Assembly: GCF_002261355.1 (NCBI RefSeq)
Contig: NZ_NEVU01000003.1
Coordinates: forward strand, 744,001-808,000
Source of the DNA: Bordetella genomosp. 12
Lineage (GTDB): Bacteria; Pseudomonadota; Gammaproteobacteria; Burkholderiales; Burkholderiaceae_B
DNA length: 64,000 nt
Direction of reading: 5' to 3'
Shown here: in pieces, positions 1 to 64,000 of the stretch
Numbering within the stretch: position 1 is the stretch's first letter
How the letters are laid out: each line of letters opens with the position of its first letter
Made by a program: the position numbers and the translations under genes
Notes under the pieces: generated by a model
Told to the model about the DNA's origin: nothing
The model's input: only the letters and a program-made list of their open reading frames with translations
The model's database searches: none

Positions 1-1780
1 GATTTATGTCGACGGCATACCGGCGACCATGCCCGATGGGCAGGGGCAGACCTCCAACATCGACATCGGCTCGGCCGACCGGGTCGAGGTCCTGCGCGGG
101 CCCTACTCGGCGCTGTATGGAAACTCGTCCGGCGGCGTCGTGCAGGTGTTTACCGAAGATGGCGCCCGTCCGCCGCGCGTGCAAGCCAGCATGGCCGCGG
201 GCAGCTTCGGCACCTTTCGCTATGGCGTGCAGGCCAGCGGCGCCAGCGGCACCGGCGTGGGCGACCTGGAGTATGTGGTGGGCCTGAACCGCTTCACCAG
301 CGACGGCTATCGCGACCACAGCGGCGCGCGCAAAAATCTGGCCAACGCCAAGCTGGGTCTGCAACTCGATGACGACAGCCGGCTGACGCTGGTGCTCAAT
401 CGCGTCGACCTCAAAGCCCAGGATCCCATGGGCCTGACGCGAGCTGAATTCGACGACGATCCGCGTGCCGCCTCGCCCGCGGCGCAACGTTTCAACACCC
501 GCAAGACGGTGCAACAGACGCAAGGCGGCCTGGTGTACGAGCGCCAGGTCGATGCCGACAATGCCTTGCGCGTCATGGTGTATTACGGACAACGCGAGAC
601 CTGGCAGTACCAGAGCATCCCCGTGGCCGTGCAGCGCCCGCCTGCGCAGTCGGGCGGCGTCATCGGCCTGCGGCGTGACTACGGCGGCGCCGACGTGCGC
701 TGGACCTCTCATCTGACCCTGGCCGGCCAGCCCCTGACCGTGGTGGGCGGACTGGCCTACGACAGCCTGCGCGAGATCCGCAAGGGCTATGAAAACTTCA
801 CCCAGGGCGGCGCCACCCTGGGCGTCAAGGGCGCGCTGCGCCGCGACGAGACCAATGAGGTGTACAACCTCGACCCCTACCTGCAGACGTCGTGGGAATT
901 CCTGCCGCGCTGGACGCTGGACACCGGCCTGCGCTATAGCAGCGTGAACTTTGATTCGCGCGATCACTACATCGTGGCGGGCAACGGCGACGACAGCGGC
1001 GGCGCACGCTACCGGCGAGCGCTGCCCGTGGCGGCCCTGCGCTATGCGCTGGATGAAGACAGCAATGTCTATGTGTCGTACGGCAAGGGTTTCGAAACGC
1101 CCACCATGAACGAAATCTCCTATCGTCCCGATGGGCAGCCAGGCCTGAACTTCGGCCTGCAGCCCTCGGTCAGCACCAATCTGGAAGCCGGCATCAAGCG
1201 CCGCCTGGCAGGTGGGCTGGCGACGGCGGCGGTTTTTCATACCCGCACGGAAAACGAGATCGTGTCCGCAGGCAGCATCGACGGACGCAGCAGTTTTCGC
1301 AATGGCGGCCGCACCCGCCGCGACGGCGTCGAGCTGGCTTGGGATGGCGAGTTCGGCACGCATTGGCGCTCACGCCTGGCCTATACCTACATCAATGCGC
1401 GCTATCGCGACAATGTAGCCGGCACGGGCATCGAGGCTGGCAACCAGATCCCCGGCGTGGCACGCCAGGCCCTCTACGCCGCCCTGGCCTGGGCGCCGCC
1501 GCAAGGATGGCAGGCCGGCATCGAAGGCCGTTATCTGGACAAACTGTACGTGGACGACGCCAACAGCGACGCCGCAGCGGGCTATGTCGTGGCGGCGCTG
1601 TCGACCGGCTATATCTGGAAGAACGGCCCCTGGACCTGGAGCGCTTACGCCCGCGTGGACAATCTATTTGACCGCCGCTATGCCGGCTCGGTCATCGTCA
1701 ACGAAGGCAATGGCCGGTATTTCGAGCCGGCGCCCGGCCGCAACTGGAACGCCGGCCTCACGGTCGCCTACCGCTTCTGA
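1..1780 (+). CDS. TonB-dependent outer-membrane receptor, 3' part (PqqU/YncD-like)
   Basis: The gene enters from the left edge, reading in the frame that starts at base 2, and ends at a stop at 1778-1780; signal peptide and TonB box lie outside. The visible N-terminal part is a classic plug domain (IYVDGIPATMPDGQGQTSN, then VEVLRGPYSALYGNSSGG). About 450 residues follow with the alternating pattern of a 22-strand barrel, and the chain ends in Phe (VAYRF), the outer-membrane insertion signature. The plug wording resembles E. coli YncD (PqqU, PQQ uptake) more than siderophore receptors, but that is from memory of the family. It would import a scarce nutrient across the outer membrane using TonB energy. 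It converges on the MFS gene with a 15-bp gap. Confidence 0.9.
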   Translation, partial: IYVDGIPATMPDGQGQTSNIDIGSADRVEVLRGPYSALYGNSSGGVVQVFTEDGARPPRVQASMAAGSFGTFRYGVQASGASGTGVGDLEYVVGLNRFTSDGYRDHSGARKNLANAKLGLQLDDDSRLTLVLNRVDLKAQDPMGLTRAEFDDDPRAASPAAQRFNTRKTVQQTQGGLVYERQVDADNALRVMVYYGQRETWQYQSIPVAVQRPPAQSGGVIGLRRDYGGADVRWTSHLTLAGQPLTVVGGLAYDSLREIRKGYENFTQGGATLGVKGALRRDETNEVYNLDPYLQTSWEFLPRWTLDTGLRYSSVNFDSRDHYIVAGNGDDSGGARYRRALPVAALRYALDEDSNVYVSYGKGFETPTMNEISYRPDGQPGLNFGLQPSVSTNLEAGIKRRLAGGLATAAVFHTRTENEIVSAGSIDGRSSFRNGGRTRRDGVELAWDGEFGTHWRSRLAYTYINARYRDNVAGTGIEAGNQIPGVARQALYAALAWAPPQGWQAGIEGRYLDKLYVDDANSDAAAGYVVAALSTGYIWKNGPWTWSAYARVDNLFDRRYAGSVIVNEGNGRYFEPAPGRNWNAGLTVAYRF

Positions 1781-1795
1781 GCGGCGCGGCGCCGT

Positions 1796-3178
1796 TCAAT
1801 CGGCAAAACGCAGCCGCGCGAAGCTGGCGATGCTGGCCAGCGCGGCAAAGATCACGCCCAGCCACAAGGCCCAGGCCGTGCCTCCCACGCCCGCCATGTG
1901 CAGGCAGGCCGCCACCAGCGCCGCGCCCGAAGACTGGCCCAGCAAGCGCACCGTACCCACCATCCCGCTGGCCCCGCCCGCCCTGCCGGGCGGGGCGGCG
2001 CCGATGATGGCACGCAGATTGGGCGACTGAAAAAATCCGAAGCCTGCGCCGCACAGCGCCATGCGCCAGCAAATATCCCAGACCGACGGTTGTGCCGGCA
2101 GGGTCGCCATGGTGAGCATGCCCAGCGCGAGCACGGCCAGGCCCACACCGCCCAACAGACCGGCCGAATAATGATCCGACATCCGGCCCGCGATCAAGGC
2201 CATCATGGCCACCACGACGGGCCAGGGCGTAATCAGAAAGCCGGTCTCGACCTGGGAATAGCCCAGCACTTGCTGCAGCATGAAGGGCAACGATACGAAA
2301 GCCAGGGCCTGCGTCGCGAATGCACAGACCGCCGTGGCGGCCGACAACGCAAAAATGGGCCGGCGCAGCAGGTCCACGGCAAGGATGGGCGCGGGATGAC
2401 CGGCCTGCCGGTACAAGAGCAGCAGCAGGCACACCGCGGCCACGGCCAATTCCACGGCCACGCGCCAGGCGGGCACGTAATGCGCGGCCTCGCTCAAGCC
2501 CAGCACCAGAAAGGACAGAAAGCCGGCGCACAACAAGCCCGCGCGCCACTCGAAGCGATGGCCCGAGCGCGCCGTCGCGGGCAGACCTCGCAGCGACAGC
2601 ATCAGCGCAAGCAGGCCGACCGGCACGTTGATCAGAAACAGCCAGTGCCAGGAGCCATAAGCCAATATCACCGAGGCGAGCGTGGGCCCGGCGGCAAACG
2701 ACAAGCCGACCACCAGCGCATTGGTGCCCAGGCCGCGCCCCAGCGCATGCGAGGGATAGATAAAACGCACGAGCGCCCCGTTGACCCCCATCAGTCCCGC
2801 GGCGCCCAGACCCTGCAGAACCCGCGCGGCCACCAGCACGGGCAGCGAGGGCGCCAGGCCACAGGCCAGCGACGACAGAATGAAAACGATCAGGCCGACG
2901 AGATAGACCCGGCGATGACCAAACACATCGCCCATCGCGGCGGCCGGCAACAAGGCGGCCACCATCGCCAACTGATAAGCACTGATCACCCAGATCGACG
3001 CGGATTCGGTGGCGTTGATCTCGCGTGCGATGGTGGGCAAGGCGGTGTTGGCAATGGCCGTATCCAGGCTGGCCATGCAGACGGCCAGCATAACGGCCAC
3101 CATCGCGCCGAGCCGTTCGGATTGCGGAACCCCGGCGCCGGCCGGATAGACTTCATTGCGGGAGAAGGTCAACAACAT
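1796..3178 (-). CDS. MFS transporter, DHA2 (EmrB/QacA-type) drug efflux
   Basis: A polytopic membrane protein of about 460 residues with long hydrophobic helices throughout. The N-terminal half carries the DHA2 signatures: ASLDTAIANTALPTIARE in TM1, WVISAYQLAMVA in TM2, GDVFGHRRVYLVG in the 2-3 loop, and the motif-C-like GPTLASVIL in TM5. The family exports toxic organic compounds using proton motive force; the substrate cannot be read from sequence. The frame can be extended to a TTG at 3202; I chose the ATG at 3178, but no strong ribosome site is visible and a start further in (MVAVMLAV) is possible. It is transcribed divergently from the DUF1348 gene across about 125 bp. Confidence 0.85.
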   Translation of the reverse strand: MLLTFSRNEVYPAGAGVPQSERLGAMVAVMLAVCMASLDTAIANTALPTIAREINATESASIWVISAYQLAMVAALLPAAAMGDVFGHRRVYLVGLIVFILSSLACGLAPSLPVLVAARVLQGLGAAGLMGVNGALVRFIYPSHALGRGLGTNALVVGLSFAAGPTLASVILAYGSWHWLFLINVPVGLLALMLSLRGLPATARSGHRFEWRAGLLCAGFLSFLVLGLSEAAHYVPAWRVAVELAVAAVCLLLLLYRQAGHPAPILAVDLLRRPIFALSAATAVCAFATQALAFVSLPFMLQQVLGYSQVETGFLITPWPVVVAMMALIAGRMSDHYSAGLLGGVGLAVLALGMLTMATLPAQPSVWDICWRMALCGAGFGFFQSPNLRAIIGAAPPGRAGGASGMVGTVRLLGQSSGAALVAACLHMAGVGGTAWALWLGVIFAALASIASFARLRFAD

Positions 3179-3302
3179 GGCAGCGGAGAAGGCGACGTCC
3201 AAGTCTTATATATGAGTTGGCCTTCACTATACTGCCAACATCCCCCCGCCGCGAATCGCGGCTGACAGGCCGCTGTCTTGCCTTCAACGATGAGGATCAA
3301 CC

Positions 3303-3773
3303 ATGCTGGAATCGCGCCCGCCTTTGCCTCCCTTCAGCCATGAAAGCGCCATCCTGAAGGTGCGCGCCGCCGAGGATGCCTGGAACGGCCGCGACCCGGC
3401 CAAAGTCAGCCTGGCCTACACGCCTGACACGCGCTGGCGCAATCGCGCGGAGTTCATCAACGGACGCGAAGCCGTGATAGCGTTTCTCGCGCGCAAATGG
3501 GCGCGCGAACTCGACTATCGGCTCATCAAGGAATTATGGGCGCACGATGGCAATCGCATCGCGGTGCGCTTTGCCTATGAATGGCGCGACGACTCGGGCA
3601 ATTGGTTCCGGTCGCATGGCAACGAAAACTGGGAGTTCGACGACGCCGGCCTTATGCGCGTGCGCCACGCCAGCATCAATGACCAGGCGTTGCGCGAGAC
3701 GGAACGGCTGTTTCGCTGGCCCCTGGGGCGCCGCCCCGATGCACATCCGGGCCTGAGCGCGCTCGGCCTGTAG
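3303..3773 (+). CDS. DUF1348 / SnoaL-like (NTF2-fold) protein
   Basis: A protein of 156 residues with one small NTF2-like domain. Typical wording includes [37 protein letters not shown] and [19 protein letters not shown], ending with a short [14 protein letters not shown] tail. The DUF1348 family is widespread and biochemically uncharacterised; the fold usually makes small dimeric binding or enzyme cups. The ATG follows ATGAGGATCAACC. Neighbours are the divergent MFS pump and, on the far side, tRNA-Ser in the opposite direction, so it is probably monocistronic. The family call is confident, the function unknown. Confidence 0.8.
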
Positions 3774-3805
3774 AACACCCGGCCGCGGGCCGGGCGCCAA
3801 ATGAA

Positions 3806-3833
3806 AAGGCCCGCGATAAATATCGCGGGCCTT
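3806..3833 (-). terminator. Rho-independent terminator of tRNA-Ser
   Basis: A perfect inverted repeat with 13-base arms (AAGGCCCGCGATA and TATCGCGGGCCTT) and a 2-base loop. On the minus strand it is followed by a T-run (CCTTTT) and lies directly after the 3' end of tRNA-Ser. The plus-strand flank (TTAAATCTT) is less T-rich, but the hairpin may also stop the DUF1348 transcript. Confidence 0.8.
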
Positions 3834-3839
3834 AAATCT

Positions 3840-3932
3840 TGGCGGAGACGGTGGGATTCGAACCCACGATGCAGTTTTTAGCCACATACTCCCTTAGCAG
3901 GGGAGCCCCTTCAGCCTCTCGGGCACGTCTCC
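3840..3932 (-). tRNA. tRNA-Ser (anticodon GCU)
   Basis: The minus strand reads GGAGACG for the 5' acceptor strand, a D arm GCCCGAGAGGC, an anticodon loop CTGCTAA with anticodon GCT, a long class II variable arm, a T arm GGGTTCGAATCCC and the 3' strand CGTCTCC-G-CCA. The 93-nt length and long variable arm fit serine, here decoding AGC/AGU. The CCA end is encoded. A TAGAAT -10 element preceded by TG sits just upstream at 3945-3950 (minus). It lies downstream of lysC on the same strand. Confidence 0.97.
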
Positions 3933-4026
3933 GAAGAATCCGAGATTCTACACGAATTTTTTGCGGTTTTAGCGAGCGAGCCGGGAAAAATCGCAAAAAA
4001 GCGGACGCATCAGCGCCCGCCTGACC

Positions 4027-5286
4027 TCATGCCGCCGGCGCCTGATCCAGACCGAAGGCCTTGTGCAACGCGCGCACCGCCAATTCCATGTATTTGTCGT
4101 CGATGACCACCGAAGTCTTGATCTCGCTGGTGCTGATCATCTGGATGTTGATGCCCTCTTGCGACAGCGTCTGGAACATCAGGCTGGCCACGCCAACGTG
4201 CGAGCGCATACCGATGCCCACGATGGACACCTTGGCGACTTTCTCGTCGGTGATCAGTTCGCGCGCGCTGACCGCGGGGATCACATCACGCTTGAGCAGT
4301 TCGACCGTGCGCAGAAATTCATTGCGATTGACGGTGAAGGAGAAATCAGTGGTACCGGCGACCGACTGGTTCTGCACAATCATGTCGACATCGATATTGG
4401 CGGCGGCGACCGGACCCAGGATCGAATAGGCAATACCAGGTTTGTCAGGCACGGCCAACAGGGTGATCTTGGCTTCGTCGCGGCTGAAGGCGATGCCGGA
4501 GACAACGGCGGCTTCCATTTTTTCGTCTTCCTCAAAAGTAATCAGCGTGCCCGAAACCATTTCTTCTTCGAGCGGAATGAGCGGGTCGGTCAGCGAGGAC
4601 AGCACGCGGGTCGGCACACGGTATTTACCGGCGAACTCGACCGAACGGATCTGCAGCACCTTCGAGCCCAGCGAGGCCATTTCGAGCATTTCCTCGAAAG
4701 ACACCACGGGCATGCGGCGCGCCTCGGGAACCACGCGCGGATCGGTGGTGTACACACCGTCAACGTCAGTGTAGATCAGGCATTCATCGGCCTTGAGCGC
4801 GGCCGCCACGGCCACGGCCGAGGTATCGGAGCCGCCCCGGCCCAGCGTCGTGATGTGGCCTTCCGGGTCCACGCCCTGAAAACCGGTCACCACGACCACG
4901 CGTCCGGCGTCCAGATCGGCGCGGATGCGGGCATCATCGATGGAAGAGATACGGGCCTTGGTATACGCCGAATCGGTCATCACGGGCACCTGCCAGCCGG
5001 CATAGCTGCGCGAGGCCACGCCTTCGGCTTGCAGCGCGATGGCCAGCAAGCCGCTGGAGGCCTGCTCACCGGTGGCGGCAATCATGTCGAGTTCGCGGCC
5101 GTTGGGCTGCGGCGTGATTTCGCGGGCAAGCCCGAGCAGGCGGTTGGTTTCGCCTGACATGGCCGACGGCACCACGACGACCTGGTGGCCGGCGGCGTGC
5201 CACTTCGCGACGCGGCGCGCCACATTCTTGATGCGCTCGATGGAGCCCATCGATGTACCGCCATACTTGTGAACGATCAGGGACAT
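4027..5286 (-). CDS. lysC: Aspartate kinase
   Basis: Phosphorylates aspartate, the first step of lysine, threonine, methionine and diaminopimelate synthesis. The product is 419 residues, the usual length of LysC with two C-terminal ACT domains. The N-terminus is MSLIVHKYGGTSM with the substrate-binding KYGGTS motif; the kinase domain has GFQGVDPEGHITTLGRGGSD and the catalytic-region TDVDGVYTTDPR. The C-terminal ACT repeats (from about residue 260; KITLLAVPDKPG and KVSIVGIGMRSH) are the expected feedback sites. I chose the ATG at 5286 because MSLIVHKYGG is the conserved N-terminus; the reading frame extends nine codons further. It lies downstream of tilS. dapA, the lysine-branch enzyme, is also in this window but about 40 kb away. 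Confidence 0.97.
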   Translation of the reverse strand: MSLIVHKYGGTSMGSIERIKNVARRVAKWHAAGHQVVVVPSAMSGETNRLLGLAREITPQPNGRELDMIAATGEQASSGLLAIALQAEGVASRSYAGWQVPVMTDSAYTKARISSIDDARIRADLDAGRVVVVTGFQGVDPEGHITTLGRGGSDTSAVAVAAALKADECLIYTDVDGVYTTDPRVVPEARRMPVVSFEEMLEMASLGSKVLQIRSVEFAGKYRVPTRVLSSLTDPLIPLEEEMVSGTLITFEEDEKMEAAVVSGIAFSRDEAKITLLAVPDKPGIAYSILGPVAAANIDVDMIVQNQSVAGTTDFSFTVNRNEFLRTVELLKRDVIPAVSARELITDEKVAKVSIVGIGMRSHVGVASLMFQTLSQEGINIQMISTSEIKTSVVIDDKYMELAVRALHKAFGLDQAPAA

Positions 5287-5371
5287 CTCGTACTCTGGCT
5301 GGGGGGCCCGCAAAGGCGGGCAAAGTCGATGATTTTAGCGCATGGTGAAAATTTGCGCAGACAGTCCGCTG

Positions 5372-6424
5372 TCAGCGGCCCGATGCCTCGCGGCCTGGCA
5401 GATGCTGCGCCTGCAGCCACACCCGGCCCCGATGGCAGCGGATGTCATGACCCTCATGAGCCACGCTTAACTGGCGGTCATGCCCCAGAGCATGCAATTG
5501 CCGCAATTGCCGCATGAGATCCGCCAGCCGCGCCTCGCTCGGCATGCGCAGACCCGCCTGCGCCAGCCAGTAACGCAACACCTGGGCCTGCCGCGGCGGC
5601 GACAGCGCCCGCCAGAGCGCCAGGCCAAAACCGCGGCCATCCGCATCCGGCTCCAGGCGGGCAAAATCCTCGCGCGCCACCTCGTGCAGGATTTCGACGG
5701 CTTCGCCCATCTGCCGCGCATGGCGCGCCACGATGGCCTGCCAACCCGGCCAGCGGGCATCGAGCAGCGGCGACAGCGCGGTGCGCACCGCGGCGCGGGT
5801 ATAACGTGGATCGGCGTTGCTGGGATCGTCGACCGCCTGCCAGCCCGTCAGGTCGGCAAAGGCGGCCGCAGCGCGCCGGATGGCGTCCCGGCCCAGATCC
5901 AGCCAGGGCCGCAGATAGACCACACCGTCGCGCTGGCTGGCCGGCCGCATCGCGGCCATGCCATCGACACCGCTGCCACGCAACAGACGCAGCAGCACGG
6001 TTTCGGCCTGATCGTCCCGATGGTGAGCCAACAGCACATGACTCACGCCCTCGCGCCCGGCCATTTCGGCCAGGGCTGCATAACGCGCCGCGCGGGCGGC
6101 GGCCTCCATGCCGCTGCCGTCCACGGGCACGGCCACATGCGCCACCCGCACCGGCAGCCCGAGCAACGCACCCAATTGGCCGGCGCGCACGGCCCAGGCA
6201 TCGGCCTGCGCCTGCAAGCCATGATGGACATGAAACGCCAGCACCGGACGGTCCGGCTCAGCCAGGGCCAGGGCCAGGGCCAGCATGGCCGAATCGGCGC
6301 CGGCGCTCAGGGCCACGGCGACGGCCTGCGCAGACGGCAGGCCGGCTGTCGCCGCACGCACGCGCGCGACGGCCGCCGGCCCTAGCGCCTGGGCGTAAGC
6401 ATCGGGGAGCGGGCGGCGGGACAT
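5372..6424 (-). CDS. tilS: tRNA(Ile)-lysidine synthase
   Basis: Uses ATP and lysine to convert C34 of tRNA-Ile(CAU) to lysidine so that it reads AUA. The protein is 350 residues. The N-terminal PP-loop ATPase reads VAVALSAGADSAML, followed by FHVHHGLQ and the family motifs VLLAHHRDDQAETVLLRLLRG and RPWL. The substrate-binding middle domain has the expected DDPSNADPRYTRAAVR. The PP-loop has SAGADS where the consensus is SGGxDS. It lies 17 bp after accA on the same strand, a conserved neighbourhood in beta-proteobacteria, and 85 bp before lysC. Confidence 0.95.
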   Translation of the reverse strand: MSRRPLPDAYAQALGPAAVARVRAATAGLPSAQAVAVALSAGADSAMLALALALAEPDRPVLAFHVHHGLQAQADAWAVRAGQLGALLGLPVRVAHVAVPVDGSGMEAAARAARYAALAEMAGREGVSHVLLAHHRDDQAETVLLRLLRGSGVDGMAAMRPASQRDGVVYLRPWLDLGRDAIRRAAAAFADLTGWQAVDDPSNADPRYTRAAVRTALSPLLDARWPGWQAIVARHARQMGEAVEILHEVAREDFARLEPDADGRGFGLALWRALSPPRQAQVLRYWLAQAGLRMPSEARLADLMRQLRQLHALGHDRQLSVAHEGHDIRCHRGRVWLQAQHLPGREASGR

Positions 6425-6441
6425 GCGTCGCCCCTGCGGAC

Positions 6442-7407
6442 TTAGCCGCGGACTTCCTGGTAGCGGCCGTAAGCCAGCACGCGCTCCAGGCGCTGCGCGA
6501 CCAGCGCTTCGGGGCTCAGGCCCTGCAGCTGGCGCAGCGAGTCGCCCAGCGCACGGCGCAGCAGACGCGCCATGACACGGGGATCGCGGTGGGCGCCGCC
6601 CACCGGTTCATTGACCACGCGATCGATCAAGCCCAGGTCTTTCAGACGCGGGGCCGTGATGGCCAGCGCCTCGGCCGCATCGGGCGCCTTGTCGGCGCTG
6701 CGCCACAGAATGGACGCGCAGCCTTCGGGCGAAATCACCGAGTACGTCGAGTATTGCAGCATGAGCACGGCATTGCCCACCGCGATGGCCAATGCGCCGC
6801 CCGAACCGCCCTCGCCGATGATGGTCACGATGACCGGCACCTTCAATTCGGCCATGACGTACAGATTGTGGCCGATGGCCTCGGACTGACCGCGCTCTTC
6901 GGCGCCGATACCCGGGTAAGCGCCCGGCGTATCCACGAAGGTGAAGATCGGCAGACGGAACTTCTCGGCCAGACGCATCAGGCGCAAGGCCTTGCGATAG
7001 CCTTCGGGACGCGGCATACCGAAATTGCGCGCGGCGCGCTCCTTGGTGTCGCGGCCTTTCTGGTGGCCGATCACCATGCAGGGCATGCCGTTGAAACGCG
7101 CCATGCCGCCGATGATGGACTGATCATCGGCGTACATGCGATCGCCATGCAACTCATGGAAATCCGTGAAGATCTCGCGCACATAGTCGAGCGTATACGG
7201 ACGTTGCGGATGGCGAGCCACCAGCGCCGTCTGCCAGGGCGTCAGCTTGGCGTAGATTTCCTTGGCCAAGGTCTGGCTCTTCTGCTGCAGACGGCCGATC
7301 TCGTCGGAGATGTCGACAGCGGAATCGGCCTGCACATAGCGCAGCTGCTCGATCTTGTTTTCAAGTTCGGCGAGCGGTTGTTCAAATTCCAGAAATGTAT
7401 TGCGCAT
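6442..7407 (-). CDS. accA: Acetyl-CoA carboxylase carboxyltransferase subunit alpha
   Basis: With AccD it transfers carboxyl from carboxybiotin to acetyl-CoA, giving malonyl-CoA for fatty-acid synthesis. At 321 residues it has full family length. It begins [22 protein letters not shown] and has an N-terminal coiled segment, then the crotonase-fold core with [49 protein letters not shown] and [13 protein letters not shown]. All landmark motifs are intact. It sits between the DNA glycosylase and tilS on the minus strand. Confidence 0.97.
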
Positions 7408-7440
7408 GAAGTGTGGTTCCGTTGATGGGCGCTGGCAAGC

Positions 7441-8085
7441 TCAGTACTGGACCGGGGTCGGTTCCAGACTGCGCCACAAATACCAGGTCGCCACGGTACG
7501 CCAGGGCTGCCACGCCAAAGAGACCTCGCGGGCCTCGAAGCGGGAAACGGGCTCGCCGCTGAAATAGTGTAACGAGATTGCCTTGAGCAACCCAAGATCA
7601 TCCAGCGGCAGCACGTCCGGACGCTGGAGATTGAAAATCAAAAACATCTCCGCCGTCCAGCGCCCGATGCCACGAATGGCAACCAGCTCCGAAATGACGG
7701 CTTCGTCATCCATCGTCGCCCAACGTTCGGGGTGAACCTTGCGCTGGCCGAAATGATCAGCCAGATCCTGCACGTACTCCGCCTTGCGCTGGGACAGGCC
7801 CGCGCCGCGCAGACCGGTCACGCCGGCGCGCAGGACCGTGGCCGGCGTCGGCCGCTTGCCGGCGACGTCCAGCAAGCGCGTCCAGAGCGCATCGGCGGCC
7901 TTGGTCGAAATCTGCTGGCCGATGATGGCGCGCGCCAGGGTCACAAAAGGCGTGCCGCGCGACAGGAGCCAGGTGTGGCTGTGCTGCGGGATGATTTTCT
8001 TGAGAATGCGGTCGCGGCGCATCAAGTGCGCGACGGCCTCCTCCCAATAATCGGGCTTGACGAGTTCGAGATCGGTACTGGACAT
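7441..8085 (-). CDS. DNA-3-methyladenine glycosylase, AlkA-type HhH-GPD
   Basis: A base-excision repair glycosylase removing alkylated purines. The 214-residue product carries the helix-hairpin-helix LVAIRGIGRWTAEMFLIF followed by the GPD loop DVLPLDDLGLLKAI with its catalytic aspartate. The upstream region ARAIIGQQISTKAADALW is typical of the 3-methyladenine glycosylase II family. It lacks the N-terminal domain of E. coli AlkA, as in many short homologues. It is 33 bp upstream of accA and 10 bp downstream of cysS, so probably co-transcribed. Confidence 0.92.
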   Translation of the reverse strand: MSSTDLELVKPDYWEEAVAHLMRRDRILKKIIPQHSHTWLLSRGTPFVTLARAIIGQQISTKAADALWTRLLDVAGKRPTPATVLRAGVTGLRGAGLSQRKAEYVQDLADHFGQRKVHPERWATMDDEAVISELVAIRGIGRWTAEMFLIFNLQRPDVLPLDDLGLLKAISLHYFSGEPVSRFEAREVSLAWQPWRTVATWYLWRSLEPTPVQY

Positions 8086-8095
8086 AAGCGGGATC

Positions 8096-9556
8096 TCAGG
8101 CGCGGCGCCACTGGGTCACGCCGCCGGGCTTGTCATCCAGTTCGATGCCGGCAGCCCGCAACTCGGCGCGGATGGCGTCAGCGCGCGCGAAATCGCGCGC
8201 CTGCTTGGCCTGCGCGCGCTCGGCGATCAGGCTGTCTATCTGGCTGGCCAGCAACACCGCGGCCGATGCGCCTTGCTGCTGCATGGCGGCGGACGAATAG
8301 CGGGTCGGCGACTGGAAGTAGGCCTGCGGCGGCTGCTGCAGCAGGCCCAGCAAAGCGGCCAGGGCCTTCAATTGGCCGGCGGCGCGGCTGTCGCGCTCGC
8401 GATTGGCGCGGCCGGCCAACTCGAACAGCGCGGCGACCGCGCCGGAGCTGTTGAAATCATCGTCCATCGCGGCCTTGAAGGCCCGCGCCTGGGCTTCGTT
8501 CCAGTCGATGCCAGCGGCATCGGCCGGCACGTTCTGCAACGCCTGGTAGAGGCGGTCGAGCGCGTTCTGCGCATCGATCAGATTATCCGGGGTGTAATTC
8601 TGTGCGCTGCGGTAATGATTGCGCACGATGAAAAAGCGCAGCATCTCCGCCTCGCGCGGATTGACGGCGTACTCGGCCTGATCGGCGGGGGCCTCGGTTT
8701 GCGCGATGGTCTGGCGGATGGTGCGGAAGTTGCCGAGCGACTTGGACATTTTGTCGGCATCGACCATCAAGGGGCCGCAATGCATCCACACATTGGCCAG
8801 CGTGCCGCCGAAGGCGCCCTCGGTCTGGGCGATCTCATTTTCGTGATGCGGAAACTTCAAGTCCGGCCCGCCGCCATGGATATCGAGCGGCAAACCCAGC
8901 AGGCTCTTGCTCATGGCCGAGCATTCGATATGCCAGCCCGGCCGGCCGAAACCGTAGGGCGACTCCCATTTGGTTTCCGGCGGCTCTTCGGCCTTGGCCG
9001 ACTTCCAGAGCACGAAATCCAAGGGGTCACGCTTGGAGGAGTCCACCGCCACGCGTTCGCCGGCGCGCAGATCGTCCAAGGATTTGCCGGACAGCTTGCC
9101 GTAACCGGCGAATCCGCGCACGGAATAGTTCACGTCGCCATCGTCAGCCTGGTAGGCCAGGCCGTTTTGCTGCAGGCGGCCGATGATATCCAGCATCTCG
9201 CCGACATATTGCGTGGCGCGCGGCTCCTGATCGGGCCGCGCCACGCCCAGGGCGCGCTCATCGGCATGCATGGCGGCGATGTAGTACTCGGTCACCTCGT
9301 GCATGCGGCGGCCGGTCTCCACGGCGCGGCGAATGATCTTGTCATCAATGTCGGTAATATTGCGCACATAATCGACGGCATAGCCGCTGGCGCGCAGCCA
9401 GCGCTGGATCACATCGAAGGACACCAGCATGCGGGCGTGGCCCAGATGGCAATAGTCATAGACGGTCATGCCACACACGTACATGCGCACCTGCCCGGCA
9501 TGCACCGGTGTGAAGGCTTCTTTGGTACGCGACAATGTGTTGTAGATGTGCAGCAT
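8096..9556 (-). CDS. cysS: Cysteinyl-tRNA synthetase
   Basis: Class I synthetase charging tRNA-Cys. The product is 486 residues starting [15 protein letters not shown]. It shows the zinc-ligand cysteine in [19 protein letters not shown] with a HIGH-type HLGH, the zinc residues in [10 protein letters not shown] and PHHENEIAQ, and the KMSKS loop [10 protein letters not shown]. The reading frame runs 66 codons upstream, but MLHIYNTL is the conserved start and the extension covers the divergent promoter region shared with the TPR gene. Confidence 0.97.
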
Positions 9557-9756
9557 GGCGCTCGTTTTGGCTATCTGGGCGTCGTCGGGAAGGTTGCTTG
9601 CCCGGCCCCCGACATGGTGGGTGGGCGAGAGGCATGCCGCCCGCGTAAGGCATGCCTGAAGGCCATTGCCGCAACCGGGGCTAAAATGGCGATCGTAAAG
9701 TATAGCAAGCGGCCTGCCGCCGCGCTTTCGGACAGGCCACAGAACAACGGACACCC

Positions 9757-10437
9757 ATGACCAACACGCCGCTTATCCGCTCTTTTTTGCTGGCGCTGGC
9801 CTTGTGCGGCGCGGTCCCGCTCGCCCACGGCCAGTCGATGTATGGGGGCGCCTCCGAAGGGCGCAATGCCAACATGACCAAGCTGGATGAGCCGCGGCCC
9901 GAAGGCGGCTGGGACGGCCTGGCCCACCTGCTGGAGGCCATCAAGCCTGGCGTCGATACCCGGCTGGACCCCACGCCCTCGCAGATCACCGACCACATCG
10001 AGCTGCTGCTCAATGCCGGGCGCAATGAAGAAGCGCTCCAGAAAATCGAAGCGCGGCTGCAGGCCTCGCGCAAGATTCCCGGCACCGACGTGCAATTGAT
10101 GTTTCAGCACGCCCGCGCCCTGGCCGCGCTCAAACGCCCCCAGGAAGCGGAAGCCATCTATGTTGAAATGACCACGCGCTTTCCCGAGCTGCCTGAACCC
10201 TGGAACAACCTGGCTGCGCTGTATGCCGCCAGGGGAGACCTGGATCGGGCGCAGGATGCGCTTAACATGGCGTTGCGGGCCGATCCGAATTACGCGGCCG
10301 CCCGCTCCAACCTGGGCGACATCCAGCTCATGATCGCATTGCGCACCTATCGCCAAGAAGCTGCGCGCGGCGTTCCTGGCATGAAGGAAAAAGCCCAGGA
10401 GCTGGACAAACTACTGAAGGACAAGTCGCACTCATGA
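9757..10437 (+). CDS. Exported tetratricopeptide-repeat protein
   Basis: A 226-residue protein with an N-terminal signal peptide ([18 protein letters not shown], cleavage near residue 23). The body contains TPR-like helix pairs: [58 protein letters not shown] and [20 protein letters not shown]. It ends with a Lys-rich tail and its stop overlaps the cyclophilin ATG by 4 bp, so the two are translationally coupled. TPR proteins are scaffolds; a periplasmic partner is likely but not identifiable. The tetra-overlap suggests a shared role in periplasmic folding, as inference. Confidence 0.85.
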
Positions 10438-11075
10438 CCGCATTTGTTTCTCGCATCAAGCCGCTGGGCCATTGGGCCGGCGCTTTTCTGCTGGCGGCCC
10501 TGCTGCCCCTGAGCGCTGGCGCGCAACCGGCCTCCCCCTCCCCCTCTCTTTCAGAAGGCACTAAATCCATGAGCAATCCTCGCGTCAAACTGCAAACCAA
10601 TCAGGGCGATATGGTCATCACCCTGGACGCCGAAAAAGCCCCCAAGACGGTTGCCAACTTCCTGAACTACGTCAAGGAAGGCTTCTATAACGGCACCGTC
10701 TTTCACCGCGTGATCGACGGCTTCATGATCCAGGGCGGCGGCTTCGAGCCGGGCCTCAAGCAAAAGCCCACCCAGGCGCCGGTCGAAAACGAAGCCAACA
10801 ACGGCCTGAAGAACGACAAGTACACCGTCGCCATGGCCCGCACCAGCGACCCGCACTCGGCCACGGCCCAGTTCTTCATCAACGTCGCCAACAACGACTT
10901 CCTGAACTTCACCGCGCCCACCCCCCAGGGCTGGGGCTATGCCGTGTTCGGCAAGATCACCGAAGGCACCGACGTCATCGACAAGATCAAGGGCGTGAAG
11001 ACCGGCAACAACGGCTTTCACCAGAACGTTCCCAAAGAGGACGTGATCATCGAGAAGGCCGAAGTCCTTGAATAA
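10434..11075 (+). CDS. ppiB: Peptidyl-prolyl cis-trans isomerase, cyclophilin type, with signal peptide
   Basis: Catalyses proline cis-trans isomerisation. The cyclophilin core (about residue 50 onward) has [15 protein letters not shown], the catalytic Arg in [22 protein letters not shown] and [11 protein letters not shown]. The ORF is 213 residues. Its first 31 or so residues look like a cleavable signal peptide ([18 protein letters not shown], then QPA), then a Ser/Pro linker. An internal ATG at 10569 starts [14 protein letters not shown], the usual start of cytosolic PpiB, and has its own AGAAGG ribosome site 9 bases upstream. Both an exported and a cytosolic form are therefore possible. 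The gene is coupled to the TPR gene before it and overlaps lpxH after it. Confidence 0.92.
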
Positions 11076-11838
11076 GCTGGTATTGCCAGGCTCGATCTGG
11101 CTGGCCTCCGACGTGCACCTGGGGCCGGCCACGCCGGCCACCGCAGAAGCCTTCATCGGGTTTCTGCAGGCCGCAGCCGAAGAGGCCGACGCGCTGCTGT
11201 TGCCCGGCGACATCTTCGACGCCTGGATCGGCGACGATGTCATCCGGGCCGCGCCCCCCTGGCTTGCCCAGGCGCTGCAAAGCCTCAAGGCCACGGCGGC
11301 GCGCATCCCGGTCTATCTGGGACGCGGCAACCGCGACTTTCTGATCGGCCAGGAACTGGCCGATGCGCTGGGCGCGACGCTGCTGCCCGAGCCGGCGCTG
11401 GTGGACTCCGATTTCGGCACCTTGCTCATCACGCATGGCGATGAGTACTGTACGGACGACGCGGCCTACCAGCAGTTTCGCACCATGGTGCGCGACCCGC
11501 GCTGGCAGGCCCAGTTTCTGGCCAAGAGCATTCCGGAGCGCCTGCAGATGGCTCAGCAGGCGCGCGGCGAAAGCATGGCAGCCAACCAGAGCAAAACGCT
11601 GGAGATCATGGACGTCAATGCACAGGCGGTCGAAGCCGCGTTTCGCGACGCCGGCGTCGCCACCCTCATCCATGGCCATACGCATCGCCCCGACCGCCAT
11701 GTGCTGGCCATCGACGGCAAGAAACGCGAACGCTGGGTACTGCCCGATTGGGACTGTGACCACGGCGCCTCGCGCGGCGGCTGGCTGGTCATCGACCGCG
11801 ACGGCCTGCAGTTCTACGATCTGGACATGGCCGCCTGA
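11068..11838 (+). CDS. lpxH: UDP-2,3-diacylglucosamine diphosphatase
   Basis: Cleaves UDP-2,3-diacylglucosamine to lipid X in lipid A synthesis at the inner membrane. All metallophosphatase motifs are present in order in the 256-residue protein: [41 protein letters not shown] and IHGHTHRP, with the expected Mn ligands. The start appears to be a TTG at 11068, inside the last codons of the cyclophilin gene (8-bp overlap), with AAGG upstream. No ATG lies near the conserved N-terminus. A strong terminator follows. Confidence 0.96.
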
Positions 11839-11857
11839 GCCACGCCCGGAACGCAGC

Positions 11858-11882
11858 AAACCGCCCCACGGGGCGGTTTTTT
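11858..11882 (+). terminator. Rho-independent terminator after lpxH
   Basis: The hairpin AACCGCCCC-AC-GGGGCGGTT is followed by a run of six T on the plus strand, 20 bp after the lpxH stop. It ends the TPR / cyclophilin / lpxH transcript. Confidence 0.9.
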
Positions 11883-11898
11883 CATGACTGGCAAGCGC

Positions 11899-12762
11899 CT
11901 ACTTGCTCAGCAGCCAGACAGCCACCACCAGCCCGAGCGCGATCCGATACCAGGCAAAGCCGCGGTAGGTGTGGTTGGCCACGAAGCGCAGCACCGCGCG
12001 CACCACCACCAGCGCGCTCAGGAATGCCGCCACGAAGCCGACCGCAATGCCGCTCAGATCGTGGCTGGTGAGCACATCCATGTTGCGGTACATGTCGTAG
12101 ACGGCCGCACCCAGCATGGTGGGCATGGCGAGGAAGAAAGAGAATTCGGTCGCCGTCTTGCGCTGGATGCCGGCGATCATGCCGCCGATGATGGTTGCGC
12201 CCGAGCGCGAGGTGCCCGGAATCATCGCCAGACATTGCGCCACACCCACGCCCAGCGCCTGCTTCCAGCTGATGTCCTCCAGACGGCGCGCCGTGGCGCG
12301 TTCGTCGGAAGCGGTGTCGTCGGCGGCCCCCGGCGCATCCCCCGGGGTGTGCGGTGCGCGCCGCTCCACCCACAACATGATCAGGCCGCCGATCACCAGC
12401 GTGACCGCGACCACGCCGGGGTGATAGAAGGTCTGCTTGATGCTCTTGATGAAGATGGCCCCGATCACCGCGGCCGGCAGGAAGGCCAACATCAGATTGC
12501 GCGTGAACAGCAGCTCCTGGCGCTCGCCGCACAGCGTGCCGCGGATCAGCTGCCACAAGCGGGCGCGGAAAATCCACATGACCGCCAGGATGGAACCCAG
12601 CTGGATCACCACCTCGAAGACCTTGCCCGAACTGGACTCGAACTGAATCCAGTCACCAAAGAGGATGAGGTGACCGGTGCTGGAGACCGGAATAAATTCG
12701 GTGAGGCCCTCGATGATGCCGAGGAAAAATGCCTTCAGAAGATAAAGCGTGCTGTCGCTCAC
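11899..12762 (-). CDS. uppP: Undecaprenyl-diphosphatase
   Basis: Integral membrane phosphatase recycling the undecaprenyl carrier for peptidoglycan and other cell-wall polymers. The 287-residue product has the two family motifs: GIIEGLTEFIPVSSTGHLI near residue 15 and PGTSRSGATIIGG near residue 180, with multiple TM helices. The start is a GTG (12760-12762). A hydrophilic insert (APHTPGDAPGAADDTASDE) separates helices mid-protein. UppP function also gives bacitracin resistance. Confidence 0.96.
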   Translation of the reverse strand: MSDSTLYLLKAFFLGIIEGLTEFIPVSSTGHLILFGDWIQFESSSGKVFEVVIQLGSILAVMWIFRARLWQLIRGTLCGERQELLFTRNLMLAFLPAAVIGAIFIKSIKQTFYHPGVVAVTLVIGGLIMLWVERRAPHTPGDAPGAADDTASDERATARRLEDISWKQALGVGVAQCLAMIPGTSRSGATIIGGMIAGIQRKTATEFSFFLAMPTMLGAAVYDMYRNMDVLTSHDLSGIAVGFVAAFLSALVVVRAVLRFVANHTYRGFAWYRIALGLVVAVWLLSK

Positions 12763-12783
12763 AGGGGGTACATCCGCAAAAAT

Positions 12784-14370
12784 TTAGTCGTGGTCGTAAT
12801 TATCAGGGTCTTCGAGCGCTTCGTTGACGGAACGTTCCACTCGCACCGAAGCGATGCGCCGGCCATCCATGCGCAGCACCTCAAAGCGGAAGCGGAAATA
12901 CGGCGTCTCGTACTCGCAGCTATCGCCAGGCTTGGGCAACTGCCCGAAACGCATCAGCAGATAGCCCGCCAGGGTGGAGTAATCCTCGGACTCGTCGATC
13001 AGGCCCTCGGTGTCGAGCACCTGCTCCACATGCCGCAGGTCGGCCGCGCCATCGATCTCCCAGACGCCATCGCCCTTGGCGATGATATCGGGCACCTCGT
13101 CCTCGTCGGGAAACTCGCCCGCGATGGCCTCGAACACATCGATCGGCGTGACCAGGCCGGCGATGGCCCCGAATTCGTCGGCCACCAGCACCAGCTGGCC
13201 GCGCGAGCGCTTGAGCGTTTCCATCAGGCGCAGAATGCCGATGGACTCGTGCACGATGATGGGGTCGCGCAGACGGTTGCGGCGCACCTGCCCCTCGGCC
13301 ATGAGATCCGCCACCATGTCCTTGGCGCGGCCGATACCGATGACCTCATCCAGAGACCCCCGGCAGACCGGGAAGAAGCTGTGCGGCGTATCCATGATCT
13401 GCTTCTGGATATCCTGCGGGTCATCCTCGATGTTGACCCATGAGACATCGATGCGCGGCGTCATGATGGAATGGATGGAACGCTCGGCCAGCGTCAGCAC
13501 ACCACTGACCATATTGCGCTCTTCCACACCGAAGGCGCCCGAAGCCGGCGTCTGCCGATTCGGCTCCTGGTCCGGGTCGATCATCTGCGGCCGCTTGCCC
13601 AGCATGCGTAGTACGGCCTCGGCGGTGCGGTCGCGCATGGGGCGGCGGGCATCGAGCTTGAGCAGATTGCGCCGCGCCACTTGATTGAGCGCCTCGATGA
13701 GCACCGAGAAGCCGATGGCCGCATACAGATAGCCTTTAGGCACCTTGAAGCCAAAGGCTTCGGCCAGCAGCGAAAACCCGATCATGAGCAAAAAGCCCAG
13801 GCACAGCACGACCACGGTCGGATGGGCATTGACGAAGCGGGTCAGCGGTTTGGACGCGGCCAGCATGATGCCCATGGCGATGACCACGGCGATCATCATG
13901 ATGGCCAGATGGTCGACCATGCCCACGGCGGTGATGACCGAGTCCAGCGAAAAGACCGCATCCAGCACCACGATCTGTGTGACCGTGACCCAGAAGCTCG
14001 GATAGGAACGCGATCCTCCCACCACATCCTGTCCGCCGCCTTCGAGGCGTTCGTGCAGCTCCATCGTGCCCTTGAAGAGCAGAAAGAAGCCACCCAGCAT
14101 GAGGATCAGGTCCCGGCCGGCGAAGGAGAAGGGGCCGACGGAGAACAGCGGCTGCGTCAACGTGACCAGCCAGGACATCACGGACAACAGGCCCAGGCGC
14201 ATCACCAGGGCCAGGCTCAGGCCGACGATACGCGCGCGGTCGCGCTGCGACGGAGGCAGCTTGTCCGCCAGAATGGCGATGAAGATGAGGTTGTCTATCC
14301 CGAGGACGATTTCAAGGATGACAAGGGTAAGCAGGCCGACCCACGCGGCGGGGTCCAGCAGCCACTCCAT
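12784..14370 (-). CDS. TerC-family membrane protein with CBS pair and CorC/HlyC domain
   Basis: A 528-residue three-part protein. Residues 1-230 form a TerC transmembrane domain ([17 protein letters not shown] with its acidic metal-site pattern, and [18 protein letters not shown]). Residues about 290-430 carry two CBS repeats ([17 protein letters not shown] and [22 protein letters not shown]). The last 90 residues form a CorC/HlyC transporter-associated domain ([19 protein letters not shown]). This matches the YoaE/YegH group, thought to work in metal-ion homeostasis. The ATG at 14370 has GGAG six bases upstream. I looked for a yybP-ykoY manganese riboswitch in the leader and did not see one. 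Confidence 0.92.
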
Positions 14371-14490
14371 CAGGCACTCCACAAGTTACAGGACCGATTA
14401 TCGTACATGGAAAAAATGTGTCACGCGGGTGACAAAGCCCCGCGGCGCGCGGCGATCCCGTCCGCGGCGACGATGCTGACGACAAGATGA

Positions 14491-14532
14491 AAAACCCCCG
14501 AAAGCCGGATGCGTATCCCGCTTTCGGGGGTC
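14491..14532 (-). terminator. Rho-independent terminator after suhB
   Basis: Arms ACCCCCGAAAGC and GCTTTCGGGGGT pair perfectly around a 14-base loop. On the minus strand the hairpin is followed by TTTTT, 38 bp after the suhB stop. Confidence 0.85.
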
Positions 14533-14570
14533 GGTTCAGCGAGCCGCCGTCTCAGGGCTGCCCGGCCGGA

Positions 14571-15350
14571 TCAGGGCTTGGGCTGCAGCGCCGTCAGCAT
14601 GTGGGTGAAGATCTTCGGGCTGCCGGCAAGCACATTGCCGGAATCCATCCAACCCTGCTCACCGTCGAAATCCGCCACCAGGCCACCCGCCTCGAGCACC
14701 AGCAGGCTGCCCGCGGCCAGATCCCAGGGCTTGAGGCCCACGCCGCAGAAACCGTCCAGGCGGCCGCTGGCGACATAGGCCAGCTCCAGCACGGTCGAGC
14801 CCAGGCGGCGCACGCCGGTGCTGCCTTCGGCCATGGCGCGGAAACGCGAACTGCCCTGGTCGGCGTCGGCCGGCGTGGGCCAGTGCGCGCCGAGCAATGC
14901 CTCGTGGTAGCGGATGCGGCCGGAGACACGCACGCGGCGGTCATTCAGGAAGGTGCCGCCGCCACGGCTGGCGGTAAACAGCTCGTTGCGCGCCGGGTCA
15001 TAGACGACGGCCTGCGTAACCTGGCCGCGCTGCGTCAGCGCGATGGAAACCGCATAATTGGGCAACCCGTGGATGAAGTTGGTCGTGCCGTCCAGGGGAT
15101 CGATGATCCACTGGAACTCGGCTTGATCCGGGCCTTGCAGGCCGTATTCTTCGCCCAGCACGGCGTGGTCGGGGTAAGCCGTGCGCAAGGCCTCGACAAT
15201 GGCCTCCTCGGCGGCGCGATCGACTTCCGTGACATAATCGCGCGGACCCTTGCGCGCCACGGTCAGGCGGTCGGGATCGAGGCTGGCGCGATTGATGATG
15301 GCGCCGGCACGGCGAGCCGCCTTGATGGCGGTATTGAGCATCGGGTGCAT
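14571..15350 (-). CDS. suhB: Inositol-1-monophosphatase family protein
   Basis: Mg-dependent phosphatase of the SuhB type, 259 residues, which also acts in rRNA antitermination complexes in E. coli. The metal and active-site motifs are all present: VTEVDRAAEE, LGEEYG, WIIDPLDGTTNFIHGLP and the C-terminal KPWDLAAGSLLVLEAGG. The start at 15350 (MHPMLNTAIKAARRAG) matches the family; the open frame reaches upstream across the divergent region to trmJ. A terminator follows. Confidence 0.95.
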   Translation of the reverse strand: MHPMLNTAIKAARRAGAIINRASLDPDRLTVARKGPRDYVTEVDRAAEEAIVEALRTAYPDHAVLGEEYGLQGPDQAEFQWIIDPLDGTTNFIHGLPNYAVSIALTQRGQVTQAVVYDPARNELFTASRGGGTFLNDRRVRVSGRIRYHEALLGAHWPTPADADQGSSRFRAMAEGSTGVRRLGSTVLELAYVASGRLDGFCGVGLKPWDLAAGSLLVLEAGGLVADFDGEQGWMDSGNVLAGSPKIFTHMLTALQPKP

Positions 15351-15493
15351 AGAATTCCGTTCGGTAAAGGCCTGGCCTGCGCAGATGCATGGCAAGGGAG
15401 TATCGTACTTCGCCTGAGGGCAATTTGCCCTGCGGCTCCCAGCCTGCGCCCCGCAAAATCCAGGAAAGCACAAAGCCAAACCTCCCATTTTAA

Positions 15494-16303
15494 ATGACTC
15501 AAGAATTTTCACGCGCTCGCTTCATCATGGTGCAGCCCAGCCACCCCGGCAACGTGGGTTCGGCCGCACGCGCCATCAAGACCATGGGCTTCGCCGACCT
15601 CGTTCTGGTCGACCCCCGGATGCCCGACATGACGGCCCAACCCGAGGCAGTGGCCCTGGCTAGCGGCGCGGCCGATGTCCTCGAGCGCGCGCAGATCTGC
15701 GCCACGCTCGAAGAGGCGTTGGCGCCGGTCACGCTGGCTTTTGCCCTGACCGCCAGGGTGCGCGACCTCGGCCCGCCGCCTTGCGACATCCGCCAGGCGG
15801 CCACGCTCAGCCGGGAACACCTGGATCAGAATCCGGACGGCGCGGTGGCCATTGTTTTAGGGACGGAACGATCCGGACTGACGAACGAACAGATCGGCCT
15901 GTGCCAGCGCATCTGCCACATCCCGGCCAACCCCGAATACAGCTCCTTGAACGTGGCCCAGGCGCTGCAACTGGCGGCCTGGGAGTTGCGCTATGCGCTG
16001 CTGGAGGCCTCGGGCGCCACCCTGCTGCCCGCTTCGCGCGCGCAACAGCCCGATCCGGGCGCGCAACCGGCCAGCGGCGAAGCCGTGCATGCCATGCTCG
16101 CGCACTGGGAGCAGGCCTTGGTGGCAGTGGATTTTCTCAATCCGGCCCACCCCAAGAAACTCATGCCGCGCATGCGGCACCTCTTCACGCGGGCCGAACT
16201 CACCCGCGACGAAATCGATATGCTGCGCGGGGTGTGCACCGCCATGATCGATGTCGCCGGGCGCGCGGCACCGCGCAAAAGCCGCAAGGACGACTCGCAC
16301 TGA
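15494..16303 (+). CDS. trmJ: tRNA (cytidine/uridine-2'-O)-methyltransferase TrmJ
   Basis: SPOUT-class methyltransferase that 2'-O-methylates position 32 of tRNAs using SAM. The 269-residue protein has all three SPOUT motifs: VQPSHPGNVGSAARAIKTMG at the N-terminus, AIVLGTERSGLTNEQI and IPANPEYSSLNVAQALQLAA. The C-terminal extension is typical of TrmJ rather than TrmL. It is divergent from suhB across 143 bp. Confidence 0.93.
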   Translation: MTQEFSRARFIMVQPSHPGNVGSAARAIKTMGFADLVLVDPRMPDMTAQPEAVALASGAADVLERAQICATLEEALAPVTLAFALTARVRDLGPPPCDIRQAATLSREHLDQNPDGAVAIVLGTERSGLTNEQIGLCQRICHIPANPEYSSLNVAQALQLAAWELRYALLEASGATLLPASRAQQPDPGAQPASGEAVHAMLAHWEQALVAVDFLNPAHPKKLMPRMRHLFTRAELTRDEIDMLRGVCTAMIDVAGRAAPRKSRKDDSH

Positions 16304-16349
16304 GTCTAGAACCCTGCCGGCCCTGGCGGCCGGCTTGGGGCGCGAGACG

Positions 16350-16382
16350 AAAAAAAAGGGGCGGCGCGCCGCGCCAGCCCCC
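16350..16382 (-). terminator. Rho-independent terminator of the Bug gene
   Basis: The minus strand reads GGGGC-T-GGCGC, a short loop, GCGCC-GCCCC and then eight T residues, 20 bp after the end of the Bug-protein gene. It is a strong GC-rich hairpin with an excellent T-run. Confidence 0.8.
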
Positions 16383-16402
16383 CTGCTTCGCCGTGCTACT
16401 TA

Positions 16403-17398
16403 TCAGTCGACGCGTGCGCCCGAAGTCTTGACCACGGGGGCCCAGCCTTCGACTTCCGACTTGATGAAAGCACCAAACTCGGCCGGTGTGGTCTTTTGCC
16501 CCACCGCGCCCAGGCTCTCATAGGACTTCTGCACTGAGGCTTTGTCCAGGGCCTTATTCATTGCCGCATTCAACTTCTCGATCACATCCGGGGGCGTGCC
16601 GGCAGGCGCGATCAGGCCGAACCACGACGAGACGTCGAACTTGTCAAAGCCCGATTCCTGCATGGTGGGCAGATCCGGAGCGCTCTTGGAACGCTCGGCC
16701 GTGGTCACCGCCAGGGCGCGCAGCTTGCCCGATTGCGCATGAGGCCAGGACGACGGCATATTGTCAAACATGAATTGCACCTGGCCGCCGATCAGGTCGG
16801 TCACCGCCGGCGCGCTGCCCTTATAGGGCACGTGCAGGACATCGATGCCGGCGCGCTGCTTGAACAGTTCGCCCGCCATATGAATGGAGGTGCCGCTGCC
16901 CGACGAGGCAAAGGCCAGCTTGCCCGGGTTGGCCTTGGCATAGGCCACCAGTTCCTCGACCGATTTGACCGGCACCTGGGGATTGATCACCAGCACGTTC
17001 GGCACCTTGGCGCCCAGCGCGACGGGGGCAAAGTCCTTGACCAGATCGAAGTTGACGTTGGAATACAGCGTCTGATTGATGGCGCTCGTCACGGCCACGA
17101 ACAGCAGCGTGTAGCCATCGGGCGTGGCGCGGGCCACGTAGTCCGTGGCGATATTGCTGCCGCCGCCGGGTTTGTTTTCGACGACGAAGGATTGGCCGAG
17201 CGCTTCGGTCAATTCCTTGGCCATGATGCGGGCGATCACGTCGGTGGTGCCGCCGGCGGAAAATCCCACCACGATACGCACGGGCTTGTCCGGATAGGCG
17301 GCCTGCGCGGGGGCTGAGCTAAGGGCAAAGGCGCTGATGGCACCGGCGATCAAGCCGGTGAGGGCACGCGCCAGACGAGGCTTTTTGGCCAATGTCAT
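16403..17398 (-). CDS. Bug-family periplasmic solute-binding protein
   Basis: A 331-residue secreted binding protein of the tripartite tricarboxylate (TctC/Bug) family, greatly expanded in Bordetella. It has a signal peptide (LIAGAISAFALSSAPAQA), then AYPDKPVRIVVGFSAGGTTD, VVENKPGGGSNIATDYVA and KLAFASSGSGTSIHMAGELF. The ligand is probably a carboxylate, unknown. I chose the ATG at 17398 because GGAGAC precedes it by six bases; a longer frame starts nine codons upstream. No TctA/TctB membrane partner is adjacent, as is usual for orphan Bug genes. The divergent IclR gene is the likely regulator. Confidence 0.92.
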   Translation of the reverse strand: MTLAKKPRLARALTGLIAGAISAFALSSAPAQAAYPDKPVRIVVGFSAGGTTDVIARIMAKELTEALGQSFVVENKPGGGSNIATDYVARATPDGYTLLFVAVTSAINQTLYSNVNFDLVKDFAPVALGAKVPNVLVINPQVPVKSVEELVAYAKANPGKLAFASSGSGTSIHMAGELFKQRAGIDVLHVPYKGSAPAVTDLIGGQVQFMFDNMPSSWPHAQSGKLRALAVTTAERSKSAPDLPTMQESGFDKFDVSSWFGLIAPAGTPPDVIEKLNAAMNKALDKASVQKSYESLGAVGQKTTPAEFGAFIKSEVEGWAPVVKTSGARVD

Positions 17399-17419
17399 GC
17401 GATTGTCTCCATGCAAAAT

Positions 17420-17434
17420 GTCCATGGTATGGAC
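17420..17434. promoter_or_regulatory. Palindrome, candidate IclR operator
   Basis: GTCCAT-GGT-ATGGAC, 6-base arms around 3 bases, lies 22 bp upstream of the Bug-protein start and about 140 bp from the divergent IclR gene. IclR-family sites are typically 14-15-bp palindromes in such positions. Assignment to this regulator is inference. Confidence 0.4.
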
Positions 17435-17574
17435 GTATAAAAATTATGATTTTTCGGATGATGCGCTATACACCGGCGTTCAGGCAAGGTAGAGTCCACC
17501 CTACGGACGCTTGCCGCTCCCCCGGGGGGCTGGCCTGACGAGCCGAGATTGAGCATTGATAATCAGAGACATAC

Positions 17575-18330
17575 ATGCAAGAGAGTGAGACCGCGGCTGC
17601 CGGGCCGCGCACCCTGCGCCGGGGGCTGACCGTGCTGTCCGCCCTGCGCGACCAGGGTAACAACGGGCTGAGCGTCACCGACATCGCACGGCAAACCGGC
17701 ATCCAGCGCCCGACCATTTATCGGCTGCTGGCCGCCCTGCTGGAGGCAGGGCTGGTGTCCACCATTCAAGGCAGTAAAAAATACCGCGCCGAACTCGGCG
17801 GCGAGCCGGATGCCGCCTCGCCCGATCCGCGCGTGCGCCAATTACTGCCGACTCTCAGGCGCCTGGCCGAGCGCACGGGCGACGCGGTCTTTCTGGTGGT
17901 GCGCGATGGCGACGATTCCGTCAGCCTGCAGCGGGAAATCGGCAGCTACCCGGTGCAAATCCTGGCGACTTATGCGGGCAAGCGCCAGCCGCTGGGCGTG
18001 GGGTCCGGAGGCATGGCCATCCTGGCCGCGCTGCCCGACGAGACGGCGCATGGCATTGTGACGCGCAACTCCGGACGGCTGGATGAGTTTGGCGGCATGA
18101 CTCCCCACGAAATGCACCGCCTGATCGAGAACACGCGCTCACGCGGCTATTCCGTGGTGGGCAACCATGCGGTGCGCGGCGCCCTGGGGGTGGGCTGTGC
18201 CCTGCTCGACGCGCAGGGCCTGCCGTTGCTGGCCGTCAGCGTGACGGCCATCATCGACCGCATGCCCGCGCAACGCCAGCGAGAGATCGCCGGTTGGATC
18301 AAGACCGAACTGGCCCGCCTCAAGACCTAA
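17575..18330 (+). CDS. IclR-family transcriptional regulator
   Basis: A 251-residue regulator. The N-terminal winged helix is LTVLSALRDQ, then LSVTDIARQTGIQRPTIYRL and LEAGLVSTIQGSKKYR; the C-terminal effector domain is IclR type (RLAERTGDAVFLVVRDGDD, then LGVGSGGMAILAALPD and VGCALLDAQGLPLLAVSV). It is divergent from the Bug gene, so it probably controls carboxylate uptake through that gene. The effector is unknown. Confidence 0.92.
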   Translation: MQESETAAAGPRTLRRGLTVLSALRDQGNNGLSVTDIARQTGIQRPTIYRLLAALLEAGLVSTIQGSKKYRAELGGEPDAASPDPRVRQLLPTLRRLAERTGDAVFLVVRDGDDSVSLQREIGSYPVQILATYAGKRQPLGVGSGGMAILAALPDETAHGIVTRNSGRLDEFGGMTPHEMHRLIENTRSRGYSVVGNHAVRGALGVGCALLDAQGLPLLAVSVTAIIDRMPAQRQREIAGWIKTELARLKT

Positions 18331-18346
18331 GCGGGCCCGCGCGGCG

Positions 18347-19195
18347 TCAGGCCGCGGCGTCCTTGTCCTTGTCGGCCGCGGGCGGCGCCTGGATCTCGCG
18401 CACCGGAATGGGCGGGCGGAAGCCGGCCTCGGCCAGCTTGCGGCGGATCTGCTGGAACAAATCCCAGCGCAGATCCCAGTAGGTGGCAGCCTTGGTCCAG
18501 ACGCGGATATTCACCACGGTGCCATTGTCGCGGTACTCGATGGCGCGCACCACGGGCGCCGGCGCCGCTTCGACCAGCGGGTGGTCCTTGACCAGGGCCT
18601 CCAGGCGGGTCACCGCGGCCTCCAGATCATCGGCGTAATGAATGATCACCGGGATGTCGCAACGGCGGTTGACGTTGCGGCTGTAGTTGGTGATCGTCGA
18701 GGCCCAGACCGCGCTGTTGGGCAAGGTGATGTTGATGCCATCGGATTGCACCAAGCGCGTCAGGAACAGGCCGACCTCTTCGACCGTGCCCTCGTTGCCG
18801 GAACTCAGTGCGATGTACTCGCCCGTGCGGATCGGCCGCAATATCAGCAGCATGATGCCCGCGGCGATATTCTGCAGTGTGCCCTGCAAAGCCAGGCCCA
18901 CGGCCAGGCCGGCGGCACCCAGCACGGCAATGAGGCTGGCCGTCTGCACGCCGAAACGGGCCAGCACGGCAATCACGGTGAAGATGCGCACCGCCCAGAC
19001 CACGGTGGTCTGGAACATCGGCACGATGGTCGGATCGATGCGCGGCGAACGCTGCGCCATGCGGCGCACCCAGCGCCCCAGCAAAGACGATACCCACCAG
19101 CCGATGATGAGTATCAGCAGCGCCACGAGCAGGTTGATGCCCAGCTCCAGCAATTGGGGCATGGCTGCACCCATGCCTACAAACCATTCTTTCAT
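18347..19195 (-). CDS. Small-conductance mechanosensitive channel (MscS family)
   Basis: A 282-residue membrane protein with MscS architecture: about three N-terminal TM helices (LGINLLVALLILIIGWWVSS, then WAVRIFTVIAVLARFGVQTA), the glycine/alanine-rich pore helix LGAAGLAVGLALQGTLQNIA, and the beta domain with GTVEEVGLFLTRLVQSDG and LPNSAVWASTITNYSR. It opens under membrane tension to release solutes on osmotic downshift. The Asp/Lys-rich tail (ADKDKDAAA) is poorly conserved. It is convergent with the IclR gene. Confidence 0.94.
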   Translation of the reverse strand: MKEWFVGMGAAMPQLLELGINLLVALLILIIGWWVSSLLGRWVRRMAQRSPRIDPTIVPMFQTTVVWAVRIFTVIAVLARFGVQTASLIAVLGAAGLAVGLALQGTLQNIAAGIMLLILRPIRTGEYIALSSGNEGTVEEVGLFLTRLVQSDGINITLPNSAVWASTITNYSRNVNRRCDIPVIIHYADDLEAAVTRLEALVKDHPLVEAAPAPVVRAIEYRDNGTVVNIRVWTKAATYWDLRWDLFQQIRRKLAEAGFRPPIPVREIQAPPAADKDKDAAA

Positions 19196-19253
19196 GTGAT
19201 CTCCTGCCCAGTCCCGGCATCAGTAACATCCGGACTCTAGCAGAAGCGCGGGA

Positions 19254-20354
19254 TCACCCCAAGCGCGGCGCCCGGCGAAAATGGTTGTCCCAGGATTGCT
19301 CCCGGCCAGGCGCCATCAAGGTGGCGGTTTGCCCCTGCGGCCCGGTCTGCACCATGGCGCCCAATCCGCTCGAAACCAGAAAATCGCTCTTGGGCGCCGG
19401 CGCCACGCCGCAGCCATCCGGCAGATCGGTGGCGCCCAATTGCCGCCCGCTGGCGGCATCCCAATACAGCACCTGCCCGCCCACCGGGCTGGAGGTGGCG
19501 ATGATGCGGCCGCTGGCGTCGGCCGCCACAGACCCGACATAGTTGCGCATGCCGCGCAAACGCTCCGGATCGCCGGCAAAGCATTCCGGCGCGTGGCCGC
19601 GCCGATGGCGTCCCACCAGCGCGGGACGCTCATGGGCAGGCCCCATATGCTGGCAGCCAAACCACACCGAACCATCGCCGGCCAAGGCCAGGTGGCGAAT
19701 GGAAAGCTTGTGCCAGCGCGCGTCCAGTTCGACCTTCTCGAGCAATTCGCCGCTGGCGGCATCCAGATAGGCCAGCGACGGCCGCATGGTATCCAGGTTG
19801 AGTTCGAGTTTGCCGTAATCGGGATGGGTCAGGATGCCGCCGTTGGCCACGCACAGGGTCTTGCCATCCGGCATCAGGATGACCTCGTGCGGCCCGATGC
19901 CGCCACTGGAGAACTCGCCGACCCGGCGCGGCGCGGCGCTGACGTCATAGATCCCGATCACGCCCTGCCCGCCCTCGTAATCATTCTCGGTGGCCAGCAT
20001 CAGGCGGCCGCCCGGCAGATACACCCCATGACCGAAAAAATGCCGGCCTTCGGCCGCCTCGATCACCTGCGCGGGTTGCCGCCCCCGCAGATCGAAGCTC
20101 AGCGCAAAAAAACCTGGTTGGCGGCCGAACACCGTGGCCCGCTCGCCGTCGATGGCGAAGCTGTGGCCGCGGTCAGGCATGGCCAGCGCGAGCCGGTCCC
20201 GGCCGCGCTCATCGAGCACCACCACCTCGTGGCGGCCCGCGCGCAGACGCGCCGTCACATAGAGCGCCTCCTCGGCCGGCGCGCCCAACACCCGGCCCGG
20301 CAACAGCAGGGCGCTGGCCCCCAGCGCCAGAAACTCGCGTCGGTCAATCGCCAT
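19254..20354 (-). CDS. DUF1513 protein (Tat-exported beta-propeller)
   Basis: A 366-residue protein with a twin-arginine signal (DRREFLALGASALLLPG) followed by repeats of a propeller-like fold (GHGVYLPGGRLMLATENDY, then GPHEVILMPDGKTLCVANGG and RNYVGSVAADASGRIIATSS). DUF1513 proteins are regularly the last gene of imelysin / di-heme oxidoreductase operons, as here. The biochemical role is unknown. Its start overlaps the end of the preceding imelysin gene by 11 bp. It is the fourth and distal gene of the operon that begins at 24199. Confidence 0.88.
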   Translation of the reverse strand: MAIDRREFLALGASALLLPGRVLGAPAEEALYVTARLRAGRHEVVVLDERGRDRLALAMPDRGHSFAIDGERATVFGRQPGFFALSFDLRGRQPAQVIEAAEGRHFFGHGVYLPGGRLMLATENDYEGGQGVIGIYDVSAAPRRVGEFSSGGIGPHEVILMPDGKTLCVANGGILTHPDYGKLELNLDTMRPSLAYLDAASGELLEKVELDARWHKLSIRHLALAGDGSVWFGCQHMGPAHERPALVGRHRRGHAPECFAGDPERLRGMRNYVGSVAADASGRIIATSSPVGGQVLYWDAASGRQLGATDLPDGCGVAPAPKSDFLVSSGLGAMVQTGPQGQTATLMAPGREQSWDNHFRRAPRLG

Positions 20355-21414
20355 CGAGCGCGTTGAATCCTATCGTGACGCCCAGTGCCGGGGCGATATC
20401 CTGATCGACCACGTCCTTGGCGTTTTTGAGCACCATGGCCGCCAGCGTCAATGCCGCGCGCGGCTCGGGCTGCGTGAAGGCCGCCTCCGCCTCGGCCGGC
20501 ACCGAGGCCACCAGCGTGATCGCCTGCTGCAATTCATGCGTCAGGGTCGCGTCCAGGCCCTGCGAGCCCGGCGCATATCCATACCCGCCAGCCTGATAGA
20601 AGGCCAGCATCCCGCGCACGCTGGCCGCCAGGGTGGCCGCTGCCTGGCCGCTGCGCCAGAAGGCGGCGCGCTTGGGACGGGCGGCCTGGGCATCCGCGCC
20701 CAGCACCGGCAGCAAATTGATATCGCGGGCGAACTGCAAGCCGGTCGACAACGCCTTCATGGCCTCGGCCGCCACCTCCTGGCGATCCCGGTAAAGATCG
20801 TTGGCGCTGGCCGGCGCGGTGAACTGGCGTCCGAACTCCGCCTGCGGGCTCCAGGCCTGGCGCAACTGCGCGGCCAATCCCTGGATATTCGCCGCCACCG
20901 CCGTGGCGTAAGCGCAGGGATAGGCCGACGAGGCCGCCGCCGGCGCCGAGGCGCGCAGCAATGCCGGCTCGCCGTAGAGCAGATACTCCAGCGCGGGCAG
21001 GCCCTGCACGGCCACGCTGCGGCCGGCCAGGCCGCCTTCGGCCAGCGCGGCCGGGTCGGCGGCCGCCAGCGCGCTTTGCACCTGCCGGGGCATGACGCCG
21101 CGTGGATCCGGCCAGAAATACAGGCGCTCGTAACGATTACCCTCGACCAGCGGCCCGAAGCGCAGGAACGCCACGCCGGCCCAGGCTTGCGCCAGGGCGT
21201 CGAAGGACGCCGCAACCTTGTCCGCGCCGGCCTGTCCCGGCGTCTTGCACCAGGCCTGCAGGTCGCGGTGCATGCCGCGCGCACTGTCGTCCAGGCGGAT
21301 CATGGCCGGGCGCGCATAGCCCTCGGCCAGCCGCTGACCCAGATCGGTCGGCGGCGCGGCCCAGGCAGACGCGGCGGACAGCACACCAGCCAGCAATAAA
21401 AGCGGGGACTTCAT
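20344..21414 (-). CDS. Imelysin-family periplasmic protein (second copy)
   Basis: A 356-residue protein with a signal peptide (LLLLAGVLSAASAWA). Imelysin-type helical body: CKTPGQAGADKVAASFDALAQAW, GPLVEGNRYERLYFWPDPRG and VQGLPALEYLLYGEP. Where imelysins normally carry GxHxxE, this copy reads LPALEYLL: the Glu is kept and the His replaced, so metal binding may differ from the first copy. The family includes iron-regulated insulin-cleaving proteases and EfeO-like iron-binding proteins. It overlaps the di-heme gene (4 bp) and the DUF1513 gene (11 bp). Confidence 0.88.
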   Translation of the reverse strand: MKSPLLLLAGVLSAASAWAAPPTDLGQRLAEGYARPAMIRLDDSARGMHRDLQAWCKTPGQAGADKVAASFDALAQAWAGVAFLRFGPLVEGNRYERLYFWPDPRGVMPRQVQSALAAADPAALAEGGLAGRSVAVQGLPALEYLLYGEPALLRASAPAAASSAYPCAYATAVAANIQGLAAQLRQAWSPQAEFGRQFTAPASANDLYRDRQEVAAEAMKALSTGLQFARDINLLPVLGADAQAARPKRAAFWRSGQAAATLAASVRGMLAFYQAGGYGYAPGSQGLDATLTHELQQAITLVASVPAEAEAAFTQPEPRAALTLAAMVLKNAKDVVDQDIAPALGVTIGFNALDGD

Positions 21415-22904
21415 AAAGACTCCAGAAAGCGGATCAGGTCGGCACGCTCGGCCGGCGTCATCTCGACCACGCGATCGCGCGCGGCCTGCGCCTCGCCGCC
21501 GTGCCAGAGAATGGCCTCCAGCAAGTTGCGGGCCCGGCCATCATGCAGATACGTGGCGTTGGGGTTGACCTGCGCGGTCAGCCCAATACCCCAGAGCGGC
21601 GGCGTGCGCCACTGGCGGCCGCTGGCCTGGCCTTCGCTCACGCCATCGGCCAGACCGTCACCCATGTCGTGCAAGAGCAGATCGGTGTAGGGCCAGATCA
21701 GTTGGAACTGATGCTCGGGCTGTTTCGCGTCGCGGCGCGTCACGTACTTAGGCACATGACAGCCTATGCAATTGGCCTCGTAGAATAATTTCTTGCCCGC
21801 CAGCACCCGCGCGTCATCGGCATCGCGCCGCTGCGGCACGGCGAGATTCTTGGAATAAAAGGTCACGAAATCCATCAGGCGCCCGGGCACCTCATGTTCG
21901 CCCAGATGGGGCTGCGCGCCATGCGGCATCTCGGCACAGGACGGCTGCGCGGCGGTGCAATCGCCGTAGTGGCTGGGAAACAGCGGCGAGGACAGCCCCA
22001 TGTCGTTGGAGAAGGCCGAAGCGCTTTGCTGCTCGACCGTGGGCTGGCCGGCTTTCCAATTGAAGCGGCCCAACACCTGGCGGCCGGTGCGCAAGTCCTG
22101 CACCCAATTGGGTTTGCCGCGAATGCCATCGCCCTTGTCCTGGGCCGCATTGGCCAGGATGTCGTCTTCGTGGATGGCCTCGAGCAGCCCCAGCCCGATC
22201 ATGGGCGGCGCCAGGCGCGGCGAAATCTGCACCTCGGGATGCAGGGGGCCATAGCCCAGGTCTTCGATACGGTAGGCCGGCCGCATGAGCGTGGCCGTCT
22301 CGCCCCCGGCCAAGGGCACGGTGACAGGGGTGTAATCGACCTCGACGCGCCCTTCGCTGGGCAAGCCGGCCACGGAGAAATTCTGCAACTGGCTGCCATA
22401 AACCGGGTCAGGCAATGCGGCCAGTTCCGCCGCCGACAGGGCAGTCCCGGCGGGCGCGGCCGCCGGGACTGCCAGACGCAACAGCAGCGCCACCGCATCG
22501 GTGCGCTCGAGCGGATCAAACCCCGGCACCGAACCCCGACCATCCTTGACGTGACAGGCCTGGCAGGAACGGGCGTTGAACAACGGCCCCAGGCCGTCGG
22601 AGGCCTGGGTAGACGACGGCGCCGATACCCAGTCCTTGCGGAACAGGCCATTGCCGACCAGAAACTGCTGACGCCCCTCGAAGCTCAGATTGCCGGACGC
22701 ATGCGAAAAGATATCGGCATTGATGAGCTTTTTGATGGTCGCCGCGCCGGCCTGCATGGTCTCGAACGGCTCGGCGGCCGAGAAGTCGGCCGCCGGCGCC
22801 GTGATGCTCCGCACCCGCTCCAGATCATCGTCGCTCAGATCACTGCGCGCGCCGGCGCCGGCCGAAGCCAGCGCAGCCAAAAGCCACAGAACCCGTCGCC
22901 TCAC
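21411..22904 (-). CDS. Di-heme oxidoreductase (DUF1111), putative thiol oxidoreductase
   Basis: A 497-residue exported c-type cytochrome. It has a signal peptide at the N-terminus and two heme-binding motifs, CQACH at residues 114-118 and CIGCH near residue 380, typical of the DUF1111 di-heme family distantly related to bacterial cytochrome c peroxidases. Other landmarks are FNARSCQACHVKDGRG, PPMIGLGLLEAI and TPPLWGIGLTAQVNPN. The start is a GTG whose codon overlaps the stop of the imelysin gene upstream (4 bp). It probably performs a periplasmic redox step linked to iron handling, as inference from the operon. Confidence 0.9.
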   Translation of the reverse strand: MRRRVLWLLAALASAGAGARSDLSDDDLERVRSITAPAADFSAAEPFETMQAGAATIKKLINADIFSHASGNLSFEGRQQFLVGNGLFRKDWVSAPSSTQASDGLGPLFNARSCQACHVKDGRGSVPGFDPLERTDAVALLLRLAVPAAAPAGTALSAAELAALPDPVYGSQLQNFSVAGLPSEGRVEVDYTPVTVPLAGGETATLMRPAYRIEDLGYGPLHPEVQISPRLAPPMIGLGLLEAIHEDDILANAAQDKGDGIRGKPNWVQDLRTGRQVLGRFNWKAGQPTVEQQSASAFSNDMGLSSPLFPSHYGDCTAAQPSCAEMPHGAQPHLGEHEVPGRLMDFVTFYSKNLAVPQRRDADDARVLAGKKLFYEANCIGCHVPKYVTRRDAKQPEHQFQLIWPYTDLLLHDMGDGLADGVSEGQASGRQWRTPPLWGIGLTAQVNPNATYLHDGRARNLLEAILWHGGEAQAARDRVVEMTPAERADLIRFLESL

Positions 22905-24199
22905 TTGAACACGGCGTCCGGTTTGTCCAGGCTGTCCGACCCTTCGATGGCCACGTCACCCAGTTCGAGCAAGGCGATCACGCGCTCCAGGCTGCGGGTT
23001 TGATCGATGAGGCGATCGATGGCGGCCTGCACCACGGCATTGCCCTCTTTATTGCCTTCGGCAATCATCTGGTCGTAGGTCTCGACCTTCTCGGCGCGAT
23101 CGCGCATCGCCTGCATGGCGGCCACGGTCGCGTCGAGTTTGCTGCGCACTTCGGCGTCGAGCTTGGGGTCTTTTTCCTTGACCAGGCCGGACAGGCTCTC
23201 GCCTTGCACCTTGCTGCCGTCGGGCCGCGCGTAGCTGCCCAGGTAGACGTTGCGGATGCCGAGCTGGTTGTAATAGTGCGAGTTATGCGTGTTGTCCGAG
23301 AAGCAATCATGCTCTTCTTCGGGATCGTGCAGCATCAGGCCGAGCTTCATGCGCTCGCCAGCCAGTTCACCGTACGACAGGCTGCCCAGGCCGGTGAGCA
23401 TGGCGACCAGACCCGCCTTGGGATCCTCGGAAACCGCCTTGCGCGCGGCGCCTTCGTTCTTCCATTGATCGGACATCTGCTGCAGATCGTCGACCAACAG
23501 TTGCGTCACAGCCTTGAGAAACTCGATGCGGCGCTCGCAATTGCCGCCCGTGCAGTGCTTGGGATCGAAATCGGTGTGCGGTCGGTTGCCCGCGTGACGC
23601 TGCTGCGGCGTACCGGTGCGATCCTTGGGTGCCGGGCCGGTGCCGTTCAGGTCCTGGCCCCAGAGCAGGAATTCGATGGCGTGATAGCCGGTCGCCACAT
23701 TGGCCTCGTTGCCATCGGCCTCGTGCAGGACCTCCGACAGCAGCTCGGGCGTGATCTTGCTGGCGTCGATGGTCTTGCCGCCCACAGAAATCTTGGCGTT
23801 GCCGATTACGTTGACGGCGTAAAACGCGTTTTCGTCGTTCTCGGTGCCGTACGAGGCGTCGACATAGTCGATCAGCCCTTCGTCCAGGGGCCAGGCATTC
23901 ACGCTGCCCTCCCAGTCATCGACGATGGGATTGCCAAAACGGAAGGCCTCGGTCTGCTGATAAGGCACGCGTGCATCGATCCATGCCTGGCGAGCGGCGG
24001 CCAATGTGGCCTCGCTGGGTTTGGCGATCAGCGCATCGATCGCCTTCTGCAAAGCCTGCGCGGTGGTCAGAGAGTCCTGATAGCCCGCCGCGGCGATGTC
24101 CGCATAGGTTTTGACGACAGCCTTGGGTTCGACCGCGGCCTGGGCGCCCCCCGACACGGCGGCGGCCACCAGCAACATGCCTTGCAGCAATTTTCGCAT
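22901..24199 (-). CDS. Imelysin-family periplasmic iron-regulated protein
   Basis: A 432-residue protein and first gene of the four-gene operon. It has a signal peptide (GMLLVAAAVSGGAQA), then the imelysin peptidase-like body: WIDARVPYQQTEAFRFGNP, the diagnostic GYHAIEFLLWGQD with the GxHxxE motif, and HDCFSDNTHNSHYYNQLG. The real start is the ATG at 24199, with AGGAGAAGTTGG upstream. The same open frame runs another 370 codons upstream, but that stretch is the antisense shadow of the ABC binding-protein gene. The leader has an AT-rich, weakly Fur-like stretch around 24255-24290 (GAAAATTGTTTAC on the minus strand), so iron control is plausible but not shown. Confidence 0.92.
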   Translation of the reverse strand: MRKLLQGMLLVAAAVSGGAQAAVEPKAVVKTYADIAAAGYQDSLTTAQALQKAIDALIAKPSEATLAAARQAWIDARVPYQQTEAFRFGNPIVDDWEGSVNAWPLDEGLIDYVDASYGTENDENAFYAVNVIGNAKISVGGKTIDASKITPELLSEVLHEADGNEANVATGYHAIEFLLWGQDLNGTGPAPKDRTGTPQQRHAGNRPHTDFDPKHCTGGNCERRIEFLKAVTQLLVDDLQQMSDQWKNEGAARKAVSEDPKAGLVAMLTGLGSLSYGELAGERMKLGLMLHDPEEEHDCFSDNTHNSHYYNQLGIRNVYLGSYARPDGSKVQGESLSGLVKEKDPKLDAEVRSKLDATVAAMQAMRDRAEKVETYDQMIAEGNKEGNAVVQAAIDRLIDQTRSLERVIALLELGDVAIEGSDSLDKPDAVFK

Positions 24200-24502
24200 C
24201 CAACTTCTCCTGATTGAGGGCAGCCCCGCGGCCAGCCCGTTTGATGACATTTTTTTGGCGAATGCAAGTGTAAACAATTTTCGTTTGCCGTTCAGAATAC
24301 AGTCAGCTTTTGCGCCCGGCAGCCTGTTTTGGGGCCAAGAACACGCACCATGACGGTGCATCACCTCGGCCTGCGACCCCGTGGCGGCCCGCCGTACCCG
24401 CACGCCTAGCCGCGTCGCGACGATAGGCAGACGCTGGCACGCTCTTTGCTTGGGTTGGTATACAAGCTTGTCGCCAAGACAAGCGCCAACCGGAGCGCCT
24501 TC
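24200..24502. other. Divergent promoter region, imelysin operon / ABC cassette
   Basis: About 300 bp without a gene. The left half is AT-richer and would hold the promoter of the imelysin operon. The right half holds the promoter of the ABC transporter operon and the GntR-like palindrome at 24455-24466. No small ORF or RNA is convincing. Confidence 0.6.
24455..24466. promoter_or_regulatory. Candidate GntR (FCD) operator TTGGTATACAAG
   Basis: TTGGTATACAAG fits the loose FadR/FCD-type pattern TnGTnnACnA and lies 37 bp upstream of the first gene of the ABC/amidase operon, whose last gene is a GntR-FCD regulator. An outer repeat GCTTG...CAAGC encloses it (24448-24467). The link is inference. Confidence 0.4.
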
Positions 24503-25504
24503 ATGAGCCAACGTTCGTCCGCCATCAACCTGTCCCGCCGCCGTCTGGTGCAAAGCGCCGCGCTGGGCGCAGCCTGCCTCGGCCTGCCCGCCCTGAGCCG
24601 CGCGCAAAGCGGGCCGGTCATCCGTATCGGCTTCTGGCCCGTCGCTGCCGGCCTGCCCTTTTACGCCGCCGTGGAAAAGGGCTACTTCAAAGAAGCCGGC
24701 CTGAACGTGGAACCGCAGAAGTTCGCCGGCGCTCAACAAGTGATGGAAGCCATGCTGGCCGGCCGCTCTGACGGCAGCGCCAATGGCACGGGTTCGGCCA
24801 ACCTGGCCATCGGCGAGATCGCCTCGCCCGGCCTGTTCAAGATTTTTGCGTCCAATCCCAGCAATGCCCAGTATGTGCTGGACGAGTTCATCGTCGCCAA
24901 AGACAGCCCGGTGAAATCCATCGCCGACCTCAAGGGCAAGAAAGTGGGCTCGGGCCCGGGCATACAGAACGCCACCCTGGCGCGCACCGTCCTCGAGCGC
25001 GCTGGCGCGACCGGCGCCACCGTGGTCGAACTGGCCATCAGCCAGCATGTGGCAGCCGTGGCAGCCGGCCAGCTCGATGCCTGCTACACGCTGGAACCCA
25101 CCGGCACGGTCGGCCGCCTCAACGGCACCACCCGCGTGCTCGAAGCCGGCGTCATCGCCAAATACGTGCTGGGCGATCCCATGGCCCCCTGGTTTGGCGG
25201 ATCGGCCTCGCTGACCACCGCCTTCTTGAAGAAATATCCCGAAGAGTCCAAGCGCTTCATCCAGGCGTATGCCCGCGGCATCGACCTGGTGCGCAAACAC
25301 CCCGAAGAGGCGCGCCAATACATGAAGGGCTACACCGCCATCGAAGGCCCCATGACGCAGGAAGTCCCGCTGGCCGCCTACACGCTCTACAACGAGTTCA
25401 CCGACAGCGACGTCCAGTACTTCCAGAAGTTCTTTGACCTGTTCGCAGACAAAGGCGTCTTCGCGCAGAAAGTCGACGTGGCCAGCATGCTCTACAAGGG
25501 TTGA
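24503..25504 (+). CDS. ABC transporter substrate-binding protein (NMT1/SsuA type)
   Basis: A 333-residue protein with a twin-arginine-like signal (SRRRLVQSAALGAACLGLPA), then the NMT1/SsuA fold: IRIGFWPVAAGLPFYAAVEK, GYFKEAGLNVEPQKF, SIADLKGKKVGSGPGIQNA and LEAGVIAKYVLGDP. This class binds nitrogen or sulfur compounds such as taurine, nitrate, pyrimidines or aromatic amides. The ATG at 24503 has CGGAG eight bases upstream; the longer frame from 24446 lacks this. First gene of a six-gene operon with permease, ATPase, AtzG, AtzE and GntR genes. Confidence 0.9.
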   Translation: MSQRSSAINLSRRRLVQSAALGAACLGLPALSRAQSGPVIRIGFWPVAAGLPFYAAVEKGYFKEAGLNVEPQKFAGAQQVMEAMLAGRSDGSANGTGSANLAIGEIASPGLFKIFASNPSNAQYVLDEFIVAKDSPVKSIADLKGKKVGSGPGIQNATLARTVLERAGATGATVVELAISQHVAAVAAGQLDACYTLEPTGTVGRLNGTTRVLEAGVIAKYVLGDPMAPWFGGSASLTTAFLKKYPEESKRFIQAYARGIDLVRKHPEEARQYMKGYTAIEGPMTQEVPLAAYTLYNEFTDSDVQYFQKFFDLFADKGVFAQKVDVASMLYKG

Positions 25505-25507
25505 TTC

Positions 25508-26284
25508 ATGAGTACCTCCACCAAACGCGGCCGCGACTTCACGCGTTGGCTGCCCCTGATCGGGCCGCTGGCCCTCTTTCTGGTCTGGGATCTGACGTTG
25601 CGGCTGTCGCTGGTCAGTCCGGTGCTGCTGCCCACGCCGGGCGCCACCCTCACCGCCCTGGTCAAGGGTCTGGCAGGCGGCCCCTTGCTCACCGACTTCA
25701 TTGCGTCGGTCAATCGCAGCCTGCAGGCCTTCGTCATCTCGGCCATCATCGGCGTGCCCTTGGGCGTGTTGCTGGGCAGCAATGAAAAGCTCTACCGCAG
25801 CGTCGAGTTCCTGATCGACTTTTTCCGCTCAACGCCGTCGTCGGCGCTCATCCCGCTGTTTCTGATGATCTTCGGCGTGACGGATATGAACAAGGTCGCC
25901 ATCGCCGCCTTCGCCTCGCTGCTGGTCATCGTGTTCAACAGCGCCTATGGCGTGCTCAATGCGCGCAAACAGCGCGTGATGGCGGCGCGGGTGATGGGGG
26001 CCTCGCGCTGGCGCGTGTTCAAGGACGTGCTCATCTGGGAAAGCCTGCAACAGACCTTCGTCGGTCTGCGCAGCGGCGTATCGATGGCCTTGGTCATCGT
26101 CATCGTGGCGGAAATGTTCATCGGCGCCGAAAGCGGCCTGGGCAACCGCATCATCAATGCCCAGCAGGTACTCAATGTGCGCGAGATGTACGCCGCCATC
26201 CTGGCCGCGGGCGCCCTGGGCTATCTCTTGAACATCCTTTTTCTGCTGATCGAAAAGCGCATCGTCCATTGGAGCGGCAGGTAA
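25508..26284 (+). CDS. ABC transporter permease (SsuC/TauC type)
   Basis: A 258-residue inner-membrane protein with about six TM helices. The permease signature with the EAA loop is VMGASRWRVFKDVLIWESLQ; other landmarks are IIGVPLGVLLGSNEKLYRSV and MALVIVIVAEMFIGAESGLG. It starts 4 bp after the binding-protein stop. It forms the channel with the ATPase encoded next. Confidence 0.93.
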   Translation: MSTSTKRGRDFTRWLPLIGPLALFLVWDLTLRLSLVSPVLLPTPGATLTALVKGLAGGPLLTDFIASVNRSLQAFVISAIIGVPLGVLLGSNEKLYRSVEFLIDFFRSTPSSALIPLFLMIFGVTDMNKVAIAAFASLLVIVFNSAYGVLNARKQRVMAARVMGASRWRVFKDVLIWESLQQTFVGLRSGVSMALVIVIVAEMFIGAESGLGNRIINAQQVLNVREMYAAILAAGALGYLLNILFLLIEKRIVHWSGR

Positions 26285-26287
26285 GCC

Positions 26288-27109
26288 ATGAGCACCGTCA
26301 TCAATCCCACCATCTGGCCCGAACCCCTTCCCGAACCTTTTCAGCCAGGACCTGCCGGCACGCACATCACCATCCGCGGCCTGCACAAGACATTTGCCGG
26401 CGCGCCGCTGTACAAGGACTTCAACCTCGACATCCCCAAAGGCAAGATCGTCTCGGTCTTCGGCCCGAACGGCTGCGGCAAGTCCACGCTGATCAATATG
26501 ATCGCCGGCCTGATTCCCATCGACTCGGGCGAGATCCTGTTCGATGGCAAGTCGCTGGCGCAGACCAAGATCGGCTATGTATTCCAGAACTATCGCGAAG
26601 CCCTGTTCCCGTGGCTGCGCACCATCGACAACATCGCCTACCCGCTGCGCCTGGAAGGCCGCAGCAAGGCCGAGGTGCAGCGCCGCGTCGAAGAACTGAT
26701 CGCTTCCTTCGACGTCAAGTTCGACCTCAACCGCTATCCCTATGAACTGTCGGGCGGCCAGCAGCAAACCGCGTCCATCATGCGCGCGCTGGCGCCGGGG
26801 CCGGAAGTGCTGTTTCTGGATGAGCCCTTCTCCGCGCTGGATTTCGAGATGACGCTGTTCATCCGCGAAAAGCTGCAAGAAGTCCATATGCAGACGGGCA
26901 CCACGATGCTGCTGGTCTCGCACGACCTGGAGGAAGCCGTGTATCTGGCCGATGAGATCCTGTTGCTGACCAAGCGCCCGACCCGCGTGGCCGAGATTCT
27001 GCACTATGACGATCCCCGGCCGCGCACCGTGGAGACGCTGAGCGAGCCGTCTTTCATCCATGCCAAGAAGCTGAGCCTGGAAATCTTCCAGCGCGAAGTC
27101 CGCAAGTAA
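26288..27109 (+). CDS. ABC transporter ATP-binding protein (SsuB/TauB type)
   Basis: A 273-residue ATPase with all motifs: Walker A FGPNGCGKST, Q-loop VFQNYREALFPWL, signature LSGGQQQTASIMRALA, Walker B VLFLDEPFSALD and the H-loop LLVSHDLEEAVYLAD. The signature has QQQT where most homologues read QQQR or QRQR. It lies 4 bp downstream of the permease gene. Confidence 0.94.
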   Translation: MSTVINPTIWPEPLPEPFQPGPAGTHITIRGLHKTFAGAPLYKDFNLDIPKGKIVSVFGPNGCGKSTLINMIAGLIPIDSGEILFDGKSLAQTKIGYVFQNYREALFPWLRTIDNIAYPLRLEGRSKAEVQRRVEELIASFDVKFDLNRYPYELSGGQQQTASIMRALAPGPEVLFLDEPFSALDFEMTLFIREKLQEVHMQTGTTMLLVSHDLEEAVYLADEILLLTKRPTRVAEILHYDDPRPRTVETLSEPSFIHAKKLSLEIFQREVRK

Positions 27110-27130
27110 GCATCGCAACGGAGTGCCGTC

Positions 27131-27313
27131 ATGACCCAAGACACCATAGACCATTATGTCCGCAGCGCCCTGCTGTTGCAGGGCTATGCCCTGAGCGAAG
27201 CCGCCACGCGCGAGGTCAGCCTGCAGTTCGAGCGCATCCAGGCGATTGCGGCCGGGTTTGCCGACGAACCCTTGCCGCTCGAGACCGAACCGGCCGCGGT
27301 GTATCGGGCATGA
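27131..27313 (+). CDS. atzG: AtzG-like small amidase subunit (DUF4089)
   Basis: A 60-residue protein: an N-terminal helix pair (YVRSALLLQGYALSEAATRE, then VSLQFERIQAIAAGFADEPL). It matches the DUF4089/AtzG family, a GatC-like chaperone subunit that forms a complex with AtzE-type amidases. The start has a GGAG box upstream (CAACGGAGTGCCGTC). Its stop overlaps the amidase ATG by 4 bp, as expected for an obligate pair. Confidence 0.82.
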   Translation: MTQDTIDHYVRSALLLQGYALSEAATREVSLQFERIQAIAAGFADEPLPLETEPAAVYRA

Positions 27314-28689
27314 ACAGCGCCCTGACCCTCGCCAGCCAGATCGCCGCCGGACAACGCCGCGCCGTCGACGTTCTGGACGACACCCTGGCCCGCATCCGCG
27401 CCGACGGCTCCAATGCGTTTACCGAGGTCACGCAGGCACGGGCGCGCCGCGAGGCCGCCGAGATCGACGCCCGACGCGAGCGCGGCGAGCCGCTGCCGCC
27501 CCTGGCCGGCGTACCCTACGCCGTGAAGAATCTGTTCGACATCGCGGGCGTGGTGACATTGGCCGGCGCCAAGGTCAATGCCGCCAACGCGCCGGCGCAC
27601 CAGGACGGCCCGCTCATATCGCGCCTGCGGGCCGCCGGCGCCGTCCTGGTTGGCGCGCTCAATATGGACGAGCATGCCTACGGCTTTACGACCGAGAACA
27701 GTCATTACGGCCCCTGCCGCAACCCGCACGATCCGGACCGGATCGCCGGCGGTTCCTCCGGCGGCAGTGCCGCCGCGGTCGCCGCCGGCCTGGTGCCGCT
27801 GACGCTGGGTTCGGACACCAACGGCTCCATCCGGGTGCCCGCCTCGCTATGCGGCGTGTTCGGTCTGAAGCCCACGTATGGCAGGCTGCCACGCTCCGGC
27901 AGTTTCCCCTTCGTCTACGGCTTGGACCACCTCGGTGCCCTGGCCGGCACGGTGCCTGACCTCGCGCTGGCCTACGATCTCATGCAAGGCCCCTGGGCCG
28001 ACGATCCGGCCTGCGCGCAACGCCCCCTCGAAGCCACCCTGCCCGCGCTGGATGAGCGTCCCTTACGCGTGGCGGTGCTGGGCGGATACTTCGACGACTG
28101 GGCCGGACCGCAGGCCCGGCGCAGTGTGGCGGCGGCCGCCTCGGTGCTGGGCGCCCGCGATGTGGTGACACTGCAGGGCGCCGATCAGGCCCGTGCGGCG
28201 GCGTTCATCATCACCGGCGCCGAAGGCGGCGCCCTGCATCGACATCAGCTCATCGCCCGCTACGACGACTATGAACCCTATTCGCGTGACCGTCTCGTGG
28301 CAGGCAGCCTCATCCCCGCGACCTGGGTGACGCAGGCCCAGCGCATCCGGCAGCGCTTCCGCGAGGCTGTGCTGCCGTGGTTCGCGCAGTATGACGTCCT
28401 GATCGCCCCGGCCACGCCTGTGCCAGCCACGCCCATCGGCACTGACACCCTGACCCTGGCCGGCCGCGCGATGCCCGCGCGTGCCAGCATGGGTTTGCTG
28501 ACCCAGCCCATCTCCTGCATCGGGCTGCCGGTGGCGACTGCGCCGCTTTGGCAGGGCGAGGGTGACACGGCACACCTTCCGCTGGGTGTCCAACTGATTG
28601 CCGCCCCGTGGCGCGAAGACCTCTGCCTGGCAGCGGCACGCGCGCTCGAGCGCGCCGGCCTGGCCGCTTGCCGCAAGGCCGCCGCATGA
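27310..28689 (+). CDS. atzE: AtzE-family amidohydrolase (amidase signature)
   Basis: A 459-residue amidase-signature enzyme. The Ser-cisSer-Lys triad is visible: Lys73 in PYAVKNLFD, a Ser near 149-150 in RIAGGSSGGSAAAVAAG, and the nucleophile near Ser173 in GSDTNGSIRVPAS. The DTNGS wording (Asn instead of Gly) is characteristic of AtzE rather than GatA. In Pseudomonas ADP, AtzE with AtzG hydrolyses 1-carboxybiuret; related HpxW/HpxX-type pairs act in purine catabolism. The substrate here is probably a small urea- or oxamate-like amide imported by the adjacent ABC transporter. It is coupled to the GntR gene after it (4 bp overlap). Confidence 0.88.
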   Translation: MNSALTLASQIAAGQRRAVDVLDDTLARIRADGSNAFTEVTQARARREAAEIDARRERGEPLPPLAGVPYAVKNLFDIAGVVTLAGAKVNAANAPAHQDGPLISRLRAAGAVLVGALNMDEHAYGFTTENSHYGPCRNPHDPDRIAGGSSGGSAAAVAAGLVPLTLGSDTNGSIRVPASLCGVFGLKPTYGRLPRSGSFPFVYGLDHLGALAGTVPDLALAYDLMQGPWADDPACAQRPLEATLPALDERPLRVAVLGGYFDDWAGPQARRSVAAAASVLGARDVVTLQGADQARAAAFIITGAEGGALHRHQLIARYDDYEPYSRDRLVAGSLIPATWVTQAQRIRQRFREAVLPWFAQYDVLIAPATPVPATPIGTDTLTLAGRAMPARASMGLLTQPISCIGLPVATAPLWQGEGDTAHLPLGVQLIAAPWREDLCLAAARALERAGLAACRKAAA

Positions 28690-29369
28690 GCGCCGGCCCC
28701 GCGCAGATCCGGTCGCGCGCGGATTCCGTCTATGACGCGGTCAAACAGGACATCCTGGACTACCGGCTCGCGCCGGGCGACCGGTTCACCGAGACCGAAG
28801 TGGCCGAACGGCTACAGGTAAGCCGCACGCCCGTGCGCGAGGCGCTGTTCCGCCTGCAGCGCGAGGGCTATCTGCAGGTGCGGCACCGCAACGGCTGGCT
28901 GGTGTGCCCGCTGGATTTCGACACGCTGGATCACTTCTACGACCTGCGCCTGGTGCTGGAGCAGAACGCCATCGAGCGGCTTTGCGCCATGCCCCAGGCG
29001 CCGACGCTGCTCAAGACGCTGATCGCCATCTGGCTGGCGCCGCACCCCTGCCGCGATGGCGCGACAGTGGCGGGGCTGGACGAGCAATTCCATCTGGAAC
29101 TGGTGCGGGCGGCGGGCAATCCCGAAATCGCCCGTATTCACCGCGAAGCCACGGAACGCATCCGCATCGTGCGGCAACTGGACTTCACCATGGCCGAACG
29201 CGTGAACAAAACCTATGAAGAGCACGGCGCCATCCTGCAGGCCATCCTGGCAGCCGATGCGACGCGGGCGGTTCATCTCTTGCGCACCCACATCGCCGAA
29301 AGCCAGGCCGAGGTGCGCAAGATCACCCTGCACCGCTTGTACTCCCGGCGCAGCCTGACGGCGGCCTAA
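28686..29369 (+). CDS. GntR-family regulator, FCD domain
   Basis: A 227-residue regulator with an N-terminal winged helix (VYDAVKQDILDYRLAPGDRF, then VAERLQVSRTPVREALFRLQ) and a C-terminal all-helical FCD effector domain (LRLVLEQNAIERLCAM; EQFHLELVRAAGNPEIARIH). I chose the ATG at 28686, which overlaps the amidase stop; an upstream in-frame start at 28608 would run through the amidase C-terminus. Probably the operon's own repressor; operator candidate at 24455-24466. Confidence 0.9.
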   Translation: MSAGPAQIRSRADSVYDAVKQDILDYRLAPGDRFTETEVAERLQVSRTPVREALFRLQREGYLQVRHRNGWLVCPLDFDTLDHFYDLRLVLEQNAIERLCAMPQAPTLLKTLIAIWLAPHPCRDGATVAGLDEQFHLELVRAAGNPEIARIHREATERIRIVRQLDFTMAERVNKTYEEHGAILQAILAADATRAVHLLRTHIAESQAEVRKITLHRLYSRRSLTAA

Positions 29370-29896
29370 GCGCGGCCAGCGTGCAGCCAGCGATGCAGAA
29401 CGCGCGAGATCACCGGAATGCAGATAAAGGACAGCACCGGCGTCATGCTCAAGGTGGTGACCAGCACACGCCAGAACACCGGCAGGGCGCTGAGTTGCTC
29501 ATTGAGCAGCGTGCTGAACAACAGCAGCATCGGAAAGTAGGCGATCCAGATGCTGATGGCCTGCTTCCAGCGCGGCGGCGCGAGTTTGCGTGCGCCAAAC
29601 CAGCTTTCGATGCCGCTGACACGCTCGACCTCGCTGTGCTGCACCAGGCTTGCGCCACGCTCGAGCCACATGCGGCGCGGCAACGACCCCTCCCAACGCT
29701 TGAGGCTGGCTTCATCCTCGAAACGCAGCACGATTTGGTACAGATCCCCGCCCTCGGGAGGCTGCAGCACCCCGGAACCCAAAAAACCGGGAAAACCGGC
29801 CGCCAGGATTTCTCCCTGGCGCATCCAGGCAAGGAAAGCCCCATAGCGTTGTGGCGAAATACGCCGGGTGACTAACATCGTGACGGGGTGGGACAT
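29366..29896 (-). CDS. Antibiotic-biosynthesis-monooxygenase-like protein with C-terminal membrane helices
   Basis: A 176-residue protein. Residues 1-100 look like a dimeric alpha/beta-barrel ABM domain (VTMLVTRRISPQRYGAFLAW, then YQIVLRFEDEASLKRWEGS). Residues 110-170 contain two hydrophobic helices (AISIWIAYFPMLLLFSTLL and VFWRVLVTTLSMTPVLSFIC) with a basic end. Such ABM-TM proteins are known but uncharacterised. The start has AGGAG nine bases upstream. It lies on the opposite strand inside the amidase cassette and ends overlapping the GntR stop by 4 bp. Confidence 0.82.
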   Translation of the reverse strand: MSHPVTMLVTRRISPQRYGAFLAWMRQGEILAAGFPGFLGSGVLQPPEGGDLYQIVLRFEDEASLKRWEGSLPRRMWLERGASLVQHSEVERVSGIESWFGARKLAPPRWKQAISIWIAYFPMLLLFSTLLNEQLSALPVFWRVLVTTLSMTPVLSFICIPVISRVLHRWLHAGRA

Positions 29897-30038
29897 TGCA
29901 GACTCCTAGGCAAGCGGCGCCGACATCGCGCCTCGGTAGTTACCCTAGCAATCGCCGTGCCAACCTTGCAGCGCAGCATCTCTGCCGTGCTAGCAGAGGC
30001 GGAAAGACTTCCCTGCACTTTTATTGCACCGCAACATA

Positions 30039-30051
30039 CACCATATTGGTG
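30039..30051. promoter_or_regulatory. Palindrome CACCA-TAT-TGGTG
   Basis: A perfect 5-base inverted repeat around TAT, 36 bp upstream of the HpxZ-like start in the divergent region with the ABM gene. Immediately after it comes a second inverted repeat GCACCG-CTT-CGGTGC (30061-30075). The spacing suggests a regulator site overlapping the promoter or leader; its protein is unknown. Confidence 0.4.
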
Positions 30052-30086
30052 ATAACCCTAGCACCGCTTCGGTGCATCGGAGCCCT

Positions 30087-30458
30087 ATGACCGCCATCAA
30101 CCTGCCCCACGTCCTGGCTGAAGTCCAGCAGGTCTTCGAACGTTACGAGCGCGCCCTGGTCGGCAACGACGTGGCCGTGCTGGATGCCTTGTTCTGGAAC
30201 AGCCCCCACACCGTGCGCTTTGGCGCCAGCGAGAACCTCTACGGCTACGAGATGATCCAGGCCTTCCGCAAGCAGCGCAGCCCGGCAGGCCTGGACCGTG
30301 AAGTCCTGCGCACCCAGATCACGACCTACGGAGAGGACGTCGCCACCACGCACCTGGAATTCCGCCGCGACGGCCGCATCGGCCGTCAGAGTCAGACGTG
30401 GATGCGCACCGCCGACGGCTGGCGCGTGGTGGCGGCCCATGTCAGCCAGATGACCTGA
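30087..30458 (+). CDS. hpxZ: HpxZ/AtzH-like protein (DUF3225, NTF2 fold)
   Basis: A 123-residue NTF2-like protein: [39 protein letters not shown], then [20 protein letters not shown]. It matches DUF3225, which contains HpxZ of oxalurate catabolism and AtzH of cyanuric-acid degradation (reported to act on 1,3-dicarboxyurea). With AtzG and AtzE homologues 1.5 kb upstream, the cluster has the atzGEH content. The ATG at 30087 has CGGAG four bases upstream. No AtzD (ring opening) or AtzF (allophanate hydrolase) is in the window. Confidence 0.85.
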
Positions 30459-30528
30459 ACCCATGCATTGAGCCCTCATCGCCACGGGTCTACACTGGGT
30501 TTCCCGTCAACCCCGGAGCACGCCTTTC

Positions 30529-31077
30529 ATGAGCAACCTCAATATCGCGGTTTTCGTCGGCAGCCTGCGCGCCGAGTCCATCAACCTGCGCCTGGCCCGC
30601 GCGCTGGAAAAGCTCGTCCCTGCCCACGTGAAGTTCCACTTCGTGGATTTGAACGTGCCGTTGTTCAATCAGGATCTCGAGAACGACATGCCTGCCGCGG
30701 CCGCCAAGCTCAAGCAGCACATCAAGGATGCCCAGGGCGTGTTGTTCGTGACGCCGGAACACAACCGCTCCATCCCGGCAGCGCTGAAAAACGCGATCGA
30801 CTGGGGGACCCGGCCCTGGGGGCAGAATGTGTGGATAGGCAAAGCCGGCGGCATCGTCGGGACCTCACCTAGCGCCGCGGGCACGGCCATGGCGCAACAG
30901 CATCTGCGCAATATCCTCGCCGCCGAGGGCGTCAATGTGCTGACGACACCCGAAGTCTTCCTGCAGATGAAGGACGGCCTGATCAACGATCAGTACCAGA
31001 TCACCAACGAAGACACCCGCAAGTTTCTTCAGGGTTGGCTGGACCGCTATGTCGAGTGGGTCGGCAAGTCCGCCTGA
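30529..31077 (+). CDS. NADPH-dependent FMN reductase / quinone reductase (ChrR-like)
   Basis: A 182-residue flavodoxin-fold protein. Phosphate-binding loop VGSLRAESINLRLA, the isoalloxazine-side motif VTPEHNRSIPAALKNAIDW and GTSPSAAGTAMAQQHLRNIL. This family reduces quinones, azo dyes or chromate with FMN. The ATG follows GGAGCACGCCTTTC. It is 70 bp after hpxZ on the same strand, but no functional link is evident. Its transcript runs into the repeat array, whose first hairpin may act as a terminator. Confidence 0.9.
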   Translation: MSNLNIAVFVGSLRAESINLRLARALEKLVPAHVKFHFVDLNVPLFNQDLENDMPAAAAKLKQHIKDAQGVLFVTPEHNRSIPAALKNAIDWGTRPWGQNVWIGKAGGIVGTSPSAAGTAMAQQHLRNILAAEGVNVLTTPEVFLQMKDGLINDQYQITNEDTRKFLQGWLDRYVEWVGKSA

Positions 31078-31089
31078 CGGGCTACGCCA

Positions 31090-31110
31090 GCCGCCGCCTG
31101 GCGCGGCGGC
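31090..31110 (+). terminator. GC hairpin at the head of the repeat array
   Basis: GCCGCCGC-CTGGC-GCGGCGGC followed by TTTAT, 13 bp after the FMN-reductase stop. It could terminate that gene, but an equivalent hairpin with the same TTTATCCCC follow-on occurs at module 6, so it may be part of the repeat unit. Confidence 0.5.
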
Positions 31111-31920
31111 TTTATCCCCGCCCAATGTGGAAAAGCTTGAGGACAGCCTGCTGGCACTCGGCGATTCCTAAGCCATATCAATGACTTGAGGCGGGTGATC
31201 AACATCTGACCAAAACCTCATCCACGGCCTTAAGTTGTCCCCGCATTTTGTGGATAAGCATGAGGAAAGCTTGCCCACATCCCAAAAAAACCCTTGCAGA
31301 TCATTGGACTAAGGTCCTTCGTTCGAAAAAGGAGCAGACCCGGGTAAACCCGCAAGGCCGTGCAAAGGTGCCCTGGACGCCGGCGCGCCCGCCGGGGAGT
31401 TATCCCCTGCTGATGTGGACAAGACACTTGATAGCTCGCGCACAAACCAGAAATACGTAGACGGATCAATCGCTTGCGCACACTGGGCAAAAAATGCCCA
31501 CCCCGCCTTTGCAGGCACTGCCAGGCGCTGCCATCGCCTCAGGTTTATCCCCTGCCAGTGTGGACAAACCCCTTGATAGCTCGCGCACAAGCCCGAAAAC
31601 GCCATAGGCTTCAAGTGCTTGCGAGCGGCGGTCACGAATTGCCCACGGCATGGGGCGGACAGAACGCCGCTCAGACACGGCGCCTTCGCGGGGATTTATC
31701 CCCGTGCAATGTGGACAAGGTATTGAACAGCTTTGGGGCAAACCCGAAAAACCCATATGGGCCGGGCACTTGCGAGGAGCGGTCAAATATTGCCCACCCC
31801 GCACGGCCGGGCCGCCGCGCCAAGGCGCGGCGGTTTATCCCCGCGAAATGTGGACAAACACTTGCACAGATGTCGGACAAAGACAAAATCGCCTTGCCTG
31901 ACAAGGACTTGCGACGGCCG
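31090..31920. repeat. Six-module degenerate tandem repeat with DnaA-box-like inverted pairs
   Basis: An 830-bp gene-free array. Six modules, spaced 123, 165, 145, 151 and 139 bp, each contain the 23-bp core TTRTCCCC-N6-TGTGGANAA. Core starts are 31112, 31235, 31400, 31545, 31696 and 31835, and the core spacing never varies. The right half is close to the DnaA box in opposite orientation; module 2 has the exact box TGTGGATAA. Modules share weaker elements: a CTTGA..AGCTCGCGCACAA-type stretch (best in 3 and 4), ACTTGCGA-GGAGCGGTCA and TTGCCCACCCCGC. Modules 1 and 6 are preceded by perfect GC hairpins (31090-31110 and 31812-31833). No frame looks coding. Confidence 0.88.
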
Positions 31921-31941
31921 ATCAGAAAGTGATCAGCACCC

Positions 31942-32160
31942 TCACTCGTCTTCGAGCCGCATGCCCAGTTTCAAGCCCACTTGCCAATGCGCGACCTTGC
32001 CATCCTTGATATGGCCACGCACCTCGGTCACCTCGAACCAATCCAGATGGCGCAAAGAACGCGATGCGCGCTCGATGGCCTGTTTGATGGCGTCATCACT
32101 GGAGACGGGCGAAGACCCCACCAGTTCGATCTGCTTATACACATGAGCTTTCTTGGACAT
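31942..32160 (-). CDS. Dodecin family flavin-binding protein
   Basis: A 72-residue protein: MSKKAHVYKQIELVGSSPVS, then DDAIKQAIERASRSLRHLDW and EVTEVRGHIKDGKVAHWQVG. This is the full dodecin fold, a dodecameric flavin store, with the conserved Trp and Gln that stack the isoalloxazine rings (HWQVGLKLG). GGAGATC precedes two adjacent ATGs (32163 and 32160); spacing favours the second. It is transcribed away from the LysR gene and ends at the edge of the repeat array. Confidence 0.93.
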   Translation of the reverse strand: MSKKAHVYKQIELVGSSPVSSDDAIKQAIERASRSLRHLDWFEVTEVRGHIKDGKVAHWQVGLKLGMRLEDE

Positions 32161-32227
32161 CATGATCTCCTTACAGCGTGTGAACCCCATTGAACCACGC
32201 CCCAAGCAGCCCGGCCAACCGGCGCGC

Positions 32228-33130
32228 TCAGGCCGTTGCGGCAAAACGCGCCGCCAGAAAATCGCGCAGGCGGCGCACCGCGGGAGACAGGCGTGAACGC
32301 TCCACACACAGCAAGTAAACCGGGCTGCGCTCGCCCTGATAATCCGGCAGGGCCGCGACCAGCCGCCCTGCCCGCAGATCGTCGGCCACGTCGAAATAGG
32401 ATTTATAGGCCAGGCCATCACCGGCCAGCGCCCATCGCCTGACCACGTCACCGTCGTCGGCGGCCCTATCTCCCGACACGGCGATCTCGCTCATCTGCCC
32501 GTCGCGCTCAAAGCGCCAGCGATCATGCGGCGCATCGCTGAGCATGAAAGTCAGGCAATTATGTTGGCGCAGATCCTCGGGCGTGCGCGGCATCCCGCAA
32601 CGGGCGAAGTAGTCGGGCGCCGCGCACAGCACGCGGCGGTTGTCCGGCGCCAAGGGCAAGGCAATCATGCTGGAATCCTCGGGTTCCCCATAGCGGATCG
32701 CGATATCCACCCCTTGGCGATGCAGATCCGTCAGGCGGTCACTGATGCGGACCTGCAAGCGGATGCGCGGATGCTCACGCTGAAATGCATCCAGCCAGGG
32801 CAGGAGCATGTGCCGCCCGAGATCCGAGGGCATGGACAGCGACAGCGTGCCGGCGATCGAATGACGGTCACGCTGCACCGACCCGCGACCGGCCTCCAGC
32901 GCAGCCAGCGCCGCGTGGGCGTGGTCACGATAGCGCTCGCCTTCGGCGGTCAGCCGCAAGCTGCGGGTCGAGCGTACGAAGAGCCGCACACCGAGAGTGT
33001 CTTCCAGCCGCTTGACTGCCGCACTGGCCACCGCGGGCGTCAACCCCAGCTCGCGCGCGGCGGCGGAAAAACTCCCCGCCGCCGCCGCGGAGACGAAAAT
33101 ACGCAGGTCTTCCACGCGCTCTGCGGCCAT
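32228..33130 (-). CDS. LysR-family transcriptional regulator
   Basis: A 300-residue regulator. The N-terminal winged helix is LRIFVSAAAAGSFSAAAREL, then TPAVASAAVKRLEDTLGVRL and FVRSTRSLRLTAEGERY; the substrate-binding domain follows (GTLSLSMPSDLGRHMLLPWL). The ATG at 33130 follows AAAGGA at 9-base spacing; an upstream frame extension is not LysR-like. Divergent from the zinc-independent quinone oxidoreductase gene 98 bp away, which it probably controls in answer to an electrophile or quinone. Confidence 0.93.
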   Translation of the reverse strand: MAAERVEDLRIFVSAAAAGSFSAAARELGLTPAVASAAVKRLEDTLGVRLFVRSTRSLRLTAEGERYRDHAHAALAALEAGRGSVQRDRHSIAGTLSLSMPSDLGRHMLLPWLDAFQREHPRIRLQVRISDRLTDLHRQGVDIAIRYGEPEDSSMIALPLAPDNRRVLCAAPDYFARCGMPRTPEDLRQHNCLTFMLSDAPHDRWRFERDGQMSEIAVSGDRAADDGDVVRRWALAGDGLAYKSYFDVADDLRAGRLVAALPDYQGERSPVYLLCVERSRLSPAVRRLRDFLAARFAATA

Positions 33131-33228
33131 TTTCAAAATTCCTTTGAAACTGAAGCTGATCTTAGCGGGTTTTTTCATACGCCGGATCGGGCGAGCATGA
33201 CGCAACCCCCAAAACACGAGGATCGCCG

Positions 33229-34242
33229 ATGAAAGCCATTGCCTACACCCGCAACCTGCCCGCCAGCGACGAGCAGGCCCTGATCGACATCGAACTGCCC
33301 ACGCCCGAGCCTGGCCCGCGCGACTTGCGGGTGCGGGTGCATGCCATTTCGGTCAATCCGGTCGACGTGAAGATCCGCAACAACCGCAAGCCTCAGGACG
33401 GCAAACCCGAAGTCATCGGCTGGGACGCCGCCGGCGTCGTCGAAACCGTGGGGGAACAGGTCAGCCTGTTCAAACCCGGCGACCGCGTCTGGTATGCCGG
33501 CGCGTTGAACCGGCCCGGCGCCAACAGCGAGCAGCACCTGGTCGACGAGCGACTGGTCGGCCACATGCCCGACACGCTGGACTTCGCCCAGGCCGCCGCC
33601 CTCCCCTTGACCGCCATCACCGCCTGGGAATTGCTGTTCGACAGGCTGCGCGTGCTCGACAACTTGCGCCCCAGCCAGGATGCCATCCTGGTGGTGGGCG
33701 CCGCAGGCGGGGTGGGCTCCATCCTCGTCCAACTGGCGCGCCAGCTCACAGGCCTGACCATCATCGCCACCGCGTCGCGCCCCGAAACCCAGGCCTGGGC
33801 CAAAGCCCTGGGCGCGCACCATGTCATCGACCACAGCCAGCCCCTGGCCGCCCAATTGGCCGCCACCGGCCACGCCGAAGTGCGTTACATCGCCGGGCTC
33901 ACCCAGACCGACCAGCACTTTGCCGAACTGGTCAAAGCCATCGCGCCACAAGGCGCGCTGGCCCTCATCGACGACCCCGCCGCCATTGACGTGCGCCAGC
34001 TCAAGGCCAAGTCCGCCTCGCTGCACTGGGAGTTTATGTTTGCCCGTTCGATGTTCCAGACGCCCGACATGGCTGCCCAGCACGAGCTGCTCGAACAAGT
34101 CGCCCGCCTGATCGACGCCGGCAGGCTGAAAACCACCCTGGGCGAGCACTACGGCCAGATCAACGCCGCGAATCTGCGGCGCGCGCACGCCTTTATCGAA
34201 AGCGGCCGCGCCCGCGGCAAGATCGTCCTGGAAGGCTTCTGA
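33229..34242 (+). CDS. Zinc-type alcohol dehydrogenase-like / quinone oxidoreductase (MDR family)
   Basis: A 337-residue medium-chain dehydrogenase/reductase. GroES-like N-terminus (VHAISVNPVDVKIRNNRKPQ, then EVIGWDAAGVVETVG), then the Rossmann segment LVVGAAGGVGSILVQLARQL. The structural and catalytic zinc cysteines are absent, as in the ZADH/QOR subfamily, so it likely reduces quinones or enones with NADPH. It is divergent from the LysR gene and converges on a small membrane-protein gene. Confidence 0.92.
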   Translation: MKAIAYTRNLPASDEQALIDIELPTPEPGPRDLRVRVHAISVNPVDVKIRNNRKPQDGKPEVIGWDAAGVVETVGEQVSLFKPGDRVWYAGALNRPGANSEQHLVDERLVGHMPDTLDFAQAAALPLTAITAWELLFDRLRVLDNLRPSQDAILVVGAAGGVGSILVQLARQLTGLTIIATASRPETQAWAKALGAHHVIDHSQPLAAQLAATGHAEVRYIAGLTQTDQHFAELVKAIAPQGALALIDDPAAIDVRQLKAKSASLHWEFMFARSMFQTPDMAAQHELLEQVARLIDAGRLKTTLGEHYGQINAANLRRAHAFIESGRARGKIVLEGF

Positions 34243-34244
34243 GC

Positions 34245-34517
34245 CTAACCATTGGCGCGCGGGCCCTCCCGGCCGCGCGCCAGCAGGCCCAGCACGAAGG
34301 CCAGCAGCGCCGGTGCCCCGAACACCACGGCATGCCCGGCCACCTCCTCGCTGTCCCCCAGCGCCGCGACACGCATGGCGTAGGTCAGATGGGCCGCGCA
34401 AAGCGCCAGCCACACGGCAATGAAGCCGAAATAGGCCAATTGCGGGCGCTTGCGGCCGAACACACCGAACAGCGCGAGGATCACCAGGCCAGCGGCCGTG
34501 AAGACGAGGGTCTGCAT
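34245..34517 (-). CDS. Small membrane protein, unknown
   Basis: A 90-residue protein with three hydrophobic segments: LVFTAAGLVILALFGVFG, LAYFGFIAVWLALCAAHLTY and HAVVFGAPALLAFVLGLLAR. The loop after the first helix is basic and the C-terminus is Arg-rich. I do not recognise a named family. It ends 2 bp from the quinone-oxidoreductase stop and is likely monocistronic. Confidence 0.7.
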   Translation of the reverse strand: MQTLVFTAAGLVILALFGVFGRKRPQLAYFGFIAVWLALCAAHLTYAMRVAALGDSEEVAGHAVVFGAPALLAFVLGLLARGREGPRANG

Positions 34518-34613
34518 GCCAGTTCTCCAAGCCCGGCTACCGCCCGGGCAATGGTGCCAGCGTAGAGCAAGCGCGCTCGCTTGCCCAGCGCCGGCGGCGC
34601 CGCCCCCGGGGTT

Positions 34614-35588
34614 TCAATCGGCCGGTTTGAAATGGCTCAAACGGACGCGATCGGTCCACACGGCGCGCTCCCCCTGGAGCAGCGCACAGAAGTCCTCGGG
34701 CTGCTGCGACGGCACCCGGTAACCCAGCTTGCCCATCGCCTCGCGGTAGCCGGGCGAACGGACGACCCGGTCAACGTCGGCCCGCCAGGCATCGAGCCGG
34801 CGCTGCGCCGTGCCCGTTTTCAGGAAGGCCCCGAACCAATCCACAGCCACCAGCTCGGGCAGGCCGACCTCACTGGCGGTCGGCACCTCGGGCATCAGGG
34901 GATTGCGCTGTTTCGAGGTGATGAACAAGGTCCGGAGTTTGTCCTGCCCTTGATAGGGCACCATCAATTGCTCGGTGGCGATCAGCATCGGGACCTGGCC
35001 TCCCATCACATCATTGAGCGCTGGCGCCCCCCCTTTGTAGGGGATATGCACCAGATCGACACCCAAGGCCTGGTGCAATTGCGCGCCCAGAAAATGCTGG
35101 GGAGTGCCCTGCCCGGGCGAAGCGAAACTGCTGCGCGACGGGTGGGCCGCCGCCCACGCTTTGTAGCCGCTGACGTCACGGGCGCCCGAGGCCGGGCCGG
35201 CCGCCACGGCGAAGCCATACTCGGCCAGGCTGCCGATCGCCGTCAGTTCCTGGATCGGGTCGAAGGTCAGGGCAGGCATTACCGTCGGAGCCAGCTCCAT
35301 GACGCTGGCTGGCGCGATCAACACGGTCAAGCCATCGGCTGGCGCGTTCATGACGGTGTCAAAGGCAATCTTGCCACTCGCCCCCGCACGATTCTCGACC
35401 AATAGCGTGTTGCCCGTCGCCAGGCGCATCTGTTCGGCAAATGCGCGGGCAATCGTGTCGACCGGGCCGCCCGGCGCAAAGCCGACGACCAGCCGTATCG
35501 TCTGTGCGGGCTCGGCCTGGCTCATCGATGCGGCCGCCATGGCGATGGCGGCGACAGCGGCCGAGCGAAAAAGGGAAAACCGCCTCAT
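34614..35588 (-). CDS. Bug-family periplasmic solute-binding protein
   Basis: A 324-residue TctC/Bug protein. Signal peptide (AAVAAIAMAAASMSQAEPAQ), then TIRLVVGFAPGGPVDTIARA, LLVENRAGASGKIAFDTVMN and SFASPGQGTPQHFLGAQLHQ. It is the last gene of the sulfatase / hydroxy-acid oxidase cluster, 84 bp after the oxidase, so the ligand may be a sulfated or hydroxylated carboxylate. Confidence 0.91.
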   Translation of the reverse strand: MRRFSLFRSAAVAAIAMAAASMSQAEPAQTIRLVVGFAPGGPVDTIARAFAEQMRLATGNTLLVENRAGASGKIAFDTVMNAPADGLTVLIAPASVMELAPTVMPALTFDPIQELTAIGSLAEYGFAVAAGPASGARDVSGYKAWAAAHPSRSSFASPGQGTPQHFLGAQLHQALGVDLVHIPYKGGAPALNDVMGGQVPMLIATEQLMVPYQGQDKLRTLFITSKQRNPLMPEVPTASEVGLPELVAVDWFGAFLKTGTAQRRLDAWRADVDRVVRSPGYREAMGKLGYRVPSQQPEDFCALLQGERAVWTDRVRLSHFKPAD

Positions 35589-35672
35589 CGTTTGTCTCCT
35601 GGTAGATCAGCCACTTCTGCGGTGGCGTGGGTTGGAAAACGCGCGCCCGCCGCGCTGGCGCCGCGCGCGGGC

Positions 35673-36851
35673 CTAAGCTGTTGCATCCCTGTCGATACGG
35701 CCGCGCAGCGCGCTCACCGAAGCGGCCGCGCACAAGGCCATGGTTCGATCCAGCTCCGCCTTCAGGATGTCCAAAGCCTGCTGCACGCCGTGCTCGCCGG
35801 CGGCGGCCAGGCCATAAAGCGTCGCCCGTCCCAGCTGCACCCCATGCGCGCCCAAGGCGATGGCCTTGCCGATGTCCACGCCGCTGCGAAAACCGCTATC
35901 GATCAGCACAGTCATGCGCTCGCCCACCGCCTCGACCACCGGCGCCAGCCACTCGATGCTCGCTCTCGAGCCCTCCAGCTGACGCCCGCCATGGTTGGAG
36001 ACCACCACGCCGTCCGCGCCGGCGTCGAGACATTGCCGCGCCTGCTGCGCCGAACTGATGCCTTTGATGACGAGATGGCCGGGCCACCGCTCGCGCAGCC
36101 AGTCCAGATCGCGCCACGTGAGCGCACTGCTCAGTTGCTGCTGCATCACGTCACTGATGGTCGCGCCTTGCGGCGGCTTGCCCGCTATGTCTTCGAACAA
36201 GCGCAGCGTGGGCGTGCCGGTGCGCAGCATGGCCAGCGACCATGCCGGATGCCGGGCGCAGTCAAGGACGTTGCGCCACGTCCAGCGAAACGGCAAGGTA
36301 AACCCGTTGCGAATATCGCGATTGCGCCGCCCGGAGACGGCGGTATCGACCGTCAACTGCAGCACGTTGAACCCGCCGGCGTGCACCCGTTGCAGAAAGG
36401 CCTGCACCAACGCGCGGTCCTTGAGCATGTAGAGCTGAAACCAGCGCAAAGGGCCCGCCGCCTGCCTGAGCGCGTCCAGCGTCACGGTCGCCGCCGAGCT
36501 CATCACAAACGGCAGGCCCGAACGCGCGGCCGCGCGCGCCAACGCCAGATCGCCTTGCGGCCAGAAAGCCCCGTTCAGACCCGTCGGGCCGATCACGAAC
36601 GGCGCGGCCACCTCGACGCCGAACAACGTCGTGGCCAGCGTGCGCGCCGATACGTCCACCAGCGGCGTCGGCGCGAGCGGCACGGCGTCCAAGGCGCTGC
36701 GGTTACGCCCGGCGGTGACCTCCCCGCCAGCAGCCCCATCGATGTAATCGAACACCATACGGGGAAGCCGGCCGCGGGCCAGCGTGCGCAGATCATCGAT
36801 ACAGGCCACCCGCTCAAGGCGCATTTTCCGGCTCTGCGGCAGGGTCGTCAT
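35673..36851 (-). CDS. FMN-dependent alpha-hydroxy-acid oxidase/dehydrogenase (LldD/MdlB family)
   Basis: A 392-residue TIM-barrel flavoenzyme that oxidises 2-hydroxy acids to 2-oxo acids. Start MTTLPQSRKMRLERVACIDD; family motifs are RMVFDYIDGAAGGE, VIGPTGLNGAFWPQGDL, KGISSAQQARQCLDAGADG and the active-site VVSNHGGRQLEGSRASIEW with its His and Arg, then LIDSGFRSGVDIGKAIALGA. It overlaps the sulfatase stop by 4 bp. Substrate not predictable beyond the class; lactate, mandelate and glycolate are the common ones. Confidence 0.92.
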   Translation of the reverse strand: MTTLPQSRKMRLERVACIDDLRTLARGRLPRMVFDYIDGAAGGEVTAGRNRSALDAVPLAPTPLVDVSARTLATTLFGVEVAAPFVIGPTGLNGAFWPQGDLALARAAARSGLPFVMSSAATVTLDALRQAAGPLRWFQLYMLKDRALVQAFLQRVHAGGFNVLQLTVDTAVSGRRNRDIRNGFTLPFRWTWRNVLDCARHPAWSLAMLRTGTPTLRLFEDIAGKPPQGATISDVMQQQLSSALTWRDLDWLRERWPGHLVIKGISSAQQARQCLDAGADGVVVSNHGGRQLEGSRASIEWLAPVVEAVGERMTVLIDSGFRSGVDIGKAIALGAHGVQLGRATLYGLAAAGEHGVQQALDILKAELDRTMALCAAASVSALRGRIDRDATA

Positions 36852-38401
36852 GCGGTACCAATGGGTTGCGGCAAGGGATCGCGCTCGTCGTCGGGCCGCG
36901 CGTGAATCATGTCGGTCAAGGCATCGCGCAATCCCTTGCAGGCGGGATCGTCGAAACGATTGTGCATCTCCGACGGATCTTCGCTGAGCACATAAAGCTC
37001 GCCGGCGTTCGAGCCCAGTTCCAAGGTCAGCTTGGCGTCTCGCGTGCGCACCGCACGCAGATCCAACGCTACGCCGCAGCGCCCGGCGCCGAGCTTCCAT
37101 TCGCTGTAGGCGAACTCGCGGCTTTGCCGGTCCTCCAGCAAGGGGCGCAGACTGCGGCTATGCCTGGCCGCGGGAATGTCGTGACCGGCGAAGTCACCCA
37201 TCGTGGCGGCCAGATCCAAGGTGGATACCGGATCATGGACCACCTTGCCGGCAGGAACGCCCGGCCCGCGCATGACCATGCCCACACGCAGCAGGCCTTC
37301 ATAGAACATCGGCCCCTTGAGCACCAGACCGTGGTCGCCCAACCATTCGCCATGATCCGAAGTAAAAATCACCAGGGTGTTGGCGCTCAGGTCCAGTTCG
37401 TCCAGCGTAGTGAGAATCCGCCCGACGTTGTGGTCAATCAGCGAGATCATGCCGTAGTAGTTGGCGATCATGTGACGCAGTTGCTCATCGCTTTGCGGCT
37501 CGATGCGCGAATACTCCCTGCGCACGCGGCCCATTTCGCCGGAGACGCCGGGCGGCGTTTCCGTGGCGGCCCGGTGCCACCAGGGACGCCGGTCAAAATC
37601 GCGCGTACGATGCGCGGGCAAGCGCATATCCTCGGGCCGGTGCAGCAGGCTCCAGGGAAGCGGCGCATCGAAAGGATGATGCGGATCCGGAAAGGATGCC
37701 CAGGCGCAGAAAGGTTTGCCGCCACTGCGCTTGTGTTCACGCAACAATTCCACGGTCCGGTCGCCGATCCAGCTGGAGTTGTGCCAGACCGGCGGCAGGC
37801 AGGAGTGGTGCGTTTGCGCGGCCGAGCCATCATCGCCGCCGCGCTGCCGGTAAAGCCGGTCTTTCAGATCACCCTGGCCGTCGCCGTGGTACCAGGCCTC
37901 ATAGTGCAGACCGCGCGGCGCCCGTTCGGGCAGCCAGTAATTGTGCCCGATCAGCATCATGTCGACCTGATCAAAACCCATGTAGGGACCGCGCCAATCC
38001 CGGCCGTAAAGCGCCGAGCCCGCCACATTCTCGGGGCGCTGTGTGGGCGCGTGCGTGTAATAGGTGGAGAAATGCCCCTTGCCGATGAAGGTCGTGGCGT
38101 AACCCGCGCGCGCCAGCTCCGCAGCAAAGCCGCCCGAGGCGGCCTCTTCCTCGAGTTCTATCCCGTTATCATGAACGCCGTGCGTCAGCGGCAGCAGCCC
38201 GGTCAGCATCGAGGCGCGCGCAGGCTGGCACACGACGTTAGGCGTAATACAGGCCGAGAACCTCGTCCCCTGCCGGGCCATGGCATCCAGATGCGGCGTA
38301 TGGATCGGCGCCCCCTCAAAGCCATAAGCATCGCCGCGGTGCTGATCGCTGGTGATCAACAGGATATTGGGGCGTTCGTGGTTCGGGAGGGGTCGAGTCA
38401 T
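36848..38401 (-). CDS. Sulfatase (arylsulfatase / choline-sulfatase-like)
   Basis: A 517-residue alkaline-phosphatase-superfamily hydrolase. Metal motif near the N-terminus ILLITSDQHRGDAYGF, the formylglycine motif NVVCQPARASMLTG (CxPxR, the Cys modified to formylglycine), and the C-terminal metal site VIFTSDHGEWLGDHGL. No export signal is visible, so probably cytoplasmic. No sulfatase-maturating enzyme is in the window. The ATG at 38401 follows AGGACAC. It leads the cluster sulfatase / hydroxy-acid oxidase / Bug protein, divergent from a MarR regulator. Confidence 0.91.
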   Translation of the reverse strand: MTRPLPNHERPNILLITSDQHRGDAYGFEGAPIHTPHLDAMARQGTRFSACITPNVVCQPARASMLTGLLPLTHGVHDNGIELEEEAASGGFAAELARAGYATTFIGKGHFSTYYTHAPTQRPENVAGSALYGRDWRGPYMGFDQVDMMLIGHNYWLPERAPRGLHYEAWYHGDGQGDLKDRLYRQRGGDDGSAAQTHHSCLPPVWHNSSWIGDRTVELLREHKRSGGKPFCAWASFPDPHHPFDAPLPWSLLHRPEDMRLPAHRTRDFDRRPWWHRAATETPPGVSGEMGRVRREYSRIEPQSDEQLRHMIANYYGMISLIDHNVGRILTTLDELDLSANTLVIFTSDHGEWLGDHGLVLKGPMFYEGLLRVGMVMRGPGVPAGKVVHDPVSTLDLAATMGDFAGHDIPAARHSRSLRPLLEDRQSREFAYSEWKLGAGRCGVALDLRAVRTRDAKLTLELGSNAGELYVLSEDPSEMHNRFDDPACKGLRDALTDMIHARPDDERDPLPQPIGTA

Positions 38402-38502
38402 GTGTCCTTGGCCCGTCAGAGCCAACCTTTGCTTGCTGATGGTTCACTGTATCGTCAATTCGTTTACTAATCAACAAATAGCGGAGTTGGGATAATCCCG
38501 AG

Positions 38503-39006
38503 ATGAGCACCCCTGCCCACCCTGCCGACTGGCTCGACCCGCTGGCGCAACTCGACGCCGGCGGCGTACTGCCCGTCGAAGACTTCCTCACCTTCCGCGT
38601 GAACCAACTGTCGGCCGCCTTCGAGCGCCAATGGACGCGCTTCATGCGCGAACAGGCAGGCGTGAGCCTGAGCGAGTGGCGCATCCTGGCCATGCTCAAG
38701 GACGGCTCGTCCACCTTCGCGCGCCTGGTCGACGGCACCGGCGTCAATCGCGCGCTGCTGCATCGCTCCGCGCGCGCATTGGAAGCGCTGAATCTGGTCA
38801 CGATCACGGACACGCCCGGCGATGCCCGCAGCACCACGCTCACCCTGACCGGCGCCGGCAAGAAACTTCTCGCGAAAGTGCTGCCCCTGGCGCTCGAGCG
38901 CCAACGGCATTTGCTGGGCGTGCTCAGCCCCGACGAACGCCAAACGCTGTACCGCGTGATCGGCAAACTGCGGGATGCCGCCCTGGACTGGGATACGGCG
39001 CGATAA
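38503..39006 (+). CDS. MarR-family transcriptional regulator
   Basis: A 167-residue regulator with a central winged helix (LSEWRILAMLKDGSSTFARL, then LLHRSARALEALNLVTITDT) and flanking dimerisation helices. The wing carries GDARSTTLTLTGAGKKLL. Divergent from the sulfatase operon across 101 bp; the intergenic AT-rich stretch around 38451-38478 is the likely operator site, with no clear palindrome. Confidence 0.88.
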   Translation: MSTPAHPADWLDPLAQLDAGGVLPVEDFLTFRVNQLSAAFERQWTRFMREQAGVSLSEWRILAMLKDGSSTFARLVDGTGVNRALLHRSARALEALNLVTITDTPGDARSTTLTLTGAGKKLLAKVLPLALERQRHLLGVLSPDERQTLYRVIGKLRDAALDWDTAR

Positions 39007-39410
39007 GGCCCCGCCGCGCACGGCGCGCGGCGCGCCGACAGCCCCCCCCCGGCGCACGCGCGCCGCCTGGTTCACGCACGCATTGCGCGTACAATCGGGA
39101 GCTGTCTTGCTTGACCGGTTGCGGCAGCGATTCGGGCCCCTTTCCCGGCGCCCTCAAGGCGCTCAGCCCCTGAGGTCCTGCGCCAGGCCGGCTTGGCCGC
39201 GGGGCGGGTTCAAACCGAGGCCACGCACGCCTTGCGTGCCTCGCTGCTGGGTGGTCAACCGTGCGAAGCCCGCGGCCACGCCCTACCCGCCGGCCTGTTG
39301 GCCCAGGCCCCGCTCAAGACGGGTCTGTGAGCACGCCGTGGCACGCGGACAAGCCAGGCAGCAAGATCACGTCAAGAGGCGATCAAGGATCCCGTCAGTT
39401 GTTGAATTCA
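39007..39410. other. 404-bp GC-rich intergenic region before mutS
   Basis: No gene is credible. A TACAAT -10-like hexamer lies near 39090 on the plus strand, about 320 bp upstream of mutS. Several inverted repeats follow, including GGCGCCCTCAAGGCGC near 39150 and a Cys/Ala-coding-like GC stretch. A GGTTCAAACC piece near 39207-39216 resembles a tRNA T arm but has no matching acceptor or anticodon arms. It may be a structured mutS leader. Confidence 0.45.
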
Positions 39411-42038
39411 ATGAATAAATCAGATCACTCTGCGCACACGCCCATGATGCAGCAATACCTGCGCCTCAAAGCCGAGGCCGGGCAGTTGCTGCTGTTCTAT
39501 CGCATGGGCGACTTCTATGAGATGTTCTACGAAGACGCGGAAAAAGCCGCGCGCCTGTTGAATGTCACGCTCACCAAGCGCGGCACGTCCAACGGCGCGC
39601 CGATCCCGATGGCAGGCGTGCCGGTGCATGCCATGGAGCAGTATCTGGCCCGTTTGGTGGCGCTGGGCGAGTCGGTGGCCATCTGCGAGCAGATCGGCGA
39701 CCCCGCGGCCGCCAAAGGCCCGGTCGAGCGCCGCATCGTGCGCATCGTCACCCCCGGCACCCTGACGGATGATGCCTTGTTGCCGGCCAAGGCCGATCGC
39801 GCCCTGGCGGCCGTGTGCCTGGCGGGCAAGCGAGACCCGCGTGCCGGCATCGCCTGGCTCAACCTGGCCAGCGGCGAATTCCACCTTACCGAATGCGCTC
39901 CCACGCAATTGGATTCCGAACTGCACCGCATCGGGCCGGCCGAGCTTATCTATGCCGACAGTACGGAGTTGGATACGAGCTTTAGCGGCGCCCGTGCGCG
40001 CGTGCCGGACTGGCATTTCGAGGCCGATGGCGCGCGCGCGCATCTGCTGGCCCACTTCCAGACCGACTCGCTGGCCGGTTTCGACGTCGAAGACATGCCG
40101 GTGGCAGTGTGCGCGGCCGGCGCCTTGCTGCGCTATGCGGCGCGCACGCAGTCGCAGGCCCTGGCCCATGTGCAGACCCTCAGCGCCGAACGCGCCGGCC
40201 AATATGTGCTGATGGACCCGGTCACCCGCCGCAATCTGGAACTCACGCAGACCCTGTCGGGCGAAGACGCCCCGACGCTGTTCTCGCTCCTGGACGATTG
40301 CCGCACCCCCATGGGCAGCCGGTTGCTGCGCCGCTGGCTGCATCATCCGCTGCGCGAGAATGCGCCCGTGGCGGCGCGCCAGCAAGCCATCTCCACCCTG
40401 CTCTCGGCACGCCTGGACATGGCACAGACTTTCGGCGCGGCCGGCTTGCTGGAATCCCTGCGCACGGCGCTGGGCGCCTTCCCGGATATCGAGCGCATTG
40501 CCGCGCGCCTGGCCTTGCGTTCGGTCCGCCCGCGGGAGCTGGCCAGTCTGCGTGACGCCCTGGCCACCTTGCCGCACTTGCACCAGCTGGTGGCGCCGCT
40601 GGCCGAATCGCCGCGCCTGGCCGACCTCGCCCGGCAGCTCACGCTGGACCCCGGCATCGCCGATCTGCTGGTGCGCGCCATCGCTCAGGAGCCCGCCCTG
40701 GCGCTGCGCGATGGCGGCGTCATCGCCACCGGCTTCGATGCCGAGTTGGACGAGCTGCGCGTGCTGGCCGCCGACAGCGGCGAGTTCCTGCTGCAACTGG
40801 AGGCCCGGGAGCGCGAGCGCACCGGCATCTCCAATCTGCGCGTGGAGTTCAACCGCGTCCACGGCTTTTACATCGAAGTCTCCAAAGGCCAGGCCGAGAA
40901 AGTCCCCACGGACTACCGCCGCCGCCAGACGCTGAAAAACGCCGAGCGCTACATCACACCCGAGCTCAAAAGCTGGGAGGACAAAGTCCTGTCGGCGCAG
41001 GATCGCTCACTGGCCCGCGAAAAATGGCTGTTCGAACAAGTGCTCGACGCCCTGGCCGGCTACGTCCGCCCCTTGGCGGATGCGGCGGCCGCCCTGGCCG
41101 AGCTGGATGCGCTGGGCAGTCTGGCCGAACATGCCCGCCGCCACGAGTGGGTCGCCCCGGATCTGCTCGACACCGCCGAAATCGACATCGAGGCCGGCCG
41201 TCACCCCGTGGTCGAGCACGCCATCGAACGCTTCACCCCGAATCACTGCCGCTTGGACGCCACTCGCCGCATGCTGCTGATTACCGGCCCGAACATGGGC
41301 GGTAAGTCCACCTATATGCGGCAGATTGCCCTGATCGCGCTCCTGGCGCGCACCGGCAGCTTCGTGCCCGCCCGGCGAGCCCGCGTGGGCAGGATAGACC
41401 GTATCTTCACCCGCATCGGCGCGGCGGACGATCTGGCCGGCGGACGCTCCACCTTCATGATGGAAATGACCGAGGCCGCCGCCATCCTGGCAGCCAGCAC
41501 GCCCAATAGCCTGGTGCTGATGGATGAGATCGGCCGTGGCACCTCCACTTACGATGGCCTGGCCCTGGCCTGGGCCATCGCCCTGCGGCTGGTGACCCAC
41601 AATCGTGCGCTCACGCTGTTCGCGACGCACTACTTCGAACTGACCCGCCTGCCCTCGGAACAGCCCACGGCGGCCAATGTGCACCTGGCCGCCGCCGAAT
41701 CGGCCGCCGGCATCGTCTTTCTGCATGAAGTGCGCGAAGGCCCGGCCAGCCGCAGCTACGGCATCCAGGTGGCCCAACGCGCCGGCATTCCCGCGGCGGT
41801 CATCCGGCACGCCACGCGCGAACTCGAACGCCTCGAAGCGCAGGGCGCGCCCACGCCGCAGCTGGGGCTGTTCTCGGCAGCCCTGGACGCCGACGCCCAC
41901 AGCCAGGCTCAGGCAGACCGCGACGAGGACAGCGCCGCCCTGGTCGCCCTGCACGATGCCCTGACCGATATCGATCCCGACAGTCTGACGCCGCGCGAAG
42001 CGCTGGACGCCCTCTACCGCCTCAAGGCCCTGCAATGA
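39411..42038 (+). CDS. mutS: DNA mismatch repair protein MutS
   Basis: Recognises mismatches and recruits MutL. The 875-residue product has the mismatch-probing Phe-Tyr-Glu in [19 protein letters not shown], the core and clamp domains, and the C-terminal ATPase: Walker [16 protein letters not shown] near residue 625, then [18 protein letters not shown], Walker [17 protein letters not shown] and [12 protein letters not shown]. The start at 39411 ([20 protein letters not shown]) is preferred over longer frames. It overlaps the RoxA-like gene by 4 bp. Confidence 0.97.
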
Positions 42039-43222
42039 CACTCGACCAGCCTCTCGCCCTGCTCGGCGGCCTCTCTCCCGACGATTTCATGCGCCGCTAT
42101 TGGCAGCGCAAACCGTTGTTGATCCGCCAGGCCATTCCGGGATTCAAGCCTCCCGAGAGCATCGCCGCGCTGAAAAAACTCGCTCGCCGCGACGATGTCG
42201 AGTCGCGGCTGATCTGGCGCGAACAGGGCCAATGGCAGATGGAAACCGGACCCTTCGCGCGCCTGCCCAAGGCCAGCGAACCCGACTGGACCTTGCTGGT
42301 GCAAAGCGTGGATCTGCACAGCGATGCCGCGGCCGAACTCATGCACCGCTTCCGCTTCGTGCCCGATGCGCGCCTGGACGATCTGATGGTCAGCATCGCC
42401 TCCGACGGCGGCGGTGTGGGTCCGCACTTCGACAGCTATGACGTCTTTCTGTTGCAGGCCGCCGGCAAACGCCGCTGGCGCTATGGCCGGCAGAAAGACC
42501 TCTCCCTCGAGCCCGACCTGCCGCTGAAGATACTCAGCCATTTCGAGCCCGAGCACGACGCCGTGCTCGAACCCGGCGACATGCTCTATTTGCCGCCTCA
42601 GGCCGCGCATGACGGCGTGGCGCTGGGCGATGACTGCATGACGATTTCCATAGGTTTTCGGGCGCCCACTCAGGCGGCGCTGGCCCGCGGTTTGCTGGAA
42701 GCCGCCGCGGATCAAGCCATGGCGCGGATCGGCCTACTGGGCGGCCCTTATGGCGAACCCGCCCTGCCCGGCCCCAAGCTTGACGGCCTGTACCGCGACC
42801 CGGGCCAGCCCGCCACGCGGCATCCCGCGGCCCTGCCCGATGCGCTGGTGCAAGCCACCCTCGACACCTTATCCAAGCTGCGCTTTGACGACGCGCTGGC
42901 GGCGCGCTTTCTCGGTTGCTGGCTGACCGAACCCAGCCAGCTCGCGGTCTTCGAGGGGGCCGAGAATCCGCAAGATCTGGAAGACAGCTGGCCGGCCGCC
43001 GGCCGTCTGGTGCTGGACCGCCGCAGCCGCATGCTCTATCGCGGCAAGCAACTGTTCATCAACGGCGAAACGGCCATGACCCCCGCCGACGCGGCGCTCA
43101 AGCAATTGGCCGACGCCCGGGTGCTGGAATGCGCCGACCCGCGCTGCAAAAAGCTTTCCGAAGAGGCCCGCAGCTGCCTGGCGGATTGGCTCGATTCGGG
43201 CTGGCTGCATTACCGGCCGTAA
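42035..43222 (+). CDS. roxA: Ribosomal protein hydroxylase (RoxA/YcfD-type JmjC cupin)
   Basis: A 395-residue Fe(II)/2-oxoglutarate oxygenase; E. coli YcfD hydroxylates an arginine of ribosomal protein L16. The iron site is visible as HxD in [13 protein letters not shown] (near residues 131-133) and a distal His in [15 protein letters not shown] near 190. The N-terminal [12 protein letters not shown] and a winged-helix C-terminal dimerisation region are typical. It is translationally coupled to mutS (4-bp overlap), an unusual but probably conserved arrangement in this group. Confidence 0.9.
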
Positions 43223-43237
43223 CCCTGCCATGCCCAC

Positions 43238-43269
43238 GGCCCCGCCGCCGCCCTGCGCGGGGCCAATTT
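43238..43269 (+). terminator. Probable terminator of mutS-roxA
   Basis: The GC hairpin GGCCCCGC ... GCGGGGCC with an 11-base loop lies 16 bp after the roxA stop, followed by AATTTCG. The T-run is weak. Confidence 0.45.
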
Positions 43270-43289
43270 CGCCCGCCCAATGCCCCGCC

Positions 43290-43337
43290 TTGCAACAATT
43301 AGACAGGGAATACACATAACCGCAAGCCCTGTTGCAA
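43290..43337. promoter_or_regulatory. Inverted repeat TTGCAACA / TGTTGCAA
   Basis: Two perfect 8-base arms 32 bp apart, with a second nested pair ACAGGG / CCCTGT. Located 120 bp upstream of the small lipoprotein gene, in a 234-bp gap. It could be an operator or a leader hairpin. Confidence 0.35.
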
Positions 43338-43456
43338 TTGGGATGCCACCGCTTTAATTTCCACACCCAAGCGCCTGACAGATTCCTGTAGCCTGGATTC
43401 TGGTTTCCCCTAATACCCAAGGGATCCACCACAATCCCACAAACAGGAGTCTCGAT

Positions 43457-43702
43457 ATGATGAGCAAAACCCTGATCGTCGCTTCGGTGTTGGCCGTGGC
43501 TTTGTCTGCGTGCAACAAGAAGGAAGAGCCCGCCGCGCCGGCCGCCACGCCGGCCCCCACTTCGCCCGCCCCCTCGCAGTCGGCCCCGAGCACCAGCCCG
43601 GCCCCGAGCACGAGCCCGGCTCCGGCTGACAGCGCCCCCGGCACGACCCCGGGCACCGGCTCGACGACGCCCAGCGGTGGCGCTACCACCCCGGCATCCT
43701 GA
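43457..43702 (+). CDS. Small Pro/Ala/Ser/Thr-rich lipoprotein
   Basis: An 81-residue protein with a lipoprotein signal (SKTLIVASVLAVALSAC, lipobox LSAC), a short charged stretch NKKEEP after the lipidated Cys, then 55 residues of low-complexity Pro/Ala/Ser/Thr/Gly with a repeated TSPAPS unit. AGGAG lies seven bases before the first ATG; a second ATG follows immediately. The free-standing gene has its own terminator. The Pro/Ser-rich tail may span the periplasm or coat the cell; function unknown. Confidence 0.82.
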   Translation: MMSKTLIVASVLAVALSACNKKEEPAAPAATPAPTSPAPSQSAPSTSPAPSTSPAPADSAPGTTPGTGSTTPSGGATTPAS

Positions 43703-43721
43703 TCGCCTCAGCGAGACAAAA

Positions 43722-43752
43722 AAAACGGCCTTCCATCGGAAGGCCGTTTTTC
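43722..43752. terminator. Bidirectional Rho-independent terminator
   Basis: AAAACGGCCTTCC-ATC-GGAAGGCCGTTTT, with A-run before and T-run after the stem. It serves both the lipoprotein gene (plus) and the dapA-bamC transcript (minus). Confidence 0.88.
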
Positions 43753-43767
43753 TTGGGGCGTCAGGAC

Positions 43768-44886
43768 TTACATCTTGTCCTTGAGCACGCTCAGCAGACG
43801 TTGCGCGGTCGCGCTGTTGTCTCGCTGGCCATTGGCATCGAGCACCGTGACCTGCGTCTGATCCCCCGCGCCCGCCACATGGATGCGGTACTGGGCAGCA
43901 GCGGCCTTCTTGTCGCCGCCGAACAGACGGCTGAAGAAGCCAGGTTCGTCATTCTTCAGGCCCGTGTCGCTGTCGACGTAGCGCACGAAGTAGTCACCGG
44001 CGCTGCGATCACGATCGTCCACGGCAAAGCCGCCGGAATCCAGCGCGACGCCCACACGGCGCCAGGCGCGGTCGAAGGACTCCGCGACCACCAGCATCGC
44101 GCCTTCGGCACGCACGCTTTGCTCCACGGCGGGACGCTGGGGCGAAGCTTCGGCTTGTGCGACCAATTTACGCGCGGCGTCCACATCGGTGCCCAGATAG
44201 ACCATCAGGCGAGCCAGCATGGCGGCGTTCAGACCGGGGTCTTCCTTGCCGTTGGTCCATTGCACCTGGGCACCATCGGGGCCGGTGCGCTTTTCGAGCA
44301 TCTGCGAATGGCTGATGAAGATCTCGGTATGGCCATTGACGCGCTCGACGCGGGTGCGGAATTTCTCGCGTTCGCCGCTATCCCATGCCGTTTCCAGCAC
44401 GGCGCCCAGCAACTGGCGCAGCCAGCTTTCCGGGATCTTGGCGCGGTTTTCCGCCCACTCGGTCTCGATCAGGCCCGAGCGCGGGTCGTTGGTCGCCACG
44501 GTAAAGCCCGTGTCGGTCCAGAAATCGACCACCTTGGGGAAAATCTGCTCAGGCGGACGCTGCACCACGAGCCAGCGCAGATTGCCATCGCGCTCGACCT
44601 TCATATCATCACGCTGCGGCAGCACATTGGTGTTCTGCGGGGCCGAGACAACCTGTTGACCTTGCGCCTGATACTGAGAGAAGGTGGTCGAACCCGAAGC
44701 CGGCGCCTTGTAGCGCGGATCGGCGTTGGCCTGCGTCAGATCTGGCGGAATGGAGAGCGGTTCGCCGCGGCGAGTGCTCTTGTAGTCAATGGATTCATCA
44801 TTGCCCATGAGCTGGTTGATGTCATTGCAACCAGACAACAACATCAGGGCCATCAATGCCGACATGCCGGCATGACGAGTATTCAT
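43768..44886 (-). CDS. bamC: Outer membrane protein assembly factor BamC (NlpB)
   Basis: Lipoprotein of the BAM complex that inserts beta-barrel proteins. The 372-residue product starts MNTRHAGMSALMALMLLSGC with a lipobox ending LSGC, then NDINQLMGNDESIDYKSTRR, the typical unstructured N-terminus. The two helix-grip domains contain IFPKVVDFWTDTGFTVATND and FDRAWRRVGVALDSGGFAVD. The start is the ATG at 44886; the longer frame reaches into dapA. It lies 17 bp after dapA, a standard dapA-bamC pairing. Confidence 0.94.
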   Translation of the reverse strand: MNTRHAGMSALMALMLLSGCNDINQLMGNDESIDYKSTRRGEPLSIPPDLTQANADPRYKAPASGSTTFSQYQAQGQQVVSAPQNTNVLPQRDDMKVERDGNLRWLVVQRPPEQIFPKVVDFWTDTGFTVATNDPRSGLIETEWAENRAKIPESWLRQLLGAVLETAWDSGEREKFRTRVERVNGHTEIFISHSQMLEKRTGPDGAQVQWTNGKEDPGLNAAMLARLMVYLGTDVDAARKLVAQAEASPQRPAVEQSVRAEGAMLVVAESFDRAWRRVGVALDSGGFAVDDRDRSAGDYFVRYVDSDTGLKNDEPGFFSRLFGGDKKAAAAQYRIHVAGAGDQTQVTVLDANGQRDNSATAQRLLSVLKDKM

Positions 44887-44903
44887 ACGCGTCCTCACGA
44901 TAT

Positions 44904-45809
44904 TTAAAGCAGACCCACTTCCTGGAGCGCGCGACGAACAGTGTCGTGATGCGCAGCCCCCAGTTCGACCAGCGGCAGGCGGTAGCCCAGCGCGCTGCGT
45001 CCCATTTGAGCCAGCGCCCATTTGACGGGGATAGGATTGGCCTCGACGAACAAGGCCTTGTTCAGACGGGCGAGATGCGCGTTAAGTTCACGGACACGGG
45101 GCACATCGCCGGCCTGGGCGGCGGCGCACAGCTGACTCATCAGCTTGGGCGCCACGTTCGCGGTCACGGAGATATTGCCTCGTGCACCCAACAGGATCAG
45201 GGCAGCAGCGGTGGGATCATCGCCGCTGAAAACCTGAAATGCCGCCGGAGCTTCACGCAGGAGCAAGGCACCACGGGCGATATCTCCCGTGGCATCCTTG
45301 ATGCCGATCACGCCCGGCACCTGGGCCAGACGCAACACGGTATCGTTGGACATGTCGGCCACCGTTCGGCCGGGCACGTTATACAGAATGGTCGGCAGAT
45401 CCACCGCTTCCTGAATGGCGCGGAAGTGCTGGTAGATGCCTTCCTGGGTAGGCTTGTTGTAGTAGGGCACCACCGACAGGCCCGCCTGGGCGCCCACGGC
45501 CTTGGCGTGACGCGCCAGATGAATGGCTTCGTCGGTCGAGTTGGCGCCCACGCCGGCGATGACCGGGATGCGGCCGGCCGCATGCTCCACGGCCACGCGG
45601 ATCAACTCGGCGTGCTCTTCCATGGAGACGGTCGGCGACTCGCCCGTGGTGCCCACCACCACCAGCGCGTTCGTGCCTTCCTGGACATGCCAGTCGATCA
45701 ACGCACGATAGGCGGTGTAGTCCAGGCTGCCGTCGGGCTGCATCGGGGTGACCAAGGCCACCATGCTGCCCTTGAAAGTAATGTCTGCGGTCGAAGCAGA
45801 GGATGCCAT
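44904..45809 (-). CDS. dapA: 4-hydroxy-tetrahydrodipicolinate synthase
   Basis: Condenses pyruvate with aspartate semialdehyde, the committed step to lysine and diaminopimelate. The 301-residue TIM barrel has [34 protein letters not shown], the proton-relay Tyr in [12 protein letters not shown] and the Schiff-base Lys in [14 protein letters not shown]. Upstream partner of bamC on the minus strand. Confidence 0.97.
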
Positions 45810-45895
45810 GATTTCGAGAGGCTCCTGACCCGGAACCCCATGCCCCAGGCGTCAATCTATTAAACCGGCGAGTTTACCGGATATTGAACAAAATC

Positions 45896-46543
45896 CTAGA
45901 GAAACCAGTTCACGATACTGGCGCCCAGGGAAAAGATCGGTTCCATCAATACCCACAGGACATCCGTCACCAGCAACAGCAGGACGATGACCAATCCGTA
46001 GGGTTCGATACGCGAATATTGCCAGGCCAGGCGATGCGGCAGCAGGCTAAAGAGGATGCGTCCGCCATCGAGCGGCAAAATAGGCAGCAGATTGAGCGCC
46101 ATTAGCACCAGATTGACACTGATGCCGGCCTGAACCATCTCGTACCAGAAACTTTCTTCCAGTCCCATTTCGCGGTAGAGCCGGAAACAGAGCACCCACA
46201 GGATGGCCATCAGCAGGTTGGACGCCGGCCCGGCCAGCGCCACCCAGAGCATATCGCGCTTGGGATGGCGCAGACGTCCGAAATCAACTGGAACGGGTTT
46301 CGCCCAGCCGAACAGCAGTCCGCCCGCACCCAGCAGCTTGGAAGTCAACAAAATGACCACCGGCACCAGCAGTGTTCCCACCGGGTCGATGTGTTTGAGC
46401 GGATTCAAGGTCACCCGTCCGGCCTGCTGCGCGGTCGGGTCGCCGAACAGGCGCGCCACATAACCGTGCGCCGCCTCGTGCAGCGTGATGGCGAAAATAA
46501 CGGGGATCGCGTAGACCGCGATGGTCTGAATGATGTCGTTCAT
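45896..46543 (-). CDS. Site-2 protease family protein (M50 metallopeptidase)
   Basis: A 215-residue membrane metalloprotease. Zinc site FAITLHEAAHGYVARLFGD (HExxH) near residue 22 and the distal NLLPILPLDGGRILFSLLP (NxxPxxxxDG) near 155, inside about six TM helices. This is the compact Rip3/YwhC-like branch without PDZ or CBS domain. Substrate unknown. It is upstream of dapA on the same strand with an 86-bp gap. Confidence 0.9.
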   Translation of the reverse strand: MNDIIQTIAVYAIPVIFAITLHEAAHGYVARLFGDPTAQQAGRVTLNPLKHIDPVGTLLVPVVILLTSKLLGAGGLLFGWAKPVPVDFGRLRHPKRDMLWVALAGPASNLLMAILWVLCFRLYREMGLEESFWYEMVQAGISVNLVLMALNLLPILPLDGGRILFSLLPHRLAWQYSRIEPYGLVIVLLLLVTDVLWVLMEPIFSLGASIVNWFL

Positions 46544-46631
46544 GGCCGCGCCATTGTAGAGGCAGCCAGGCGCCGTGGCGCGTGCCGACGCAAATCAAAC
46601 ATTTTCGGGGACAAATTAAGCCCGGCCCGTC

Positions 46632-47258
46632 TCAGGACAGGCCCAGGGTCTGCGGGTCGCCGCGGCCACGCCGCAGCACGGCCGGCTCGTCACCGGTCAG
46701 ATCGATCACGGTGGTCGGATGCTGCGCGCACGCCCCGGCGTCGATCACCGCGGCCAGCTCATGCGCGTAGCGCAAGCCGATATCCTCCGGATCGTTCAGG
46801 GCGTCTTCTTCGTCCCGGGGAATGAGCGTCGTCGACAACAGGGGCGCGCCGACCTGCTCCAGCAAGGCCAACGCGACCGCATGATCCGGCACCCGTATGC
46901 CTATGGTCTTGCGCGAGGGATGCGACACCCTGCGCGGCACCTCACGCGTGGCTTCGAGAATGAAGGTCCACGGCCCGGGCGTCGCCAGCTTGAGCAAGCG
47001 GTACTGGCGGTTGTCCACCTTGGCGAAATGGCCGATCTCGGCCAAGTCGCGGCACAGCAAAGTGAGGTGGTGGCGCTCGTCGAGCCCGCGCAAGCGGCGC
47101 AGCCGGTCGGCGGCGTCCTTGTCGTCCAGGCGGGCGACCACCGCGTAACTCGAATCCGTCGGGATGGCGACCAGGCCGCCGTCGCTGATCCACTGCGCGG
47201 CCTGCTTGAGCAGACGCGGCTGCGGGTTGTCGGGATGGATAGTCAGATGCAGAGCCAT
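46632..47258 (-). CDS. L-threonylcarbamoyladenylate synthase-like protein (YrdC/YciO)
   Basis: A 208-residue Sua5/YrdC/YciO-domain protein. Landmarks: LVAIPTDSSYAVVARLDDKD near residue 30, RHHLTLLCRDLAEI, and PGPWTFILEATREVPRRV. The nucleotide-binding pattern K-R-S/T-N at the start is altered (HPDNPQPR), closer to YciO than YrdC, so it may not make TC-AMP for t6A. It is upstream of the M50 gene on the same strand. Confidence 0.87.
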   Translation of the reverse strand: MALHLTIHPDNPQPRLLKQAAQWISDGGLVAIPTDSSYAVVARLDDKDAADRLRRLRGLDERHHLTLLCRDLAEIGHFAKVDNRQYRLLKLATPGPWTFILEATREVPRRVSHPSRKTIGIRVPDHAVALALLEQVGAPLLSTTLIPRDEEDALNDPEDIGLRYAHELAAVIDAGACAQHPTTVIDLTGDEPAVLRRGRGDPQTLGLS

Positions 47259-47322
47259 GGATTTATCCTACCATTAGTCCTGCGAACCGGCCATGCGGCC
47301 GGCAACGCCCAAGGAGAGCGCC

Positions 47323-48171
47323 ATGCGCATGGATGATTCGCGCGAAAGTGAAAATATCGAAGACCGCCGCAGCCAGGGCCCCCGCCTGGGCAAGGGCAGC
47401 ATCGGCCTGGGCACCGTGGTGCTCGCGCTGGTGGCCATGTATTTCGGGATCGACCCCTCGGTCGTGCTGCAAATGGCACAGGGCCCCGAGACCAGCCAAC
47501 AGCAACAAGCGCCCGCGCCGCGCGCCGACGATCCCGCCAGCCGCTTCGTGGCGCGCGTGCTGGGCGAGACCGAGGACACCTGGAGCACGATCTTCCAACG
47601 CGACCTCAATCGCCAGTACGCCGCGCCGAAACTGGTGCTGTTCCGAGGCGCCACGCCCACGGCCTGCGGCACCGGGCAGGCGGCCATGGGGCCGTTTTAC
47701 TGCCCGGCTGATCGCAAAGTCTATCTGGACCTGAGCTTTTTCGACGAGATGAAGCACAAGCTCAATGCGCCCGGCGAATTTGCCCAGGCCTATGTCATTG
47801 CCCATGAGGTCGGCCATCACGTGCAGAACCTGCTGGGCATCGCCGATCAGGTCGATCAGGCGCGCCGGCGCAATCCCGCGCAGGCCAATGCGCTTTCGGT
47901 CAGGATGGAGCTGCAAGCCGACTGCTTCGCGGGCCTGTGGGCACGCCGCGCCGACCAGGCGCGCCACATCCTCGAAAATGGCGATATCGAAGCCGGCCTG
48001 AACGCCGCCAGCGCCATCGGCGACGACACGCTGCAACGCAAATCCCAGGGTTACGTGGTGCCCGATGCCTTCACGCATGGCAGTTCCGCGCAGCGCGTGC
48101 GCTGGTTCAAGCGCGGTCTGGAATCGGGCGACCTGCGCCAATGCGACACCTTCGCGGCCAACCCGCTCTGA
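47323..48171 (+). CDS. ypfJ: YpfJ-type neutral zinc metallopeptidase
   Basis: A 282-residue protein. A single N-terminal TM segment (GSIGLGTVVLALVAMYFGI) anchors it; the catalytic domain has AYVIAHEVGHHVQNLLG (HExxH), then the third ligand region ELQADCFAGLWARRAD, and CGTGQAAMGPFYCPADRKVY with two conserved cysteines. Family members are uncharacterised membrane peptidases. The ATG at 47323 has AAGGAG seven bases upstream; an in-frame start further up lacks it. Confidence 0.92.
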   Translation: MRMDDSRESENIEDRRSQGPRLGKGSIGLGTVVLALVAMYFGIDPSVVLQMAQGPETSQQQQAPAPRADDPASRFVARVLGETEDTWSTIFQRDLNRQYAAPKLVLFRGATPTACGTGQAAMGPFYCPADRKVYLDLSFFDEMKHKLNAPGEFAQAYVIAHEVGHHVQNLLGIADQVDQARRRNPAQANALSVRMELQADCFAGLWARRADQARHILENGDIEAGLNAASAIGDDTLQRKSQGYVVPDAFTHGSSAQRVRWFKRGLESGDLRQCDTFAANPL

Positions 48172-48502
48172 AACTTGTCGCCTGTACATAAAACCAGCAT
48201 ACTTTGCGGCTTGCCCTTAGCGCCGGTCTTTGCCCGGGCCGCGACCGGCTCGGCCCGGCTATCTTGTAAGATAGCGCCCCGCTTTAGGCGTCTTGCCGCG
48301 CGGCAGTGAGCGCTTTGCCGGGGCGCCGAAGCCTGGCCACGGCCGGCAGCGCAGGCGCGCCACCGCGGCGGCTCTGGCAGCCAGGCTGGCCGCCCAGGCC
48401 ACAAGCCCCTGTGAGCGGCAACCCTGCGGACAACACCAGATCAGCCCGAAAGGCGGCGCAACGCCCCGAATCGGGCATACGCATTCATTCTTTTTTTCGC
48501 CC
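48172..48502 (+). other. Structured 330-bp leader or ncRNA candidate
   Basis: No gene is visible. A promoter-like TTGTCG, 17 bp, CATACT lies at 48175-48203. A perfect palindrome GCTATCTT-GT-AAGATAGC is at 48258-48275. It runs into an 8-bp stem GCGCCCCG / CGGGGCGC (48274-48326) with an inner GC palindrome. A later stem GCCCGA ... TCGGGC and a T7 run stand just before the downstream ATG. It may regulate the following two genes; I did not recognise it as 6S, SRP, RNase P or tmRNA. Confidence 0.45.
48258..48275. promoter_or_regulatory. 18-bp perfect palindrome GCTATCTTGTAAGATAGC
   Basis: Two perfect 8-base arms around GT. Also read as a TGTAAGAT extended -10. Located 228 bp upstream of the two-gene hypothetical operon. 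Regulator unknown. Confidence 0.5.
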
Positions 48503-49054
48503 ATGGCCAACAAAGTCGAACCCCTCATTACGCCGGACGAGGTCCAGGAGATCCTGGCCGAGCCGAAGGAAACCGTCAAACCGATTTCCTGGGTTCATCG
48601 GCCGCTTAACACCGCGGGAAATGCCGCGGCCGCCCTCTGGATGGAATTCGGCTCGCCCTGTAAGGTCAAGGGCGAAGTCCGCGAAGACGTCATCTTTCGC
48701 GTGTTTTATCGCAGCCCTCGCACCCGGGTGCATGGCCAGGCCGCCATCATGATGGGCGAGACCTTCAGCGCCAGTCTGTTCGTCGGCCCGCACCGCGTGT
48801 TTGGCGTGGACAGCGATGACAGCTTCCACAGCAGCCTGGTGGGCAATGGCCTGCCCAATTACCGCCGCGTGCTGGCTGACCGCAGCCACCAGCACATCTG
48901 GGTCGCCGAAGGCGAAGGCTATGCAGAACCCATCACGCCGGCGCTGAGCAGTATCTCCGCCCTCATCGAATACTTCCTGCCGCGCGCGAATCTGACGTTG
49001 GCAGGCGGCTTTGCCCATCCGCTGAAGGGCCGCCAAATCGAGTTGATCCTATGA
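48503..49054 (+). CDS. Conserved hypothetical protein, DUF1828 partner
   Basis: A 183-residue soluble protein starting MANKVEPLITPDEVQEILAE. Landmarks: KPISWVHRPLNTAGNAAAAL, DVIFRVFYRSPRTRVHGQAA, SASLFVGPHRVFGVDSDDSF and a C-terminal ALIEYFLPRANLTLAGGF. No signal peptide or TM segment; no domain I can name. The stop overlaps the next ATG by 4 bp (ATGA), so the two are translationally coupled. Confidence 0.75.
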   Translation: MANKVEPLITPDEVQEILAEPKETVKPISWVHRPLNTAGNAAAALWMEFGSPCKVKGEVREDVIFRVFYRSPRTRVHGQAAIMMGETFSASLFVGPHRVFGVDSDDSFHSSLVGNGLPNYRRVLADRSHQHIWVAEGEGYAEPITPALSSISALIEYFLPRANLTLAGGFAHPLKGRQIELIL

Positions 49055-49815
49055 GCAATTTCCTCGAAGCCTCCGGCTGGACGGTCATTCCAGCCGGCGA
49101 ACGCGCCATACGCGCCATCGCCCCCATGACACTGGGCCTGGATGGGCAGCATGCTGCCTTCTTTATCGCCTACCCCGATGACGACAGCTTTTATTTGACC
49201 GACGCCGGCGAAACCGCCATGCATGCCGCTGTCTACGGGATCGAGCTGGTCGCCAAGCGCCTGGAAACCCTCAATCAGACGCCCGGCGTGACGCTGGCCA
49301 GTTTTGACGACGGCGGGGCCATCGTGGCCAGCGGCCCGAAAAGCCAATTGCAGGAAGCGCTCTGGGATGCGGTCAAACTGGCCATGGCGTTGTCCTTCCA
49401 GTGCGCCAAATGGATGCCCAAATTCAGCCGTCTGCGCTTTCGTGCCCAGGTCGGCCGCGCCCTGCTCGACGCCCTGGATGCAAACCGCTTGATCAAAGGC
49501 GCACGGGCTCAAGGCAGCAGCGGCCATGCGGCAGACTTTGCCTTTGCCGTGCGTGCCGAGCAGAACAACTCGGTGACCTACATCGAACCGATTGCCCTGA
49601 AAGCCGGCAAGAAGGTCGACTGGACGCAGGTCTATCAAACCCACGGAAAAATGTCGGACGTGAAAATGGCCGATGCGCGCAACGCACGCATGGTTATCCT
49701 GGAAGACGGCGCTTCCACCGAAGAGTTCAAGAAAGCGACGGCTATTCTCGAGCAATCCGCCGTGGTGCGCACGCTGAACCGCACGCGCAACTGGGCCGAA
49801 TTGTTCGCGGGCTGA
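49051..49815 (+). CDS. DUF1828-like protein
   Basis: A 254-residue soluble protein. The N-terminal portion shows the DUF1828-type layout: DGQHAAFFIAYPDDDSFYLT, then DAGETAMHAAVYGIEL. The middle is helical (LWDAVKLAMALSFQCAKWMP); the C-terminal half (KKVDWTQVYQTHGKMSDVKM, then RNARMVILEDGASTEEFKKA) resembles a nuclease-like or DUF1829-type fold. Family function is unknown; DUF1828/1829 proteins are scattered and often sit near mobile or defence loci. Second gene of a coupled pair, convergent with the next hypothetical gene. Confidence 0.72.
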   Translation: MSNFLEASGWTVIPAGERAIRAIAPMTLGLDGQHAAFFIAYPDDDSFYLTDAGETAMHAAVYGIELVAKRLETLNQTPGVTLASFDDGGAIVASGPKSQLQEALWDAVKLAMALSFQCAKWMPKFSRLRFRAQVGRALLDALDANRLIKGARAQGSSGHAADFAFAVRAEQNNSVTYIEPIALKAGKKVDWTQVYQTHGKMSDVKMADARNARMVILEDGASTEEFKKATAILEQSAVVRTLNRTRNWAELFAG

Positions 49816-49818
49816 GGC

Positions 49819-50112
49819 CTAGCCGGCGCGCGGCATGTTGATCAGGCCGTCGACGATCTCGCGGCCATGCGTGATTGCGGCGTGCACAGCCTCTCTGGGG
49901 CTGTACACGCTGGACCCTTCCGCAAAGTAGGGCACCGGATACTCATCACCTTCGTCGTGAATGGAATCCGCCTGAACCACGACGACGGTCGCAGTAAACA
50001 ACGGGCCACTGGCGGCTGGACTTACCTCGCGCGCCACCTTGGCCGTCAGGCGGTATCCCTTGTAAACCGAGTTGTTTGCTAGCACTGGGACACCCTCTCT
50101 GGCCATGAGCAT
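49819..50112 (-). CDS. Hypothetical protein, small soluble
   Basis: About 97 residues from the ATG at 50112 (MLMAREGVPVLANNSVYKGY), with an in-frame ATG two codons later and a TTG 20 codons earlier as alternatives; no strong ribosome site decides. The protein has an alternating strand pattern (YKGYRLTAKVAREVSPAASG, then LFTATVVVVQADSIHDEGDE) and ends with a helix VHAAITHGREIVDGLINM. Similar small proteins occur in Burkholderiales; I cannot assign a function. Confidence 0.6.
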   Translation of the reverse strand: MLMAREGVPVLANNSVYKGYRLTAKVAREVSPAASGPLFTATVVVVQADSIHDEGDEYPVPYFAEGSSVYSPREAVHAAITHGREIVDGLINMPRAG

Positions 50113-50219
50113 ACCGCGTATCTTTTGCTCAGAAGCGATATATTTTGTAATTGATGTGGACTCTGGATACAAGTGCGAAAGGCTTGCCGGGCCCTATTGC
50201 CGCAGCCCGGCCAGCCGCC

Positions 50220-50551
50220 TCAACCCGGCAAAGCGTCGAGCACGCGGGCCGAGTACACCAGTGCGGCGCCCGCATTGAGCGCCACCGCCACACCTAGCGC
50301 TTCGGCGACCTCTTCCTTGCTTGCGCCCGCATGCGCGGCCTGCGCCGCGTGAACGGCGATGCAACCGTCACAGCGCGTCGTGACAGCCACGGCCAGTGCA
50401 ATCAGCTCACGGGTCTTGGCATCGAGATGCGCGGTTTTTTGCCGCCGGCGCCGGCCAGCGCTTGATAGCCGCTCAGCGTCTCGGGCGACAGCACACCCAA
50501 CTCGCCGATACGGGTCTTCAGCTCCTTACGATAGTTGTCCCAATCGAGCAT
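50220..50551 (-). pseudogene. Carboxymuconolactone decarboxylase / AhpD-like gene with frameshift
   Basis: The 5' part (from the ATG at 50551) encodes MLDWDNYRKELKTRIGELGV, then LSPETLSGYQALAGAGGKK. After a run of six A on the coding strand (T6 at 50435-50440 on plus) the frame is lost. In the next frame the rest of the protein continues: TAHLDAKTRELIALAVAVTT, then the family active site RCDGCIAVHAAQAAHAGASK and a stop at 50220-50222. One extra A (or loss of two) would restore about 110 residues with the CxxC...H peroxidase motif. Disabled gene, sequencing error, or transcriptional slippage are all possible. Confidence 0.85.
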
Positions 50552-50707
50552 GGCATTTCCTTTTGAATCAGGGATGCCGCACGCGCGAGCGCGTCCGGCA
50601 TCTGCCATTCTGCAAGCCGCAGATCATCCTTCAAATAGAAGTTTTGCTCATTTTCGGTCTGCCGCTGTGCTGACCGGAACCAAATCCGCGGCGCCGGCAG
50701 GCCAACC

Positions 50708-51364
50708 CTACAGCGCGGGCGACTCGCTCGCCTGCGCCGGCCGCCGCCGGCGCCAGAACAACGCCTTGCTGGGCAGAATCAGCAACGCCGCGGCCACGAT
50801 GCTCACGGACGACACCATGACGCCGGGCCTGGCCTGCGTCTGCACATAAACCTGCCCGGCCCACACCAGCGCGGTTGCCAGCGCACCTGAAAGCGCCCGC
50901 AACACCAACATGGCGGAAAAACTCGCCCTCATCCGTCCGACTTGCGGCCGCAGCCAGCAGACCAGCGCCAAAGCCAGGCGCTCGAAGAGCACGGCCAACA
51001 GCCAAATGACCAGAAACTTGCCAATGACGTCCGCCAGCATATTGGATGGCCCCCAGCGCGTGTCGTCCAGCGCCTGGGAAATCAGGGCCACGCAAGCCAC
51101 CCAGACGAGAAGTTTCAGCGCCAGCGCGGCAAGCCTGCCTGCCCGGGCCAGCAACGGCCGGCTCGCCCTGCCCCATTGCGTCGCGGCCCTCCTGCGATGC
51201 GCGGCCTTAAGCTGAGCCACACGCAGTTTGACGTACTCGAGCCGCTGGGCGGGGCCCGTATCGCTGCCTTGCGCCTTGACCCAAGCCTGGGCAAGCAGCT
51301 CGGCGTCTGCCGCGCCGCTGTCAAACTCCTGCATGGCTATCTGATAGAAATCGGCCTCACCCAT
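50708..51364 (-). CDS. Hypothetical membrane protein
   Basis: 218 residues from the ATG at 51364, chosen because GGAGCTGTG precedes it. The N-terminal half is soluble and helical (MGEADFYQIAMQEFDSGAAD, then ELLAQAWVKAQG), followed by an Arg-rich stretch (AHRRRAATQWGRASRPLLAR) and about four hydrophobic helices (LALKLLVWVACVALISQALD; GKFLVIWLLAVLFERLALAL). C-terminus Arg-rich. The layout recalls ATPase-domain-less transporter accessory proteins, but I do not recognise the family. Confidence 0.7.
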   Translation of the reverse strand: MGEADFYQIAMQEFDSGAADAELLAQAWVKAQGSDTGPAQRLEYVKLRVAQLKAAHRRRAATQWGRASRPLLARAGRLAALALKLLVWVACVALISQALDDTRWGPSNMLADVIGKFLVIWLLAVLFERLALALVCWLRPQVGRMRASFSAMLVLRALSGALATALVWAGQVYVQTQARPGVMVSSVSIVAAALLILPSKALFWRRRRPAQASESPAL

Positions 51365-51489
51365 CACAGCTCCAAATGCGCTTTGTTTTTCGTCGTTGCG
51401 CATCACGGGCGCAATACCGGCGGCCGGTCTGATTCAGGCCCGCAGGCATTCTAGGCCTGAACACCAGCCCGATGCGCAAAAGGAGCACG

Positions 51490-51524
51490 AAAAAAAGGCA
51501 CGCCTATTCGGGCGTGCCTTTTTT
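51490..51524. terminator. Bidirectional terminator beside tRNA-His
   Basis: A 7-A run, GGCACGCC-TATTCG-GGCGTGCC, then a 6-T run. On the minus strand it is just beyond the tRNA-His 3' end and terminates it; it can also act on the plus strand. Confidence 0.85.
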
Positions 51525-51536
51525 CCTGCTATTCGG

Positions 51537-51613
51537 TGGGGTGGCTGATGGGGCTCGAACCCACGACAACCGGAATCACAATCCGGGACTCTACCAACTG
51601 AGCTACAGCCACC
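51537..51613 (-). tRNA. tRNA-His (anticodon GUG)
   Basis: The minus strand reads GGTGGCTG with the extra G at -1, GTAGCTCAGTTGGTAGAG, the anticodon loop TTGTGAT with anticodon GTG, GTGGGTTCGAGCCCC and CAGCCACC-CCA. 77 nt, CCA encoded. The sequence is very close to E. coli tRNA-His. Confidence 0.97.
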
Positions 51614-51629
51614 GCTGCAAAGAAGAAGA

Positions 51630-51660
51630 ATTCTAGCACGAAAATTAAATAGTGTGCCAA
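51630..51660 (-). promoter_or_regulatory. tRNA-His promoter
   Basis: On the minus strand TTGGCA (51660-51655), 19 bp, TAGAAT (51635-51630), 17 bp upstream of the tRNA 5' end. The -10 is preceded by TGC. The tRNA-Ser gene has the same TAGAAT hexamer. Confidence 0.5.
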
Positions 51661-51742
51661 TCACTTTTACCGCGCCGCCAGGATTGCTATCCTTGCGCCC
51701 TAATAAGGGTCGCGCGGGGCGACACCAGCCATTGGAAGGCGC

Positions 51743-53203
51743 ATGGAGCATTTCGACGAACTTCTGAGTCAATACTGGCCGCATCTGGTCCTAGCCATCA
51801 GCATCATCGCCGGCACCGTGGCCGCCGTCCATGCGGCCATGACCAAACAGGATGTTCGGGCCGCCATCGCCTGGGTGGGCGTAGCCATGTTCTCGCCCAT
51901 TTTCGGGGCGCTACTGTATTTCGTGGCCGGCATCAATCGCATCCGGCGCAGCATGGTTTCACAACAGCGCGACGAAGCCGCGCTGGCCAACGTGGATCTG
52001 CTCAGCGCCGCCACGCTCGGCGACGTGGTCCCGCACAGCGCGGCCCAGTTTGCTTCCCTGCGCACCTTGGGAGACCAACTGAGCTACTTCCAACTGCTGG
52101 GCGGCAACCACGTCCGGCCGCTGGACGGCGGGGATGAAACCTACCCGGCCATGCTGGCGGCGATCCGCCAGGCCCAGCACTGCATCGCCATGCAAAGCTA
52201 TATCTTCGACAACGACCCCATCGGCCGCGAAATCGCCGATGCCTTGATCGAAGCCCATGCGCGTGGCGTGCAAGTGCGCGTACTGATCGATGCCGTGGGC
52301 AGCCGCTACTCGCATCCGCCCATCGTGCGCAGGCTGGTCAAAGGCGGCGTGCCGACAGCCCGCTTCATGACCAATCCCCTTGGCGTGCTGCGCATGCCCT
52401 ACGCCAATCTGCGCAGCCACCGCAAAATCCTGGTGGCCGACGGCTGCTACGGCCTGACCGGCGGCATGAATGTCCGCGCCGCCTTCGTCTCGGCCCTGTC
52501 CGGCGCGCAGACCAATCGCGACACCCATTTCGAGCTGCGCGGCCCGGTGGTGGGCCAACTGATGTCCGTTTTCGCGCATGACTGGAACTTCACCACCCAT
52601 GAAACCCTGGCGGGCGAACCGTGGTTCTGCGCCAAGCTCACCGAGCCGGCCGGCACGGTGCCGGTGCGTTGCGTGGCCTCGGGCCCGGACCGCGCCCTGG
52701 GGAATAACCAGAACGTGCTGCTGGGCGCGCTGGCGGTAGCGCAACAGCACGTCCGTATTCAATCCCCGTATTTTCTGCCCGACCAGACCCTGATCGGCGC
52801 CCTGGCCACCGCAGCGCGCCGCGGAGTCGTGGTCGATATCGTCATCCCCGACAAGAACAACCTGCGCCTGGTCGACTACGCCATGCAGGCACAACTCGAC
52901 CAGGTGGTGCGCACGGGCTGCCGCGTCTGGCGCGCGGGCGGCGCCTTCGACCACTCCAAGCTGATGACGGTCGACGGCGTCTGGTCATACGTAGGGTCGT
53001 CCAACCTCGACCCGCGCAGCCTGCGTCTGAACTTCGAACTGGATACCGAAATCTACGACGCCGAACTGGCGCGGTGGGTGGCGGCCCGCATCGATACCCG
53101 CGTGGCCGAAGGCCAGCGCGTGACGCTGCAATCGCTGTACGAGCGCCCCTTTGCCACCCGGCTGCGCAACAAACTCATCTGGCTGGCCACGCCCTACCTC
53201 TAG
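51743..53203 (+). CDS. cls: Cardiolipin synthase (phospholipase D family)
   Basis: A 486-residue membrane enzyme that condenses phosphatidylglycerol molecules. Two N-terminal TM helices (LVLAISIIAGTVAAVHAAMT; GVAMFSPIFGALLYFVAGIN), then two HKD motifs: SHRKILVADGCYGLTGGMN near residue 225 and DHSKLMTVDGVWSYVGSSN near 405. Length and order match ClsA. The start has GGAAGG upstream. Confidence 0.94.
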   Translation: MEHFDELLSQYWPHLVLAISIIAGTVAAVHAAMTKQDVRAAIAWVGVAMFSPIFGALLYFVAGINRIRRSMVSQQRDEAALANVDLLSAATLGDVVPHSAAQFASLRTLGDQLSYFQLLGGNHVRPLDGGDETYPAMLAAIRQAQHCIAMQSYIFDNDPIGREIADALIEAHARGVQVRVLIDAVGSRYSHPPIVRRLVKGGVPTARFMTNPLGVLRMPYANLRSHRKILVADGCYGLTGGMNVRAAFVSALSGAQTNRDTHFELRGPVVGQLMSVFAHDWNFTTHETLAGEPWFCAKLTEPAGTVPVRCVASGPDRALGNNQNVLLGALAVAQQHVRIQSPYFLPDQTLIGALATAARRGVVVDIVIPDKNNLRLVDYAMQAQLDQVVRTGCRVWRAGGAFDHSKLMTVDGVWSYVGSSNLDPRSLRLNFELDTEIYDAELARWVAARIDTRVAEGQRVTLQSLYERPFATRLRNKLIWLATPYL

Positions 53204-53213
53204 CCCTGTTTCT

Positions 53214-53244
53214 GGCGAGCAAAGCCATGCAGGCTTTGCTCGCC
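53214..53244. terminator. Long inverted repeat between convergent genes
   Basis: GGCGAGCAAAGCC-ATGCA-GGCTTTGCTCGCC, two perfect 13-base arms. It lies between the cls stop and the O-methyltransferase stop. No T-run follows, so it may block read-through as structure rather than as a classic terminator. Confidence 0.5.
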
Positions 53245-53276
53245 ATTGCCGTGTCCGGCCGCGTCATCGCGCGCAC

Positions 53277-53894
53277 TCAGTCGGCTTGATAGCGGCTGAC
53301 CTCGATGCCCGTACCCACGGGCAGCAAGACGCTGCGCATGCCCGGCTTGGCGCGCACCGCCTTGGCGTACGCTTTCACGCCCTCGGTGTCCGGCCGGAGC
53401 ATGTTATCGGCCACGATGATCGCTCCCGGACTCAACTTGGGATAGAAGGCTTCCAGGCAAGGCGCGTACATGTCCTTCCAAAGATCCACGAACACGAAGT
53501 CAAACTTGCCCGGCAGGGCCGCGATCAGCGCCAGCGCGTCGCCAATCTGGAAATCCACGTAGTCGGCCAGACCGGCCTTGGCCGCCATGTCGCGGGCGTA
53601 GTGCGATTTATAGGCATGCAACTCGGTGGTGATGACGCGTCCGCCCGTGGCGCGTGCCGCTTCGGCCAGCCAGATGCCGGAATAGCCGAACGAGGTGCCC
53701 AGCTCCAGCACCCGCGGCTCGTGCAGGCTCTTGACCAGGATGTTCAACAGTTGGCCAGTCTCGGGGCCGATGGCCCGCATGCGCTGATCCTGGCCGCCAT
53801 CGCGCCCGCCCGGCGGCTCGACGCGCGGAGCCGCCCGCTCCTCATCCATGCGTGTCTCATACTGCTGCAAAACCTGCGTAATCCTGGCATCCAT
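53277..53894 (-). CDS. O-methyltransferase (COMT-like, SAM dependent)
   Basis: A 205-residue class I methyltransferase starting MDARITQVLQQYETRMDEER. SAM motif RVLELGTSFGYSGIWLAEAA, then VITTELHAYKSHYARDMAAK, FDFVFVDLWKDMYAPCLEAF and IIVADNMLRPDTEGVKAYAK. The catechol-type metal residues (Asp in FVDL and DN) are present. Substrate unknown. The start at 53894 replaces a longer open frame reaching into the next gene's promoter. Confidence 0.9.
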   Translation of the reverse strand: MDARITQVLQQYETRMDEERAAPRVEPPGGRDGGQDQRMRAIGPETGQLLNILVKSLHEPRVLELGTSFGYSGIWLAEAARATGGRVITTELHAYKSHYARDMAAKAGLADYVDFQIGDALALIAALPGKFDFVFVDLWKDMYAPCLEAFYPKLSPGAIIVADNMLRPDTEGVKAYAKAVRAKPGMRSVLLPVGTGIEVSRYQAD

Positions 53895-54084
53895 ATCGCA
53901 CCACCTCCGAAGACTAGACCCGCCTATCTGACCACGATCCGGACGGGTTCGCCCAGCCAGCCGGGAAATATTTGTAATATGCGCGGGCTGTGACGACGAT
54001 CCTGCCGCCCGGCGTCCTGCCCGGGCTGCTTCGTGCCCCCTCCCCCTCCGCCAGGCAGCCACCCTGTACGCTATTGTCCCTTCC

Positions 54085-55266
54085 ATGATGACTTTGATCT
54101 CGACGCGCCATTGGTACCTCATCCACAAGTGGTCCAGCCTCGTCTGCACGGTGTTCCTGTTACTGCTGTGCGTGACGGGCCTGCCGCTGATCTTCAAGGA
54201 TGAAATCGAGGATCTGGTCAGCAATCAGGCACCGTATGCCGAAGCGGCTGCCGATGCGCCCCGCATCAGCTTGGACGTCCTGGCCGACGCGGCCCGCGCG
54301 CGCTATCCCGGCCAGATCATCACGTCCATGCTGATCGATGACGACGAACCGCAGATCATCGTCTACATGACCCAATCGTGGGACACCTTCATCGGCGGCG
54401 GCTCGAAGAACCACTCCCTCCGCTTCGATGCCCACACCGGGGCGGTGCTGCATGACTCGACCGCGCCGCCCGAAACCGGGGCGGCCTTCATGAAAGTCGT
54501 TCGCGATCTGCATACCGATCTCTTCGTCCACCTGCCCGGCGCTCTTTTTCTGGCAGCCATGGGTCTGCTCTTTGTCGTGGCCATCGTGTCGGGCGTCGTG
54601 CTCTACGGCCCTTTCATGCGCAAACTCGATTTCGGCACGGTGCGCAAGGATCGGTCGCGGCGGCTGCGCTGGCTAGATCTGCACAATCTGTTGGGCATTG
54701 TGCTGACCGTCTGGATGACCGTGGTGGGCGCCACGGGCATCATGAACGAACTGTCCACGCCCTTGTTCCAGTACTGGAATCGCACCGAAGTCCAGGCTAT
54801 GCTGGTGCCGTACAAGAACCAGCCTGCCCCTGCCCAGGAGCGCTGGCACTCGCCGCAAGCGGCCTTCACGACGACCGTGCAGGCCATGCCCGGGATGACC
54901 GTCATGCTGCTCTTTCCCCCCGGCAACCCTTTCGGCAGCCCCTATCACTACCTGGCCTGGGCCAAAGGCGAGACGCCGCTGACCTCGCGGCTCTTCACCC
55001 CCGTGCTCATTGACGCCAGCACGGGACAGATCACCGACAAGGTGAAAATGCCGCTCTATCTACGCCTGCTGGAAGTCTCGCGCCCTCTGCATTTCGGTGA
55101 TTACGGCGGTATGCCGCTGAAAATCCTCTGGGTGCTGCTGGACCTGGCCACGATCGTTGTACTGTGCAGCGGCCTGTACCTTTGGATCAAACGGCGCGAG
55201 GGCCAACAGCGCCACCGCCACAGCCTCGCCCAGCGGGACGAGGCGCCCGGCCATACCGCCGACTAG
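54085..55266 (+). CDS. PepSY-associated TM helix protein (iron-linked)
   Basis: A 393-residue membrane protein. Starts with tandem ATGs, RHWYLIHKWSSLVCTVFLLL as first TM with its conserved His pair, a PepSY-like periplasmic domain, then HLPGALFLAAMGLLFVVAIV, LDLHNLLGIVLTVWMTVVGA and a C-terminal TM anchor. Family members are commonly siderophore-linked ferric reductases (FpvG/FoxB type). It is directly upstream of the FecI/FecR/receptor genes with a Fur-like box between. Confidence 0.88.
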   Translation: MMTLISTRHWYLIHKWSSLVCTVFLLLLCVTGLPLIFKDEIEDLVSNQAPYAEAAADAPRISLDVLADAARARYPGQIITSMLIDDDEPQIIVYMTQSWDTFIGGGSKNHSLRFDAHTGAVLHDSTAPPETGAAFMKVVRDLHTDLFVHLPGALFLAAMGLLFVVAIVSGVVLYGPFMRKLDFGTVRKDRSRRLRWLDLHNLLGIVLTVWMTVVGATGIMNELSTPLFQYWNRTEVQAMLVPYKNQPAPAQERWHSPQAAFTTTVQAMPGMTVMLLFPPGNPFGSPYHYLAWAKGETPLTSRLFTPVLIDASTGQITDKVKMPLYLRLLEVSRPLHFGDYGGMPLKILWVLLDLATIVVLCSGLYLWIKRREGQQRHRHSLAQRDEAPGHTAD

Positions 55267-55348
55267 GCGGACCCGGCGGAATGCAGCGCGTATGCCACGG
55301 TTCTGGATAATGCGGATTGCCCGTCATGTCGCACAAATGTTAAAAAGG

Positions 55349-55369
55349 CAATGATAATTATTACCATTA
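55349..55369. promoter_or_regulatory. Fur-box-like site
   Basis: CAATGATAATTATTACCATTA closely follows the Fur consensus (two ATGATAAT-type hexamer repeats around a central base, one mismatch on the right). It lies about 70 bp upstream of the FecI-type sigma start, matching iron repression of such operons. Confidence 0.75.
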
Positions 55370-55438
55370 GTACGTCCGGCGCAGCGTTTGCGCCGGCTTG
55401 CTAAGGCACTTCAGCTCCTTTTTGTGCAGAACGCTTCC

Positions 55439-55951
55439 ATGGCGCCTCAGGCCCAACCCGCCACTTCCTCCGTGGCCGCCCTCTATAAAGACCACGCGGG
55501 ATGGCTGGCCAACTGGCTGCACCGCCAGTTGGGCAATGGCGCGGACGCCGATGATCTCAGCCATGATGTCTTCACCCGCCTGCTGGCGCGTCCGCGGCCG
55601 GTGCCCACCGATCAGCCGCGCGCCTACCTGAGCAGCATCGCCCGCGGCCTGGTCATCGATCATTGGCGGCGGCGCGAGTTGCATCGTGCGTGGATCGACA
55701 CCCTGGCTCACGCGCCCACGGACCATGAGCCCTCCGCGGAAACGCATGCGCTGATGTTCGAAACCCTGGTTCTCATCGACCGCGCGCTCGACGGCCTGAA
55801 AGCTCCCGTACGCGCAGCCTTTGTCCTCGTACAGCTCGAGGGGCTGACTTGCGCCCAGGCCGCGCAAGAACTGGACTTGTCTCTGGCCACGATCGAGCGC
55901 CACGTCGCGCGCGCTCTGCGGCACTGCTACAGCACCTGGTTCTCGGCATGA
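55439..55951 (+). CDS. FecI-like ECF sigma factor
   Basis: A 170-residue sigma factor from the ATG at 55439 (MAPQAQPATSSVAALYKDHA). Region 2: GADADDLSHDVFTRLLARPR, then PRAYLSSIARGLVIDHWRRR; region 4: LEGLTCAQAAQELDLSLATI, then ERHVARALRHCYSTWFSA. This is the FecI group that turns on the adjacent TonB receptor when ligand binds. A TTG-started longer frame exists. It is coupled to fecR by a 4-bp overlap. Confidence 0.9.
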   Translation: MAPQAQPATSSVAALYKDHAGWLANWLHRQLGNGADADDLSHDVFTRLLARPRPVPTDQPRAYLSSIARGLVIDHWRRRELHRAWIDTLAHAPTDHEPSAETHALMFETLVLIDRALDGLKAPVRAAFVLVQLEGLTCAQAAQELDLSLATIERHVARALRHCYSTWFSA

Positions 55952-56955
55952 GCGTGGCCCGGCCTGCCCTGCCCGAGGCGGTGATCGATGCAGCGATTCA
56001 TTGGGCCGTCAAAATCCGCTGCAATCCGCCCACGCCCGCCACCCAGGCCGCCTTCGACGCCTGGATGGCGCGCGATGCCACGCATCCGCTGGCCTGGGCG
56101 CGGGTGCAATCCATGGTCAGTGCGATGGCGGGCGTGCGCTCGCCGCTGGCGGTGGATACGCTGCGCAACGCCCAGGAGCAACGCGCCGCCCAGGGTCTTA
56201 AGCGACGCGCAGCGCTGCGCAAGATGGCGACTTTGGGCATCCTGGCGCCGGCGACTTTCTGGCTCGGGCGGCAATACGCCCCCTGGCAACGCCTGCAGGC
56301 CGATTACAGCACCCGCACAGGCCAGCGGCAGCACTTGCGCCTGCCCGATGGCACCCAGGTGGATCTGAATTCCGATACCGCCATCGCCTTCCAGCAATTG
56401 CCTGAGCGACGCCTGGTCACGCTGCTGCGCGGCGAGATCTACGTTCAGACCGGCAAAGATCCGGCGCTGACGCGCGAGCGGCCTTTCTTTGTTGCCACGC
56501 CGCAAGGCATGCTCGAAGCGCTGGGCACCCGCTTCACCGTCCGGCTCGAGGACGACACCTGTCGCCTGGCGGTGATGGAGGGGGCCGTACGCCTGTCGCC
56601 CGTCCAGGGCGCCGCCCTGGTGCTGCAGTCCGGGCAAAGCGGCTGGCTCTCGCGCAGCGCCAGCGGGCGCTCGGCGCCGGCGGCCATGGACGCCAAAGCC
56701 TGGACCGACGGTGTCATCAGCGGCCGCGACATGCGCTTGGACGACGTGCTGGCCGAAATCGCCCGCTACCGCCACGGCCGTATCGTCTGCGACCCGGACA
56801 TCGCAGCGCGCCCGATATCCGGCACGCTTCAGGTCGAGGACACGGACGCGCTGCTGCGCTTCCTGGCGCGCACGCATGCCTTGAAGCTGACGTATTTCAC
56901 GCCGCTATGGGTGCACGTCGCAGCCGCCGACGAACCGCCGCCGGGCGCATCCTGA
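55948..56955 (+). CDS. FecR-like anti-sigma factor
   Basis: A 335-residue FecR family protein. N-terminal DUF4880 domain (AIHWAVKIRCNPPTPATQAA, then FDAWMARDATHPLAWARV), one hydrophobic anchor near residue 95 (MATLGILAPATFWLG), the periplasmic FecR domain (LPDGTQVDLNSDTAIAFQQL) and an STN-like end. It transmits the receptor signal to the sigma factor. Operon order sigma / FecR / receptor is standard. Confidence 0.91.
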   Translation: MSVARPALPEAVIDAAIHWAVKIRCNPPTPATQAAFDAWMARDATHPLAWARVQSMVSAMAGVRSPLAVDTLRNAQEQRAAQGLKRRAALRKMATLGILAPATFWLGRQYAPWQRLQADYSTRTGQRQHLRLPDGTQVDLNSDTAIAFQQLPERRLVTLLRGEIYVQTGKDPALTRERPFFVATPQGMLEALGTRFTVRLEDDTCRLAVMEGAVRLSPVQGAALVLQSGQSGWLSRSASGRSAPAAMDAKAWTDGVISGRDMRLDDVLAEIARYRHGRIVCDPDIAARPISGTLQVEDTDALLRFLARTHALKLTYFTPLWVHVAAADEPPPGAS

Positions 56956-56974
56956 CTGTTACACATTCGTTGAG

Positions 56975-56994
56975 CGAAAACTGAGGGGTTTTCG
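56975..56994 (+). other. Hairpin CGAAAAC-TGAGGG-GTTTTCG
   Basis: Perfect 7-base arms around 6 bases in the 88-bp gap between the FecR and receptor genes. It is followed by a T-rich ATTCTGTTTCGG. It may be an attenuator lowering receptor expression from the fecIR transcript, or the receptor's own FecI-type promoter region. Confidence 0.45.
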
Positions 56995-57043
56995 ATTCTG
57001 TTTCGGTCTAGGGGAATACGACTCACCCATCCCCCTTCGAATC

Positions 57044-59458
57044 ATGATGCGATTTTTCTCCGGTGCCTTCTCCCGTCCGTGTCCCGGCCGCCTGCCACGA
57101 CTGACCCTGGCTGTGAGCCTGGCGCTTGGCGCCACGGCGACGCTGCCCTCTCAAGCGCTGGCGCAGGCCGCCAGCGCCACGCGAGCGGGCTATGTCATCC
57201 CGCCCGGACCGTTGGCGCGCGCCCTCGATACCTACGCGCGGCTCGAGCACATCACCATCACCTATGACGCCACCCTGATCGGATCGCTGCAATCGCCCGG
57301 TCTAAAGGGCCGCCCTGCGGTGGCCGAAGGCCTGAACCAACTGCTCGCCGGCACGGGCCTGGCCGCCATCGCGCAGCCCGACGGCGGCTATACCTTGAAA
57401 TCGGCGCCGGCCGGCACGGTGGCCGAACTGCCGGTGGTCAGTGTGACGGCTGGCGCTGCCAGCGGCGAGGTGACACCCTATGCGGGCGGCCAGGTGAATA
57501 CGAGCGCAGCGCTCGGGCTGCTGGGCGGCACCACCATCATGAACGCGCCCTTCAATGTGACCAGCTTCTCCAGCCAGCTGATCGCCGACCAGCAGGCGCG
57601 TACCGTCGGAGCCGTCGTCGAAAACGACCCCTCGGTCCGGCTGGTGAGCCCGCCCGGGAGCATGTACCAGGACTTCACGATCCGTGGGTTCTACCAGGAT
57701 GCCATTTCCGTCAATGGGCTATATGGGCTGTCGTTCGGCGACGCCATTCCGGCCGAGATCGCCGACCGCATCGAAGTCATCAAAGGCCCCACGGCACTGA
57801 TCGGCGGCATGCCGCCCAGCGGTGCGGTCGGCGGGTTGATCAACGTCCAGACCAAACGCGCGGGCGACCAGCCCCTGAACCGCGTGACGCTGGACTACAC
57901 CTCGGACGGACAGGTCGGCACGCAGGTCGATCTCAGCCGCCGCTTCGGCGACCAGAACGAATTCGGCATCCGCTTTAACGGCGTGTACCGCGATGGCGAT
58001 ACTTCGCTGGACCACAACGCCAGCCGGTTGGCCTTGGGCGCCCTCGGCCTGGACTACCGCGGTTCGCGTCTGCGCGCCTCGCTCGATGTCGTGTCGCAGC
58101 GTAGCGCCATCGACGGCTTCCCGCGTTACGTCGGGTTCTCCGGCACCGGCGAAGTGCCCGCCGCCCCCCGGGCGGAGGTCAACCCTTTCGCCGGTTCGCG
58201 CTATGACGTCAACACCACGACCGTCATGGGCCGCGCCGAGTATGACCTGAACGACAACTGGATGGCCTATCTGGCGGGCGGCAAAGGCCGCAACCGCTCG
58301 ACCTTCCTGGGCATCAACGCCATCGGTAAGGTCAACGACGCGGGCAACTTTACCGCCGCCGTGGGCAATGGCCGCTACTCCAAGGACGGCGAGGTCGGCC
58401 AGGCCGGTCTGCGCGGGAAATTCCTGACAGGCCCGGTCTCGCACCAGATTTCTTTCGCGGTCGATCAAGTGCGCACCAAGGGGGGGTCGAACTACGTCAA
58501 CGGCCCATCGGTGACGTCGAACATCTACGACCCTGTCTCCGTGAACATCGTCGACAACATCCCGAGCGATGCCTATACGATCTCGCGCACCACGCTGCAG
58601 GGTCTGTCCTTGGCGGATACGCTGGGCTTCCTGGATGATCGCGTCCTGCTGACCGTGGGCGGGCGCAAGCAATGGATCAAAACCGAGAGTTTCAACAAAG
58701 CCGGCGACCGCACCGCCAAGTATGACGACGACGCGCTCACGCCCATGCTGGGCATTCTGGTCAAGCCATGGAGCAACGTCTCGCTGTATGCCAACTACAT
58801 CGAGGGCCTGACGGCCGGCTCGACCGTGACCGACACGCTATCGAGCAGTTACGGCCAGACGTTTGCGCCCTACAAGAGCAAGCAATATGAAACCGGCGTC
58901 AAATGGGACATGGGCAGCTTCACCAACACCCTGAGCCTGTTCCAGATCGAAAAACCCAGTCTCATCAAGAACCCGACGACCACGGCCTACAGCGCAGACG
59001 GCAAACAACGTAATCGCGGCGTGGAGTGGAATGGCTTCGGCGCGATCACCGACGGCGTGCGCCTGCTGGCCGGCGCCTCCTACACCCGCGCCGTCGTGGT
59101 GCGCAGCGCAGGAGATGTCTATAACGGCAAGCAGGCCTTCGGGGTTCCCAAGTGGCTGGCCAATGTCGGCGTCGAATGGGATCTGCCCTGGATTGCGGGC
59201 GCCTCGCTCAACGCGCGGGCGATCTATACCGGCGGCCTCGCCATCGATTCGGCCAACACCCAGACCATCCCGAGCTGGATCCGCTACGACGCCGGCGCGC
59301 GCTACGCCACCAACATCTCCGGCAAACCGGTGACTTTCCGGCTCAATGTGCAGAACCTGTTCAACCACGGATACTGGATCGGACAGACCTATCTCGGCGG
59401 CTACGTCATCAAGGGTGCGCCACGCAGCGTCATGCTTTCCGCGTCGATCGACTTTTGA
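57044..59458 (+). CDS. TonB-dependent siderophore/heme receptor with STN signalling domain
   Basis: An 804-residue receptor. Signal peptide (LTLAVSLALGATATLPSQAL, ending AQA), then the STN domain (about residues 45-125; IPPGPLARALDTYARLEHIT, then LLAGTGLAAIAQPDGGYTLK) that contacts FecR, the plug (EIADRIEVIKGPTALIGGMP) and a barrel ending SASIDF with terminal Phe. The plug wording GSMYQDFTIRGFYQDAISVN fits ferric siderophore receptors. Tandem ATGs at the start. Energised by TonB; iron-regulated through the upstream Fur box and sigma factor. Confidence 0.93.
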   Translation: MMRFFSGAFSRPCPGRLPRLTLAVSLALGATATLPSQALAQAASATRAGYVIPPGPLARALDTYARLEHITITYDATLIGSLQSPGLKGRPAVAEGLNQLLAGTGLAAIAQPDGGYTLKSAPAGTVAELPVVSVTAGAASGEVTPYAGGQVNTSAALGLLGGTTIMNAPFNVTSFSSQLIADQQARTVGAVVENDPSVRLVSPPGSMYQDFTIRGFYQDAISVNGLYGLSFGDAIPAEIADRIEVIKGPTALIGGMPPSGAVGGLINVQTKRAGDQPLNRVTLDYTSDGQVGTQVDLSRRFGDQNEFGIRFNGVYRDGDTSLDHNASRLALGALGLDYRGSRLRASLDVVSQRSAIDGFPRYVGFSGTGEVPAAPRAEVNPFAGSRYDVNTTTVMGRAEYDLNDNWMAYLAGGKGRNRSTFLGINAIGKVNDAGNFTAAVGNGRYSKDGEVGQAGLRGKFLTGPVSHQISFAVDQVRTKGGSNYVNGPSVTSNIYDPVSVNIVDNIPSDAYTISRTTLQGLSLADTLGFLDDRVLLTVGGRKQWIKTESFNKAGDRTAKYDDDALTPMLGILVKPWSNVSLYANYIEGLTAGSTVTDTLSSSYGQTFAPYKSKQYETGVKWDMGSFTNTLSLFQIEKPSLIKNPTTTAYSADGKQRNRGVEWNGFGAITDGVRLLAGASYTRAVVVRSAGDVYNGKQAFGVPKWLANVGVEWDLPWIAGASLNARAIYTGGLAIDSANTQTIPSWIRYDAGARYATNISGKPVTFRLNVQNLFNHGYWIGQTYLGGYVIKGAPRSVMLSASIDF

Positions 59459-59748
59459 GTGTGCGCCCCTGCGGTCCGAACACCGAGGCCGCAGCGCGCG
59501 GAATAAAAACGGCGGGGGAGATTCGCCCTTCCCTGCCGCTCAAGACAGGCACTCGGCAAAGGCCGACGACAGCAAGCATTGCGTTTGGCCAGCATCGTCC
59601 GGGGCCCTGAACATGGCCGCGGCCGGTGTCTCAGCGGCGAGCGCAAACGCACAAGCGCCCCGCACGCTGGCGCACTCGCCAGGCCACGGGGGGCTTGATT
59701 TTCTGCCCGGCCGGGTCGCACCCTCAGGGCCGGCCCGGACCGGTCATG

Positions 59749-61068
59749 CTATCGATTGACCAGCTTTTTGGGCAACGTCAGCGTCAACGCTGCGCCGACC
59801 AGGGCGATGGTGGCGATGAAAATCACGCCATTGTCGGTGCTGCCGGTCACATCCTTGACCACACCCACCACGTAAGGGCTCACAAAGCCGCCCAACCCGC
59901 CGAAGCAATTGATCATGGCCACGCCAGCGGCCATCCCCACGCCGGACAAAAACAGCCCCGGGATGGTAAAGAGCATCGAGGTCGTGCTGTAAGCGCCCAC
60001 GGCGGCGATGGTCAGCGACAGCAGCGCCATGCCCATCGAGTCATGGAAGACGACGCTGCCTATCAGGCCGATGCACACGCAGCTGAAGGGACCGACCAGG
60101 TGCCAGCGGCGCTCGCGCATACGGTCGGAACTGCGGCCAATCAGGTACATGACGATGAAGGCCGCGGTAAACGGCACGGCGGTGTACAAGCCGACGTGCA
60201 TCACGTCACCGACGTTGAGCTGTTGGACCAGCGTCGGCAGCCAGAAAGACACGCCGTAAGAGCAGATCGCCGAGCAGAAGCAGATCATGGTCATCTTCCA
60301 CACGCGGCGGTCTTTGAGCGTAGCGGCCAGCGAACCGGTGGACTTGTCGTGCTGCGTGAGGGCTTTTTCGGCCTGGAGCTCATCCTGCACCAGCTTGCGC
60401 TCCGCGTCCGACAGCCAGCCCGCCTTGGCCGGATTGTCTGCCAGGAACTTCAGGCACAGCAACCCCAGGATGAGCGAGGGCACGGCCTCGATGAGGAACA
60501 TCCATTGCCAGCCGGACAGGGCGTGCGCGCCATGGCCGAACTCGATGATGGCCCCGGACAGCGGCGCGCCGATCATGCCCGACAACGGCACGGCACCCAC
60601 GAAAAGCGCCACCATCTTCGCGCGCTTGTTGGCCGGAAACCAATAGGTCAGATAGAGAATGACGCCAGGGTAAAAGCCGGCTTCGGCCGCACCCAGCAGA
60701 AAGCGCAGCACATAGAACTGCGTGGGCGTTTCCACGAAGGCAAACGCCGCCGAGATAAAGCCCCACAGGATCATGATGCGCGAGATGGTTTTTTTGGCGC
60801 CGATGCGCATCATCAGGAGATTGCTCGGCACCTCGAAAATCAGATAGCCGATGAAGAACAGCCCGGCGCCCAGCCCGTAGATGGCATCGCTGAACCCCAG
60901 CTCATTGAGCATATGGAGCTTGGCAAAGCCGATATTGATGCGGTCAAGATAGGCCGCCACATAGCACAGCATCAGAAACGGCATGATGTGCAACGCGATC
61001 TTGCGATAGACGGCGTGGCGGTCGAGAGGGTTGTCCGCCGGTGTGGGCGGGTTCAGAATTGCTTGCAC
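59749..61068 (-). CDS. MFS transporter, anion:cation symporter family
   Basis: A 439-residue transporter with 12 predicted TM helices. N-terminal ALHIMPFLMLCYVAAYLDRI, NIGFAKLHM, LIFEVPSNLLMMRIGAKKTI and RFLLGAAEAGFYPGVILYLT are typical of the ACS (phthalate/glucarate/tartrate) family. The start is a GTG preceded by AAGGGGAAAACC. Last gene of the dehydratase / DUF4392 / RidA operon, so probably imports that pathway's substrate. Confidence 0.92.
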   Translation of the reverse strand: MQAILNPPTPADNPLDRHAVYRKIALHIMPFLMLCYVAAYLDRINIGFAKLHMLNELGFSDAIYGLGAGLFFIGYLIFEVPSNLLMMRIGAKKTISRIMILWGFISAAFAFVETPTQFYVLRFLLGAAEAGFYPGVILYLTYWFPANKRAKMVALFVGAVPLSGMIGAPLSGAIIEFGHGAHALSGWQWMFLIEAVPSLILGLLCLKFLADNPAKAGWLSDAERKLVQDELQAEKALTQHDKSTGSLAATLKDRRVWKMTMICFCSAICSYGVSFWLPTLVQQLNVGDVMHVGLYTAVPFTAAFIVMYLIGRSSDRMRERRWHLVGPFSCVCIGLIGSVVFHDSMGMALLSLTIAAVGAYSTTSMLFTIPGLFLSGVGMAAGVAMINCFGGLGGFVSPYVVGVVKDVTGSTDNGVIFIATIALVGAALTLTLPKKLVNR

Positions 61069-61109
61069 GGTTTTCCCCTTGCTATGTCAGGCGTGAAGTC
61101 CGCCTGGTC

Positions 61110-61583
61110 TCATGGTTTGATCTGGAAGATGGCTTCGACTTCCACCGCCATCCCGGAAGGCAGCGAAGACGCGCCGGTGGCGATGCGGGCATGCCGGCCG
61201 CGCTCGCCCAATAAGGCGGCCAGCAGTTCCGACGCGGCATCCAACACTTTCGAATGCGCCTCGAAATCCTCGGCGCAATTCACCACGCCAGCCAGCCGCA
61301 CGGCCGCTTGCACCCGGCTCAGATCGTCGCCGCAGGCCTGCGCCAGATGGGCCAGCACGTTCAGCGCACACAGCTCGGCAGCCTCGCGTCCGGCTTCGAT
61401 GCTGAGGTCGCGCCCGACGCGGCCGGAGAACTTCAGCTCCCCGTCCAGGCGAGGCGCCTGCCCGGCGACGAACAGCAACTCGCCCGCCTGCACGGCCGGC
61501 ACGTAACTGCCGCGCGGCGGATTGACGGCCGGCAGCGTTTTGCCCAGCTCGGCCAGGCGCCCGGAGATCGTCGTCTGGCTCAT
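61110..61583 (-). CDS. RidA/YjgF/UK114 family protein
   Basis: A 157-residue protein of the longer RidA branch. Landmarks: AVQAGELLFVAGQAPRLDGE near residue 30, CALNVLAHLAQACGDDLSRV, and the conserved Arg in HARIATGASSLPSGMAVEVE that binds the imine carboxylate. RidA proteins hydrolyse reactive enamines/imines such as 2-aminoacrylate released by PLP dehydratases, matching the operon. It overlaps the DUF4392 gene by 4 bp. Confidence 0.9.
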   Translation of the reverse strand: MSQTTISGRLAELGKTLPAVNPPRGSYVPAVQAGELLFVAGQAPRLDGELKFSGRVGRDLSIEAGREAAELCALNVLAHLAQACGDDLSRVQAAVRLAGVVNCAEDFEAHSKVLDAASELLAALLGERGRHARIATGASSLPSGMAVEVEAIFQIKP

Positions 61584-62647
61584 TTCAACTGCCTCCAGTC
61601 GCCGCGCTGCCCTTGCCAGTTGATCGAGTGGCCGAGCGCGCGCATCACGCTGCCGCGCAAGGCGCGCACCATTCCGGCGTACTCCTGCATCGCAATGCCG
61701 TCATGCGCGGGTTCCGGTGCCATGAACATACCGTCCACGCCGCCGCTGGCCACGCACAGCTCGGTGCTGCGGGTTTCCAGCTCCGGCTCGTGAAACACCA
61801 CCGGGTTTTCCAGCAAGGCAGACAAGGCGGCCACCACACCGGTCGCGCCAAAATTGGAGACATTCGACACGACCAGCCAGTCGGCAGCCGTCACGGCGGC
61901 GACGCCACCGCGGCCTGGCGTGCCCGTATCGGCGGCCTTGGGCGAGAAGCGCGGCAGATCTTCAGCGATCACGCCCATGCCGAGCTCATTGCCGCCATCG
62001 CCGATGCCAATAAAGGGAATGCCGGCGGCCTTCACCTGGTCGAACAGATAGTCCAGATTGGCCACGAGGCCGTCGAGCGGACGCCCGCCCAGGCCGTGAT
62101 ACAGCCCCTTGGCGTTGCGGCCCGGACGTTCGATGGCGATGGCCGCGCAGGGCCGGGTCACGGCGATCAGCGCGTCGCAGATGGCATGAGCGCCCCTGTC
62201 ATCCTTGGGAACGGTCTTGATGTAGACCGGGCGCAGAAAATCAAAAGGCTTGATCACGCCATCGGCGGGAAACGGCATGGGTGCCAACCCGGCGCCCCGG
62301 CAGGTGGCAACCATCATGTCTTCCCAGTCTTCGTCGATGACGATGACGGTCTCACGCCGCAGCCCCAGGAAGAACGCACGCGCCATCAACGCCGCGCCGA
62401 TGGGCCCGTCGGTTTCGGGCGCGCCGCCGCCTTCGGGAAAGCCGGTCGCAATCAGAATCGGGCCGGTGCTGTCCTGCGCGGCCTTGGCCAGCCTTTCGGC
62501 CGCGCCCATGCAGGCGTAGCCCGGCTGGCGGGACTGCAAGGCCGCATACAGGTTGCCGATCAGGCCTACGCCGGTGTAGTCGATGCGCATGAAGTCATCG
62601 ATGGTTCGGGCCACGCGGTGGTAGGTATTGGAATCAGAATTCAGCAT
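61580..62647 (-). CDS. DUF4392 protein, D-glutamate cyclase-like
   Basis: A 355-residue soluble protein matching the C-terminal DUF4392 region of vertebrate D-glutamate cyclase (DGLUCY). Landmarks: ILIATGFPEGGGAPETDGPI, GAALMARAFFLGLRRETVIV, FIGIGDGGNELGMGVIAEDL and LVVSNVSNFGATGVVAALSA. The vertebrate enzyme converts D-glutamate to 5-oxoproline. The bacterial free-standing proteins are uncharacterised. Between the dehydratase (7-bp gap) and RidA (4-bp overlap). Confidence 0.85.
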   Translation of the reverse strand: MLNSDSNTYHRVARTIDDFMRIDYTGVGLIGNLYAALQSRQPGYACMGAAERLAKAAQDSTGPILIATGFPEGGGAPETDGPIGAALMARAFFLGLRRETVIVIDEDWEDMMVATCRGAGLAPMPFPADGVIKPFDFLRPVYIKTVPKDDRGAHAICDALIAVTRPCAAIAIERPGRNAKGLYHGLGGRPLDGLVANLDYLFDQVKAAGIPFIGIGDGGNELGMGVIAEDLPRFSPKAADTGTPGRGGVAAVTAADWLVVSNVSNFGATGVVAALSALLENPVVFHEPELETRSTELCVASGGVDGMFMAPEPAHDGIAMQEYAGMVRALRGSVMRALGHSINWQGQRGDWRQLK

Positions 62648-62654
62648 GATGGGT

Positions 62655-63689
62655 TCAAACGTTGAGCGCTTCGATGAATACGGAGGTGTCTACATTGCCG
62701 CCGCTGAGCACGATGGCGACTGTCTTGCCCGCAATGTCGAGCTTGCCGGCCAACAGGGCCGCCAGCGGCACGGCGCCGCCCGGTTCGACCACCAGACGCA
62801 GATGCTGGTAGGCGGCCTTCATGGCGCGCCGCACATCGTCGTCGGTCACCACCAGGCTGCCCGAGAGATAGTGCAGATTGATCGGGAAGGTGAGCTTGCC
62901 GGGCTTGACCACCTGCAAGGCGTCGCAAATGGACACGGCGCCGGGTGCGTTGCTCTCGGGCTGCCCCGAAGCCAGCGAACGGGCCAACTCATCGAACCCG
63001 GCCGGCTCGCCGGCATAGACTGCGGTGTCGGCGGACAAGGCCTTGACCGCGGTCGCCACGCCGGCGACCAGACCGCCGCCGCTGGAAGCGGCGATCACCG
63101 CGTCCAGCTTGGCGCCCAGCGCCTGGGCTTGTTCGACGATCTCGAGCCCGACCGTGCCCTGGCCCGCCATGATGTCCGGATCATCGTAGGGCGGCACGAT
63201 CACAGCGCCGGTGCGGCCGGCGATTTCCGCGCCGATGGCTTCGCGGTCGTCTTTCTGGCGGTCATACAGAACCACGGTCGCGCCATTGGCGCGCGAGCCG
63301 TCGATCTTGGCCTTGGGGGCATCCGAGGGCATGATGATGGACGCGGGAATGCCCAGTTTGCGCGCCACGGCAGACGTGGCCAGAGCATGGTTGCCCGAGG
63401 AGAACGCCACCACACCGGCTTGCCGCTGCGCTGCGCTGAGCTGCAGCAAACGATTGACTGCGCCGCGAAACTTGAAAGCGCCGGCGTTCTGCAACGATTC
63501 GGCCTTGACCAGCACCCGCGCGCCCAGCAACGCATTAAGCGTGGCGCTTTCGAGAAGCGGGGTGCGGACGATGTGCGAACGGATGCGTTCGTAGGCTTGC
63601 TGCACGTCGCTGAACGACACTGCAAAGGCGGCTTGAGAAGAGGGAGTAGGCAAGACGGCTCCTGACTGAATGCGAGATTGCGCTGGCAT
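62655..63689 (-). CDS. PLP-dependent threonine/serine dehydratase family
   Basis: A 344-residue fold-type II PLP enzyme. PLP lysine in NAGAFKFRGAVNRLLQL, substrate loop SSGNHALATSAVARKLGIPA, phosphate loop AASSGGGLVAGVATAV, and a C-terminal VLSGGNVDTSVFI. No regulatory ACT domain, so catabolic type: threonine/serine dehydratase, serine racemase or 3-hydroxyaspartate dehydratase. First gene of a four-gene operon with D-glutamate cyclase-like, RidA and MFS genes. Confidence 0.91.
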   Translation of the reverse strand: MPAQSRIQSGAVLPTPSSQAAFAVSFSDVQQAYERIRSHIVRTPLLESATLNALLGARVLVKAESLQNAGAFKFRGAVNRLLQLSAAQRQAGVVAFSSGNHALATSAVARKLGIPASIIMPSDAPKAKIDGSRANGATVVLYDRQKDDREAIGAEIAGRTGAVIVPPYDDPDIMAGQGTVGLEIVEQAQALGAKLDAVIAASSGGGLVAGVATAVKALSADTAVYAGEPAGFDELARSLASGQPESNAPGAVSICDALQVVKPGKLTFPINLHYLSGSLVVTDDDVRRAMKAAYQHLRLVVEPGGAVPLAALLAGKLDIAGKTVAIVLSGGNVDTSVFIEALNV

Positions 63690-63739
63690 TACAGCGGAGC
63701 CCTTCTATAACAACAAATCCTGATTTTTGATCGAGAACA

Positions 63740-63754
63740 ATAAGATTATCTTAT
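63740..63754. promoter_or_regulatory. Palindrome ATAAGAT-T-ATCTTAT
   Basis: Perfect 7-base arms around one T, fitting the LysR T-N11-A rule. It lies 51-65 bp upstream of the dehydratase start, so on the promoter of the amino-acid operon. A probable LysR gene ends just upstream. Confidence 0.55.
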
Positions 63755-63832
63755 CGATACCGGGTTCTCCTGGGAGAGCCAGATGGACGCGCTGGCGCGA
63801 AGCCTCTGGCAATCAGGGAAAGCACTAGGCCG

Positions 63833-64000
63833 CTATTTTGCGGCGCGCCGGCGCCGGCGATGTCCGGCGGTGGACGCTTTGGCGATCTCGCAAGCCAGCG
63901 CCGCCAGCGCGGCCTTGGTGGGTTCATCGCTGCCCCGCGCATAGGCCACCGCAAAGGTCAGGTCGCGCAGTTCCAGCTGCGTGTTGCGCACCTTCAAGCG
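63833..64000 (-). CDS. C-terminal end of a probable LysR-family regulator (partial)
   Basis: The minus strand reads RLKVRNTQLELRDLTFAVAY, then ARGSDEPTKAALAALACEIA, a Lys/Arg-rich end and a TAG stop at 63833-63835. The final LxxRxL...RGSxxPxxxAL pattern resembles the end of a LysR effector domain. The rest lies beyond the right edge. As it is on the same strand and just upstream of the dehydratase operon it may be its regulator. The family call is tentative. Confidence 0.55.
   Translation of the reverse strand, partial: RLKVRNTQLELRDLTFAVAYARGSDEPTKAALAALACEIAKASTAGHRRRRRAAK

Follow-up and report, generated by a model that had tools for sequence, protein, structure and literature searches.

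An array of six DnaA-box-like inverted pairs, held in strict register in a gene-free stretch of a Bordetella chromosome, raises the question of what such a locus is for. An earlier note on this DNA had described six exact cores with an invariant 14-bp register in a non-coding gap, and this description was confirmed by a pattern scan of the window (the whole stretch of DNA analyzed, 64 kb) and by shuffled controls. The pattern TTRTCCCC-N6-TGTGGANAA matched exactly at six places in the window, all on the plus strand, with starts at 31112, 31235, 31400, 31545, 31696 and 31835; the last core ends at 31857, and successive starts lie 123, 165, 145, 151 and 139 bp apart. At up to three mismatches, 11 matches were found in the window (the six sites on the plus strand and five of these again on the minus strand) versus 0.24 expected, a number that was reached in none of 100 shuffles of the window. 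The core is not scattered genome-wide, a possibility raised earlier: the whole 4.5-Mb genome holds seven exact cores, the six of the array and one at parE, and a backwards-pattern control gave no match in the whole genome. The array lies in a gap of 864 bp (31078-31941) between two genes, both outside the element:

30529..31077, plus strand: flanking gene, NADPH-dependent FMN reductase (PF03358, E = 4.2e-37; synteny)
31942..32163, minus strand: flanking gene, dodecin (PF07311, E = 3.4e-29; synteny; start at 32163 assigned by us)

Rfam models gave no match at E up to 1 in the interval 30500-32600. A coding array was ruled out by stop codons in all six frames across 31090-31935 (4 to 10) and by core spacings that differ between species by non-multiples of three. 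The caveat concerns tblastn, in which the longest chance open reading frame of the array (152 aa) matched the DNA of relatives at 7/7 loci, with E down to 1e-30 and 36 to 53% identity for the best match per locus. Internal stops interrupt six of these seven best matches (that at L076 is free of them), and most loci were matched at several repeated places, a pattern that is as expected of repeated non-coding DNA.

To describe the repeated unit, 75 modules from 15 genomes were aligned gapless from the core. Four loci with one to three cores and neither flanking gene (L082, L088, L089 and L090, from G019, G030, G025 and G035, respectively) were left out. Modules were collected by the core pattern alone; core columns 1-8 and 15-23 are therefore conserved by construction and only columns 24-100 are independent, and since the 75 modules are related by descent the counts given below are not 75 independent events. 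Conserved columns reach position 100, with peaks past the core at 30-35, 43-46, 52-55 (an A-tract), 68-76 and 86-100. Thus, the repeat seen earlier is real, but its conserved part is longer than the core and extends to about position 100. Little is conserved upstream: over the 25 bases preceding the modules, information content stays at or below 0.20 bits per column, apart from 0.44 at -2. The perfect GC hairpins noted earlier before the first and last modules therefore do not seem to belong to the element, and the FMN-reductase gene probably has its terminator in the first of them. The resulting unit of about 100 bp consists of a forward box I, a reversed box II at +14, a weak reversed box III a further 12 bp on, an IHF consensus at 65 and a Fis consensus at 86. 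The six modules of the window are:

Module 1, 31112..31211, plus strand: box I 31112-31120 (forward), box II 31126-31134 (reversed), weak box III position 31138-31146 (reversed); predicted sites: IHF consensus 31176-31188 (0 mismatches), Fis consensus 31197-31211 (0 mismatches); profile R1 66.1 bits
Module 2, 31235..31334, plus strand: box I 31235-31243, box II 31249-31257 (exact TTATCCACA reversed), box III 31261-31269 (2 mismatches); predicted sites: IHF position 31299-31311 poor (3 mismatches), Fis consensus absent at 31320-31334 (4 mismatches); R1 56 bits
Module 3, 31400..31499, plus strand: box I 31400-31408, box II 31414-31422, box III position 31426-31434; predicted sites: IHF 31464-31476 (1 mismatch), Fis 31485-31499 (0 mismatches); R1 72.1 bits
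Module 4, 31545..31644, plus strand: box I 31545-31553, box II 31559-31567, box III position 31571-31579; predicted sites: IHF 31609-31621 (2 mismatches), Fis 31630-31644 (0 mismatches); R1 69.1 bits
Module 5, 31696..31795, plus strand: box I 31696-31704, box II 31710-31718, box III position 31722-31730; predicted sites: IHF position 31760-31772 unmatched (5 mismatches), Fis 31781-31795 (0 mismatches); R1 69.6 bits
Module 6, 31835..31934, plus strand: box I 31835-31843, box II 31849-31857, box III position 31861-31869; predicted sites: IHF 31899-31911 (2 mismatches), Fis 31920-31934 (0 mismatches); R1 68.9 bits

Within the window, the IHF consensus (up to 2 mismatches) is thus present in 4/6 modules and the Fis consensus is exact in 5/6. 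A short palindrome in module 5, CGGGGATTTATCCCCG (window 31689-31704), overlaps box I.

Box I occurs among the 75 modules as TTATCCCC (49 modules), TTGTCCCC (12), TTATCCAC (10), TTTTCCAC (3) and TTATCCCA (1), with CCCC in place of CCAC in 61/75. Past the core, the best of 94 combinations of offset and strand for a DnaA box was offset 27, reversed (box III, 27-35), with a mean of 3.51 mismatches versus 5.8 for the median combination. Box III is nevertheless weak in the arrays, with at most one mismatch in 0/75 modules and at most three in 41/75; a possible weak fourth box, also reversed, was seen at offset 38 (mean 4.01 mismatches). The IHF consensus WATCAANNNNTTR at offset 65 (65-77) was matched with at most one mismatch in 27/75 modules and with at most two in 53/75, as compared to 0.014% and 0.34% at other offsets, and shuffling of each module left about 5/75 with up to two mismatches inside positions 58-76. 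The Fis consensus GNNYANNNNNTRNNC at offset 86 (86-100) was exact in 45/75 modules and within one mismatch in 68/75 (other offsets, 0.014% and 1.4%), and the match has an A/T-rich center. Offset 30 ranked second for Fis, with 26/75 modules within one mismatch and none exact. As the modules were collected by the core alone, the IHF and Fis positions constitute independent evidence. The genome encodes DnaA, and Hda, IHF alpha and IHF beta all score above their cut-offs. A Fis homologue (38% identity) falls below the NCBIfam cut-offs (112.5 vs 122 and 74.8 vs 99); its gene directly follows a dihydrouridine-synthase gene, and the order in E. coli is dusB-fis. Layout, fixed spacings and the genes for DnaA, IHF and Fis are thus matters of observation.

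The same holds for conservation. The exact core was found in 25 of 61 genomes searched, own genome included, and arrays of at least three cores were detected in 14 of 18 fetched loci (scan at up to 2 mismatches), each with 3 to 7 modules. These 14 relatives comprise 11 of 14 from the same genus together with G017, G023 and G029; in the three remaining same-genus relatives, G008 (73% complete), G012 (77%) and G013 (99%), the exact core was not found. The FMN-reductase gene adjoins the array in 13/14 relatives and the dodecin gene in 12/14, so that the synteny proposed for checking is kept on both sides in 11/14 and on at least one side in 14/14. Modules 1-6 pair reciprocally, one to one, with modules 1-6 of G005 and of G001 over columns 24-100 (65 to 82% identity), while modules within the array itself are on average 51% alike (39 to 68%). 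The units are therefore kept individually among close relatives. Pairing was partial with G014 and G002, and no orderly pairing was seen with G003, G006, G017 and G010. The earlier idea that DnaA boxes cluster here, outside oriC, and that selection acts on their geometry is supported.

A relaxed two-core scan of named genomes returned 36 stretches, including Bordetella trematum, B. hinzii, B. pseudohinzii and B. genomospecies 1, 2 and 5, as well as Candidimonas, Castellaniella, Pollutimonas, Pusillimonas and Eoetvoesiella. Matches in Ktedonobacteria, one Moraxella and one Bacilli MAG were set aside, as the profile fits mainly their first 23 to 60 positions, with weak scores. Two Ktedonobacter (Chloroflexota) records contain 13 and 14 pairs of the form TTATCCAC-N6-TGKGGANAA (L045:3266-4563 and L064:3009-4326), often 73 or 83 bases apart and upstream of a DNA primase (dnaG) gene. 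Within these two 8-kb stretches no DnaA gene was found by tblastn and a box III at +12 was not evident; the pairs are possibly an independent DnaA-box array.

We consider the array to be, most probably, a tandemly multiplied, compact locus of the DARS2 type, that is, one that reactivates DnaA. We infer binding by DnaA, IHF and Fis, release of ADP and an effect on initiation. In each module, boxes I and II would be occupied by two DnaA molecules facing each other head to head, with a further DnaA on the weak box III behind box II. IHF would bend the DNA just downstream of the core and Fis would bind beyond. Such a complex would release ADP from DnaA, the apo-DnaA would reload with ATP, and the reloaded DnaA would promote initiation at the distant oriC. 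Several modules may multiply the recharging capacity, and IHF and Fis may make that capacity depend on growth phase and on the stage of the cell cycle, a control reported for E. coli DARS2.

Pure titration would require less of the site. In that case the array would act as a sink, binding DnaA at about 18 box positions and thereby delaying initiation, with no exchange of nucleotide. Many boxes stand in one place and no fixed spacing exists between modules, as would suit a sink, and DnaA titration is reported for the E. coli chromosome in a paper of 2025 (available text of PMC12371093). However, for a sink there would be no need of opposed pairs in one register, or of fixed positions for the IHF and Fis consensus sites, and boxes I and III of the array depart from the consensus. 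We therefore regard titration as unlikely; it would become the chief rival if box III proved dispensable or unbound.

Regarding chromosomal position, the distance between gidA and the array amounts to 26% (G002), 26% (G007), 34% (G014) and 27% (G019) of the chromosome in four single-contig genomes, and that between dnaA and the array to 26%, 42%, 33% and 28%, respectively; in G019 the distance was measured from a pair of cores. The separation of dnaA and gidA is 648 kb in G007 and 24 to 38 kb in G002, G014 and G019. An oriC candidate, recognized by sequence only, was located beside gidA on contig C3, not on the contig of the array. It combines a cluster of DnaA boxes (variants TTGTCCACA, CTATCCACA and TTATCCACA) with palindromes: four copies of TGTTTCACGTGAAACA / TGTTCCACGTGGAACA stand beside gidA at L131:7020-7250 (G000 C3), and we take them to be parS-like. 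GC skew keeps its sign across the array, where 4-kb windows have 63 to 64% GC. The array shares DnaA boxes and IHF consensus sites with an origin, and for this reason a secondary or unrecognized origin may be thought of. Given the oriC candidate beside gidA, the distance of the array from gidA and dnaA and the constant sign of the skew, we dismissed the array as oriC, in agreement with the earlier note, and give next to no credence to a secondary origin.

Further cores of the same register bear on whether DnaA is the protein concerned. An opposed DnaA-box-like pair is found at parE (L007:1501-1523, G000 C2:50816-50838) and at 13 other loci among L008-L036. The loci had been selected by the core itself. 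Where parE was found as well (14 loci), the pair stops one base short of its predicted start codon in 12 and lies somewhat further off in two. The gap between xseA and a MotA/TolQ/ExbB-family gene contains a single plain DARS1-like core (L118:2812, G000 C2:640811, and L120, L122, L124, L126 and L128), with 0 to 1 mismatches in box I, 0 in box II and 0 to 1 in box III in 6/6 genomes; an IHF consensus at the module position was not found in these six genomes.

A sequence-only profile built on the 100-bp module gave eight matches in the own genome, the six of the array and two about 2.5 kb apart on contig C1:

G000 C1:165389-165478 and C1:162834-162917 (L119), minus strand: second module locus, found by the profile; counterparts L121, L123, L125 and L129 have one or two modules

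One of the two matches borders a gene region that in G002 includes a GntR/MocR-type regulator; in G000 a beta-lactamase-family gene lies near this second locus. Among the matches listed for 151 genomes of the own family, 77 genomes match at E up to 1e-6, with 1 to 8 matches per genome, and at least 37 have three or more, not all in tandem. At E up to 1e-3 the profile matches 76 of 399 Burkholderiales genomes; 68 of the 76 belong to other families, with one or two matches each, most near threshold. Across 369 genomes of the class, six match at E up to 1e-5, own included. The profile thus finds candidate sites in other Burkholderiales.

The other families were examined at the 12 best-scoring loci out of the 68 matching genomes, which is not a random draw; 11 were usable, L159 being dropped as its boxes I and II missed the cut, and L154, L155 and L157 were left out as members of the own family. 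These loci are single modules with better third boxes than the arrays. The best position was again offset 27, reversed, with a mean of 1.45 mismatches, at most one mismatch in 7/11 and at most three in 11/11. Both the matches and the strand used for this mean were taken from a profile in which box III is among the columns, and some ascertainment remains; the third boxes are better than the profile's own. Picking the strand from boxes I and II alone failed because the two are nearly symmetric, and offset 27 reversed then came third best with a mean of 4.91. The IHF consensus at offset 65 was within two mismatches in 3/11 modules. The Fis consensus at offset 86 was exact in 2/11 and within one mismatch in 5/11, offset 30 scoring better on average. 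The simplest history that we infer is one ancestral module, multiplied in the own family.

These sites weigh on an alternative offered by the earlier note, an array for an unknown dimeric protein. The array would be a row of operators for a regulator that recognizes a site similar to two opposed DnaA boxes and that also acts on parE, and the pair placed one base before the parE start in 12/14 core-bearing loci would fit such a regulator. The proposal is weakened because the 11 other-family modules have good DnaA boxes at three positions; sites of the same geometry in the xseA gap likewise have good boxes in 6/6 genomes, and the oriC candidate uses the variants given above. We consider a dimeric regulator very improbable. 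Returning to the DARS2-type reading, a fuller version of it would see in the group of Bordetella, Castellaniella and Candidimonas one recharging site that has become a tandem bank of three to seven IHF/Fis-gated units whose number sets the rate of recharging, and in the same DnaA pair at the parE start a link between topoisomerase IV synthesis and the DnaA cycle. This extension is tentative, and we give it slightly less than even credence.

If the DARS2-type reading is true, the array would be a multi-copy control site for the timing of chromosome copying. As copy number, the strength of the boxes and IHF/Fis spacing vary naturally, comparisons could help to test what a DARS complex needs and whether more units mean more recharging. 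Fis and the DARS2 core are described as conserved specifically in gamma-proteobacteria related to E. coli (available text of PMC4245941), DARS conservation is given elsewhere as extending to beta or gamma relatives (PMC5742627, in part), and DARS-like sequences are mentioned for many proteobacteria (PMC10380432, in part). DARS outside E. coli is therefore not itself new. By titles and the beginnings of abstracts, our searches of the open-access literature turned up no report of DARS or such arrays in Bordetella or Alcaligenaceae, and a complete predicted core-IHF-Fis unit of only 100 bp in tandem appears to be new as far as our searches show.

Comparison with E. coli was based on 17 kb in total around DARS1, DARS2 and datA and on a strict triad cut (boxes I and II with at most 3 mismatches, box III with at most 2). 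One triad was counted at DARS1, two in the DARS2 region and none at datA, with a mean of 0.000 in 40 Markov shuffles each; a looser cut added two minus-strand matches in the same rppH-mutH gap of the DARS2 region. DnaA ChIP peaks are listed over double boxes (PMC11317965, in the part available), and both DARS2 triads fall on such boxes. Only module 2 of the six window modules passes the strict cut that DARS1 and DARS2 pass; the other five fail because boxes I and III of the array are weak. The DARS1 core (L138) has box I at 1608 (forward), box II at 1622 and box III at 1634 (both reversed), i.e., +14 and +12, and thus shares spacing and orientation with the window modules, but it is single in E. 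coli, whereas the modules stand in tandem. DARS1 is described as active in vitro without added factors, and in both DARS box I is stated to oppose boxes II and III at equal spacing (available text of PMC5742627).

The earlier note had taken datA as the closest model. Its broader claim, a DnaA-based control of replication, is probably right in class, but DARS fits better than datA. A datA-like locus would stimulate ATP hydrolysis by DnaA in an IHF-dependent manner and lower initiation; like datA, the array is a cluster of DnaA boxes with IHF sites outside oriC, and boxes II, III and the possible weak fourth box point one way. As described in the available text of PMC5742627, however, the essential datA boxes share one orientation, datA lies near oriC, and one IHF site but no Fis site is named for it. 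Boxes I and II are opposed in every module, the one-way arrangement of essential boxes with IHF between them was not found, the triad was absent from E. coli datA, and the array is 26 to 34% of the chromosome away from gidA in the four single-contig genomes. Consequently, identity with datA was rejected and a datA-like activity seems quite improbable.

DARS2 remains the closest counterpart. In its first core (L139) the core at 3136 is followed by IHF matches at 3229 and 3245 (1 mismatch each), which stand 3 bp apart downstream of that core, and by an exact Fis match at 3281; the rest of the DARS2 gap contains two more IHF matches with 1 mismatch. The downstream sites are named IBS1-2 and FBS2-3, and DARS2 was less active once its IHF sites had been shifted by 5 or 10 bp (both from the available text of PMC4245941). 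DnaA on the opposed boxes I and II is reported to interact head to head and to release ADP (PMC8682772 and PMC10380432, in part). Against the DARS2-type reading stand the weak boxes I and III, the lack of an IHF or a Fis consensus in single modules, the weak IHF and Fis matches in other families, the three same-genus relatives with no exact core and a spacing that departs from DARS2: from box I, IHF lies at 65 in the modules versus 110 in DARS2 and Fis at 86 versus 146, that is, 45 and 60 bp nearer. Boxes I and III are stronger in DARS2, and the flanking genes differ. By our computation, from coordinates in the available text of PMC11317965, DARS2 lies at about 21% and DARS1 at about 33% of the chromosome from oriC. 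DARS2 and the window array are thus both away from oriC, both are non-coding, and they share opposed boxes I and II at +14, a box III position 12 bp on that is weakly matched in the array, then an IHF and then a Fis consensus, in the same order and on the same side. While DARS2 is one locus of 455 bp in E. coli, the Bordetella-group unit measures about 100 bp and is repeated 3 to 7 times.
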